From the IMG/VR virus record IMGVR_UViG_3300028400_000022, positions 1 to 33,413 of that record: a stretch of 33,413 nt of DNA; one strand, 5' to 3'. Source of the DNA: a virus. Positions 1 to 33,413 of the stretch are shown piece by piece. How positions within the stretch are numbered: the stretch's first letter is position 1; every line of letters begins with the position of its first letter. The notes under the pieces were generated by a model, which ran no database searches, was not told the DNA's origin, and saw nothing but the letters and a program-made list of their open reading frames with translations. A program made the position numbers and the translations under genes.

Positions 1-134
1 CGGATGGCGTAGCGAGGATCCCGGTAAGCGAGATCGCGGCCTACTGCGATCTGGTGAAAATCCATGATCTGGAGGAGCGGGTGGATATGCTCCGCTGGAT
101 CCTGACCATCGAGAACGCGGCGCGGGAAGACTGA
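1..134 (+). CDS. Tail assembly chaperone-position protein (C-terminal fragment)
   Basis: Only the last 43 or so codons are inside the window; the open frame begins at base 3 and ends with the TGA at 132-134, which shares one base with the tape-measure start. The visible peptide ends in a helix-like acidic stretch with residues such as DLEERVDMLRWILTIENAAR. The position directly before the tape measure is where siphophages encode their tail assembly chaperones, so that role is inferred from location. No domain can be recognised in so short a piece, and a programmed frameshift, usual for these genes, would lie outside the window. Confidence 0.6.
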   Translation, partial: DGVARIPVSEIAAYCDLVKIHDLEERVDMLRWILTIENAARED

Positions 135-2293
135 TGGCTGAAAGCCGGCTAAATGTGATCATTGACCCGAAGGGCGCCAGAACCGGCGCCTCGGAGGTCA
201 ATCGCGCTCTCGGATCCATGCGATCCAATGCCTCCCGCGCGCTCAACGCCATGCGCTCAGGCTTCTCGAAGCTGCGCAGCGTACTGTTCAATTTCAAGAC
301 CCTGATCGCCGGCATCGGCGGCGGCCTGCTCATCAAGTCGTTTATCGACGCGGCTGCGACGACCGAGCAGTTCCAGGTGCGCCTGCAGGTGTTGCTCGGC
401 TCGATGAAGGAAGGCAAGGCCCTGTTCAGGGACATGGCCGATTTTGCCTCACGCGTCCCGTTCGAGTTCGAGAACATCATGGAGGCCGCAACGTCCCTGG
501 CCGGAGTTCTCGAAGGCGGGCGCAAGGAGATCGCCAGGTACATGCCGCTGATCGGCGATCTGGCCGCCGCCTCCGGGCTCGACATCAAGACCGTGACCGA
601 GCAGGTGATCCGTATGTTCTCGGCAGGCGCAGGAGCTGCCGATCTGTTCCGTGAGCGCGGCATTCTGGCCATGCTTGGCTTCCAGTCCGGGGTGTCCTAC
701 ACAGCCGAGGAAACCAAGAAGATCCTGATCCAGGCCTGGGAGGAGCCGGCATCGAAGTTCCGCGGCGCGACCGACCTGCTCGCCAAGACGTGGGCCGGCG
801 GTATGTCCATGCTCAAGGACAAGTGGTTTGCCTTCCGTAATGACATCATGGAGGGCGGCCTGTTTAACTACCTGAAGGCGCTCACCGGCGTGATCAACAA
901 GGAGCTCGTCGGCGCCATGGGCAATTCCAAGGAAGCCGGAAAGAAGCTGGCGACCACGCTGATCAATGGCTTCGAGAACGTGACCATCGCCGCTGCCGGC
1001 GCCGTTGACAAGATCGAAGGCATGTTTTCCGGGATCACTGGAATCATTGAGAAGACCGAGAATTTCTTTACCGCCTGGAGTGGTGGCGGCGAGCTCATCG
1101 GGGCGGCCATTGCAGAAATACAGAATGGGGCGCTCAAGCTGTCCGACGTTCTGGCAATGACCCCGGAGGAGTTGGGGAAGGCGCTCGCCGACCTCAACGT
1201 CAAGATCGACGGATATGACGCGGCCATCGGCAAGCTATCCCCGCGCCAGATCGCATGGCAAAAGAAATTGCAGGAAATTCGCAAGGAGTTCAAAGAGTTA
1301 CAGAATGGGCTTGATGGCACGAGCAGCAAGGTCGAGACCTTCCGCAAGGGGGCCGCAGAAGCCGCGGACAGCACCAAGACCTGGTCGCAGGCCATGCGCA
1401 AATTGAACAACGAGCTGTTCCAGCCCGAGATCCAGGAATCCAAGGCCTTCGACGACTACGCCAACAAGCTGAACATGCTCGCGCAAATGTACGGCACGAC
1501 TTCAGAGAAATATCAGGAGGCCGTGGATCGCCTGACAGAGAAATACCTGCAGCTCGAGAACGTGGCTTCCGGCTCGACCGCAAGAGCCAAGGCCGAGATC
1601 GGCGATATGCGCGACGTGTTCGTCGAAAAGATGGATGACATGGAAATGGCTGTGCGCGGCTGGGGCAACGATTTTACCAACAAGCTGACCGATGTCGTCA
1701 TGATCGGCAAGGCGAATTTCTCCGATCTCGCCAACAGCATCATCCGCGACATGATCCGCATGTATATCCAGGCGCAGATCACGTTGCCGCTGATGAAGGC
1801 GATCAGCGCCTATGCCGGAACCGCTGGCACAGCCTTCCGCTACGACACCAACATGGGTTCGCAGCAGACACAGATGCTGGCGCAACAGGATGCCGGGCTC
1901 TATCACGGCGGTGGCATAGTCGGTTCTGATTCGCCGGCCTCGCGCCGCTTGTTCCCGGCCGGCCTGTTTGCCTCGGCGCAGCGGTTCCACAGCGGCCTGT
2001 TGCCAAACGAGTTCCCGGCGGTGCTGCAAAAGGGCGAAGCCGTGCTGACCCCAGGGCAGCTCCGCGCCGTGGCCGGTGCCGGCAAAACCAATGTCACGAT
2101 CAACGTCATCGAGGGCCGTGGGACACAAGTCGAGGTCCAGCAGGGCCAGGACGAAAACGGCGATCTCACCATCGACATCATTACCGAGAGCATTGAGGCA
2201 AGGATGGGCCGCAATATCCAGCGCGGCGACGGTCTGGCGCCGGTGCTGGAATCCACCTATAACCTGAACCGTGGACAGAGGGCGCTGCGCTGA
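134..2293 (+). CDS. Tail length tape measure protein
   Basis: This 719-residue protein should form the ruler inside the growing tail tube and set tail length. The N-terminal part (about residues 1-230) matches the tape-measure N-terminal family: a charged lead-in, a hydrophobic glycine-rich segment near residues 56-70, then a helical block containing VPFEFENIMEAATSLAGVLE. The C-terminus (about 590-719) looks like the lambda-type tape-measure C-terminal region, with GGGIVGSDSPASRR and FHSGLLPNEFPAVLQKGEAV. It is short for the family; using the rule of about 0.15 nm per residue, the tail would be near 110 nm. The start is chosen because GGGAAG lies just upstream and the ATG overlaps the previous stop. 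It is followed, again with one base of overlap, by another tail gene. Confidence 0.93.
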   Translation: MAESRLNVIIDPKGARTGASEVNRALGSMRSNASRALNAMRSGFSKLRSVLFNFKTLIAGIGGGLLIKSFIDAAATTEQFQVRLQVLLGSMKEGKALFRDMADFASRVPFEFENIMEAATSLAGVLEGGRKEIARYMPLIGDLAAASGLDIKTVTEQVIRMFSAGAGAADLFRERGILAMLGFQSGVSYTAEETKKILIQAWEEPASKFRGATDLLAKTWAGGMSMLKDKWFAFRNDIMEGGLFNYLKALTGVINKELVGAMGNSKEAGKKLATTLINGFENVTIAAAGAVDKIEGMFSGITGIIEKTENFFTAWSGGGELIGAAIAEIQNGALKLSDVLAMTPEELGKALADLNVKIDGYDAAIGKLSPRQIAWQKKLQEIRKEFKELQNGLDGTSSKVETFRKGAAEAADSTKTWSQAMRKLNNELFQPEIQESKAFDDYANKLNMLAQMYGTTSEKYQEAVDRLTEKYLQLENVASGSTARAKAEIGDMRDVFVEKMDDMEMAVRGWGNDFTNKLTDVVMIGKANFSDLANSIIRDMIRMYIQAQITLPLMKAISAYAGTAGTAFRYDTNMGSQQTQMLAQQDAGLYHGGGIVGSDSPASRRLFPAGLFASAQRFHSGLLPNEFPAVLQKGEAVLTPGQLRAVAGAGKTNVTINVIEGRGTQVEVQQGQDENGDLTIDIITESIEARMGRNIQRGDGLAPVLESTYNLNRGQRALR

Positions 2294-2658
2294 TGGCTGA
2301 TTATCCGTCCACTCTGCCGCCACCGCAAAAACCGGGATACGGGATCGCTCCGAATGCGGCGTTCCGGCGCACCAACATGGAGGCAGGGCCTGCGCGCCAG
2401 CGGCAGTTCTACACACAGCCGACGCACGGATATAAATTTGTCGCGCAATACACGGACGCAGAGTTCGATATTTTCCAGAAGTGGTATCGAGACAACAACG
2501 AGGGCTCGATCTGGTTCAATATCACGCTCATCAATGGGGCCGGCGTGGTGTCGCATGAAGCGCGATTCACGCAGCCGTATCAGGCCAATTTGATCGGCCA
2601 CGACTTGTGGCATGTGCAAATGAACCTCGAGGTCAGAAATGTCCCTTACACACCCTGA
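2293..2658 (+). CDS. Small tail protein, distal-tail/minor tail type
   Basis: The 121-residue protein starts on the last base of the tape-measure stop, so the two are translationally coupled. It begins with MADYPSTLPPPQKPGYGI and has an aromatic middle (YTDAEFDIFQKWYRDNN) and an ending typical of small beta-rich phage tail proteins. I know this kind of protein from siphophage tail modules directly after the tape measure, where minor tail proteins of lambda M type sit, but I cannot assign a named family with certainty. No signal peptide or membrane segment is seen. A structural role at the tail tip is inferred mostly from position. Confidence 0.7.
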   Translation: MADYPSTLPPPQKPGYGIAPNAAFRRTNMEAGPARQRQFYTQPTHGYKFVAQYTDAEFDIFQKWYRDNNEGSIWFNITLINGAGVVSHEARFTQPYQANLIGHDLWHVQMNLEVRNVPYTP

Positions 2659-2689
2659 TATACACACACACCGGCATGAGGGCGGAATG

Positions 2690-3061
2690 ATGCCAGAGCG
2701 AGTCACGACCTGGATCGAGCTGTTTTTTATTGCATTGATGCTCGCGGCTGGCGGATTGGGCGGCGTCAGCGGTGCGGCCTATGCGGCACTCAAGGGGCGC
2801 AAGATTGGGCCGTGGCTGGTGGCGGCCTATTTCATGATCGGGCTGTTGTTCTCTGCGGCATTCTATGTTCTTGAGGGTCGTCTATTCACAATCACCATGC
2901 GCAACGATATGGACATGCTCGCCACCGGGATTCTGGTCGGTTTCACCGGGGCGATCATGCTGTCCTTCACTAAGCTGTCGGCGCGATTCATCCTGCGCCA
3001 GTTCGGTTTTGATGTGAAGGTCGAGGTTACACGCATCGACAAGAGCAAGCGCGATGGATGA
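2690..3061 (+). CDS. Holin-like three-span membrane protein
   Basis: From the ATG at 2690 the product has 123 residues. A GAGG at 2678-2681 is eight bases before this ATG; the adjacent ATG at 2687 and the further upstream one at 2639 have no well-placed ribosome site. Three hydrophobic segments are visible: WIELFFIALMLAAGG and following, GPWLVAAYFMIGLLFSAAF, and MLATGILVGFTGAIM, and the C-terminus is basic (RIDKSKRDG). Small size, several membrane spans and a place directly before the endolysin fit a holin, which would make lesions in the inner membrane to release the endolysin. The gene overlaps the endolysin by eight bases. The alternative is that the membrane protein after the endolysin is the holin and this one is its partner. 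Confidence 0.72.
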   Translation: MPERVTTWIELFFIALMLAAGGLGGVSGAAYAALKGRKIGPWLVAAYFMIGLLFSAAFYVLEGRLFTITMRNDMDMLATGILVGFTGAIMLSFTKLSARFILRQFGFDVKVEVTRIDKSKRDG

Positions 3062-3539
3062 ACGATTGTCAGAGAATTTCTACCTGTCCGAGTTCCAGGT
3101 TTCGGAGGTCGCGGCGCGGCGCGGGATCGATATGTCAATCCCTGTCGGATCGCCAGTGTATTACAACATCAAGCGGCTGGTGAGCGAGGTTTTGCAGCCG
3201 GCCCGCGACGCCGTCGGGCTGCCATTCGTGATCACGTCAGGGTATCGGCCTCAGAAGCTCAATCGGATCATCGGTGGGGCCACGACGAGCCAGCACACGG
3301 TCGGCGAAGCGGCGGATATTGTCGTTCCTGGGCTATCGCCGTATGAGGTTTGCCGAGCCATCGTCGACGCCGGTATCCCGTTTGACCAGCTCATCCATGA
3401 GTTCGGGCGCTGGACTCATGTTTCAACCAGGCGAATCGGCGCGCGGCCTCGAGGCCAGACGCTGACGAGCATGAAGCGGCGCACTCTTGGGATCCGGCGT
3501 ACAATTTATGTTCCTGGCATTCAGGAGGTGACAGCATGA
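3054..3539 (+). CDS. Endolysin, M15 family peptidase (zinc D,D/L,D-peptidase type)
   Basis: The 161-residue protein cleaves peptide cross-links of peptidoglycan if it behaves like its family (peptidase M15, D-Ala-D-Ala carboxypeptidase-like). The zinc-ligand pattern is visible: SGYR at 62-65, SQHTVGEAADI at 79-89 giving H81 and D88, and WTH with H122. No signal peptide is present, so release through a holin lesion is expected, which agrees with the flanking membrane proteins. Its start lies eight bases inside the upstream gene and its stop is part of an ATGA overlap with the next gene. M15 domains also occur in bacterial cell-wall enzymes, but the context makes lysis by far the most likely job. 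Confidence 0.93.
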   Translation: MDERLSENFYLSEFQVSEVAARRGIDMSIPVGSPVYYNIKRLVSEVLQPARDAVGLPFVITSGYRPQKLNRIIGGATTSQHTVGEAADIVVPGLSPYEVCRAIVDAGIPFDQLIHEFGRWTHVSTRRIGARPRGQTLTSMKRRTLGIRRTIYVPGIQEVTA

Positions 3540-3886
3540 CAGAATACATATCCCCGCAGGAAATCGTGGCGCTCATCGTCATGCTAGGTATCACGCTCGG
3601 CTCCACCGAGCTGCTCAAACGCCTGATGCGCCGCGCCGGCCCAGGCCTATGGCATGACAGCTGGCCACCGCGCGCCGTGGCCGTGGCCATCGGCACATTC
3701 ACCGGCGTCGGCGTCTGGCCGCTGGATAGCCAGGTCGATCCGCTGTTTGCCGGCCTGTTCGTCGGCCTCACGGCGCCCACACTCTACCGGGTCGGCGTAG
3801 CCATCATCGCCCGCCGCTATCCCGGCGTGGCAGCGGCCATCACTGGCAAGCAGGACCTTGGGGGCGACAATGCTGGGCCGTATTAA
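3536..3886 (+). CDS. Second holin-like membrane protein
   Basis: The 116-residue product starts in an ATGA overlap with the endolysin stop. It has hydrophobic segments near residues 8-24, 47-63 and 69-92, separated by basic loops, so it probably spans the inner membrane two or three times. It could be the pore-forming holin, an antiholin that times lysis, or a partner of the other membrane protein at 2690-3061. No family signature that would decide between these is recognisable. The next gene, the i-spanin, begins 17 bases before its end, so the whole lysis cassette is one translational block. Confidence 0.65.
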   Translation: MTEYISPQEIVALIVMLGITLGSTELLKRLMRRAGPGLWHDSWPPRAVAVAIGTFTGVGVWPLDSQVDPLFAGLFVGLTAPTLYRVGVAIIARRYPGVAAAITGKQDLGGDNAGPY

Positions 3887-4112
3887 AAACTACCTGGCCG
3901 CAGGCCTGGCCGTACTGGCCGCCGTGCTGTTCGCGCTGCTCAAGGGCGCCCAGGCCGCCCGCGCCCGCGACCATGCCGCGCAGGCCGAAGCCTCGCGCAA
4001 GCAGCAGGGCCGGCTGGCTCGCGCCTACGCTGATGGCGAGGCAGAATTCAAGCGGAGGATCGACCATGCGAAAGCCACTCGGGCTCTTCGCGGCCGCTTT
4101 ACTCGCCAGTAG
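3870..4112 (+). CDS. Inner-membrane spanin subunit (Rz-like)
   Basis: The 80-residue protein has one N-terminal membrane anchor (about residues 7-24, LAAGLAVLAAVLFALL) followed by a charged, alanine-rich helical tail with no second membrane span. That layout and the overlapping lipoprotein gene in another frame are the hallmark of Rz/Rz1-type spanins, which fuse inner and outer membranes in the last lysis step of phages of Gram-negative hosts. The ATG at 3870 follows a GGGGG at 3860-3864; a TTG at 3858 in the same frame is less likely. It is short compared with lambda Rz (about 150 residues), so its periplasmic reach would depend on the partner. Confidence 0.78.
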   Translation: MLGRIKNYLAAGLAVLAAVLFALLKGAQAARARDHAAQAEASRKQQGRLARAYADGEAEFKRRIDHAKATRALRGRFTRQ

Positions 4113-4311
4113 CTGCTGCACACAACCGACTGGCCAGGCAACGATCCCGGTGCCGCCGCGCCCGGCGCTGCCGACCCTGACGCCGGAACAGGACGCCGCT
4201 ATCCCGGATCCGATCTACGAGATCCTGGACGAACGCGAGGAGACGCTACAGGCACACATCGACAGACTGATCGGGCTCATCAAGGCCCATAACGAGGAGA
4301 GCGACAAATGA
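4066..4311 (+). CDS. Outer-membrane spanin lipoprotein (Rz1-like)
   Basis: The 81-residue product begins in a different frame 47 bases before the end of the i-spanin gene. GGAGG at 4054-4058 stands seven bases before the ATG. The N-terminus is a lipoprotein signal (MRKPLGLFAAALLASSC) with lipobox LASS-C, and the cysteine at 17 or 18 is the expected lipid attachment site. A proline-rich segment follows (PVPPRPALPTLTP), as in lambda Rz1, then a helical acidic C-terminus that could form the coiled coil with the i-spanin. Together the pair would connect the two membranes across the periplasm. The Rz1-like features are clear from sequence; function is inferred from the family. Confidence 0.85.
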   Translation: MRKPLGLFAAALLASSCCTQPTGQATIPVPPRPALPTLTPEQDAAIPDPIYEILDEREETLQAHIDRLIGLIKAHNEESDK

Positions 4312-4514
4312 CCGAGCAAGCCGAACCCAAGAAACTGAAGGAGTACCGCGAGATCGTGTGTTCCGATCCCGGCAAGGACGGCAAGGTGACGTGGACCGTC
4401 CGCTGGTATCTGGACGACGGCGGCAAATACCGAATCCACGAGCAGACCGGCATTGCCGGCAGCAAGGCAGAGGCCCTCGCCGCCGGCCGGCTCATCGACA
4501 AGCCTGCGCAATAG
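4308..4514 (+). CDS. Small hypothetical protein after spanins
   Basis: The 68-residue, charged and soluble-looking protein starts in an ATGA overlap with the o-spanin stop. It has no signal peptide, membrane span or known motif; the middle (VTWTVRWYLDDGGKYRIHE) looks like a small beta hairpin. Its link to lysis or tail is only positional. The next gene follows after 12 bases that contain a strong AGGAGG site. Confidence 0.65.
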   Translation: MTEQAEPKKLKEYREIVCSDPGKDGKVTWTVRWYLDDGGKYRIHEQTGIAGSKAEALAAGRLIDKPAQ

Positions 4515-4526
4515 GAGGATATAGTT

Positions 4527-4934
4527 ATGGTATGGGCATTTGACGACACGCTGCGCAACAACCGACTCGACCAAATCACGGCCGATATCGACGCCGGTGG
4601 CGCAGCAGGGTTCATCCGTCTGTACGACGGCACGCAGCCTGCGAAGGGCGGTGCTGCAACCACGTTGCTCGCCGAGGGGACGCTTTCCTATCCATCCTTT
4701 CCGGCGGCATCCGGTGGATCGATGAGCGCTAACTCCATCACCGGCGATTCCAGCGCCAACGCAACTGGCACGGCTACCTGGTGCCGTATCGTGGACAGTA
4801 CCGGCGCTTTTGTAATGGATGGTACTGTTGGGCTTGTTGGTTCCGGTGCCGACGCCGAGATCGACAACACGTCCATCGTCGCCGGCCAGCAGGTGAATTT
4901 CAATTCGTTCACGCTGACAGAAGGCAACGTCTAA
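4527..4934 (+). CDS. Phage structural protein, probably tail-associated
   Basis: The 135-residue protein has a strong AGGAGG ribosome site about ten bases before its ATG. The sequence (NNRLDQITADIDAGGAAGFI, then TLLAEGTLSYPSF, SANATGTATW and VAGQQVNFNSFTLTEGN) resembles a small beta-rich protein repeatedly found in siphophage structural regions, usually beside tail-fibre genes. No enzyme motif or signal peptide is visible. The neighbouring large repeat protein suggests it belongs to the fibre or baseplate assembly. Exact role is unknown. Confidence 0.65.
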   Translation: MVWAFDDTLRNNRLDQITADIDAGGAAGFIRLYDGTQPAKGGAATTLLAEGTLSYPSFPAASGGSMSANSITGDSSANATGTATWCRIVDSTGAFVMDGTVGLVGSGADAEIDNTSIVAGQQVNFNSFTLTEGNV

Positions 4935-4966
4935 TGATGGCGGTCAACAAATCCAGCAAAAATTGA
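4934..4966 (+). other. Ten-codon leader ORF in frame with the fibre gene
   Basis: An ATG at 4934 overlaps the TAA of the upstream gene (TAATG) and reads MMAVNKSSKN before a TGA at 4964-4966. Only two codons later, in the same frame, comes the ATG used for the large fibre protein. It may be a coupling leader, the remains of an older and longer N-terminus cut by a nonsense change, or an inefficient UGA readthrough site. Sequence alone does not decide. Confidence 0.4.
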
Positions 4967-4972
4967 TTTGCA

Positions 4973-7540
4973 ATGGCCTCTATCACATCAGCCGCGTCCG
5001 GTAACTGGTCGTCCACCGCAACATGGGTGGGCGGCGTGGTGCCGGGCGCGGGTGATGATGTCACTATTGATGCCGGACACACTGTTACTGTAGACACTGC
5101 AACAACCGTTGGTGTAAGTGGTGCTGCCGGGACAGTTGCAATTCAAATCCTGAGCGGAGCTGGCGGTCTAACAATTAACGCTGCTCTTGAGATTCGTGGC
5201 GATTTGATATTCGAGCGCGGCACCACACTTGATCAGAACGCGGATATTACCATTCGCGGCGCGTCAGGCGTCGAATACCAGATCCAAGCCTCTACAACTG
5301 GCACCGGAACCGCCACATGGAACGCCGGGGTATCCGGCCCGGTTGCGGTGCGCTCAGACTTCACGGATGGCGGTCTGCCGGGTTATATCCAGATGATGCT
5401 GGGAGGTCTTGCCTATGTAGAGGTCAACTGGCAAGACATGAGTCTTTACGACACCGGATCCAGCTCTCGCGAGGCATTGCGATGGGTTGACTGGGATTAC
5501 AATAATTTCGTTTGGCTGGGAGGCATGGCCATCCGCTGCGGACAGCTGTATTTCCCGCTCGCCAGGACTTCGTCAAACTGGCAGATCGAGAATGTCGATA
5601 TCCGCGACCCGGCAAATACCGCGTTCATCAACGCTTCGTGGAGCGGAACACCTACCGGCACACGACGCGTCCAGAACTGTACGGCATACGATTCGTCTGG
5701 CCGACAAATGCAGCTTCAGATATACGGCCCTGATCCGGTTTACAACAATAATGTTTTTGTCGATGTGAACTGTCAGACCACGACGGTCACAGGCAAGCAG
5801 TTCACATATAACTTTTTTGTTTTTCAGCTGTCCACCGGGACGCTTAGCATTGCGGGTGATTCAAACGCGCTGGTCGATAATAATGTCTTTTATGCACATG
5901 CTGATAATCCACACCATGTCTCGGAGTCGTCGTCTGCATCATTATCCATCAACAATTATACGAATAATATATTCGATGGCGATGGGTATGTAGGATCGGA
6001 TTTTGGTGACTGCATCATTCCGACGGGTGAGGTGTCGGTACGCAACAACATCAACATCAATGATGCCGGCACATTGGTTGCGTTGCTCAATACAGCGGCG
6101 ATTGCAGATATTGAAAATAACACGGTTGATGGTTCCCAATGGGTAAATGTCGGGGAGTCAGCAGGTGCGGCGACACAACTGCGGAATGTTCGCAGTAATT
6201 TATTTACCAATGAATTAAGGGGACTGCGCCAAGATACGGCATTCGTTACACAAACGGCATTTGCTCTGAATAACAACGGCTTCTGGAATATGACAGACGC
6301 CACTAACCTGGATAATGGAGGGAATAATAGTTATCTCGGCGCAGAGACTTATGCTGCTTGGAGCTCTTCCGCCACTTATCCAAGCACTGGGTTTGGCGAT
6401 GCAGACGTTTATGCTGATCCGGGATACCAAGATGGAACACGCACTCTGGCAACATGGGATGCCGCGAACGGAGGCGCTGGAACAATCACGAGTGTGATCG
6501 CTGAGATCGTCAAACTGAACGGGCGCGACACTGCTGGAAATTCGGCTACCTTCAACTCGAACTATTCGATATCCAGCGCACAAACATACATCAGGTATGG
6601 ATACACCCCGACCAACTCGGCCTTGGCGGGGGCGGGATATGGGGGGAGCGATATTGGGGCGTTAGCGGTTCAAACGGCATCTGCAGCAAACGTATCAATT
6701 GACTCGACGCTTGATGATGTCGGCGGCCAGATTGCGGCAACGATTCAAGCTAATGCGTCCGTTAATTCAACGCTTGATGGCGCTACCGGCCAGGTACAGG
6801 CATCCGTTCAGGCAGACGCCTCTATCAATTCCACACTCGGTGGTGCTGCCGGCACAATAGCCGCATCGGTTATCGTCGCCGCATCCATCGCCGCAACACT
6901 GGGCGGCGTTTCCGGGCAGGTCAACGCCTCGGCACCGGCTGCGGCAACCATCGCGGCCACGCTGGAAGGTGCGCAGGGCCAGGTGGCAGCCACAGCGCCA
7001 GCCGCAGCCGATATTTCTGCCCAGTTGGCCGGGGCATCCGGTCAGGTCCAGGCCACGGCGCCAGCCGCCGCGAGCGTCGCATCGCAGCTCGCCGGGGCTT
7101 CCGGCACGCTGAACATTACGACTTCTAGCGATCACAACGTCACCATTTCGGCGACGACGGAAGACGCGTCCGGGCAGGTGTCCGCGGCAGTCATTGCCGC
7201 AGCATCCATCAGCGCCACAATCGAGGATGCAGCCGGAACAGTCTCGGTCACGGCCCCGGCGGCTGCCACGATTGCTGCCCAGGTCGAGGACGTCGCCGGC
7301 ACACTGTCAGTCAGCTCGTCGTTCAATGTCAGCATCTCGGCGACGCTGGAAGGTGTGGCGGGACAGGCGACAGCCGCGGTTCCGGTGGTTGCGTCAATTT
7401 CCTCGACGCTGGAAGATGCTGCAGGATCCGTCTCCGTGTCGATCCCGGTGGCGGCGGTATATACTACAGAGCAGATCACCATCACGGCGGAATACCGGAC
7501 TGCCAAGATACCGGCAGAGCGCCGGACCATCAAAATCTGA
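4973..7540 (+). CDS. Large beta-rich tail fibre-like protein with 12 Ala-rich repeats
   Basis: The 855-residue protein has three zones. Residues 1-100 resemble a G8-type beta domain (GNWSSTATWVGGVVPGAGDD and GHTVTVD). Residues about 100-560 are rich in Asn, Thr and Ser with repeated short strands, as in right-handed beta helices of phage tailspikes. Residues about 570-825 contain twelve imperfect copies of a 21-residue unit of the form SIxATLEGAxGQVxATAPAA. The C-terminus (YTTEQITITAEYRTAKIP) is a separate short tail. I infer a receptor-contacting or stalk protein. The zone near 5700-6600 has much more AT-rich codons than its neighbours, suggesting exchange. The ATG at 4973 has only a weak ribosome site; an in-frame TGA at 4964-4966 separates it from an upstream ATG that overlaps the previous stop. 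Confidence 0.72.
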   Translation: MASITSAASGNWSSTATWVGGVVPGAGDDVTIDAGHTVTVDTATTVGVSGAAGTVAIQILSGAGGLTINAALEIRGDLIFERGTTLDQNADITIRGASGVEYQIQASTTGTGTATWNAGVSGPVAVRSDFTDGGLPGYIQMMLGGLAYVEVNWQDMSLYDTGSSSREALRWVDWDYNNFVWLGGMAIRCGQLYFPLARTSSNWQIENVDIRDPANTAFINASWSGTPTGTRRVQNCTAYDSSGRQMQLQIYGPDPVYNNNVFVDVNCQTTTVTGKQFTYNFFVFQLSTGTLSIAGDSNALVDNNVFYAHADNPHHVSESSSASLSINNYTNNIFDGDGYVGSDFGDCIIPTGEVSVRNNININDAGTLVALLNTAAIADIENNTVDGSQWVNVGESAGAATQLRNVRSNLFTNELRGLRQDTAFVTQTAFALNNNGFWNMTDATNLDNGGNNSYLGAETYAAWSSSATYPSTGFGDADVYADPGYQDGTRTLATWDAANGGAGTITSVIAEIVKLNGRDTAGNSATFNSNYSISSAQTYIRYGYTPTNSALAGAGYGGSDIGALAVQTASAANVSIDSTLDDVGGQIAATIQANASVNSTLDGATGQVQASVQADASINSTLGGAAGTIAASVIVAASIAATLGGVSGQVNASAPAAATIAATLEGAQGQVAATAPAAADISAQLAGASGQVQATAPAAASVASQLAGASGTLNITTSSDHNVTISATTEDASGQVSAAVIAAASISATIEDAAGTVSVTAPAAATIAAQVEDVAGTLSVSSSFNVSISATLEGVAGQATAAVPVVASISSTLEDAAGSVSVSIPVAAVYTTEQITITAEYRTAKIPAERRTIKI

Positions 7541-7548
7541 GGTGAAAC

Positions 7549-7860
7549 ATGGCGCAAACAAAATGGCGGGAGGGGCTGGTCTACGAACTGGATCCCGATG
7601 ATGCGATCCTGGTGGAGTTCGACTGGTCGGACTGGCTGGCCGAGGTCGGCGGAGACACTATTGCCGACGCCATCGAAACCGCCGCTACACCGCTGCGCGC
7701 CACCGGCGAGAGCATCGTTGGCGGTACGGCTGTGCGCTATCTGCTCGACTGGTCTGCGGCCCCAACCGAAGGCAATCTCTACGCCTTCTCGGTCCAGATC
7801 GTCACCGCCGGCAACCAGAAAAAGACTCGGTCGATCAATATCAAGGCGGTCAGCGGCTAA
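7549..7860 (+). CDS. Fibre-adaptor-like small beta protein
   Basis: The 103-residue product begins eight bases after the fibre gene, with GAGG at its expected distance. Its pattern (YELDPDDAILVEFDWSDWL, then a variable middle and TEGNLYAFSVQIVTAGNQKK) is that of a single immunoglobulin-like beta domain, similar to small phage proteins described as fibre-tail adaptors. It would be suited to join the repeat fibre to the tail, but that is inference from fold impression and adjacency. The stop TAA overlaps the next ATG (TAATG), pointing to coupled translation with the DUF1833-like gene. Confidence 0.62.
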   Translation: MAQTKWREGLVYELDPDDAILVEFDWSDWLAEVGGDTIADAIETAATPLRATGESIVGGTAVRYLLDWSAAPTEGNLYAFSVQIVTAGNQKKTRSINIKAVSG

Positions 7861-8387
7861 TGGCAAACGACCGGCTCTCACAAGCACTGAAGGAAGCCTA
7901 CGCTGCAGCCCCGGCAGGCGAGGTGGCGCTCAATACCATCGAAATCTGGCATCCTTCATTCACGACGCCAATCCGTGTTGTCAATGATTACAACGACTTA
8001 ACGGCCAGAATCGAGGCCACGGCGCCACGCGACGCCTCGACGGATCAGCTATTCGTGAGCTACCCGTTCCGATTCCAGCCGCCGCCACAAGCCGAGCGTG
8101 GCCTCCCGGAGGCCATTCTCGAGATCGACAACGTCACCCGAGAGATCACCGGCTACCTCGAAGATGCGGTGATGGACCCGCAGCCCATTGAGGTGATCTG
8201 GCGTCCCTATCTGTCCACCGCGCCATTGTCAGGCCCGCAAATGGACCCGCCGCTACTGCTGCACATGACCGACATTACGGTCGATGCGTTCCGCATTCAG
8301 GGGCGGTGCACGTTCGCCAATTTCACGCAACGGTCGTTTCCGTCCGAGCTTTACAAGATCGACGATTTCCCTGGGCTGATGCAATGA
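7860..8387 (+). CDS. DUF1833-family tail tip protein
   Basis: The 175-residue protein has the typical opening of this phage family: a helical lead (LSQALKEAYAAAP), then VALNTIEIWHPSFTTPIRVV, then strand-rich sequence with ILEIDNVTREITGYL. DUF1833 proteins occur in siphophage tail tips immediately before the NlpC/P60 protein and the J-like protein, in the region where lambda has genes M and L. The same order is seen here. Function is structural, in tail-tip assembly. It overlaps the following Cys-rich gene by ATGA. Confidence 0.82.
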   Translation: MANDRLSQALKEAYAAAPAGEVALNTIEIWHPSFTTPIRVVNDYNDLTARIEATAPRDASTDQLFVSYPFRFQPPPQAERGLPEAILEIDNVTREITGYLEDAVMDPQPIEVIWRPYLSTAPLSGPQMDPPLLLHMTDITVDAFRIQGRCTFANFTQRSFPSELYKIDDFPGLMQ

Positions 8388-8620
8388 TCTCGCTCACCAA
8401 CAAAGGCGACCGGCGTCCAGGTACCTGGTACAAGATCCGCGTCGGCGGCGACTGGGGGGCGAATATCTTTTGCCCGTCATGCGGCGGCGGTGGGCATGTC
8501 GGACCGGATAATGGCTATCAGATTGGTCGAGACCCAGGCGGGCGGCCAGGATTTGTCACACCAACGTGGACGTGCACCTGCGGCCAGTCTGGTGATCTCA
8601 TGTTGGCGGGATGGCGATGA
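8384..8620 (+). CDS. Small four-cysteine metal-site tail protein
   Basis: The 78-residue protein starts in an ATGA overlap with the DUF1833 gene. It contains a CPSC pair (C30, C33) and a CTC pair (C64, C66), each followed by glycine, which looks like a zinc ribbon or a small iron-sulfur site. In lambda, protein L at this place in the tip module carries an iron-sulfur cluster, so a metal-stabilised tip component is a reasonable analogy but not proved homology. No membrane span or enzyme motif is present. It is coupled by a further ATGA overlap to the peptidase gene. Confidence 0.68.
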   Translation: MISLTNKGDRRPGTWYKIRVGGDWGANIFCPSCGGGGHVGPDNGYQIGRDPGGRPGFVTPTWTCTCGQSGDLMLAGWR

Positions 8621-9000
8621 GTCATTGGGCAGAGCAATACATCGGGATCCCCTGGCAGGCCGGAGGCCGCGGGCCGGATGCCTATGACTGCTGGGGGCTG
8701 CTGCTGCATGTCATGCGCCGACATTACGGGCGCAGCATCCAGGATTGCAATGTTTCCGAAATCGAGGCCGGAGAGCTGCGCCGCCTGGCCGGCGAATGGC
8801 GTCCGGTCGATGCTCCGCGCGATGGCGACGGAGTCAAGATGGGGTCTGCCGAGCGGCTGCACGTCGGCGTCTATGTCAACCAGAACGGCGGGGCCGTGCT
8901 GCATTGCGCAGAACGGTATGGCGTCATCCTGACGCAAGTTTCGGCCTTGCGGTCGATGGGCTTCTCGCCTGTCACTTATTACCGTTGGCAAGGGCTATGA
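8617..9000 (+). CDS. NlpC/P60-family tail tip cysteine peptidase
   Basis: From the ATG at 8617 the protein has 127 residues. The catalytic motif DAYDCWGLLLHVMRRHYG places the nucleophile at C25, and LHVGVYV gives the histidine at H82; both are diagnostic for NlpC/P60 domains. In siphophages (lambda K) this protein assembles at the tail tip and may cut peptidoglycan peptides during entry. The start at 8617 is preferred over 8611 because GGCGGG lies at the right distance only from 8617, and 8617 forms an ATGA with the preceding stop. It is coupled by another ATGA to the tip attachment gene. Confidence 0.9.
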   Translation: MSHWAEQYIGIPWQAGGRGPDAYDCWGLLLHVMRRHYGRSIQDCNVSEIEAGELRRLAGEWRPVDAPRDGDGVKMGSAERLHVGVYVNQNGGAVLHCAERYGVILTQVSALRSMGFSPVTYYRWQGL

Positions 9001-12000
9001 CCGCAAACGTCATCCAGATTGCCGATCCGTTCCGGCCCACGCTTGGCCGGATCATCAATCCGGTGGACGAGCCGATGACCGTCCGCGAATGGATGGTGGA
9101 CAACGATTTCGACCCGGATTGCGCGCCGACCATTTGCTTGTTCAATGGCGATCCCCTGCTGCGCGCCGAATGGGAGACGACCACAATCCAGGACGACGAC
9201 GTCGTCCAGCTCATCCGCCTGCCACAAGGCGGCGGGCAGGGCTCGAACCCGATGCGCGTGGTTCTGATGGTCGCGGTGATGGTTGCGGCCTACTATACCG
9301 GAGGCGCGGCGGCTGCAGCCTATGGATCGGCGGCAGGATATGCTGCCCAGGCCGCCGTCATCATCGTCGGCACCATGATGGTCAATGCGATGATCCCGCC
9401 GCCGTCCGCAAAGCCGCAGGAGGACTCGAGCACCTTCAATGCCAGCCCGACCTATTCGCTGATCGCCAGGGCCAACCGCAACCGGATCAATTCGCCCATC
9501 CCGGTACTCTATGGCCGGCATGTCATTTACCCTGACTATGCCGCCCAGCCGTACACGGAATACAACAACAACGATCAATACCTGTTCGCGCTGTTCTGCC
9601 TCGGCCATGGCGAATATGATGTCGAAGCTATCCGCATCGACGACACCGCAGCCGCCGACAAGAGCGGCGGATCGCTGGCGCCGACTGGCAATTTCGAGGG
9701 TTTCGAGTATGAGCTGATCGACGATGGCAGCGCCCCGAGTCTATTCCCGAGCATTGTCAACAACTCAATCGAGGTGACCGGACAGGAGCTGGATTATCAG
9801 CCTGGTGGGTCGTCGGTTATCATCGGACCATTCGTCGCCAGTCCGGCAGGTTCGACTGTCAACTACATCGGCGTGGATATCGTCCTGCCGCGCGGCCTCG
9901 GCTATTACAACGACGATGGCACGAAGTCATCGCGCAGCCTGACGGTTCTTTTCGAGGCGCGGCAAATCGACGATGCCGGCGCGCCGATTGGATCGTTCTT
10001 CGCGCTCGGCACGGAGACCATCACCGCCTCATCCTTTTCGCCGATCCGCCGATCCTTCCGGTATGCCGTGACCAGCGCGCGCTATGAGGTCCGCGCCAGC
10101 CGCACGACGGTCAAGGAATCATCGGATCGCTATGCCGGATCTGTCTTCTGGACCGCCATGCGCGGCTACCAGCCTGAGACCAAGATCTACCCAGGCAAAA
10201 CCATCATGGCTGTGCGGATCAAGGCCTCCAATCAGCTCAACGGCGATGCCTCGCGGCGCTTTAACGTCATCATGACCCGCAAGCTGAAGTCCTGGACCAG
10301 CGGCGCCGGCTGGTCGAGCCTGGCGCAGCCGACGCGCTCCCCGGCCTGGGCGCTGGCGGACATGCTCAAGGCCAGCTATGGTGGCGAGCTGACCGATTCC
10401 TTCATCGACCTGGCCACGCTCGAGTCCCTGGATGCCACTTGGAGCAGCCGCGGCGACTATTTCGATGGGGTGTTCGACTCCGAGACCGGCCTGTGGGATG
10501 CCGTCACGCAGGTGGCCAGGGTCGGGCGGGCCATGCCCATACTGCAGGCCGGGATCGTGTCTTTCGTCCGGGATGCGGCCCAGTCTGCCGTGACCGCCGT
10601 CTATACCCTGCGCAATATCGTGCGCGGGACATTTTCGCTGCAATACTTGATGCCGTCGGTGGACAATGCCGACTCGGTTGTCGTGACCTACGTCGATGAG
10701 ACGACATGGCGACCGGCCGATGTGACAGCGGCCCTGCCGTCGTCGTCTGCCGCCAAACCGGCCAAGGTGCGCCTGTTCGGCGTCACCAGCCGCGATCAGG
10801 CCTGGCGCGAAGGCATGTACATGGCCGCATCGAACTACTACCGGCGCCGGCTGTGCAAGTTCCGCACGGAGCTGGAAGGGTACATCCCGACGCCAGGCGA
10901 TCTGATCCTGATCTCGCACGACATGCCGGCCTGGGGGCAGTCTGGCGAGATCGTCAGCCACAGCTACGATGCCGGCGCCGATGTAACCACGTTGGTCACC
11001 AACGAGCCGCTGACCTACACCACCGGCCAGAACCACTTTATCGCCCTGCGCCGGCGTGACGGCTCGATGTCCGGCCCGTGGCAGGTCACCCAGGGCGCGG
11101 ACGCCTATACCGTGACCATCGCCGGCGCGCTGGACTTCACGCCATACACCGGCAGCTCGGAGGAGCGCACCCATTACGCCTTCGGCTATGGGGAAACCTA
11201 CGGCCTCAAAGCCAAGGTGATCGAGGTCCGCCCGCGCGGAGCCACGCAGGTCGAGATCACGGCGGTCGGCGAGGCCGATGCCGTTCACACGGCCGAGAAC
11301 GGCCAGACCCCGGCCCCGCCGTCGCCGTCACAGCTACCCGGCCAGGTTACGGCGCCAGTCGTCACCGGGCTGGATGTCTCCCAGACCGGCACCCGCCGGC
11401 GGCCGGTGCTCATCGTGTCCTGGGACGCGAGCCCGTATGCCGATCACTACTATGTCGAGTTTTCCAACGATGGCGTCAACTGGGACCGGGTCGGCGAGCC
11501 CAGCGCGGCCCCGTTCCGGTTCTACGCCGATCCGGGGACGGGGTATGTCCGGGTGGCAGCAGTGGGCATCGTGCGCGGGCCGTGGGCGCAGTGGACCGGG
11601 CAGGTCGCCGGCGACACGACGCCGCCGAACGATGTGGTCAATTTCAACTGGTCGATCTGGCAGTACAACATCAACCTCACCTGGGACGCGGTCACGTCGA
11701 TTTCGAGGAATACGAGATCCGCATGGGTGGCACGTCCTGGGCGGATGCGGCCTTCCTGGCGACTACCAAGGCGACCAACTGGACCTATCAGAACCTGCCG
11801 GCCGGCTCGACGACATTTCGGATCAAGGCAATCGACGAGAACGGCAACGAGTCAGTCAACGAAGCGACCACCGTTGCCACCATCGCCGCCCCGTCCGCCC
11901 CGTCCGTCGTCGCCGAGGTCATCGATAATAACGTCCTGCTGCGGTGGACCGAATCCAACGGCACGCTGCCCATCGACTTCTACGAGATCCGCCGCGGGGC

Positions 12001-12173
12001 GAGCTGGGATACCGCCGAGGTCGTCGGCACCAAGGCTGGGCTGTTTACGGTCCTGTTCGAGACGCAGTCGGCATCCTATACCTATTGGGTGGCTGCTATC
12101 GACCGCGCCGGCAACTACGGTCAGCCGGCCAGCGTCACCACCACCGTCAACCAGCCGTCCGATTATGTCCTGA
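8997..12173 (+). CDS. Tip attachment protein J-like, N-terminal part (frame changes at about 11690-11699)
   Basis: This frame encodes the start of a central tail-tip protein that would recognise the host receptor. Residues 1-85 match the usual start of J-like proteins (NVIQIADPFRPTLGRI); residues about 85-135 are a Gly/Ala-rich hydrophobic segment; then come the tail-tip core (PVLYGRHVIYPDYAAQPYTEY) and the first fibronectin-type-III-like domain. Meaningful protein ends at about residue 900 (NINLTWDAVT). After that the frame turns into Arg/Pro-rich nonsense until the stop at 12171-12173, while the true continuation, starting VDFEEYEIRMGG, is in the -1 frame. If read through with a shift, the whole protein would be about 1448 residues. 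Either this copy is disrupted, the assembly has an error, or the shift is real. Confidence 0.82.
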   Translation: MTANVIQIADPFRPTLGRIINPVDEPMTVREWMVDNDFDPDCAPTICLFNGDPLLRAEWETTTIQDDDVVQLIRLPQGGGQGSNPMRVVLMVAVMVAAYYTGGAAAAAYGSAAGYAAQAAVIIVGTMMVNAMIPPPSAKPQEDSSTFNASPTYSLIARANRNRINSPIPVLYGRHVIYPDYAAQPYTEYNNNDQYLFALFCLGHGEYDVEAIRIDDTAAADKSGGSLAPTGNFEGFEYELIDDGSAPSLFPSIVNNSIEVTGQELDYQPGGSSVIIGPFVASPAGSTVNYIGVDIVLPRGLGYYNDDGTKSSRSLTVLFEARQIDDAGAPIGSFFALGTETITASSFSPIRRSFRYAVTSARYEVRASRTTVKESSDRYAGSVFWTAMRGYQPETKIYPGKTIMAVRIKASNQLNGDASRRFNVIMTRKLKSWTSGAGWSSLAQPTRSPAWALADMLKASYGGELTDSFIDLATLESLDATWSSRGDYFDGVFDSETGLWDAVTQVARVGRAMPILQAGIVSFVRDAAQSAVTAVYTLRNIVRGTFSLQYLMPSVDNADSVVVTYVDETTWRPADVTAALPSSSAAKPAKVRLFGVTSRDQAWREGMYMAASNYYRRRLCKFRTELEGYIPTPGDLILISHDMPAWGQSGEIVSHSYDAGADVTTLVTNEPLTYTTGQNHFIALRRRDGSMSGPWQVTQGADAYTVTIAGALDFTPYTGSSEERTHYAFGYGETYGLKAKVIEVRPRGATQVEITAVGEADAVHTAENGQTPAPPSPSQLPGQVTAPVVTGLDVSQTGTRRRPVLIVSWDASPYADHYYVEFSNDGVNWDRVGEPSAAPFRFYADPGTGYVRVAAVGIVRGPWAQWTGQVAGDTTPPNDVVNFNWSIWQYNINLTWDAVTSISRNTRSAWVARPGRMRPSWRLPRRPTGPIRTCRPARRHFGSRQSTRTATSQSTKRPPLPPSPPRPPRPSSPRSSIITSCCGGPNPTARCPSTSTRSAAGRAGIPPRSSAPRLGCLRSCSRRSRHPIPIGWLLSTAPATTVSRPASPPPSTSRPIMS

Positions 12174-13342
12174 ACGCGAACTATCTGGCCACCTGGAACG
12201 GGGCCATGCACAATGCGGCACCGCAGGATTTTCGGATGTTCTACAAGGCCTTCGAGACCGGCGAGTTCGCGGACTGGGCGGTGCCGGCCGGCGACGCGCT
12301 CACCCAGGACGCCGATACCGATATTGGCGCCTACGCAGGCCTTGTCGTATCCACGCAGACCGCGCCAGCCTCGAGTGGCACGACGGGTACGGTTCATGCC
12401 ACCATCGACAACAACCTGGCCATCGATACCTTTTCAGGGCAGACGGTTGTCGTCCGGGTTCGGGCCAAGACCCCAGCCACTGGTGCGGCGGCGGCCTTTG
12501 CGGTCGCCTATTCGACAAACGGCAGCGGCGATTCTGGCTGGCAGTCGTTCACCCCAACATCGCAATGGGAATGGTACGAGTTCGAGTACGCCGTGCCAGC
12601 CGGCACCACCGGGCCGGATTACATCGGGATCTGGGGGGACACCGCCGGCGGAGGAAATGGTGTGCTGATCAATGCCGTGCGGGTGCACGTCAAGGGGTCG
12701 GTTCCCGACAAGGTCGTCGCGCCGCTGGATCGGATCGAGACCTACGACGGGCATTTCTCGTCCCGGTCCTGGACGACGCCACAGGCGCAGATTGACGCCG
12801 GCTATCCGATCCTCATCGAGCCGACCAAGACGGCCGCCGTGCTCGAGGAGTTGATCGACTACGGGACGGTGCTCAACTCATCCCTGATTACGGTGGAATA
12901 TGACACCGCCAAGATCGGCAACAACACCATCACCACCACGATTTCGACCCGCCGGAATCCGACCGATGCCTGGTCCGACATTGTCGGCACGCGAGTTTTT
13001 GCCACGGATTTTCAATACGTTAAAGTCAAAATCGAGATCGCCGGCACAGACACCGAAACGATCACCTTCAATGATGTCAACATCCGTCTAGACTCGAAGC
13101 TGATCAACGACGCCGGCGCCGGCACAGCGAACGCCTCGGATACCTCGGGGACAACCGTCAATTTTAACGTGGCCTTCGTCGATGTCGAATCCATCACCGT
13201 GACCCCGGAGGGCACCACGCCGATCATCCCCGTGATAGACTTCGTGGACGCACCCTATCCGACGTCGTTTGCCGTCTATCTGTTCGACGAAACCGGCGCC
13301 AGGGTATCCGCCAATTTCCGATGGGCCGCCAGAGGGTACTAG
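11699..13342 (+). CDS. Tip attachment protein J-like, C-terminal part (-1 frame)
   Basis: This is the continuation of the J-like protein in the -1 frame; the first convincing residues are VDFEEYEIRM near 11696-11725. An ATG at 11723 is the first start codon after the change, but no ribosome site precedes it, so independent translation is doubtful. It carries two fibronectin-type-III-like modules (TFRIKAIDENGNESVNEAT and YWVAAIDRAGNYGQ), a jelly-roll-like segment, and the usual J-like C-terminal region ending NFRWAARGY. This part normally holds receptor-specific sequence. The frame is also open upstream to 11078, but that stretch is shadow sequence. Confidence 0.75.
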   Translation, partial: DFEEYEIRMGGTSWADAAFLATTKATNWTYQNLPAGSTTFRIKAIDENGNESVNEATTVATIAAPSAPSVVAEVIDNNVLLRWTESNGTLPIDFYEIRRGASWDTAEVVGTKAGLFTVLFETQSASYTYWVAAIDRAGNYGQPASVTTTVNQPSDYVLNANYLATWNGAMHNAAPQDFRMFYKAFETGEFADWAVPAGDALTQDADTDIGAYAGLVVSTQTAPASSGTTGTVHATIDNNLAIDTFSGQTVVVRVRAKTPATGAAAAFAVAYSTNGSGDSGWQSFTPTSQWEWYEFEYAVPAGTTGPDYIGIWGDTAGGGNGVLINAVRVHVKGSVPDKVVAPLDRIETYDGHFSSRSWTTPQAQIDAGYPILIEPTKTAAVLEELIDYGTVLNSSLITVEYDTAKIGNNTITTTISTRRNPTDAWSDIVGTRVFATDFQYVKVKIEIAGTDTETITFNDVNIRLDSKLINDAGAGTANASDTSGTTVNFNVAFVDVESITVTPEGTTPIIPVIDFVDAPYPTSFAVYLFDETGARVSANFRWAARGY

Positions 13343-13343
13343 C

Positions 13344-14444
13344 ATGGATTGGAACGAACCGCAGCTCACCACCGCCTACGCGCAATTTCTCACCGATCTG
13401 AAAAACCGCGACGTCGAAGCGGCGCAACTGTTCGATGGCGTGACCGTCACCAATCCGGTGACCGGCATGAAGCGGTGGAATGCCGGTGGCGCCAAGTTCG
13501 AGGAATATGACGGCTCGGCGTGGGTCGATCTGGTGGCCACCTATCAGATCAACGTCGCCAGCGCCGATCAGGCCACGAACGCGACCAATGCCACGAACGC
13601 CACGAACGCGACTAATGCCACGAACGCCGACAATGCCGCATTGCTTGACAACCTGGACAGCACGCAATTTCTGCGCAGCGATGTTACGGACTACTTTTCA
13701 CAGCTCATCAGTCAACGCACAAGCGGAACACATCTGCAAATCGAAAACACCACGGCAAATACCCGGCTCGCGCTTAGTTCTGATACTACTGGAAAGTTCT
13801 ACCTGCAGCCATACGATGATGGGTCATGGCAGCCTGGCCGAGAGTTCGGATACGACCCGGCATTGAATGGCTGGTTCTGCGAGGCAGCGCTGCAGGTACA
13901 AGGCGGCAACGTCCTCACTACACTATCGGCTATCGACGCCGATACTCTACAGGGGCAGGCCGGAGCTTATTATTTAAATAGGGCCAACCACACTGGCACG
14001 CAAGTTATGGCAACAATTAGCGATGCTGGTAATTTAGCAACAAAGGACGAGGTATCTTTTAATGAAGTAACTGTTACCGTTTCGGCAGGATCAACATATC
14101 TGGTTGCGTCATCTGATTCTGAGGTAACGAATTCATCTGGCGTTTATCAAAAAGTAAAAGAGATTATTGTTCCTTTTGGCGGGTCATTCAATGTAACATA
14201 TCAAGCAAGAACAAGCGGAGCTGGCGGGATTCTTAGTAATGTATATGTGAATGACGTCGAGGCAGGAACAACAAGAAATGTAACAAGCACGGCTTATGTG
14301 GAATATACTGAAACAGTAACCGTAAACAAGGGCGATAGAATCCAGTTATATATTAATGATCAAGCAGCATCGACGGCGTATGCTAGAAACTTTAGATTAA
14401 ATGTTTCTGGCCCATCCCTAGCTTTTGGAATTTGGTCAGCATAA
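13344..14444 (+). CDS. Distal tail fibre / receptor-binding protein
   Basis: The 366-residue protein starts one base after the J-like stop. Residues about 1-70 form an attachment module (MDWNEPQLTTAYAQFLTDL); residues about 78-95 are a run of (A/N)-T-N repeats, then ADNAALLDNLDSTQFLRS, typical of trimeric fibre stalks. The second half is beta-rich (LATKDEVSFNEVTVTVS). From about 13970 to 14440 the DNA becomes clearly AT-rich with other codon use than the rest of the tail genes, as expected for a host-range tip exchanged by recombination. Function as fibre is well supported by architecture; the receptor is unknown. Confidence 0.82.
   Translation: MDWNEPQLTTAYAQFLTDLKNRDVEAAQLFDGVTVTNPVTGMKRWNAGGAKFEEYDGSAWVDLVATYQINVASADQATNATNATNATNATNATNADNAALLDNLDSTQFLRSDVTDYFSQLISQRTSGTHLQIENTTANTRLALSSDTTGKFYLQPYDDGSWQPGREFGYDPALNGWFCEAALQVQGGNVLTTLSAIDADTLQGQAGAYYLNRANHTGTQVMATISDAGNLATKDEVSFNEVTVTVSAGSTYLVASSDSEVTNSSGVYQKVKEIIVPFGGSFNVTYQARTSGAGGILSNVYVNDVEAGTTRNVTSTAYVEYTETVTVNKGDRIQLYINDQAASTAYARNFRLNVSGPSLAFGIWSA
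13576..13629 (+). repeat. Hexanucleotide-like repeat in fibre stalk
   Basis: About eight tandem units of nine bases or less built on ACGAACGCC / ACCAATGCC encode an Ala-Thr-Asn run in the fibre stalk. The repeat is in phase with the reading frame, so slippage in multiples of three would lengthen or shorten the stalk without breaking the gene. Confidence 0.7.
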
Positions 14445-14450
14445 ATAGTC

Positions 14451-15011
14451 ATGAAAAGAGCAAGCTATTATATCGCCTGGTTTTTTATTTATGTCTTCGC
14501 CAGCTTGATCGGCAAGCTGTGGATTTTTGCCGTGATTCCATTCCGCGCGCAGGCCAGGAACGTCGTCTACAACTACACTCTGCAGAACGGGATCCGGCTC
14601 AAACGTCTCAGCGAGAGATTCCCTTCTGAAACAGAGTCAGGCTGGCGGCTCAAAGACGTGCACGGCGTTGCCCCGCTGCAAGGTGAAATCAGGCGCCGCA
14701 AGGTGTCCAGGCTGAAATATCTACTGACCGTCTGGCTCGTCTGGGGATGGCTGGATGATGACTCCAATCATGATACCACCGATCTCGGACACGTCAGATC
14801 GGTCAATGCCGGGGAGCAATTCGCTTGGGAAGCCTGGCTCATCCGGCCATGGCTTCGCCGTTATGATATCCCGGACAATGTGGCCTTTGGCAATGCTTTC
14901 GATCTTGGCGATGTGCGCGCCGAGCATCCGTACTATCATTGGGTGCCGACGTTCATTTGGAACACGCGCAATACGGCGATGAATTTCAAATATCTGCTGC
15001 TGGATTACTAG
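14451..15011 (+). CDS. Phage membrane-associated protein of unknown function
   Basis: The 186-residue protein has an N-terminal hydrophobic segment (about residues 5-30, YYIAWFFIYVFASLIGKLWI) and a second, weaker one near residue 90 (YLLTVWLVWGWL). The rest is rich in Trp, Arg and Tyr, with NVVYNYTLQNGIRLKRL near residue 37. Similar proteins sit after fibre genes in several phages, but I do not know a function. Position after the receptor-binding protein suggests a morphogenesis, fibre-folding or host-surface role. Confidence 0.62.
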   Translation: MKRASYYIAWFFIYVFASLIGKLWIFAVIPFRAQARNVVYNYTLQNGIRLKRLSERFPSETESGWRLKDVHGVAPLQGEIRRRKVSRLKYLLTVWLVWGWLDDDSNHDTTDLGHVRSVNAGEQFAWEAWLIRPWLRRYDIPDNVAFGNAFDLGDVRAEHPYYHWVPTFIWNTRNTAMNFKYLLLDY

Positions 15012-15020
15012 GAGACGACC

Positions 15021-15236
15021 ATGACCCCAGAACAAGCCACCAATGCGATCAAACTCATCGAGCGCGCCGATATCAAGGTATCCGAGATTCCGCTGGTCAT
15101 GCCGATCATGCAGGCGCTGGCCGCCATCGAGGCCGGCAAGATGATCGTCTCGCCGGTGGACGATAGCGCAGTAGAGTCAGTCGTCGAAATCGCGCAGAGC
15201 GCAACGGCTGTCGATCAGGATGCGCGGCGCGCGTAG
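15021..15236 (+). CDS. Small hypothetical protein at the end of the tail region
   Basis: The 71-residue protein has a good TAGGAGA site nine bases before its ATG. It is predicted to be mostly helical (TPEQATNAIKLIERADIKVS) with no membrane span. It is the last rightward gene before the leftward operon; its final 22 bases overlap the end of the opposite-strand gene, and no terminator hairpin separates the two transcription units. No function can be given. Confidence 0.65.
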   Translation: MTPEQATNAIKLIERADIKVSEIPLVMPIMQALAAIEAGKMIVSPVDDSAVESVVEIAQSATAVDQDARRA

Positions 15237-15439
15237 CTCGTATTCAGCTCGCGCACCTTCTTCTGCAGCATCCGCTCGACTTCGCGCCGCGGTCCGCAGG
15301 AGAAGCCGATCACGTCGTCGCGCGCGCGAGGGGCGGCAATCACCCACCGCCACCACGCGCCTTTCTTGCAGCCACTCGCCGGCGGATCCGCCGGCTCCAG
15401 TTCATCGACGAAGTACCGGATCTTGATTTTCGATGTCAT
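15215..15439 (-). CDS. Small hypothetical protein, last gene of recombination operon
   Basis: The 74-residue protein starts at 15439 and lies 38 bases inside the previous gene in another frame. Its sequence looks protein-like (KIKIRYFVDELEPADPPASG and a Trp-rich GAWWRWVIAAPRARDD), with a basic helical C-terminus. The start at 15439 lacks a strong ribosome site, so translation may depend on coupling with the gene before it. No domain is recognised. Confidence 0.55.
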   Translation of the reverse strand: MTSKIKIRYFVDELEPADPPASGCKKGAWWRWVIAAPRARDDVIGFSCGPRREVERMLQKKVRELNTSYARRAS

Positions 15440-15638
15440 GGAAGTGGATCCCTGTTTTTGTGATTTTGCTGTTTGGGCGATCTGCCAGGCGCTCGCGCAC
15501 CCAGGCATAGACGTCGGCGAAAGTCGCCTCGTTCGGAAACGTGCGCGCCAGCGTCATGCGAGATACCGGCACGCGCGCCCAACCGAAAAACGGCACCACC
15601 TTGTAGGCCGTGACCTCAATCGTTATCGTGGCTGCCAT
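15402..15638 (-). CDS. Small hypothetical protein downstream of recT
   Basis: The 78-residue product begins three bases after the RecT stop, with GGAGG seven bases before its ATG, so it is co-expressed with RecT. It starts with a beta-like stretch (ITIEVTAYKVVPFFGWARV) and is otherwise soluble. Placement in an exonuclease/annealase operon suggests a helper in recombination or early takeover, but no motif supports a function. Confidence 0.65.
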   Translation of the reverse strand: MAATITIEVTAYKVVPFFGWARVPVSRMTLARTFPNEATFADVYAWVRERLADRPNSKITKTGIHFHDIENQDPVLRR

Positions 15639-15640
15639 GC

Positions 15641-16570
15641 TCAGACCTCCACGCCGTAATCTGGCGGCAGGAAGTCGTCGATATTGACCGGCTCTTGCGG
15701 CTGATCATCATCGGCAGGAGGCTGTGGTTCGTCTGGCGGCGCGGTCTTCTTCGCGGCCTTCTTCTTTGCCTTGCGCGCCACCTTCTCGGCCACCTTGTCG
15801 GTCTTCGTCTCCGGCTCTGGCGTCGCCTCTGGCACCTCTGTGTGCTCAAATACCCCCTCCAGCACTTCGCGCGCATTCTGCTCGCCGCGGTCGGCAAGCT
15901 CGTCGAGATAGACGCCCTGCTGCAGTTCAGGGCATTGCGGCAGATAGCGCGCCAGCACCCGGATCGGTGTCTTGCGGATCATGGCTTCCTGGTTGGTATT
16001 CCATGGGCTGCCCGAGCTCTCGGCGGATTTGCTCTGCGCCCTGTGGGCCATGATTTCCCGCCATGGCAGCACCTCGAATTGGTGACCGCCATTGCGTAGC
16101 GTGGCCACGGCATAGGCGGCGATCACGCGGCCAGGGTCGTCTGCCGTGGATGGGACATGGCGCAGAAATTCATTGGTTCCATACTGATACTCGAAAACAT
16201 CAGCCTCCCGGACCTCGTGCGCCTCAATCTTGATGACATGGCCGGAGCGCATAGCGAGATTGATCAGGCCCTTGTAGCCGGTGATCATCTGCACCTCAAG
16301 GCATTTCCGATAGCTGTTGTAAAAGGGGACGAGATAGGCCAGGCCGCGCCCGTCGATCTCCAGGCCGAGCTGGCTGGCCTGGACCACGGCGCCGATGAAC
16401 GAGACCGGATCGGCCTCCATCAATTTCGGATTCCGGCGCATTTCGTTCAGGGCCAGGCGCGCGATCTTCTCGAAGGCGATCCCGGTCGGCAGCACGCTCT
16501 CTAGGCCCTTGCGGTTTTTCTCGAGAAGCTGGGCGACGGTGCGATAGTTCTGGTTGGCGATTTCGTTCAT
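15641..16570 (-). CDS. recT: RecT-family single-strand annealing protein
   Basis: The 309-residue protein binds single-stranded DNA and anneals complementary strands; with the upstream exonuclease it forms a phage two-component recombination system. The RecT core is clear in residues about 1-215: FIGAVVQASQLGLEIDGRG, GLAYLVPFYNSYRK, VQMITGYKGLINLA and WNTNQEAMIRKTPIRVLARY. The last 70 residues are a low-complexity tail with a Lys/Ala-rich part (AEKVARKAKKKAAKKT) and an acidic end (PVNIDDFLPPDYGVEV), which may bind partners such as SSB. The start overlaps the exonuclease stop by four bases (ATGA). Confidence 0.95.
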   Translation of the reverse strand: MNEIANQNYRTVAQLLEKNRKGLESVLPTGIAFEKIARLALNEMRRNPKLMEADPVSFIGAVVQASQLGLEIDGRGLAYLVPFYNSYRKCLEVQMITGYKGLINLAMRSGHVIKIEAHEVREADVFEYQYGTNEFLRHVPSTADDPGRVIAAYAVATLRNGGHQFEVLPWREIMAHRAQSKSAESSGSPWNTNQEAMIRKTPIRVLARYLPQCPELQQGVYLDELADRGEQNAREVLEGVFEHTEVPEATPEPETKTDKVAEKVARKAKKKAAKKTAPPDEPQPPADDDQPQEPVNIDDFLPPDYGVEV

Positions 16571-17490
16571 TTGCTGATCTCCGCTTTGAGGCGCATGACG
16601 CGCGTTTCTGTGGTTTTGGTGAATTTCTCGGCCACCTGCGGCAGGCGCTCACGGATGGCCGTCGTGTCGAGCCGTGACGACGTCTGCGGCCGCCAGGTCA
16701 ACAGCGTCTTGCCGGTCTCGGGGTCGATCAGGTCCGTGGCGTCACGCATGAACGACCCGATCTCGGCCTTGATGCGGTCTTCCTCGATGCCGAGCGCCTT
16801 CATGCGCGCCTTCACGTGCCGCAACTGCTGGACCTTTTCGAGGGTGTCGGCATCCGCCATGACCGTCAGGCCCATCGACCCGCGCCAGACCTTCACGGCG
16901 TCTTCGTAGCGCACCGGGTTCGGCGGATCCTCGGTCTCGACGTGGTGCCAGAACTCGCGCGACAGATCGATGTAGTCTTCCGCGAGGCGCTCGTTGAGGC
17001 GGATCCGATAGGTCCGAAAATCCGACCCGCCAAGCAGGACGCCCATGTTCCAGATCTTTACGTCGTAGACGATCATGTAGTGGGTGCACTGCAGGATGTC
17101 AGATTCCAGCACCTCGTCCGACCCGGAGGGCCCGTATTCGCTGGCCCGGAAAATGCCGCGGTTCTTGATTTCCAGGCCCTCGTTTGCGCCGACCACCCAG
17201 CGGTCGATATTGCCGCGCAGCCAGGGGTATTTCTTCGACACCCGCGGCAGCCGTCGGCGCTGGATGGCGTGGCCGGTCTCGAAGGCCCAGGCCTCGGCGA
17301 TTGGCGCCTCGAGCTGATTGCCCCAGTAGCGGGGATCTTCCGGGGTGATGGGTGGCTCAGGCTGCACGTCGCCGATCTTCTCGAGATAGACGTCCAGCTC
17401 GGTGCGGTAGGGATCCACGCCGGCGATGGCCGGGGCATCGGATCCACCGATCCCGGCCTGGCGCTCGCGGCGTTGTTCGTCTGTCAGCAT
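16567..17490 (-). CDS. YqaJ-family viral recombinase exonuclease
   Basis: The 307-residue nuclease should resect double-stranded DNA ends 5' to 3' and give single strands to RecT. Family motifs are visible: GIGGSDAPAIAG at 13-24, GNQLE with E61, GNIDRW with D96, LEIKN with E107 and K109, and DILQCTHYM with Q134, which together form the lambda-exonuclease-like metal site. The C-terminal half adds a helical extension with VKARMKALGIEEDRIKAEI. A GGAGC site precedes the ATG, and a promoter-like sequence sits at 17514-17542. Its stop overlaps recT. Confidence 0.93.
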   Translation of the reverse strand: MLTDEQRRERQAGIGGSDAPAIAGVDPYRTELDVYLEKIGDVQPEPPITPEDPRYWGNQLEAPIAEAWAFETGHAIQRRRLPRVSKKYPWLRGNIDRWVVGANEGLEIKNRGIFRASEYGPSGSDEVLESDILQCTHYMIVYDVKIWNMGVLLGGSDFRTYRIRLNERLAEDYIDLSREFWHHVETEDPPNPVRYEDAVKVWRGSMGLTVMADADTLEKVQQLRHVKARMKALGIEEDRIKAEIGSFMRDATDLIDPETGKTLLTWRPQTSSRLDTTAIRERLPQVAEKFTKTTETRVMRLKAEISK

Positions 17491-17513
17491 GATGTGCTCC
17501 GTTTCGTTGTTTG

Positions 17514-17542
17514 ATGTTAAACACTAGCATTGGATGAGACAA
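17514..17542 (-). promoter_or_regulatory. Putative leftward promoter of exonuclease-recT genes
   Basis: On the minus strand TTGTCT (17542-17537), a 17-base spacer and TAACAT (17519-17514) fit a sigma-70-type promoter. The spacer contains ATGCTA (plus-strand TAGCAT at 17525-17530), the same half-site as the palindrome in the divergent control region at 18472-18486. This suggests that one regulator acts at both places. A weak match on its own. Confidence 0.45.
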
Positions 17543-17546
17543 ATAT

Positions 17547-17738
17547 CTAGGCTTCTCCCATCCGGGTCATGGTCGCCACAGCCGTGCCGGCATCTCTGTC
17601 TTCCGAGATCAGGATCACCGTGGCGTACTTCGCTGCCGGGTATCGGCACTTCCAGTAGCGCACAACTTCCAGCACGAACCCGATCTGACCGACGGCCTGC
17701 CAGACCGGATGATTGTCGAGCTGCAGGCGGTCAATCAT
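17547..17738 (-). CDS. Small hypothetical protein before exonuclease
   Basis: The 63-residue protein starts at 17738, eight bases before the end of the previous gene in another frame. Its start reads MIDRLQLDNHPVWQAVGQIG and the middle is hydrophobic-aromatic (FVLEVVRYWKCRYP). Longer starts exist upstream but would overlap the neighbour deeply. It has no recognised domain; operon position suggests an early function. Confidence 0.58.
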   Translation of the reverse strand: MIDRLQLDNHPVWQAVGQIGFVLEVVRYWKCRYPAAKYATVILISEDRDAGTAVATMTRMGEA

Positions 17739-18000
17739 CAAAATCCGGCGCCCTGATGTCGTCGAGGATTTCGTGCGCCATTTCGGCCTCGACTTCCTCA
17801 AGGGAAGGGAGCGCGACGTATTCGCCTCCATCGTGGACACGGATCGCCAGGATCTCCACGCTCTCCTGCTCGTCAGGCTCGAGCTGCAGCCCGCCGCGCT
17901 CCCTGGCGCCCTTGTAGCCAGGGTAATAGACGAAATCCACCTCCGCCGGGTATTCCACGCCGGCGATCTCGATCTCGGTCTCGTGCGTGCTCTTGTTCAT
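17731..18000 (-). CDS. Small acidic hypothetical protein
   Basis: From the ATG at 18000 the protein has 89 residues and overlaps the stop of the gene before it. It reads EIEIAGVEYPAEVDFVYYPG and later LQLEPDEQESVEILAIRVHD, with a very acidic C-terminus. Small phage proteins of this kind with a beta-rich EIEVxGxEYxxEVxF opening are common in recombination operons, but their job is not known to me. Confidence 0.65.
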   Translation of the reverse strand: MNKSTHETEIEIAGVEYPAEVDFVYYPGYKGARERGGLQLEPDEQESVEILAIRVHDGGEYVALPSLEEVEAEMAHEILDDIRAPDFDD

Positions 18001-18206
18001 TTTTCTGCCTCTTTGTCGATGTCGATGACGATGTTCGGCTGGCCGCCGGTCCTGGCCCACTGGTTCACGGCGACTTGCCATTCGGCGGCCGGAATGTGGC
18101 GGTAGCCGGGGTTTTCGGCCAGGAACTGGCGCAAGCGCTTCAGGCTGCGAGAGAAGGCCACAGTCGGGCGATAGCGCGCATCCCAGCGGATGGCCCGGAA
18201 AATCAT
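17997..18206 (-). CDS. Small basic hypothetical protein
   Basis: The 69-residue product starts at 18206 after an AGAGGG site. It is rich in Arg at its N-terminus (FRAIRWDARYRPTVAFSRSL) and contains LRQFLAENPGYRHIPAAEW. Start and stop overlap the two neighbours by a few bases, so the leftward genes are translated as a chain. Nucleic-acid binding is possible from its charge but unproved. Confidence 0.6.
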   Translation of the reverse strand: MIFRAIRWDARYRPTVAFSRSLKRLRQFLAENPGYRHIPAAEWQVAVNQWARTGGQPNIVIDIDKEAEK

Positions 18207-18439
18207 GATCCGGCCCTCTGGCCGTATTCTCCCTCGCGGTGGAGCATGTCCGAGAGCTGCTGCAGGAGATGGCGGTAGTGATTCTGGTCGCCGCATTCGG
18301 CCCAGGTCCGCGGCAAGTCGATGTCGCGGCTATCGCGCAAGGTCGCGGCGATCCGGTCGATGAGGCCGAGATTGTGGTCTACCAGCTCGTTAAAATAGGC
18401 GGTCGGGTTGCGGTTTGTTGCGTTGTCTGCTGTTCTCAT
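18203..18439 (-). CDS. First gene of the leftward operon, hypothetical
   Basis: The 78-residue protein begins at 18439 with GGAG eight bases upstream. It is helical and polar (ELVDHNLGLIDRIAATLRDS, then HYRHLLQQLSDMLHREGEYG). It is the first gene read from the divergent control region and so is probably made early. No known domain is seen. A longer start upstream at 18499 would cover the operator and is rejected. Confidence 0.62.
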   Translation of the reverse strand: MRTADNATNRNPTAYFNELVDHNLGLIDRIAATLRDSRDIDLPRTWAECGDQNHYRHLLQQLSDMLHREGEYGQRAGS

Positions 18440-18452
18440 TGTGCTGTCTCCG

Positions 18453-18512
18453 TTGTTTTTTGTTTCGTTCAATGCTACATTAGCATAACATCCAATCAAG
18501 TCAAGAGGTCAA
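18453..18512. promoter_or_regulatory. Divergent promoters with palindromic operator
   Basis: The 76-base gap between the leftward operon and the HTH-like gene holds a perfect inverted repeat, ATGCTAcatTAGCAT, at 18472-18486. A rightward promoter is suggested by TTGTTT (18453-18458), a 17-base spacer and an extended -10 TGcTACATT ending at 18481. On the minus strand an extended -10, TGtTATGCT, lies at 18490-18482. Both -10 elements overlap the palindrome, so a bound regulator would affect both directions. The likely regulator is the small HTH-like protein encoded next door, as with Cro-type switches. Confidence 0.6.
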
Positions 18513-18515
18513 GCC

Positions 18516-18788
18516 ATGGAATTTTCCCGATTTTGGCGGTCCCTGGAGCCGGCCCAGAAAAAGGCCTTCTGCCAGCGCGCCGGCGTCCCCGAATCGCACA
18601 TGCGATCCCATATCGTGACCAAGCAGAAGTATCAGACGATGCCACACCGGCCGCGCCTGCTGCGCCTGTGGCAGGCCACCGACGGCGACTGCACCCTGGC
18701 GGAGGTGGTCGAGCATTTCATTGGGCCGCTCGACAGGACGACGCCTACGCCAGAGCAGCAGCGCATCATCGACGGCGACCGAAAATAA
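18516..18788 (+). CDS. Cro/YdaS-like small DNA-binding regulator (putative)
   Basis: The 90-residue protein begins 29 bases after the operator palindrome, with AAGAGG before the ATG. Residues about 6-62 (LEPAQKKAFCQRAGVPESHM, then a short helix and HRPRLLRLWQATDGDCTLAE) resemble the compact helix-turn-helix of Cro/YdaS-type phage regulators. Its position at a divergent control region fits an autoregulated switch. The HTH match is by eye and moderate; no partner repressor gene of CI type lies in the window. Confidence 0.6.
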   Translation: MEFSRFWRSLEPAQKKAFCQRAGVPESHMRSHIVTKQKYQTMPHRPRLLRLWQATDGDCTLAEVVEHFIGPLDRTTPTPEQQRIIDGDRK

Positions 18789-18809
18789 CGACAACACGGA
18801 GATCGTGAT

Positions 18810-19766
18810 ATGGCAAAGATCCGAACCATCAAGCCGGATTTCTATACCTCGGAGCAAGTGGCGGAATGCTCAATCCGGGCGCGCTACCTGTTCATCGGGC
18901 TGTGGGTCTTCTCGGACGACAGCGGTATCCATCCGGCCAGCCCGCGGCGCCTGAAGATGGAAATCTTCCCAGCCGACGACATCACCGCGGACGACATCGA
19001 CATCGCCGTCACCGAGCTAATCGCGGCCGGCCTGCTTACCCCATACGAGGTAGACGGGACGAAATATCTGCAGGTGAACGGGTTCGATGAGCACCAGAAA
19101 ATCACGCGGCCATATTACAAACACCCACTCCCAGACGGGACAATACCCGAATCCTGGCGAGACCAACAGCGAAAAAAGTACCATGATCAGCAATCAAGCA
19201 CTGCCCAAGCACTGCCTGAGCACTGCTCGAACACAACCCAAGCAGGAGACGATCACTGCCCGAACGACAATGGAAATGGAAATGGAAATGGAAATGGAAA
19301 TGGAAATGGAAAAAACCTTAAACCCCAGGTCCCCAGGCCTGTGGATAACTCTGTGGATAACTCGCCATCTGTGGATAACTCTGTGGATAACTTTTCAGGT
19401 GATGAAAACGACCAAGATCCGCGCCTGAATGCTGCCGCCTGGGAGGCCTGGGTAACCCACCGCGAGGAAGCAGACGGCAAACCGCTGGCCGTGGCCACGA
19501 AAGCCAAGCAGCGCGATTGGCTCATCACAGAGACCGGAGGCAATCATGAAAAACAGGCCGAAATCATCGAATACACCATCCGCCAGGGCTACAAAGGCCT
19601 CGCCTGCCCACGCTCGCATAGCAGGCGACGAGATCAGGGCTGGATGGCCTCACGGGAGGGGGTCGAGAAAAAAGCCGCTGAGATCGGCTTACAGGCCCGC
19701 AGAGGGGAAACGCATGAACAGTTGAAATCGCGGATCCTGCAGGTCATGGACCATGGCCGCGCGTAG
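18810..19766 (+). CDS. Phage replication initiation protein (O-like) with embedded origin
   Basis: The 318-residue protein should bind the phage origin and load the host helicase. The N-terminus (KIRTIKPDFYTSEQVAECSI, RYLFIGLWVFSDDSGIHPAS) is a well-known start of phage replication proteins with a winged-helix domain. Residues about 112-195 are low complexity: a Gly-Asn run near 153-167 and VDNS repeats near 177-194. The C-terminal part (AWEAWVTHREEADGKPLA and QAEIIEYTIRQGYKGLACP) is the conserved partner-binding module of the same family. The VDNS codons are at the same time four perfect DnaA boxes. The ATG has a CGGAGA site upstream. Confidence 0.85.
   Translation: MAKIRTIKPDFYTSEQVAECSIRARYLFIGLWVFSDDSGIHPASPRRLKMEIFPADDITADDIDIAVTELIAAGLLTPYEVDGTKYLQVNGFDEHQKITRPYYKHPLPDGTIPESWRDQQRKKYHDQQSSTAQALPEHCSNTTQAGDDHCPNDNGNGNGNGNGNGNGKNLKPQVPRPVDNSVDNSPSVDNSVDNFSGDENDQDPRLNAAAWEAWVTHREEADGKPLAVATKAKQRDWLITETGGNHEKQAEIIEYTIRQGYKGLACPRSHSRRRDQGWMASREGVEKKAAEIGLQARRGETHEQLKSRILQVMDHGRA
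19269..19311 (+). repeat. Tandem AATGGA hexamer tract beside DnaA boxes
   Basis: Seven tandem copies of AATGGA run through the replication gene and encode alternating Gly and Asn. The tract is purine-rich on one strand and ends in A6, ahead of the DnaA boxes. It could help strand opening at an origin or only encode a linker; its in-phase period allows length change without frameshift. Confidence 0.75.
19340..19390 (+). other. Putative replication origin: four DnaA boxes
   Basis: TGTGGATAA, the reverse complement of the strongest DnaA box TTATCCACA, occurs perfectly four times: 19340-19348, 19352-19360, 19370-19378 and 19382-19390. Start-to-start spacings are 12, 18 and 12 bases. They lie inside the coding sequence of the replication protein, as lambda iterons lie inside gene O. 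Host DnaA is therefore the likely binder. Spacing symmetry and perfect conservation argue against a coding accident. Confidence 0.78.
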
Positions 19767-20043
19767 GGCAAAAAAAAGCCCGCAAGGGATAGCGGGCGAA
19801 GGAGATCATGCAGACTATCGCAGAAACATCCGCGATGAGGCGGATCCTAGTCGCCGGTGGCGCGATTTGCAAGACTCGCAGGACTGGCTAGATATTCTCG
19901 CCATGTACGAGGCTGGCGAAATCGCCGATGACCGTGTCCGCTGTCTGGACTGCGCGAACATGGGCCCATATGCCTGCCGGGAAGGTCTCGGCTGGCATCG
20001 GACCATACTGCGCCGGTGCCGCAGATTTTCAAAGAAAGGGTAG
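19753..20043 (+). CDS. Small cysteine-rich phage protein
   Basis: The 96-residue protein starts 14 bases before the end of the replication gene. Its conserved-looking part is at the C-terminus: RVRCLDCANMGPYACREGLG followed by WHRTILRRCRRF, with four cysteines and a histidine that could bind zinc. Similar C-x2-C...C...RC-x-RF endings are frequent in small phage early proteins. The N-terminal third covers the leftward terminator hairpin and may be less constrained; the true start is therefore uncertain. Confidence 0.6.
   Translation: MAARRAKKSPQGIAGEGDHADYRRNIRDEADPSRRWRDLQDSQDWLDILAMYEAGEIADDRVRCLDCANMGPYACREGLGWHRTILRRCRRFSKKG
19770..19797 (-). terminator. Intrinsic terminator reading leftward
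   Basis: Read on the minus strand, GCCCGC (19797-19792), an eight-base loop and GCGGGC (19783-19778) form a perfect six-pair GC stem followed by eight T residues (19777-19770). This is a textbook rho-independent terminator, but for leftward transcripts. All annotated genes around it run rightward. It would stop antisense transcription before it reaches the replication gene and origin. Confidence 0.7.
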
Positions 20044-20062
20044 ATATTGCTGCATCGATTGC

Positions 20063-20068
20063 TATACT
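20063..20068 (+). promoter_or_regulatory. Extended -10 promoter candidate
   Basis: TGCTATACT includes the -10 hexamer TATACT (20063-20068) with the TG extension one base before it. No good -35 is seen, which extended -10 promoters can tolerate. It lies in the 58-base gap ahead of a small gene and could drive the SSB-RusA group. Just after it comes TTGTGACACATCAA, a possible regulator site. Confidence 0.45.
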
Positions 20069-20101
20069 TGTGACACATCAAACGAGTCATGGGGGTGCGT
20101 C

Positions 20102-20278
20102 ATGAATGCCGTAAAACGCAGGGAAGACTTTGATATTCTGGCAAAAATCATCCAGATCGCTGAGATGGCCTACATCGAAGGACTGAATCACGGTCTGGCG
20201 GATGCACGCGCGCAGCGTGTCGGCAAGCGGTCATTCTCCCGGACAGAGACTGCCAAGCGGGTATTACGCCTGCGCTAA
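20102..20278 (+). CDS. Small hypothetical helical protein
   Basis: The 58-residue product starts at 20102, after a GGGGG site at 20091-20095. It is helical and basic (FDILAKIIQIAEMAYIEGLN and RTETAKRVLRLR). An extended -10 promoter candidate lies 34 bases upstream. No function is recognised. Confidence 0.62.
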   Translation: MNAVKRREDFDILAKIIQIAEMAYIEGLNHGLADARAQRVGKRSFSRTETAKRVLRLR

Positions 20279-20302
20279 CATCAACCAACGGAGCAAAAAC
20301 CA

Positions 20303-21019
20303 ATGACCCAACCGGAGACCATCGCAGAAATCACCAAGACCGGCCAGGCCATCGCCGCCGAGGTTCGCGCCAATTCGGCGCCGATCATGGAATACGTCGA
20401 AAGCCTGGTCATCACCGAACCGCGCGACCTGGAAGTGGCCGGCGAGGCCCTGAAGCGCATCAAGAAGCGGATCAAGGCGGTCGAGGCCGAGCGCAAGAAG
20501 ATGACCGATCCGCTGAACAAAGCCAAAACCGCAATCATGGATTTCTTCCGCGGGCCCATCGAGACCCTGAAGCAGGCCGAGGCCGGCCTCAAGGGCAAGA
20601 TCGGCGCCTACACCGAGGAACGGGAGCGGATCCGGCTCGAGGCCGAGCGCAAGGCCAGAGAGGAAGCCGAAGCCGAACGCCGGCGCCTGCAGGCCGAGGC
20701 CGAGAAGGCCCGCCGAGAAGCCGAGGAGCTGGCAGCGAAGGACGCCAAGGCCGCCGAGGAAGCGCGGCTCAAGGCCGCCGAGACCGAGATGGCCGCCGAC
20801 CTGGTCGAGACCAAGACCCCGGACGCTGCCCCGTCCGTCGATGGTCTGTCCAAGCGCGTGACCTGGCATTTCGAGATCACGGATCCGGCGCAGGTGCCGG
20901 ACGAGTTCAAAACCATTGACGAGAAGCGTCTCGGCGAGGTGGCCAGGACCATGAAGGAACGCGCCAGCGTTCCAGGGGTGCGGTTCTTCTCGAAAACCTC
21001 CGTCGCCGTGCGCACGTGA
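20303..21019 (+). CDS. Coiled-coil phage protein linked to SSB/recombination genes
   Basis: The 238-residue protein has a long central coiled coil (about residues 45-170) full of Ala, Glu, Lys and Arg (EERERIRLEAERKAREEAEA). The C-terminus is globular and looks conserved: WHFEITDPAQVPDEFKTIDE and VPGVRFFSKTSVAVRT. Proteins of this layout are common near SSB, Erf or RecT genes in siphophages, so a role in DNA metabolism is inferred. The ribosome site is ACGGAG. The SSB gene follows eight bases later. Confidence 0.72.
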   Translation: MTQPETIAEITKTGQAIAAEVRANSAPIMEYVESLVITEPRDLEVAGEALKRIKKRIKAVEAERKKMTDPLNKAKTAIMDFFRGPIETLKQAEAGLKGKIGAYTEERERIRLEAERKAREEAEAERRRLQAEAEKARREAEELAAKDAKAAEEARLKAAETEMAADLVETKTPDAAPSVDGLSKRVTWHFEITDPAQVPDEFKTIDEKRLGEVARTMKERASVPGVRFFSKTSVAVRT

Positions 21020-21027
21020 GGTGACCC

Positions 21028-21462
21028 ATGGAGCGCGGATACAACAAATGCACATTCGTTGGCCGGCTGGGCCGGGATCCAGAGATCCGGTACAGCCAGG
21101 AAGGCAAGCCGGTCGCCAAGCTGTCGCTGGGTGTCACCGACCGCAAGGACAACACGGAATGGATCCCGGTGGTCGCCTTCGACAAGATGGCCGACATTAT
21201 CGGCCAGTATCTCGGCAAGGGATCGCGTGTCCTCATCGAAGGCCGATGGCGCACCCGCAAGTGGGAAGACAAGCACGGCGCGACACGATACATGACTGAA
21301 TGCGTGGCCAGTGAAATGTTGATGCTCGGCGGGCAACCAGATCAGCGCCATGCCCAATCTGCACCGCAGGCGTCCGACGCCAGGCCGCCGCAGGAATCGC
21401 CGCCCGCATCAGATGCCGCCACGCCTGGCATGGGAGATTTCGACGATGACATTCCGTTTTGA
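21028..21462 (+). CDS. ssb: Single-stranded DNA-binding protein
   Basis: The 144-residue protein has the OB-fold of bacterial-type SSB in residues about 1-105 (NKCTFVGRLGRDPEIRYSQE, WIPVVAFDKMADIIGQYLGK, RYMTECVASEM). A flexible Gln/Pro/Ala-rich linker leads to the acidic tail GDFDDDIPF, the standard docking peptide for replication and repair partners. It would coat single strands at the fork and work with RecT, RusA and host enzymes. The start is the first ATG, following a GAGGTGA site. Confidence 0.96.
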   Translation: MERGYNKCTFVGRLGRDPEIRYSQEGKPVAKLSLGVTDRKDNTEWIPVVAFDKMADIIGQYLGKGSRVLIEGRWRTRKWEDKHGATRYMTECVASEMLMLGGQPDQRHAQSAPQASDARPPQESPPASDAATPGMGDFDDDIPF

Positions 21463-21727
21463 CGGCATAGCCATGGCGAAAATCGTCATGGCCTTTTTGT
21501 CTGGCATATCGCTGATCCTGATCACGTCCGGGATCTTCGATATCATCGTTTACGGGATTTACCTGATGTGGATCGTGCTGGCCATGCTGGCGGTTCTGGT
21601 GTTTATCCATATCGACGAACAATTACCGGGGGAAGACCATGCTGCACAACATCGAACAACTGAAGACGAAATGCGCCGCCGTCTCGCGCGAGATCGAAAC
21701 CCTGATGGAGCTGGCAGGCAAGTATGA
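21446..21727 (+). CDS. Small membrane protein overlapping SSB end
   Basis: From the ATG at 21446 the product has 93 residues; a GGGAG lies nine bases before it. An ATG at 21473 is possible but has no good ribosome site. Two hydrophobic segments are clear (VMAFLSGISLILITSGIF and YLMWIVLAMLAVLVFIHI), so it should be an inner-membrane protein. The C-terminal 30 residues overlap the next gene by 89 bases in another frame, which is unusual for this window. Function is unknown. Confidence 0.55.
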   Translation: MTFRFDGIAMAKIVMAFLSGISLILITSGIFDIIVYGIYLMWIVLAMLAVLVFIHIDEQLPGEDHAAQHRTTEDEMRRRLARDRNPDGAGRQV

Positions 21728-21842
21728 GCTGCCGGCTCTGGTCGAGCATCGCCTCGCCTCGCTGGATCAGCTCTGGAAGGAGCTCAATCACGACGTCCAC
21801 CTGGATGACCTGATCGAGTTCACGCGCAATGCCGGCTGCTGA
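21639..21842 (+). CDS. Small helical hypothetical protein
   Basis: The 67-residue protein has a strong GGGGGAAG ribosome site just before its ATG. It is a predicted helical hairpin (IEQLKTKCAAVSREIETLME and VEHRLASLDQLWKELNH). It overlaps the membrane-protein gene at its start and RusA by 14 bases at its end. No family is recognised. Confidence 0.66.
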   Translation: MLHNIEQLKTKCAAVSREIETLMELAGKYELPALVEHRLASLDQLWKELNHDVHLDDLIEFTRNAGC

Positions 21843-22287
21843 GCCGGTCATCCTGCGCCTGCCGTTTCCGCCATCCGTCAACGGTTATTGGGAGCGCGCA
21901 TCGGCCTTCGGCAAAGGTGGACGGCGCGTTCCTGCGATGCGTATCGGCAAACGTGGACGCCAATACCGTACAGCGGTCATGGCCGCCGTCAATGCCGAAA
22001 TGTTCCGCCGCCGGCTGCGCGGATTCGTCAACGATGAACGCCTGCGGATCGATATCGTTCTCTCCCCGCCAGACCGGCGCCGGCGCGACATCGACAACTA
22101 CAACAAGGCGCTGTGGGATGCCCTTGTCCATGCCGGCCTGTTCGCCGATGATTCCCAGATTGACGAAGCACGAATCACGCGCGGCCCGGTCATCAAAGGC
22201 GGCGCAGCATTTATCCGTCTCGCCGAGCAAGACACACCCGACGTCCAATCCTGGGCACAACAACTGATGGAATCCGAGCATGTTTGA
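21829..22287 (+). CDS. rusA: RusA-family Holliday junction resolvase
   Basis: The 152-residue endonuclease would cut Holliday junctions formed in phage recombination and replication. The signature is clear: LPFPPSVNGYW near 11-21, and the catalytic block RRRRDIDNYNKALWDAL with D87 and D89, then GLFADDSQIDE with D107/D108. Length agrees with the family (about 120-150). It overlaps both neighbours and completes the recombination set with RecT, exonuclease and SSB. Confidence 0.94.
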   Translation: MPAAEPVILRLPFPPSVNGYWERASAFGKGGRRVPAMRIGKRGRQYRTAVMAAVNAEMFRRRLRGFVNDERLRIDIVLSPPDRRRRDIDNYNKALWDALVHAGLFADDSQIDEARITRGPVIKGGAAFIRLAEQDTPDVQSWAQQLMESEHV

Positions 22288-23575
22288 CAACCGTATCACC
22301 CGCCACACCACCGAGAATCCGCAGGATCTGCTTGCCAACCCGTACAACTTCCGCGTGCACTCCCAATATCAGCAGAAAGCATTGGCCGGCGCACTTGAGG
22401 AAATCGGCTGGATCCAATCCGTGATCGTCAACGAGACCACGCAGCACATCATTGACGGTCATGCCAGAATCATGATCGCTATGCGCGAAGGCGAGGAAGC
22501 CGTACCAGTTGCTTGGGTGAAACTTTCCGAGGACGAAGAAAAGAAGGCGCTTGCCATATTCGACAAGATTTCCAGCCTGGCCGGCACGGATGACAGCACT
22601 CTTGGGACGCTGCTTGCCGAGATAGACGAAATCGGGATCGACAACCAAGATCTTGATGAACTGATCAAAGACATGGAAGCCGCGCTTGAGCGCGAGACAG
22701 AAGACGATGATGGCGAAGGCGAACCGGAGCCGGATCCGCCAGCCGCGACGGACGAGCCCGTGCCGTGCTTGGGTGATGTCTGGCAGATAGGGCCGCATAA
22801 GCTGATCGTTGCCGATTCGACGTCAGACGATGCGCCAGGACAAGCGATTGAGGAAAACAACGGCAAGCCATTCGATATGATTTTCACGGATCCACCGTAT
22901 GCAATCTATGGATCGAGTACCGGGATCGCTGCTGACATCACAGATGACAAGATGGTCAGGCCATTCTTTCTGTCAACACTGCGTGCCATCGAAAAGACCA
23001 TCAAGACTTTTGGGCACATCTATGTGTGCTGTGACTGGCGATCCTGGGCATCATGGTGGGAGGTTTGCAAAAAGACATGCCTGGCGCCGAAGAACATGAT
23101 CGTCTGGAACAAGCAAGGCGGTCTCGGCGCGATGTATGCCAATGCGCATGAACTGATCCTGTTCGCCTCTGCGCAGCCAATGCAGGACAGAATGACAAAG
23201 AAGACAACCGGCGAGCGAACTGTTCAGGGCGCGAACGTCTGGACGCTCAATCGTGCCGGAAATTCCGAGACGGGTGGCGAGACGCGAGAACACAACGCGC
23301 AAAAACCCGTAGCGCTAATGGAGAAGGCGATAGAGCAGAGTGCAGATAAAGGGCAAACCGTCCTGGATCTGTTTGGCGGATCGGGATCGACGCTGATTGC
23401 AGCAGATAGGCTTGGAAGAAAATGCGTGCTGTTCGAGATTGACGAGAAATTCGCCGACGTTATTCTTCGACGCGCCATCCGCGACACTGAGCACACGCCA
23501 AAGCTGGCGTATTGCGATGACGGCGCAACCATAGGCGCAACTTACGAAGAAGTGAAGGCCGAACGACATGGATAA
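22280..23575 (+). CDS. ParB-like domain fused to DNA N4/N6 methyltransferase
   Basis: The 431-residue protein has two parts. Residues about 10-100 form a ParB/Srx-like domain (NFRVHSQYQQKALAGALEEI, then IIDGHARIMIAMREGEEAV). After an acidic linker (about 138-160) comes a DNA methylase: the catalytic DPPY at 204-207 precedes the AdoMet motif FGGSG at 365-369, the order of beta-class N6-adenine/N4-cytosine enzymes. It probably methylates phage DNA against restriction; similar ParB-methylase fusions are common in phages. No nuclease partner is beside it. Confidence 0.9.
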   Translation: MFDNRITRHTTENPQDLLANPYNFRVHSQYQQKALAGALEEIGWIQSVIVNETTQHIIDGHARIMIAMREGEEAVPVAWVKLSEDEEKKALAIFDKISSLAGTDDSTLGTLLAEIDEIGIDNQDLDELIKDMEAALERETEDDDGEGEPEPDPPAATDEPVPCLGDVWQIGPHKLIVADSTSDDAPGQAIEENNGKPFDMIFTDPPYAIYGSSTGIAADITDDKMVRPFFLSTLRAIEKTIKTFGHIYVCCDWRSWASWWEVCKKTCLAPKNMIVWNKQGGLGAMYANAHELILFASAQPMQDRMTKKTTGERTVQGANVWTLNRAGNSETGGETREHNAQKPVALMEKAIEQSADKGQTVLDLFGGSGSTLIAADRLGRKCVLFEIDEKFADVILRRAIRDTEHTPKLAYCDDGATIGATYEEVKAERHG

Positions 23576-23933
23576 CCAAAAGCGCAAGCCAATCCGGTCA
23601 AAAGCCATCCGCCAGGCAGCACGCGGCGAGAATTGTACCGTGCGTTTCCCTGGTTGCGAGAATCGCCGCGATACCGTCGTTTTCTGCCATTCAAACTACA
23701 ACGAAGACGGCAAGGGCATGGGGCGAAAGGCTGACGACATTTACGGCGTCTTTGCCTGCCATCATTGCCATGATGTTCTGGACAAGCGCAAAACCATCCA
23801 GCTCGTCACCAACGAAGTAATCCGCGATTTTTTCCATGCCGGGCTAAAGCGCACATGGCGCCGGCTCATCGAGCGCGGGATCATCACCATCAACGAAGGA
23901 GAGACCCATGACCGAGACGACAGCCCAATCTGA
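23568..23933 (+). CDS. YbcO-like (DUF1364) putative HNH-type nuclease
   Basis: The 121-residue protein matches the DUF1364/YbcO family: SKAIRQAARGENCTVRFPGC near 11-30, then VVFCHSN with H41, and FACHHCHDVLDKR with C64, C67 and H68. These residues would build the metal site of a small beta-beta-alpha-metal nuclease; YbcO lies in the nin-like region of lambdoid prophages. A role in phage recombination is likely but its substrate is not known. It overlaps the methylase gene by eight bases. Confidence 0.84.
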   Translation: MDNQKRKPIRSKAIRQAARGENCTVRFPGCENRRDTVVFCHSNYNEDGKGMGRKADDIYGVFACHHCHDVLDKRKTIQLVTNEVIRDFFHAGLKRTWRRLIERGIITINEGETHDRDDSPI

Positions 23934-24405
23934 GCAAAATCACGATAGCGGCATTTTGGAAGCGGCCGACGCCATGCTGGTGTCCTGGGCAAACGATACT
24001 TGGGCAGACGAGGCTGGCGAATATCTGCCCGAGCCGGATCGGCGTTCCCTGGCAAAAATCATCGCGCGATTCATGTACGCCGCAGGCAACGACGCGCTGA
24101 CCGAGGTCGGTATCTGCCCGGAATGCCGCGCCGGCGGCTGCCAGCACGAGGCCCTGATCGGGATGAATGGCGATCTCGAGCTGAAGATCGAATCCATGCA
24201 GGAATCCGCACAGGAAGCCAACCGGGCCATCGAAAAATGTAATGAGGAAGCCAAGGCGCTGCATGAGCAGATCGCTATCCTGCGCAAGCAGAACGAGCGC
24301 GCCGAGAAGAAGATCGCCGGCCTCACACGGGAGCGCAGCGAACGCGACGCCATCATCCTGCAGCTCGAAACCCGCCTAGCGGACGCCATGGAGGCCAAGA
24401 AGTGA
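23908..24405 (+). CDS. Coiled-coil protein with small Cys motif
   Basis: The 165-residue product begins 26 bases inside the YbcO-like gene. Residues about 70-90 carry CPECRAGGCQH, a possible metal knuckle, and residues about 92-165 are a long coiled coil (NEEAKALHEQIAILRKQNER). The N-terminal part is acidic and helical. No enzyme motif is visible; a scaffold or regulatory role is only a guess. Confidence 0.66.
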   Translation: MTETTAQSEQNHDSGILEAADAMLVSWANDTWADEAGEYLPEPDRRSLAKIIARFMYAAGNDALTEVGICPECRAGGCQHEALIGMNGDLELKIESMQESAQEANRAIEKCNEEAKALHEQIAILRKQNERAEKKIAGLTRERSERDAIILQLETRLADAMEAKK

Positions 24406-24542
24406 TCGTCCAGCGCAAGAAAAACGGCAAGACCGTGTATTGCGTGATCACCCATGAAGCCGGGCGCAACATGGGCTGCTACCCAACTCGCGCCAAGGCG
24501 CAGCAGCGCCTGAACACCATCAAGAGGTTCCGCAAGAAATGA
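24402..24542 (+). CDS. 46-residue basic protein with GTG start
   Basis: The gene starts with GTG at 24402, inside the TGA of the previous gene (GTGA), and ends at 24542 in an ATGA overlap with the next gene. The product reads MIVQRKKNGKTVYCVITHEA and then GRNMGCYPTRAKAQQRLNTI, followed by a basic tail. It looks like a small beta-beta-alpha fold. The exact fit between two neighbours is strong evidence that it is real in spite of its length. Confidence 0.7.
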   Translation: MIVQRKKNGKTVYCVITHEAGRNMGCYPTRAKAQQRLNTIKRFRKK

Positions 24543-24910
24543 CCACCGGACGTCATGGCGTCGATCTGACGACCACAAAACACTCGAACCGCAAACGCGC
24601 CAACCGGGTGTGTGCTGTGCGCGGCTGTAAGAATCCCAGCACCTGGATCCCGGAGCTGATCTGCCGCCCGAGTTTCTACACGGATCTGATCACGATGAAC
24701 CGGCACCCGTATCGGGTCTGGCTGCCATCCGCCTGCGTCTGCGATCATCACCGCGCCCGCATCGAGCGCGACTATGGGCCGGAGTTCTTCGTCAATGATA
24801 TATCCTGGGCCAAGATCCAGCGCAACGCCGAAGCCGGCGGATATCATCCGCCAGACAAAGAACGGCTGGAGGTGCAATTCCGGCCAATCAAACAAGCAGT
24901 TGAATCATGA
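24539..24910 (+). CDS. Hypothetical protein with Cys/His cluster
   Basis: The 123-residue protein starts in an ATGA overlap. Near residue 24 it has VCAVRGCKNPSTW and near residue 66 CVCDHHRARIERD; the cysteines and histidines could hold one zinc ion in an HNH-like or treble-clef arrangement, though no catalytic pattern is complete. It sits among nin-like small genes. Function unknown. Confidence 0.64.
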   Translation: MTTGRHGVDLTTTKHSNRKRANRVCAVRGCKNPSTWIPELICRPSFYTDLITMNRHPYRVWLPSACVCDHHRARIERDYGPEFFVNDISWAKIQRNAEAGGYHPPDKERLEVQFRPIKQAVES

Positions 24911-25068
24911 GAACGGATCGCATTGTTCTGGGAACCGGGATCGCTGTTGTCGGCCTGCTGTATGTCGTCATTGGCCCAGGCGTAGATCCTGATTTTGCCG
25001 GCGGATATTACGTCTTCGGTGGATTCTCGATTATCGCAGGAATTGGTTTCCTGCTCTCAAAACCATAA
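24907..25068 (+). CDS. Two-span small membrane protein
   Basis: The 53-residue product starts in an ATGA overlap with the previous stop. Two hydrophobic segments (IVLGTGIAVVGLLYVVIG and FGGFSIIAGIGFLLS) are joined by a short loop, so it is probably an inner-membrane hairpin. It could alter the host membrane or block superinfection, but no motif supports either. Confidence 0.62.
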   Translation: MRTDRIVLGTGIAVVGLLYVVIGPGVDPDFAGGYYVFGGFSIIAGIGFLLSKP

Positions 25069-25108
25069 TCCACCACAAAACACCCACAAAAATAGGTATC
25101 AATCGCGC

Positions 25109-25149
25109 TTGACTTTTTGTGATCTATTGTGTACGCTTTAAGTACACAA
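25109..25149 (+). promoter_or_regulatory. Sigma-70-like promoter with palindromic operator
   Basis: TTGACT (25109-25114), a 17-base spacer and TACGCT (25132-25137) fit a sigma-70 promoter. A perfect inverted repeat with eight-base arms, TTGTGTAC (25127-25134) and GTACACAA (25142-25149), covers the -10 and start region; it is well placed for a repressor. This is the only clear promoter between the SSB group and the tiny-gene group, so it likely starts a separately controlled unit. Confidence 0.68.
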
Positions 25150-25182
25150 ACAAAAGCAAAGACATGCAGACGGAGAAGAGTC

Positions 25183-25347
25183 ATGAAAACCATCAACCTC
25201 GGCAACAATGAACAGATCGCCAGTGGAATCACGAAACTGAGCGACGGCACTTTCCTGGCTGTAACCTTTTCAAAAAGCCGCCATTTCAAGACCATGAAAA
25301 GCGCCGAAAAATGGCTTGAGAAAAACAACAAGAGGACGCAGGCATGA
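25183..25347 (+). CDS. DUF1391-like small protein
   Basis: From the ATG at 25183 (GGAGAAGA upstream) the product has 54 residues. MKTINLGNNEQIASGI, GTFLAVTFSKSRHFKT and AEKWLEKN match the pattern of DUF1391 proteins of lambdoid prophages (YdaF/YdfA type), which are known in the Rac and Qin regions but not well understood. It is the first gene after the operator-containing promoter. Confidence 0.75.
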   Translation: MKTINLGNNEQIASGITKLSDGTFLAVTFSKSRHFKTMKSAEKWLEKNNKRTQA

Positions 25348-25448
25348 CCATGATTTTGATCATAATTTCAATTCTTGCCGCCCTTGGCCTGCTCGCCGTC
25401 ATTGCTGTCATGTCAGGCATCAACCGCCTGGAGGAGGACGACCAATGA
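25344..25448 (+). CDS. 34-residue single-span membrane peptide
   Basis: This ORF begins in an ATGA overlap with the DUF1391-like gene and ends with an ATGA overlap with the next one. It is almost entirely one hydrophobic helix (ILIIISILAALGLLAVIAVM) with an acidic end (RLEEDDQ). Coupling on both sides supports translation. Such phage peptides can be small toxins or membrane regulators, but nothing here decides. Confidence 0.6.
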   Translation: MTMILIIISILAALGLLAVIAVMSGINRLEEDDQ

Positions 25449-25708
25449 CCAACGAAGAACGCCTCTGCCAGCGCTGGCGCAGCTTTGCACACCTGCATGA
25501 CGAGTATCGCCGCACCGACCAGCACACACGCGCCAGGGGCTGCGTCGATTCGGCTGTCGATTGGTTCGAAGGCTATGCCATGGCCATGCGCGATGCCGGT
25601 TATTTCGATGCCGCCAGCGATGCCCTGTTTCTGTCCTCGCTGGCCATCAACCGCGACGCTATTGTTTTGGACGAGATTTTCAACAATATCAGGACCGCCA
25701 ATGAGTAA
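25445..25708 (+). CDS. Hypothetical helical protein
   Basis: The 87-residue protein begins at 25445, with GGAGGAGG shortly upstream. It is helical with aromatic residues (CQRWRSFAHLHDEYRRTDQH and WFEGYAMAMRDAGYF), and ends acidic. No domain is recognised. Its stop overlaps the start of the RHH gene by eight bases. Confidence 0.65.
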   Translation: MTNEERLCQRWRSFAHLHDEYRRTDQHTRARGCVDSAVDWFEGYAMAMRDAGYFDAASDALFLSSLAINRDAIVLDEIFNNIRTANE

Positions 25709-25835
25709 CGAGACGATTCATTTCCGTATCCCGGCAAAGCTCAAGCGCCAGATCGAGAAGGCTGCAAGAGCAGAAGGCCAAACCGTCAGCGCCTGGATCC
25801 GAGCATTGTTGGCGAAGGCGGTGAAAAGAAAATGA
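25701..25835 (+). CDS. Ribbon-helix-helix regulator (Arc/CopG type)
   Basis: The 44-residue protein is just one RHH domain: a strand (ETIHFRIPAKLKRQ), helix A (QIEKAARAEG) and helix B (TVSAWIRALLAKAVKRK). Such proteins dimerise and bind palindromic operators; the inverted repeat at 25127-25149, about 550 bases upstream in the same unit, is a natural candidate target. Autorepression is inference. The gene is followed by the structured region without normal genes. Confidence 0.78.
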   Translation: MSNETIHFRIPAKLKRQIEKAARAEGQTVSAWIRALLAKAVKRK

Positions 25836-25879
25836 CAGAGTTCCAAGACCCGCCGCCAGGGTGGCTCCTGGCGGGATAG
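25832..25879 (+). CDS. 15-residue ORF coupled to RHH gene
   Basis: ATG at 25832 forms ATGA with the RHH stop; the peptide is MTEFQDPPPGWLLAG. Its last codons cover the perfect hairpin 25853-25874. It may be the front end of a gene cut by whatever brought the structured region, or a leader peptide that couples translation to folding of that hairpin. Confidence 0.35.
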   Translation: MTEFQDPPPGWLLAG

Positions 25880-26019
25880 TGAACAAGTCCCACGCAGCCG
25901 TGCCGGATCGGGTCTTTCCGGCTGGGATGGAGAAGGCGGTTAGGGTGTCGCGGTTAGCCACCGGACGCATGTGTGAGTCAGCCATGCACGGGTGCCCGCC
26001 CACGATTTCAATGGCGTGA
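25879..26019 (+). CDS. 46-residue GTG-start ORF in structured region
   Basis: GTG at 25879 overlaps the TAG of the 15-residue ORF by one base. The product reads MNKSHAAVPDRVFPAGMEKA and continues with RVSRLATGRMCESAMHGC. It is basic, with no membrane span. Its stop lies in a GTGA overlap with the next tiny ORF. Overlaps on both sides speak for translation, while the surrounding stems speak for RNA function; both may hold. Confidence 0.38.
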   Translation: MNKSHAAVPDRVFPAGMEKAVRVSRLATGRMCESAMHGCPPTISMA

Positions 26020-26108
26020 AGCTGGCTGCGGCGTGGAAAATCGCAGACACGCAGTGGACACAACTCTACCGCCCGGCTGCGGGGATGTGTGACGGCGACG
26101 CAGCTTGA
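26016..26108 (+). CDS. 30-residue GTG-start ORF in structured region
   Basis: GTG at 26016 sits in a GTGA with the previous stop. The peptide starts MKLAAAWKIADTQWTQLYRP and has an acidic end. It shows no known motif. The third member of a chain of stop/start-coupled ORFs in this region; it is weak evidence alone. Confidence 0.33.
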   Translation: MKLAAAWKIADTQWTQLYRPAAGMCDGDAA

Positions 26109-26202
26109 CCTGCCAAGCAGGTGACTAAAGCCGAACCGAGTGGGTGCCGGAATTGAACGACCGGCCAGCCAGTGGATCGCCACCCTATTCTGGAGAGCAG
26201 AT

Positions 26203-26406
26203 ATGATGCACAAGCTATGTCCATTTTGCGGCGAATGCGATAATTTCGCTTTTGTGATTGATATTGGGCAAGGTCACAAATACGGCGCTGTTGAATGCCG
26301 GTGTTGTGGAGCAAAAGGACCGGAAGTGCGCACGAACTGCCGTAACGGAGCCAAGGAAGAATGGCACAAAGACGCGCTCGATGCGTGGAATGACAGAGCA
26401 GGATAG
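26203..26406 (+). CDS. Lar-family restriction alleviation protein
   Basis: The 67-residue protein (or 66 from the second ATG at 26206) follows GGAGAG. It has the Lar pattern: LCPFCGE with C6 and C9, VECRCCGAKGPEV with C32 and C34/C35, and ends DALDAWNDRA, the typical A(I/L)xAWNxR finish. Lar of the Rac prophage modulates type I restriction so that incoming DNA is modified rather than cut. The zinc-ribbon pattern is seen; the anti-restriction effect is inferred from the family. Confidence 0.85.
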   Translation: MMHKLCPFCGECDNFAFVIDIGQGHKYGAVECRCCGAKGPEVRTNCRNGAKEEWHKDALDAWNDRAG

Positions 26407-26411
26407 CAGAC

Positions 26412-26606
26412 ATGAAACCAGAAGAAGCAAAACAGAAATGGTGCCCGTTCGTGCTGTTTGAAGATGGTGAAGGCAAAGCGCACAACAGAAGTTGGTTTCA
26501 TCCGATTGAAGCAGAGCAATTCTGTTGTATCGCCGAGCGGTGCATGATGTGGCGCACACGATACGAGGATGGCGAGGAACACGGATATTGCGGGCTGGCA
26601 AGATAA
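26412..26606 (+). CDS. Small Cys-rich phage protein
   Basis: The 64-residue product begins MKPEEAKQKWCPFVLFEDG and has CCIAERCMMWR and GYCGLAR, so five cysteines that could bind a metal. Short proteins with KxCPF...C...CMxWR...GYCG are widespread in phages of proteobacteria, with unknown function. It lies six bases after the Lar-like gene, in the same unit. Confidence 0.72.
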   Translation: MKPEEAKQKWCPFVLFEDGEGKAHNRSWFHPIEAEQFCCIAERCMMWRTRYEDGEEHGYCGLAR

Positions 26607-26622
26607 ACAAGAGGACAGAAAA

Positions 26623-27252
26623 ATGAATCCAAAACAGGTCATGCAATTCTGCGCGCCAGAAGATGACCCGCGCGATTATCTGCATCATCCGTTTAAGCAA
26701 AACGGCATGGTTTATGCGACTAATGGGGCGATGCTGATTGAGCTGTTTCCGAAGCACTATAACGATATTGTGTGCGAGCAAGAAAAACCGGATTGCTCTT
26801 TTGTCGATGGCGTATTCGATGAAATCCGTGATGGAGATTATTTGCCAATACCGGAAATTGCCAAACCGGCAACAAGGGAGTGCACGTTTTGCGGAGGAAC
26901 AGGAAAAAGCGGGGTTTGCTCGGAATGTGGCGGACTTGGTTATATCGTCTGCGATCTCGGGCACGAGCATGATTGCGAGAAATGCGGCGGCACCGGGTCA
27001 ATAAAAGGAGAGGATCAAGATTGCATTGAATGCAGCGGTAGCGGCGAGGTTTTCGATAATCCGGCGGTTCTTTTAACCGCGCATGATGGCAGCCTGATTC
27101 ATGTCGACTGGCGGCTTCTGCAGAAATTCAAAGCATTGCCTGGCGTGAAGTATGCAATCGGTCGATTTGCGAGATCGGAATTGCAAGAATCCAATGTCGC
27201 CGCCTTCGTTTTTGACAAAGGGCGCGGCCTATTGATGCCGATGTATCCATGA
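26623..27252 (+). CDS. Protein with DnaJ-type zinc-finger insert
   Basis: From the ATG at 26623 the product has 209 residues. Residues about 87-141 hold four CxxCxGxG-type repeats: CTFCGGTG (87-94), CSECGGLG (99-106), CEKCGGTG (118-125) and CIECSGSG (134-141), the Cys-rich zinc domain of DnaJ. The J domain itself is absent. Flanking parts (NGMVYATNGAMLIELFPK before and VDWRLLQKFKALPGVKYAIG after) resemble beta-clamp-like phage proteins of unknown function, so the zinc domain appears inserted. It may bind unfolded or partner proteins, or DNA; this cannot be settled here. Confidence 0.75.
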   Translation: MNPKQVMQFCAPEDDPRDYLHHPFKQNGMVYATNGAMLIELFPKHYNDIVCEQEKPDCSFVDGVFDEIRDGDYLPIPEIAKPATRECTFCGGTGKSGVCSECGGLGYIVCDLGHEHDCEKCGGTGSIKGEDQDCIECSGSGEVFDNPAVLLTAHDGSLIHVDWRLLQKFKALPGVKYAIGRFARSELQESNVAAFVFDKGRGLLMPMYP

Positions 27253-27437
27253 GGCGCGGATATCCATACCGATTCATGATGATGTGGCCGCGCCTTTCTG
27301 TCAGGCGGCAGCGTCGGCGAATGCGGCGCTTCAGAACGATGCGATATCCGATTTGCAGGAAAACGAAGATGCCGGCATGTGGCGAACGATTCGCGCTCAA
27401 GCTGGCATACCTTTCTCAACGTGGAAGGTGGAAATGA
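27249..27437 (+). CDS. Small Arg-rich ORF
   Basis: The 62-residue product starts in an ATGA overlap with the zinc-finger gene and ends in an ATGA with the next ORF. It is extremely basic (RLSVRRQRRRMRRFRTMRYP), so it could bind nucleic acid; such composition also arises from unselected GC-rich DNA. The overlaps on both ends favour translation. Confidence 0.45.
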   Translation: MRRGYPYRFMMMWPRLSVRRQRRRMRRFRTMRYPICRKTKMPACGERFALKLAYLSQRGRWK

Positions 27438-27601
27438 TGCGCAAATGGACGAAAATTCTGCCATTTTTCTTCATCGAATGGTATGCCAGGCGCAACTGCC
27501 AGACCATGAGAACGCCGGTAAACAACGACATGGTAAATCCATATCCTGGCGTGTTTATCTGTTTTCCGGTCACAAAAAAAGGAAAGCCGCGAGAGAGGTG
27601 A
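27434..27601 (+). CDS. 55-residue hypothetical protein
   Basis: ATG at 27434 follows GGAAGGTGG and overlaps the previous stop. The product has a hydrophobic-aromatic start (KWTKILPFFFIEWYARR) and a basic end (FPVTKKGKPRER). No family is recognised. Confidence 0.52.
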   Translation: MMRKWTKILPFFFIEWYARRNCQTMRTPVNNDMVNPYPGVFICFPVTKKGKPRER

Positions 27602-27605
27602 TGAT

Positions 27606-27740
27606 ATGGGGTTCATGCTTGGAAAGATCGGCGGACGGTATATAAAAATCGACCGCCTCCTGAGAAAAGCAAGGCTTCGGAAATGCTTAAATCTGCGCCG
27701 CTGGAGATTGATGCCGCGTGAGTTTCGCAATGCCGATTGA
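27606..27740 (+). CDS. 44-residue basic protein
   Basis: ATG at 27606 lies five bases after the previous stop with GAGAGAGGTGAT at ribosome-site distance. The peptide is MGFMLGKIGGRYIKIDRLLR followed by a further Arg/Leu-rich helix, so it is strongly basic and possibly amphipathic. A shorter ORF at 27601 in another frame has no better site. Moderate confidence. Confidence 0.5.
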   Translation: MGFMLGKIGGRYIKIDRLLRKARLRKCLNLRRWRLMPREFRNAD

Positions 27741-27800
27741 TGCTGTAGGCGAGCAACCAACCGCGCCGGGCGGAACCCGGTAAACCAACGGAGAGAGACC

Positions 27801-28055
27801 ATGAAAAAACTACTGTTGATGCTGTGTCTATTCGCCCCGGTCGGGGTGGTTTCTGCAAACCCGGTGATTGGCGAGGTGTTCATGCACGCCGTCGCAATTT
27901 TCGCGCCGGCCTTCATGGGCGCAAACAGCGAGCCGTCGAAATGCTGGTCTGAGCCGGTGCGCAAGGTCGAATGGAAGGCCAATCCAGGCTATACATTCGA
28001 TGTTGCCGGCTGTGACTACGAGGCCAACAAGAGCAAATACAACCTGATCAAGTAA
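27801..28055 (+). CDS. Small secreted protein
   Basis: The 84-residue protein has a classic signal peptide (MKKLLLMLCLFAPVGVVSA, cleavage after ANA/SA region near 19-20) and GGAGAGAG before the ATG. Two cysteines (CWSEPVRK and GCDYEANK) may form a disulfide in the periplasm. A secreted product in the accessory region could serve in superinfection exclusion or envelope modification, but nothing in the sequence proves it. The gap before it holds the hairpin CCGGGcggaaCCCGG at 27766-27780. Confidence 0.7.
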   Translation: MKKLLLMLCLFAPVGVVSANPVIGEVFMHAVAIFAPAFMGANSEPSKCWSEPVRKVEWKANPGYTFDVAGCDYEANKSKYNLIK

Positions 28056-28139
28056 AACGGGTGACGAGCGCTGGCGTCTTCTGGTGGGCTGGCCCGGCCT
28101 TCCAGCGCAGGGCACCAACCAACAACGGAGCATGTAATC

Positions 28140-28568
28140 ATGAGCGATGACGAAATCAAGATGACCGGCGGGGTCCAGCCTGGCCGAATCACACTATACG
28201 AGCCGAGCGACAAAGAAATCGTCGCCGAGGCGGCCGGTAGGCTGGTCGAAATCTGCCACGGCAACGCTGTTGCAGCCGGGTGGTGGAACGACACATCCGC
28301 GCGAGATATTCCGCGCCTGCTCATGCTCTGCGTTTCCGAACTGGCAGAGGCGATGGAGGGCGACCGCAAGGGGCTGATGGACGATCATCTGCCGCACAGG
28401 TCCATGCTCGAAGTAGAGCTGGCGGACGCCGTGATTCGGATCATGGATATGGCAGGCGGCCTCGGCCTGGATCTGCCTGGCGCCATCGCCGAAAAGCTGG
28501 AATACAACAAGGCGCGCCAGGATCACAAGCTGGAGAACCGCGCAAAGGATGGAGGGAAGAAATACTGA
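28140..28568 (+). CDS. MazG-like nucleotide pyrophosphohydrolase
   Basis: The 142-residue protein has the all-alpha NTP-pyrophosphatase pattern: VSELAEAMEGDRKG gives E67, E70 and E73, and LEVELADAVIRIMDMAG gives E93 and D96, which would bind magnesium. Phage MazG proteins split dNTPs or alarmone-type nucleotides and may keep the host in a growing state. An 84-base gap upstream contains the inverted repeat GCGCTGG/CCAGCGC (28068-28074 and 28102-28108). Confidence 0.85.
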   Translation: MSDDEIKMTGGVQPGRITLYEPSDKEIVAEAAGRLVEICHGNAVAAGWWNDTSARDIPRLLMLCVSELAEAMEGDRKGLMDDHLPHRSMLEVELADAVIRIMDMAGGLGLDLPGAIAEKLEYNKARQDHKLENRAKDGGKKY

Positions 28569-28580
28569 GGAAACAGAATA

Positions 28581-29141
28581 ATGATCAATTTCGATACCAA
28601 CCGCTGGAAGACGCCGGCGCAATTCATCCTGAACGTGCTCGGCATGATCGATCCGCTGCAGTCCATGACGTGGATTGACTGTGCAGCCGATCACGAGAAT
28701 TTCGATGCCGAGCTGTTCGAGGACTATTACGGCCCGCGCGAGGCGGATGGACCGCCGCTTGTAGAACGGCGCCTGGATTCCGAGACCCTGGGCTGGCTGA
28801 ACCCGCCATACGGCGGCAATCCGCCCATTATCGAATGGGTACGATGGGCAGCTCGAGAGGCATTCGAGAGCCGCGCCACAGTCGCCTGCCTGCTGCCTAA
28901 TTCGACGGACACATTATGGTGGGAACTGACCGTCCGCCGCGCGACCGCGGTCTATTTCATCCAAGGCAGGATAGCCTTCGAGCGCCCGGACGATGACGGC
29001 GTGTGGCGTCCTGCCGGCAATTCACGCCAGCCCAACATTCTCGCAATCTTTGCGCCGTCGAGACCGGCATTCCCCGGCGAAATGCCGTTTTTTGGGCTGA
29101 TGGACACCAGCGGCAGGCCGCTGAAAGCCGCAGACGAATGA
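28581..29141 (+). CDS. Phage DNA N6-adenine methyltransferase (Dam-like)
   Basis: The 186-residue protein matches the phage Dam-like family: it starts FDTNRWKTPAQFILNVLG, has WIDCAADHENFDAELFEDYY and the catalytic LGWLNPPYGGNPP with NPPY at 74-77. The family normally methylates adenine and protects phage DNA against host restriction. It is the second of three methyltransferases in the window. The Zn-ribbon gene starts in its stop (ATGA). Confidence 0.88.
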   Translation: MINFDTNRWKTPAQFILNVLGMIDPLQSMTWIDCAADHENFDAELFEDYYGPREADGPPLVERRLDSETLGWLNPPYGGNPPIIEWVRWAAREAFESRATVACLLPNSTDTLWWELTVRRATAVYFIQGRIAFERPDDDGVWRPAGNSRQPNILAIFAPSRPAFPGEMPFFGLMDTSGRPLKAADE

Positions 29142-29362
29142 GTGCCTACCATGACAGCCGGTTCGTGCCGGCAGAGCCTAACGCTAACTGTGACCGATGC
29201 GGCCGAAGGATTACGCCTTCGTTTCCGGTGCTGGACTGGCGCGCCGGCAAAGGCCGACCGATGACCATCTGCCTGATCTGCGCCAAGGCCATGACCCAAT
29301 TCGGCCCGAAATACGACTGCCCAGACGTGCGCGACATGCTGGAGATACCGAGGAGAGGATGA
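29138..29362 (+). CDS. Zinc-ribbon small protein
   Basis: From the ATG at 29138 the product has 74 residues. CDRCGRRI near residue 18 and CLICAKAM near residue 46 form two CxxC pairs, a likely zinc ribbon, and a later single Cys lies in YDCPDVRDM. It could bind DNA or a host protein. It starts in ATGA with the Dam-like gene. Confidence 0.68.
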   Translation: MSAYHDSRFVPAEPNANCDRCGRRITPSFPVLDWRAGKGRPMTICLICAKAMTQFGPKYDCPDVRDMLEIPRRG

Positions 29363-29439
29363 TGACAGGCGTGGAGACAGACGTTCCACGGGGAACAAAA
29401 GTTAAAGCGGTTCCGCGTGATTCTGTCGTAACCTCATGA
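29359..29439 (+). CDS. 26-residue coupled ORF
   Basis: ATG at 29359 overlaps the previous stop and the ORF ends in ATGA at 29436-29439, the start of the C5 methyltransferase. The peptide is MMTGVETDVPRGTKVKAVPR plus a short end. GAGGAGAGG precedes it. It may act only to couple translation. Its DNA includes GTTCCACGGGGAAC (29383-29396), near the parS consensus. Confidence 0.45.
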   Translation: MMTGVETDVPRGTKVKAVPRDSVVTS

Positions 29440-30266
29440 ATATCTACGTCGATATCGACGAGTTTGTCGTAGATTGGCTGGACAACCTGCAGCGCAACGA
29501 CCTCCTACAAGCAGGCCATGCCGTCGTCATGGACATCACGAAGGCGCGGCCGTGGATGTTTCACAGCTACACGCAGGTCCACCTGTTCGCCGGCATCGGC
29601 GGCTGGCCGCTGGCGCTTCGCATGGCCGGCTGGCCGGATGATGAGCCTGTCTGGACCGGATCACCGCCATGCCAGCCATTTAGCAACGCCGAAAAACGCA
29701 AGGGGATGGATGATGAAAGACACCTGTGGCCCGCATTCTTCGATCTCGTACGCGAGTGCCGCCCTCCAGTCATCTTTGGAGAGCAGGTTGAAAGCGCGGC
29801 TCGGCACGGATGGCTCGATGCTCTACAAGCTGACCTGGAAGGAATTGGTTACGCATTCGGGGCGGCGGTATTGCCTGCTGCTAGCGTCGGCGCGCCGCAC
29901 ATCCGGCACCGGATCTTCTTCGTCGCGGAAATGGTGGCAGACGCCGGCGGCGAGGGACTACAGGAGCGAATCTGCAACAGACAGATTCAACAGGAAACGA
30001 TGGTCACATTCAAGAGGAAAACCACTAAGCGCAGTGGTGACATTAGTTACAGAATCGCAGCAGATTGGGATGATCTCGAATGGATCGAATGCTCTGACGG
30101 AAAAGCGAGGCCAACTCAACCCGGCCTTTTCCCGCTGGTTGATTGGGCTCCCGCCCGCGTGGGACGACTGCGCGCCTACGGAAACGCCATCGTCCCGCAA
30201 GTCGCAGCGGAATTTGTGAGAGCCTACATGGAGACAAGGCCGCAGATGTTTGAATCAAGCCGCTGA
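29436..30266 (+). CDS. C5-cytosine DNA methyltransferase (Dcm-type)
   Basis: The 276-residue enzyme has motif I (LFAGIGGWPLALRMAGW, from about 50), the catalytic motif IV GSPPCQPFS with C79, a motif-VI-like FGEQVE at 114-119 where ENV is usual, motif VIII with APHIRHRIFFVAE, and motif X YGNAIVPQVAAEF. The target-recognition region between VIII and X is short. It likely methylates phage DNA at cytosine for anti-restriction. A long second open frame (29518-30219) runs through the same DNA; see findings. No restriction partner is nearby. Confidence 0.92.
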   Translation: MNIYVDIDEFVVDWLDNLQRNDLLQAGHAVVMDITKARPWMFHSYTQVHLFAGIGGWPLALRMAGWPDDEPVWTGSPPCQPFSNAEKRKGMDDERHLWPAFFDLVRECRPPVIFGEQVESAARHGWLDALQADLEGIGYAFGAAVLPAASVGAPHIRHRIFFVAEMVADAGGEGLQERICNRQIQQETMVTFKRKTTKRSGDISYRIAADWDDLEWIECSDGKARPTQPGLFPLVDWAPARVGRLRAYGNAIVPQVAAEFVRAYMETRPQMFESSR

Positions 30267-30275
30267 TCCAAGTAC

Positions 30276-30299
30276 AAAAAGCCGATCCGGCCATCGGCT
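30276..30299 (-). terminator. Intrinsic terminator reading leftward, before terS
   Basis: On the minus strand AGCCGAT (30299-30293), a six-base loop and ATCGGCT (30286-30280) form a perfect seven-pair stem, followed by five T residues (30280-30276, one shared with the stem). It would stop leftward transcripts from the packaging region. On the plus strand there is no U-run; instead TATAAT (30299-30304), a perfect -10 hexamer, overlaps its right arm, though no -35 is seen. Confidence 0.6.
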
Positions 30300-30358
30300 A
30301 TAATGGTTGCATGCGATGCGATAGAATTGTCGCGTTGTTTGGTATAGAGGTTTGGTCT

Positions 30359-30907
30359 ATGGGGCAATCGCGCGGGCACAAGCGGACGAAGACTGAGGCC
30401 GACAGGGACCGCATGGTCATCGCGCAGATGTATCTGCAGGGAAAGACCCAGCGCCAGATCGGGCAGGAGCTCGGGATCAGTCAGCAGCAGGTCAGCTACG
30501 ATCTCAAGAAGGTGCGCAAGGAATGGATGGAGCGCGCTTCCATCGACTTTGACCGAGCCAAGGCCCAGGAGCTGGCGAAACTTGACGCTATCGAGGCAGA
30601 GGCCTGGGAGCGGCATATGGCCTCAATTGGCGAGACGGAGACCAAGGAAGCCGAGCATGGCGAGACCGACCGCAACGGCAAACACAAGAAAAGCAGAGTG
30701 GTGCGCAAGCAGATCAATGGCAACCCGAAATGGATGGATATTATCCTGAAGTGCATCGACAAGCGGTGCCAGATCCTCGGGATCGCCGACTCCAGCAACA
30801 TCGCCGTGGCGAAGATCCTGGTCTACAAGCCGGCCGACGTCTCGCCGACCGAATGGATCCAGACCTTCGGCGGTGGTCAGGTCATTGATGTGGAGCCGGA
30901 CACCTGA
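30359..30907 (+). CDS. Terminase small subunit
   Basis: From the ATG at 30359 (AGAGG upstream) the product has 182 residues; a longer start at 30311 lacks a ribosome site. Residues about 31-55 form a helix-turn-helix (KTQRQIGQELGISQQQVSYD) that should bind the phage packaging site. A helical oligomerisation part follows (ELAKLDAIEAEAWERHMASI), then a C-terminus that would contact TerL. The direct overlap with the large subunit confirms the assignment. Confidence 0.88.
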   Translation: MGQSRGHKRTKTEADRDRMVIAQMYLQGKTQRQIGQELGISQQQVSYDLKKVRKEWMERASIDFDRAKAQELAKLDAIEAEAWERHMASIGETETKEAEHGETDRNGKHKKSRVVRKQINGNPKWMDIILKCIDKRCQILGIADSSNIAVAKILVYKPADVSPTEWIQTFGGGQVIDVEPDT

Positions 30908-32319
30908 TGGCGGCCACGGCGCCGCGCGTCATATCCGCCCAGCCAGGCCCACAGACGGCGCTCGTCTCGTCAGGGCGGATCATCAACGAGGTGCTGTACG
31001 GCGGGGCCCGCGGCGGCGGGAAGACCTATGGTCTGCTGCTGGATTTCTATTTCCACAACGTCGAATGGGGCCGGGCCGCGGCCGGGATCCTGTTCCGCGA
31101 GGACTACCCGGAAATGGAAGATCTGATGCGCAAGGCCTCGAAAATCTACCCGCTGATGGGTGGGAAGTGGCACGCGACCAAGCGCATGTGGACGTTCCCC
31201 GAGGGCGGATTTCTGGTCTTCCGCTATCTGCGCACCGAGGCCGACGCTAATTCGTACCAGGGCCACGAATACACCTGGATCGGAGTGGACGAGGCAGGCA
31301 AATACCCGTCCCGAGCCATCCTTGACCCACTGCGGGCCATTCTGCGCGGTGTGGATGCCGTTTTCCCGCGCTTCGTCCTGACCGCCAATCCCGGCGGGGC
31401 CGGGCACAACCACCTGAAATCCCGATTCGTCGATCCGGCTCCACCCATGTCGATCATGCGTGAGCGGATGCCGGTCTCCGGCAAATACTGGACCCGCGCC
31501 TTTATCCCGGCGCTGGTGACCGATAACCTGATCCTGCTCGAGACCCAGCCGGAATACGTCGACCAGCTCATCCAGGCCACCCGCGGGAAACCGTGGCTGC
31601 GCAGGGCGTGGATCTACGGCGATTGGGACATCGTGGCCGGCGGCATGTTCGACGACACCTGGGGCCAGTGCCGGCGGCACGCCGTGCTGCGGCCATTCCA
31701 TGTGCCTGAATCCTGGCGGATTTTCCGGGCGCTGGACTGGGGGTCATCAGCGCCGTTCTCGGTCGGCTGGTGGGCGGAATCCGACGGATCCGAGGTCAAG
31801 ATCGGCGGCGAGCCGCGCCACCTGCCGCGCGGGTCGAAGATCCGCATCGCCGAGTGGTACGGCTGGAACGGCAAGCCGAACGAGGGAGTGCGGATGCTGG
31901 CATCGAACGTCGGGCGCGGGATCCTCGAGCGCGAGCAGGCCATGGGGATCGCCGGGCGGGTGCGGCCGGGACCTGCCGATACGTCTATTTTCTCGACCGA
32001 GGATGGACATAGCATCGCCGATCAGATGGCGCTGGCCGGCGTGGCCTGGGAGCGAGCCGACAAGCGTCCCGGATCGCGCAAGGCCGGGTGGGAACTGATG
32101 CGCGACATGCTGCTCAACACCATCGAGGGGGAAAGGCCTGGCCTCTATATTTTCGAGACCTGCCGGCACTGGATCCGCACCGTCCCTGTGCTGCCCAGGG
32201 ACAAAAATGACCCGGACGACGTGGACACCAATGCCGAGGATCACATTGCAGACGAAACGCGGTATGCTATAACAGGACCGGATAAGACCGCGAAAAAGGT
32301 GCGCGTCCATGGCGTTTGA
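30907..32319 (+). CDS. terL: Terminase large subunit
   Basis: The 470-residue protein is the packaging motor and nuclease. The ATPase has a Walker A, YGGARGGGKT, at 31-40 and a Walker B, YTWIGVDEA, at 122-130. The nuclease domain starts about residue 275 with FRALDWGSSAPFSVGWWA, whose Asp is an expected metal ligand, and ends with DVDTNAEDHIADETRY. Length is normal. The ATG overlaps the TerS stop by one base (TGATG). Confidence 0.96.
   Translation: MAATAPRVISAQPGPQTALVSSGRIINEVLYGGARGGGKTYGLLLDFYFHNVEWGRAAAGILFREDYPEMEDLMRKASKIYPLMGGKWHATKRMWTFPEGGFLVFRYLRTEADANSYQGHEYTWIGVDEAGKYPSRAILDPLRAILRGVDAVFPRFVLTANPGGAGHNHLKSRFVDPAPPMSIMRERMPVSGKYWTRAFIPALVTDNLILLETQPEYVDQLIQATRGKPWLRRAWIYGDWDIVAGGMFDDTWGQCRRHAVLRPFHVPESWRIFRALDWGSSAPFSVGWWAESDGSEVKIGGEPRHLPRGSKIRIAEWYGWNGKPNEGVRMLASNVGRGILEREQAMGIAGRVRPGPADTSIFSTEDGHSIADQMALAGVAWERADKRPGSRKAGWELMRDMLLNTIEGERPGLYIFETCRHWIRTVPVLPRDKNDPDDVDTNAEDHIADETRYAITGPDKTAKKVRVHGV
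32246..32273 (+). promoter_or_regulatory. Extended -10 promoter candidate before nuclease and portal
   Basis: Inside the end of terL, TTGCAG (32246-32251), a 16-base spacer and TGcTATAAC (hexamer 32268-32273) look like an extended -10 promoter. It would give the nuclease-portal unit its own start. The sequence also encodes conserved TerL residues, so it may be chance. Confidence 0.38.
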
Positions 32320-32740
32320 CCGATTGCCGCTGCTGCTGGCGGCCATGCTGCTGCTATCCCACTCCACATTTGCCGCCCCGACTTTCGGCCCGTTCGCCGC
32401 ATACCCAATCCGGGTAATTGATGGGGATACCTTCGTCGCCAACGTGCAAATCTGGCCAGGCCTTGCGGCCACGACATCAATCCGGCTATCAGGTATCAAT
32501 GCCCCAGAAGTCCACACCCGAGACGCCTGCGAGAAGGCAGCAGGACAGAAAGCCCGTGACCGCCTGACCGCCATCCTCAATACCGGAGCCGTCACCCTGC
32601 GCGATGTGCGGCGCGGGAAATATGCCGGCCGCGTGCTGGCGCGTGTCATCGTCAACGGAGAAGACGTCGGGCAAGTTCTCGTTCGGGAAGGCCTGGCAAA
32701 GCCCTATCACGGCGGCAAGCGCCTGCCGTGGTGTCCGTAG
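32309..32740 (+). CDS. Secreted thermonuclease (SNase-like)
   Basis: The 143-residue protein has an N-terminal signal peptide (about 1-22, RLPLLLAAMLLLSHSTFA). The rest is an SNase domain: RVIDGDTF with D38 and D40, IRLSGINAPEVH with R59 and E67, and GRVLARVIVNG with R108, then LVREGLAKPY. These match the calcium and catalytic residues of micrococcal nuclease. Export to the periplasm could destroy incoming DNA or host DNA after lysis. It lies between TerL (11-base overlap) and portal, an odd place for a secreted enzyme. Confidence 0.9.
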   Translation: MAFDRLPLLLAAMLLLSHSTFAAPTFGPFAAYPIRVIDGDTFVANVQIWPGLAATTSIRLSGINAPEVHTRDACEKAAGQKARDRLTAILNTGAVTLRDVRRGKYAGRVLARVIVNGEDVGQVLVREGLAKPYHGGKRLPWCP

Positions 32741-32756
32741 CCAACAGGAGATCCCC

Positions 32757-33413
32757 ATGCCAATCGACAGCCAGCACCCGGAATATGCCGCTATGATCGC
32801 CAACTGGCGCAAGGCCCGCGATGCCGCAGAAGGCGAGGACGCCGTCAAGGCTGCCGGCGCAACCTACCTGCCGAAACTTGCAGAGCAGAGCGTCGAGTCA
32901 TACAACGCCTATCGGACCCGCGCCATGTTCTTCGGAGCCACAGGCCGGACCATCGAATCCTTCGTCGGCCTGATCATGCGCAAGAGCCCGAATGTCGAGG
33001 TGCCTGCCCAGATGGAGCGGATTCTCGACAGCGTCGATGGTGAGCAGACCGGGATCCATGAATTTATCCGCCAGGTGTTGGCCGAGGTTTTCACCACCGG
33101 GCGCCTCGGGCTGCTGGTGGACCGCCCGCCACTGGAAGCCGGCGGCGGCGACCCGTACCTAGCAAAATACCTGGCCGAGAACATCACCAACTGGATCCAG
33201 ACAGACGGCCAGACTCGTGTGGTCCTGCGTGAGCAGTACATCGAGCCGGCCACAAATGATGACATATACGAGCAGGCCACCAAGACCCAGTTCCGAGAGC
33301 TGATCTTCGATGGCTCGCAGTATTGGCAGGTCGTCCACAGACCACAAGCAAAAACAAGGGTTTATACTGAAACAGAGGTGCACCCGACAGCCGGCGGAAA
33401 GCCGCTATCCTTC
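32757..33413 (+). CDS. Portal protein, DUF4055 family (5' part)
   Basis: The first 219 codons are present and the frame is open at the window end. The start ATG follows an AGGAG. The sequence (SQHPEYAAMIANWRKARDA, YRTRAMFFGATGRTIESFVG, LIMRKSPNVEVP, VFTTGRLGLLVDRPP) matches the DUF4055 phage proteins that act as portals. The portal forms the head vertex ring through which TerL pumps DNA. Head genes should follow. Confidence 0.86.
   Translation, partial: MPIDSQHPEYAAMIANWRKARDAAEGEDAVKAAGATYLPKLAEQSVESYNAYRTRAMFFGATGRTIESFVGLIMRKSPNVEVPAQMERILDSVDGEQTGIHEFIRQVLAEVFTTGRLGLLVDRPPLEAGGGDPYLAKYLAENITNWIQTDGQTRVVLREQYIEPATNDDIYEQATKTQFRELIFDGSQYWQVVHRPQAKTRVYTETEVHPTAGGKPLSF

Follow-up and report, generated by a model that had tools for sequence, protein, structure and literature searches.

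The middle of the replication-initiation gene of this phage, which codes for the linker of the initiator protein, is probably the replication origin of the phage. Within the window (the whole stretch of DNA analysed, a 33,413-base IMG/VR virus record) the linker-coding DNA contains, in this order, iterons with a period of 11 bp, an A+T-rich tract of AATGGA repeats and four exact boxes for the host protein DnaA. The best reading, based on comparison with known replicons, is an in-gene origin of the lambda or RepA_N type to which a plasmid-like host DnaA module would have been added. Coordinates are provided in Table 1.

Table 1. Features of the candidate origin and its surroundings, in positions of the window.
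Feature	Positions	Strand	Basis
Replication-initiation gene, 318 aa	18810..19766	+	PHROG matches, AlphaFold2 model
Residue 99 (Thr) codon in the conserved motif HQKI-x-RP; candidate determinant of iteron specificity	19104..19106	+	Covariation of iteron class and residue
Initiator-type iteron array, 11-bp register	19195..19261	+	11-bp rows, core positions, Tandem Repeats Finder, family statistics
Tract of (AATGGA)7.3, rich in purine and A+T; candidate for unwinding	19269..19312	+	Tandem Repeats Finder, period 6
DnaA box 1, TTATCCACA	19340..19348	-	Exact match
DnaA box 2, TTATCCACA	19352..19360	-	Exact match
DnaA box 3, TTATCCACA	19370..19378	-	Exact match; with box 4, in the second copy of a 30-bp direct repeat
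DnaA box 4, TTATCCACA	19382..19390	-	Exact match; with box 3, in the second copy of a 30-bp direct repeat
Part coding for the C-terminal helical domain, residues 204-318	19419..19763	+	Secondary structure of the model; weak phrog_678 match
Single-strand DNA-binding protein gene, neighbour in the replication module	21028..21462	+	Pfam SSB, E 9.8e-29

The protein shows significant profile matches to two PHROG families named 'replication initiation protein' (phrog_1408, E 4.8e-37; phrog_2149, E 3e-32), which supports the statement in an earlier note on this DNA that the boxes lie within a replication gene. Residues 120-271 also match weakly to the O-like initiator profile phrog_678 (E 3e-5). A Pfam search with the initiator gave no match, RepA_N was matched neither by this protein nor by the members of the N-domain alignment, and a search of NCBIfam gave no match either, including to the phage_O N-terminal domain model TIGR01610. 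The AlphaFold2 model (62 sequences) predicts a winged-helix N-terminal domain (confident for residues 1 to approximately 130), a disordered linker (residues 139-203, mostly with pLDDT < 50) and a set of helices (residues 204-317); the C-terminal domain formed by the latter may contact the helicase or primosome. Sequence searches of the PDB yielded no relative, and fold matches are weak, the best being 4pql (E 4.5e-3), which we take to be the N domain of RepA_N plasmid initiators. No close relatives in viral contigs were confirmed by single-protein search. The repeat arrays correspond to residues of approximately 129 to 194: the iterons start around residue 129, whereas the AATGGA tract and the DnaA boxes lie wholly within the DNA of the disordered linker, so that residues 139-203 cover most of the arrays. 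A linker that is predicted to be disordered would leave its coding DNA room to evolve into a binding array.

No DnaB_C or IstB/DnaC-type domain was found in the 33-kb record, which is a fragment beyond which a helicase could lie. The lack of a recognised helicase or loader in this possibly incomplete record is consistent with the use of the host helicase. Adjoining the replication module, the minus strand encodes a RecT-like annealing protein and a RecE/YqaJ-like exonuclease (15641-17490), and the genes for SSB, RusA and a YbcO-type nuclease follow downstream on the plus strand. The window also contains three DNA methyltransferase-like genes (22280-23575, 28581-29141 and 29436-30266), one of which is fused to a ParB-like N-terminal part.

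The iteron array of the window is small, with just three perfect GCACTGC cores (at 19198, 19209 and 19220) and one near copy, TCACTGC, with a single mismatch (at 19253); two degenerate rows lie in between. Tandem Repeats Finder reports a period of 11 (CAAGCACTGCC) for 19195-19244, and the register continues to 19261. This third array was missed in the earlier note, which described the period-6 and period-12 arrays only and contrasted lambda, with its own iterons, to a phage that has host DnaA sites instead. That contrast is not supported, as the gene has both. The AATGGA tract, which had been described as seven copies next to the boxes, indeed comprises 7.3 perfect copies encoded as NGNGNG. 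With 69% A+T and 84% purine in 19267-19315, it forms an A+T-rich tract adjoining the iterons.

Exact matches likewise bear out that four perfect boxes with a start-to-start spacing of 12/18/12 sit in the coding sequence. All are in one orientation, with TGTGGATAA as plus-strand spelling, and there are no other exact DnaA boxes in the 33,413 bases. The looser consensus TTWTNCACA matches five times against 0.92 expected, a number reached in none of 100 shuffles. Tandem Repeats Finder reports the four boxes as a period of 12 (CTGTGGATAACT, 19339-19392), and this 12-bp repeat lies within a 30-bp duplication; the boxes are therefore not four independent events but one spelling that was multiplied. 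Elsewhere in the window (5890-5913), two near-consensus boxes (TTATGCACA and TAATCCACA) lie at a distance of 15 bp where the local sequence is rich in A+T. GC skew, one of the checks proposed earlier, shows no clear turn at the site and was dropped as evidence for an origin.

It might be argued that the linker is a neutral low-complexity region in which slippage has expanded a 12-bp unit and a hexamer, the resemblance to DnaA boxes being without function. The disorder of the linker in the model, the 12-bp and 30-bp duplications and the perfect microsatellite nature of the AATGGA tract all fit such an origin. We nevertheless give this explanation a small chance, given that the 9-mer is exact four times while the T preceding each box comes from codons that are rare in the phage (TCT 5%, CCT 10%). 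When the linker peptide was recoded with synonymous codons at the frequencies used by the phage, 200,000 trials produced 0 to 3 boxes and never four. Together with the spelling of the boxes in a second initiator family (see below), these trials led us to reject VDNS as a requirement of the protein.

To find comparable cases, we scanned for VDNSVDN with any codons and for doublets of DnaA boxes, and collected long open reading frames with in-frame boxes; since the search patterns included the peptide, the frequency of boxes obtained is biased, whereas their spelling is not. Many of the frames with exact in-frame double boxes are unrelated initiators, namely an O-like protein (L039) and winged-helix proteins (L067, L113, L164 and L206), and a Lin1244-like protein (L161) combines an exact box with a near one. 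Against a neutral linker, portal, tail-tube and unclassified phage proteins with VDNSVDN mostly do without an exact double box, with the exception of L166, to which no function was assigned. The same 9-mer is found in unrelated initiators, and there the change between VDN and VDK falls outside the box. This is best seen in the second family, that of L164 (29 dereplicated genes): of its 33 VDN/VDK sites, 21 are spelled as exact boxes where 3.4% would be expected, with a p value inflated by kinship. The N/K switch is made by the base just outside the box, by which the 9-mer stays exact, and a minority of sites is degenerate (TGTAGATAA, TGTGGACAA and TGTTGATAA). The earlier note had asked whether boxes are conserved beyond what the amino acids require, which is the case in this family. 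It had named relatives with VDNS retained and boxes degenerate as the refuting outcome; here the opposite is observed, with residues that change and a 9-mer that does not.

Several of the boxed initiator genes also carry repeats of their own 3' of the boxes, and the combination of boxes and iterons inside one initiator gene is a recurrent composite. Four members of the second family (L509, L511, L526 and L530) have such repeats just 3' of the in-frame boxes, at a spacing of approximately 24-25 bp (GGTGCAACC, TGCAACATC, GAGGTTGCA and CAGAAGTTTCA). In another group of initiators (L408 and relatives) the DNA coding for VDNSVDN has two copies of TGTGGACAA, which departs from the DnaA consensus by a single mismatch and could be a box variant suited to a different host. 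In Methylocystis and Methylomagnum, plasmid replication genes (L425:1109-2032 and L426:878-2050) terminate with a pair of exact boxes that encode VDNSVDK or VDKSVDN.

A different picture emerges for the window's own family, for which 160 homologous loci were reduced to 115 dereplicated genes (window included). Strong repeats at lag 11, accompanied by echoes at lags 22 and 33, are present in 37.4% of these genes; the corresponding figures are 0.9% for 444 flanking segments and 0% for shuffles. As 11 is not a multiple of three, repeated codons or peptides cannot explain this periodicity. Of the 115 genes, 61 contain three or more perfect 7-mer palindromes as cores in a single 11-bp register, compared to 0-2 genes for control periods of 7, 8, 10, 13, 14, 16 and 17. 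The central base of this 7-mer unit is free, and the iterons fall into the classes TCG-N-CGA (44 genes), TCA-N-TGA (15) and GCA-N-TGC (2, being the window and L392). A purine repeat at lag 5 follows 3' of the iterons in 54.8% of the 115 genes (0% of flanks) and occupies the place that the AATGGA tract has in the window.

DnaA boxes, in contrast, are no family trait: an exact box within the gene was found in one of 115 genes, the window itself, and the flanks contain two in about 600 kb. Neither VDNS nor exact boxes occur in any of the sampled homologues of the window's initiator. An association of boxes with a missing phage helicase is not supported either, as 53 of the 106 homologues with enough downstream sequence have no nearby helicase or loader match and none of them except the window is boxed. 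The iterons rather than the boxes would thus be the common origin element of the family (61/115 against 1/115), and boxes are apparently not required by this type of initiator.

The absence of boxes from 114 of 115 related initiators could also mean that the iterons alone form the origin, whereas the boxes titrate or redirect host DnaA (a datA-like sink) or let DnaA regulate transcription through the initiator gene. Clusters of boxes in many phage contigs, mostly outside genes, would agree with such a role. Four boxes are few for a sink, however, and their position beside the tract, as in plasmid origins, as well as their return in initiator linkers of unrelated phages make this role rather unlikely. 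Being direct repeats in the initiator's own gene, the TGTGGATAA sites are iteron-like and might alternatively be bound by the phage initiator instead of host DnaA. This seems highly improbable: the sites of the family are palindromic 7-mers at 11 bp, whereas the boxes are non-palindromic, spaced at 12 bp, equal to the host DnaA consensus and shared with non-homologous initiators.

The more probable reading is an origin in which both elements take part. The claim that the phage recruits DnaA directly holds to the extent that recruitment is plausible, with boxes that are spelled at the DNA level and recur in frame in unrelated phage initiators. As the main initiator DnaA is less convincing; the gene has iterons, which are common in the family while boxes are not, and it is more likely that DnaA would act as a helper added to an iteron origin.

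The three iteron classes allow a search for protein positions that may read them. Residue 99 is D or E in 44 of 44 homologues of the TCG class and N in 15 of 15 of the TCA class (68/68 and 18/18 when two cores are taken as threshold), a link that rests on about four changes and is confounded by ancestry. These changes were counted on a tree built without the column of residue 99, in which members of the TCA class mostly form one clade; L292 stands apart with weak support. In the GCA class the residue is T (window) or A (L392). Among the listed matches of a DNA scan for more family members of this class, L392's own contig was the one family hit, all other GCA-N-TGC arrays being located in other or unrelated genes. 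That residue 99 determines iteron specificity is, on this covariation, a good hypothesis and not proof. The array of L392 (L392:3370-3543, on a contig shared with L616) is the longest seen, with 14 perfect (16 near-perfect) iterons at exact 11-bp spacing, and encodes repeated EQCSSSAQAVP peptides. A Pseudomonas-type subfamily (that of L127; L429-L508) is without 11-bp palindromes and has linker repeats around TGATTCC at lag 7, a different origin design.

The scan of IMG/VR for three GCA-N-TGC cores at 11 bp gave at least 120 contigs. In 95 of the 120 listed contigs the array lies (at a median codon of 126) inside an open reading frame homologous to ten sampled proteins, a number that counts relatedness among array-bearing frames, as the ten seeds were drawn from these. 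Such homology is found in just 105 of 3,221 open reading frames. Pfam assigns eight of the seeds to DUF1376 or Lin1244_N, with three of these scoring below the curated cut-off, and PHROG matches to initiator or primosomal families are seen for nine. The annotation of array-bearing frames as initiators comes from these profile libraries. One further array among the listed matches is that of L392, in the window's family. In-gene GCA-N-TGC arrays therefore seem to mark phage initiators, a group to which the three copies of the window would belong. None of the 120 listed arrays has a DnaA box within 400 bp, and the combination of iterons and boxes in the window looks unusual among them. Contigs such as L594, L595, L605, L610 and L642 (and approximately 90 others) carry 3-8 of these iterons at 11 bp around codon 126 of DUF1376/YdaU-like and Lin1244-like genes.

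Comparison with known systems shows likenesses to several of them. The origin of lambda lies in the middle of gene O, where phage-specific iterons adjoin an A+T-rich tract (PMC7466680, PMC5043065). The window shares with lambda and Stx phages this position and the iterons beside the tract, the array at 19195-19261 providing repeated sites in the initiator gene that are candidates for binding by the initiator. Differences concern the iterons (O dimers bind longer repeats in lambda, against 7-bp palindromes every 11 bp here), the four added host DnaA boxes and the N-terminal domain, which is not recognised as phage O. In plasmid pSK41, the initiator of 319 aa has three domains (a winged-helix N domain of about 120 aa, a central linker and a C domain) and the origin consists of four Rep boxes in the linker-coding DNA of rep (PMC5703833). 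The window likewise has a three-domain initiator with candidate origin arrays in the DNA between N and C domains, a likeness to the RepA_N type in position alone: there is no RepA_N Pfam match, the iterons differ and DnaA boxes lie beside the tract. RK2 has four DnaA boxes with its iterons (PMC4980987) and P1 has DnaA boxes beside an A+T-rich region (PMC5043065); in both, the boxes help to open the origin and to deliver the helicase (PMC4980987, PMC5043065), and the iterons measure 17-19 bp (PMC4980987). The set of iterons, A+T-rich region and DnaA boxes is fully present in the window. Here all elements are inside the initiator gene, in contrast to RK2 and P1, whose origins are not known to lie within the rep coding sequence. 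Genes with DUF1376 (PF07120) or Lin1244_N (PF14297) show the same 7-bp palindrome, 11-bp register and linker position as the window, though with other N-terminal domain families and, in the 120 arrays listed, no DnaA box within 400 bp.

By analogy with lambda, pSK41, RK2 and P1, the initiator would bind the iterons, open the tract and load DnaB together with DnaA. Its winged-helix domain would recognise the 7-bp palindromes, which lie one helical turn (11 bp) apart, and the resulting strain could melt the AATGGA tract. Host DnaA, bound beyond the tract to the four boxes that share one orientation, may then stabilise the opening and help to deliver host DnaB (with DnaC) to the melted strand.

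The candidate origin of the window is of a known in-gene iteron type and new in its host DnaA module; a literature search found no report of DnaA boxes inside phage initiator genes or of iterons in DUF1376/Lin1244 genes, which does not prove their absence. More general than this is the family-wide occurrence of palindromic iterons at 11 bp. In our view there is about an even chance that the initiator families considered (that of the window, DUF1376/YdaU-like and Lin1244-like) share one kind of origin, made of 7-bp palindromes one helical turn apart in their own linker DNA. Its specificity classes would be few and distinguished by a small number of protein positions (in the window's family residue 99, with D/E for TCG and N for TCA), and host DnaA boxes would be an optional addition that unrelated phages have placed in the same linker. 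This provides a precise and testable candidate origin for large phage and prophage groups in which the initiator carries only a hypothetical or DUF annotation, and it shows how origin DNA fits into disordered protein linkers. A simple code of protein-DNA specificity could underlie replication compatibility, and with the DnaA boxes one can ask directly if phage replication is in some cases tied to host DnaA, as it is in plasmids.

Follow-up and report, generated by a model that had tools for sequence, protein, structure and literature searches.

The gap between a ribbon-helix-helix gene and a Lar-like gene

The DNA analysed here, referred to in its full length as the window, comprises the 33,413 bases of a virus record. 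It contains a gap at positions 25836-26202 that is flanked by genes encoding a ribbon-helix-helix protein (stop at 25835) and a Lar-like restriction-alleviation zinc protein (start at 26203), all on the plus strand. The following features were assigned to the gap and its borders:

Stop at 25835, plus strand: ribbon-helix-helix protein of 44 amino acids (PF01402, 28.3 bits)
25832..26108, plus strand: tiny ORFs of 15, 46 and 30 codons, present as a chain of chance-like length
25836..26011, plus strand: non-coding, GC-rich left half of the reported region, no homologue found
25853-25874, plus strand: hairpin CCGCCAGG-GTGGCT-CCTGGCGG in the left half
26021..26173, plus strand: predicted RNA element of 153 nt, from P1 to P1, present in six copies in all (models R1, R2 and R3; alignments A2-A4)
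26203..26406, plus strand: Lar-like protein of 67 amino acids (phrog_599)

The Lar-like protein matched PF14354 at 30.8 bits (cut-off 28.6) when the 88-amino-acid reading of the same frame was used, and its gene starts 29 nt behind the closing stem P1 of the RNA element, with GGAG upstream.

A preliminary description of this region had noted that it holds no ordinary gene, which was confirmed for the gap between 25835 and 26203, and that it carries three ORFs coupled by ATGA, TAGTG and GTGA overlaps. The ORFs exist with these junctions, but the length of the chain is expected by chance, as 38.7% of 3000 dinucleotide shuffles contained a chain with start/stop coupling that was at least as long as that of the three ORFs (277 nt). 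The suggestion that the first ORF represents the front of a broken gene gained no support from similarity searches or from Pfam and PHROGs, and the three ORFs together yielded no convincing Pfam or PHROGs family, with a single PHROGs match of 14 residues at an E-value of 0.22. In the codon model ORF3 outscored each of 153 null ORFs of comparable length, ORF1 outscored 97% and ORF2 94% of the respective null ORFs, and ORF2 displayed some three-base periodicity (reached by 1.5% of shuffles). The coding path on the plus strand of the gap was ordinary, its score being reached by 25.5% of 200 shuffles; for the minus strand, just 2% of 200 shuffles scored as high as the path. However, a 174-codon ORF on that strand scored like null ORFs (75% of 28 were as high) and had no match in Pfam or PHROGs.

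With respect to the perfect stems that had been drawn in the region, short stems were moderately enriched, with 19 stems of at least 5 bp versus 9.2 expected (0.5% of 200 shuffles reach this number) and seven of at least 6 bp versus 2.2 expected (1.5% of 200 shuffles), but no excess was detected at 7 bp or more and 8 bp or more (53% and 16.5% of shuffles). This enrichment was reached by eight (at least 5 bp) and seven (at least 6 bp) of 364 genome windows, some of which overlap the region itself, and places the region within roughly the top 2% for its genome. The folding energy of the region equalled that of shuffled sequence (z = -0.01; 365 nt, 100 shuffles), so that the region folds no better than shuffles.

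Some observations concern the wider window. The tail-tip (GpJ-like) protein is divided between an ORF at 8745-12173 and one at 11078-13342, which overlap; this may reflect an assembly indel or a frameshift. The interval 26203-27252 shows a lower G+C content (about 0.49-0.52 versus about 0.55-0.62 around it) and is located between the gene-poor gaps 25836-26202 and 27253-27800. The second of these gaps (about 550 bases) has no convincing coding signal on the plus strand (44.5% of shuffles) and no Rfam match at the gathering score. Positions 26623-27252 encode a DnaJ-like CxxCxGxG zinc protein with a weak PF00684 match, whose relatives in the two named collections searched were confined to Microcystis phage MACPNOA1 and three plasmids.

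Six copies of a structured element

The most codon-like of the tiny ORFs, ORF3, was converted into a degenerate DNA pattern allowing synonymous codons, and a scan of viral contigs with this pattern yielded 25 contigs. Three of them match the window far past the pattern, with 43 identical bases in L126, 33 bases at 97% identity in L134 and 29 bases at 97% in L124, and L126 contains a second collinear stretch matching the window. All four sequences share an exact 22-nt core. Their reading frames disagree further on; common to them are an 8-bp stem that encloses the whole, the 22-nt hairpin in identical form, a middle part that varies and a last hairpin adjoining the stem.

A 36-nt core query against the named-phage collection (E-value of at most 10) returned six records, of which only that of the Pseudomonas phage PotUPM1, which infects P. 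otitidis NK1, was accepted. Its core match had an E-value of 0.4 with no annotated feature beneath it, and the model R1 matched PotUPM1 with 25.8 bits (E-value 0.0096). In this copy, at 33922-34124, the sequence of P1 is fully different (GUGAUCUG/CAGAUCAC), while its 8 bp and the layout are the same as in the other copies; neither P1 nor the last hairpin had been used in the BLAST search that found the core. The model R2, built from the window, L124, L126, L134 and PotUPM1, then blindly detected one more copy, the sixth, with 50.6 bits and an E-value of 1e-8. It is located in G011, the record that holds the terminase relative L036. This copy is located outside the L036 stretch used in the comparison of terminase relatives; it contains a loop pair as in PotUPM1 and a 7-bp outward extension of P1. 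Two of the eight P1 pairs fail in G011 and one fails in L126. The deduced architecture in the window is as follows:

26012..26016 with 26178-26182, plus strand: outer stem P0, TGGCG with CGCCA, common to L126 only
26021..26028, plus strand: 5' strand of P1, GCTGGCTG, pairing with 26166-26173
26031..26052, plus strand: hairpin P2, GCGTG-GAAAATCGCAGA-CACGC, stem 26031-26035 with 26048-26052, loop 26036-26047
26053..26145, plus strand: variable middle domain, 93 nt here and 69-148 nt depending on the copy, with predicted hairpins in each copy
26146..26165, plus strand: last hairpin, GCCGG-AATTGAACGA-CCGGC, abutting P1
26166..26173, plus strand: 3' strand of P1, CAGCCAGT

The length of the element over the six copies is 127-203 nt. 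In the window all eight pairs of P1 can form, one of them as G-U. The nearly invariant P2 reads GCGUG-GAAA(AUC)GCAGA-CACGC in RNA letters; the version of the window is identical in L124, L126 and L134, and the loop is three bases shorter (GAAAGCAGA) in PotUPM1 and G011. The middle domain, represented in the window for example by the hairpin ACCTGC-CAA-GCAGGT (26108-26122), aligns poorly among the copies. The loop of the last hairpin ends with GCGA in three copies, ACGA in the window and GCGC in two. Outside P1, the window and L126 possess the 5-bp outward pairing P0 beyond a 4x4 internal loop. The left half of the reported region (25836-26011) has nothing detectable in common with the sequence upstream of the other copies, apart from the last bases before P1 and the outer stem, which are common to the window and L126 only.

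The structure was evaluated with a six-row MAFFT alignment that was built without structure and 22 named pairs, comprising 18 nested pairs and four proposed loop-loop pairs. The named pairs hold in 96.1% of 128 cells versus 25.8-34.5% when slid, and two-sided changes occur at eight of the 22 pairs in 15 cells. The family consists of only six sequences, and the count leans somewhat because two rows were located via the core or a model. None of 500 shuffles reached the percentage paired, either two-sided count or the covariation score; the measure of further pair types was reached by 37 of 500. Two-sided changes affect six of the eight P1 pairs, where G-U wobble is present in four cells, and two of the five pairs of the last hairpin. 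The pairs of P2 do not vary in any copy, and the P2 stem is therefore without covariation support. The first four copies alone gave 97.2% for the 18 nested pairs versus 23.2-36.1% when slid. The G+C content of the copies is 0.58-0.63 while that of their loci spans 0.33-0.66.

Accordingly, homologues with compensatory changes exist for 26021-26173, and in all six copies P1 is free in sequence with its pairing kept, P2 hardly varies and the last hairpin adjoins P1. These comparisons indicate with high confidence that the family is structured, and 26021-26173 very probably represents a member of a separate family of phage RNAs that recurs in at least five other phages besides the window. The earlier view of a phage RNA that matches no family is thus supported for 26021-26173, with its compensatory changes and no Rfam 15 match; for the left half no homologue was found.

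Folding energies of the element were ordinary, with z-values of -0.01 for L126, -0.66 for L134, -1.71 for L124 and -0.95 for the window. The lowest-energy fold of L126 is without the structure (-43.2 versus -41.1 kcal/mol when constrained), and those of the window copy and PotUPM1 differ in part from the proposed structure; G011 was left out of this comparison, as its constrained fold came out below its own minimum, which was taken as an artefact of forcing two mispairs. A long-range helix proposed between 25890-25899 and 26024-26036 is not supported since it clashes with the comparatively supported pairs 26021-26028/26166-26173 and 26031-26035/26048-26052. The initial arguments from the ORF chain and folding were therefore weak, and it was the comparison with homologues that rescued the case, which shows that structured RNAs can be missed by single-sequence folding energy.

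Non-members scored at most 19.2 bits with the models. The match in L140 (17.4-17.7 bits) was rejected, being located inside a 272-codon ORF with no last hairpin and one P1 mispair, as was that in HJTV-1 (17.9-19.2 bits), which lies inside an annotated gene. Matches in L021, L041, L071 (three rows) and L090 and at a second place in L124 (12.6-16.2 bits) were not accepted. Just upstream of the G011 copy, a 5-bp hairpin with a P2-like layout, GCCTG-GGAAGA-CAGGC, was noticed by eye (L153, 1478-1493).

Searches for known families and further relatives

The covariance models of Rfam 15 gave no match in the whole window, none in 25700-26420 at an E-value of at most 10 and none on the element in the other five copies at an E-value of at most 5, so that no Rfam 15 family reaches its gathering score on any of the six copies. 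A skipping-rope RNA (RF02924) detected in L124 served as a positive control and showed that the Rfam search was working. It is located at 5968-5854 on the minus strand (52 bits, gathering score 36.7), 38 nt behind the element, and this phage contig hence carries two structured RNAs side by side. ARAGORN predicted no tRNA or tmRNA genes in the window and the five other loci. Thirty-two comparisons with E. coli rRNA and three tRNAs for mimicry or pairing yielded nothing convincing; the best, an 8-base word in common with 5S rRNA, is reached by 2% of shuffled motifs and was not counted. Full-text literature searches with stretches of the element sequence, in a coverage without most subscription papers, returned only words of 13-14 letters in other settings, and literature of the same coverage on structured phage RNAs contained no recognised description of the element and no PotUPM1. 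The family is undescribed in the sense that it is not in Rfam 15 and was not found in the literature searched.

Similarity searches without a structural model recovered little. By blastn the region had no match in phages, in plasmids or in E. coli genomes, exact 25-mers and 18-mers of the region were absent from the viral contigs, and three neighbour proteins and ORF2 had no relatives there. The terminase query detected 178 relatives in viral contigs, of which 80 were kept, and seven in genomes; the 80 stretches have head genes in common with the window, and the reported region was not shared according to BLAST. The region DNA gave only matches of 21-50 bases (E-values 0.01-0.08) in 17 genomes or records and one 36-base match (E-value 9.9e-4) among 398 Pseudomonadota genomes. 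The core with up to two mismatches was found in none of 249 Pseudomonadota genomes, and R2 with strict filters in none of 398, an empty result that is not proof of absence. The model searches covered 114 records in total (35 with R2 and 40 and 39 with R3). Among the 80 records holding terminase relatives, many of which are fragments, one (G011) contains the element, and the other accepted matches were copies already known.

The HEARO or omega RNA (RF02033), which is associated with an IscB-type gene directly downstream, was considered as a candidate and rejected, as its model had no match in the window record at an E-value of at most 10 and the downstream neighbour is the Lar-like gene. Moreover, a BLAST comparison of the region with 19 loci that carry RRXRR (IscB-type) matches gave no similarity of note, the longest match being 21 bases at 81%. 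RF02033 was detected in one of 299 Pseudomonadota genomes below the cut-off; PF14239 was detected in one of 249, also below the cut-off, and in seven of 247 genomes (six over the cut-off) in the phylum of G004, a Desulfobulbus MAG; the 19 loci derive from this last search.

Genomic context and possible mode of action

The context of the copies is mixed. A promoter-like site, TTGACT-17-TATAAT (11 of 12 positions), ends 20 bases before P1 in L126, sites of lower agreement are located at -258 in L124 (10 of 12) and at -192 in PotUPM1 (only 9 of 12), and no such site is present within 300 bases upstream in the window, L134 and G011. Five of the six copies are followed by the start codon of a same-direction ORF of at least 60 amino acids 19-52 nt after P1, four of them with a Shine-Dalgarno-like stretch ahead of the start, and the PotUPM1 copy lies close to cI, where a set of rightward genes begins. 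This combination of promoter-like sites and downstream genes is therefore compatible with both a stand-alone RNA and a leader. By eye, P1 of L124 seems to be followed by a hairpin that, together with a T run, resembles a terminator; it was not relied on because the terminator scan did not list it. At L150 (OQ633420, 34027-34359), the annotated gene WEV90047 starts inside the RNA, and an ATG 52 nt behind P1, preceded by GGAGG, looks like a better start.

We propose that the phage RNA, about 130-200 nt long, would close on itself via P1, an 8-bp stem (extended in some copies) whose pairing is kept and whose sequence is free. From the P1 junction the hardly changing P2, the variable middle domain and the last hairpin abutting P1 would project. 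The RNA would most likely be made during infection as a separate, structured small RNA, as suggested by the strong promoter-like site right ahead of the L126 copy. It would probably act in trans, with P2, held by P1 and the last hairpin, making the contact with a conserved partner in the host, for which RNA polymerase, a nuclease or the ribosome are candidates; the almost unchanged P2 across loci of 33%-66% G+C points to such a conserved partner. We regard the chances that the element both belongs to such an RNA family and acts in trans as evenly balanced. A wider version, in which P2 of a trans-acting class would bind conserved machinery across very different hosts and P2 and the last hairpin would, through their complementary loops, lock the fold or form multimers, is tentative and rather unlikely. 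These loops contain complementary UCGC/GCGA (4 bp) in three of the six copies, which is not significant singly (7.5-12.7% of shuffles), and merely 2-3 complementary bases in the other three.

A cis-acting leader, which would fold in the nascent transcript and act on its own polymerase by processive antitermination or control translation or termination of downstream genes, is quite conceivable, and trans action is favoured over it only modestly. The close downstream start codons with their Shine-Dalgarno-like stretches and the position of the PotUPM1 copy argue for a leader, as does the free closing-stem sequence with conserved loops, which is typical of leader elements. Yet in BLASTP the proteins encoded behind these five copies are unrelated, with a single match of 8 residues (E-value 0.59), and in compact phage genomes an intergenic RNA is close to the next start anyway. 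The leader that would offer a precedent also differs in form: according to PMC9378689, the phage-made put RNA of HK022 is about 70 nt long, consists of two stem-loops and is located in early transcripts, whereas the element has 127-203 nt, is closed by P1 and has more arms, at least two other helices including the nearly invariant P2 and the last hairpin. What the two would share is that a phage makes them as structured RNAs in early transcripts. The cis action of put RNA on RNA polymerase goes through the beta' zinc-binding domain; for the element, polymerase is one candidate partner.

The remaining explanations are far less probable. An origin, a packaging or recombination site or a protein-binding site, for which the inverted repeats would be required at the DNA level, would be in line with their fixed core and their presence in six different phage records, but it is improbable in view of the G-U wobbles in P1, the free P1 sequence, the promoter-like site beside the L126 copy, the lack of iteron-like repeats around the element in the window and the orientation, which is that of the following ORF in five copies and, according to the list of ORFs, also in L124. 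Small coupled proteins or a decayed gene could draw on the high codon-model scores of ORF1-ORF3 and the periodicity of ORF2 and are still less probable. Apart from the ordinary coding path, the chance-like ORF chain and the missing protein family, the seven codons of the TGG frame that are common to the six copies contain no synonymous change, this frame terminates at differing places, and PotUPM1 has a stop one codon ahead of the shared codons with no start codon in between. Amino acids are thus not kept via synonymous changes in 26021-26173, and for this conserved part small proteins can be regarded as ruled out; neither the micro-proteins nor the leader peptide considered earlier is supported there. 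Chance agreement of short words from very large collections, to which the E-value of the PotUPM1 core match by itself might point, is the least probable explanation, as in every copy P1 complementarity is accompanied by a second conserved hairpin in collinear position, G011 was matched blindly and the best non-members stayed at or below 19.2 bits.

Few structured phage RNAs have a known job, and put and pRNA taught lessons on transcription and packaging. The Phi29 pRNA is a phage RNA with paired ends and kissing loops, which is reminiscent of the loop complementarity in three copies; the element differs in that this complementarity is weak and in having no Rfam match. The skipping-rope RNA is likewise a small structured RNA but a separate element, as its model matches none of the six copies. 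As one copy resides in the named, cultured phage PotUPM1 with a named host strain, expression, knock-out and pull-down experiments are feasible.
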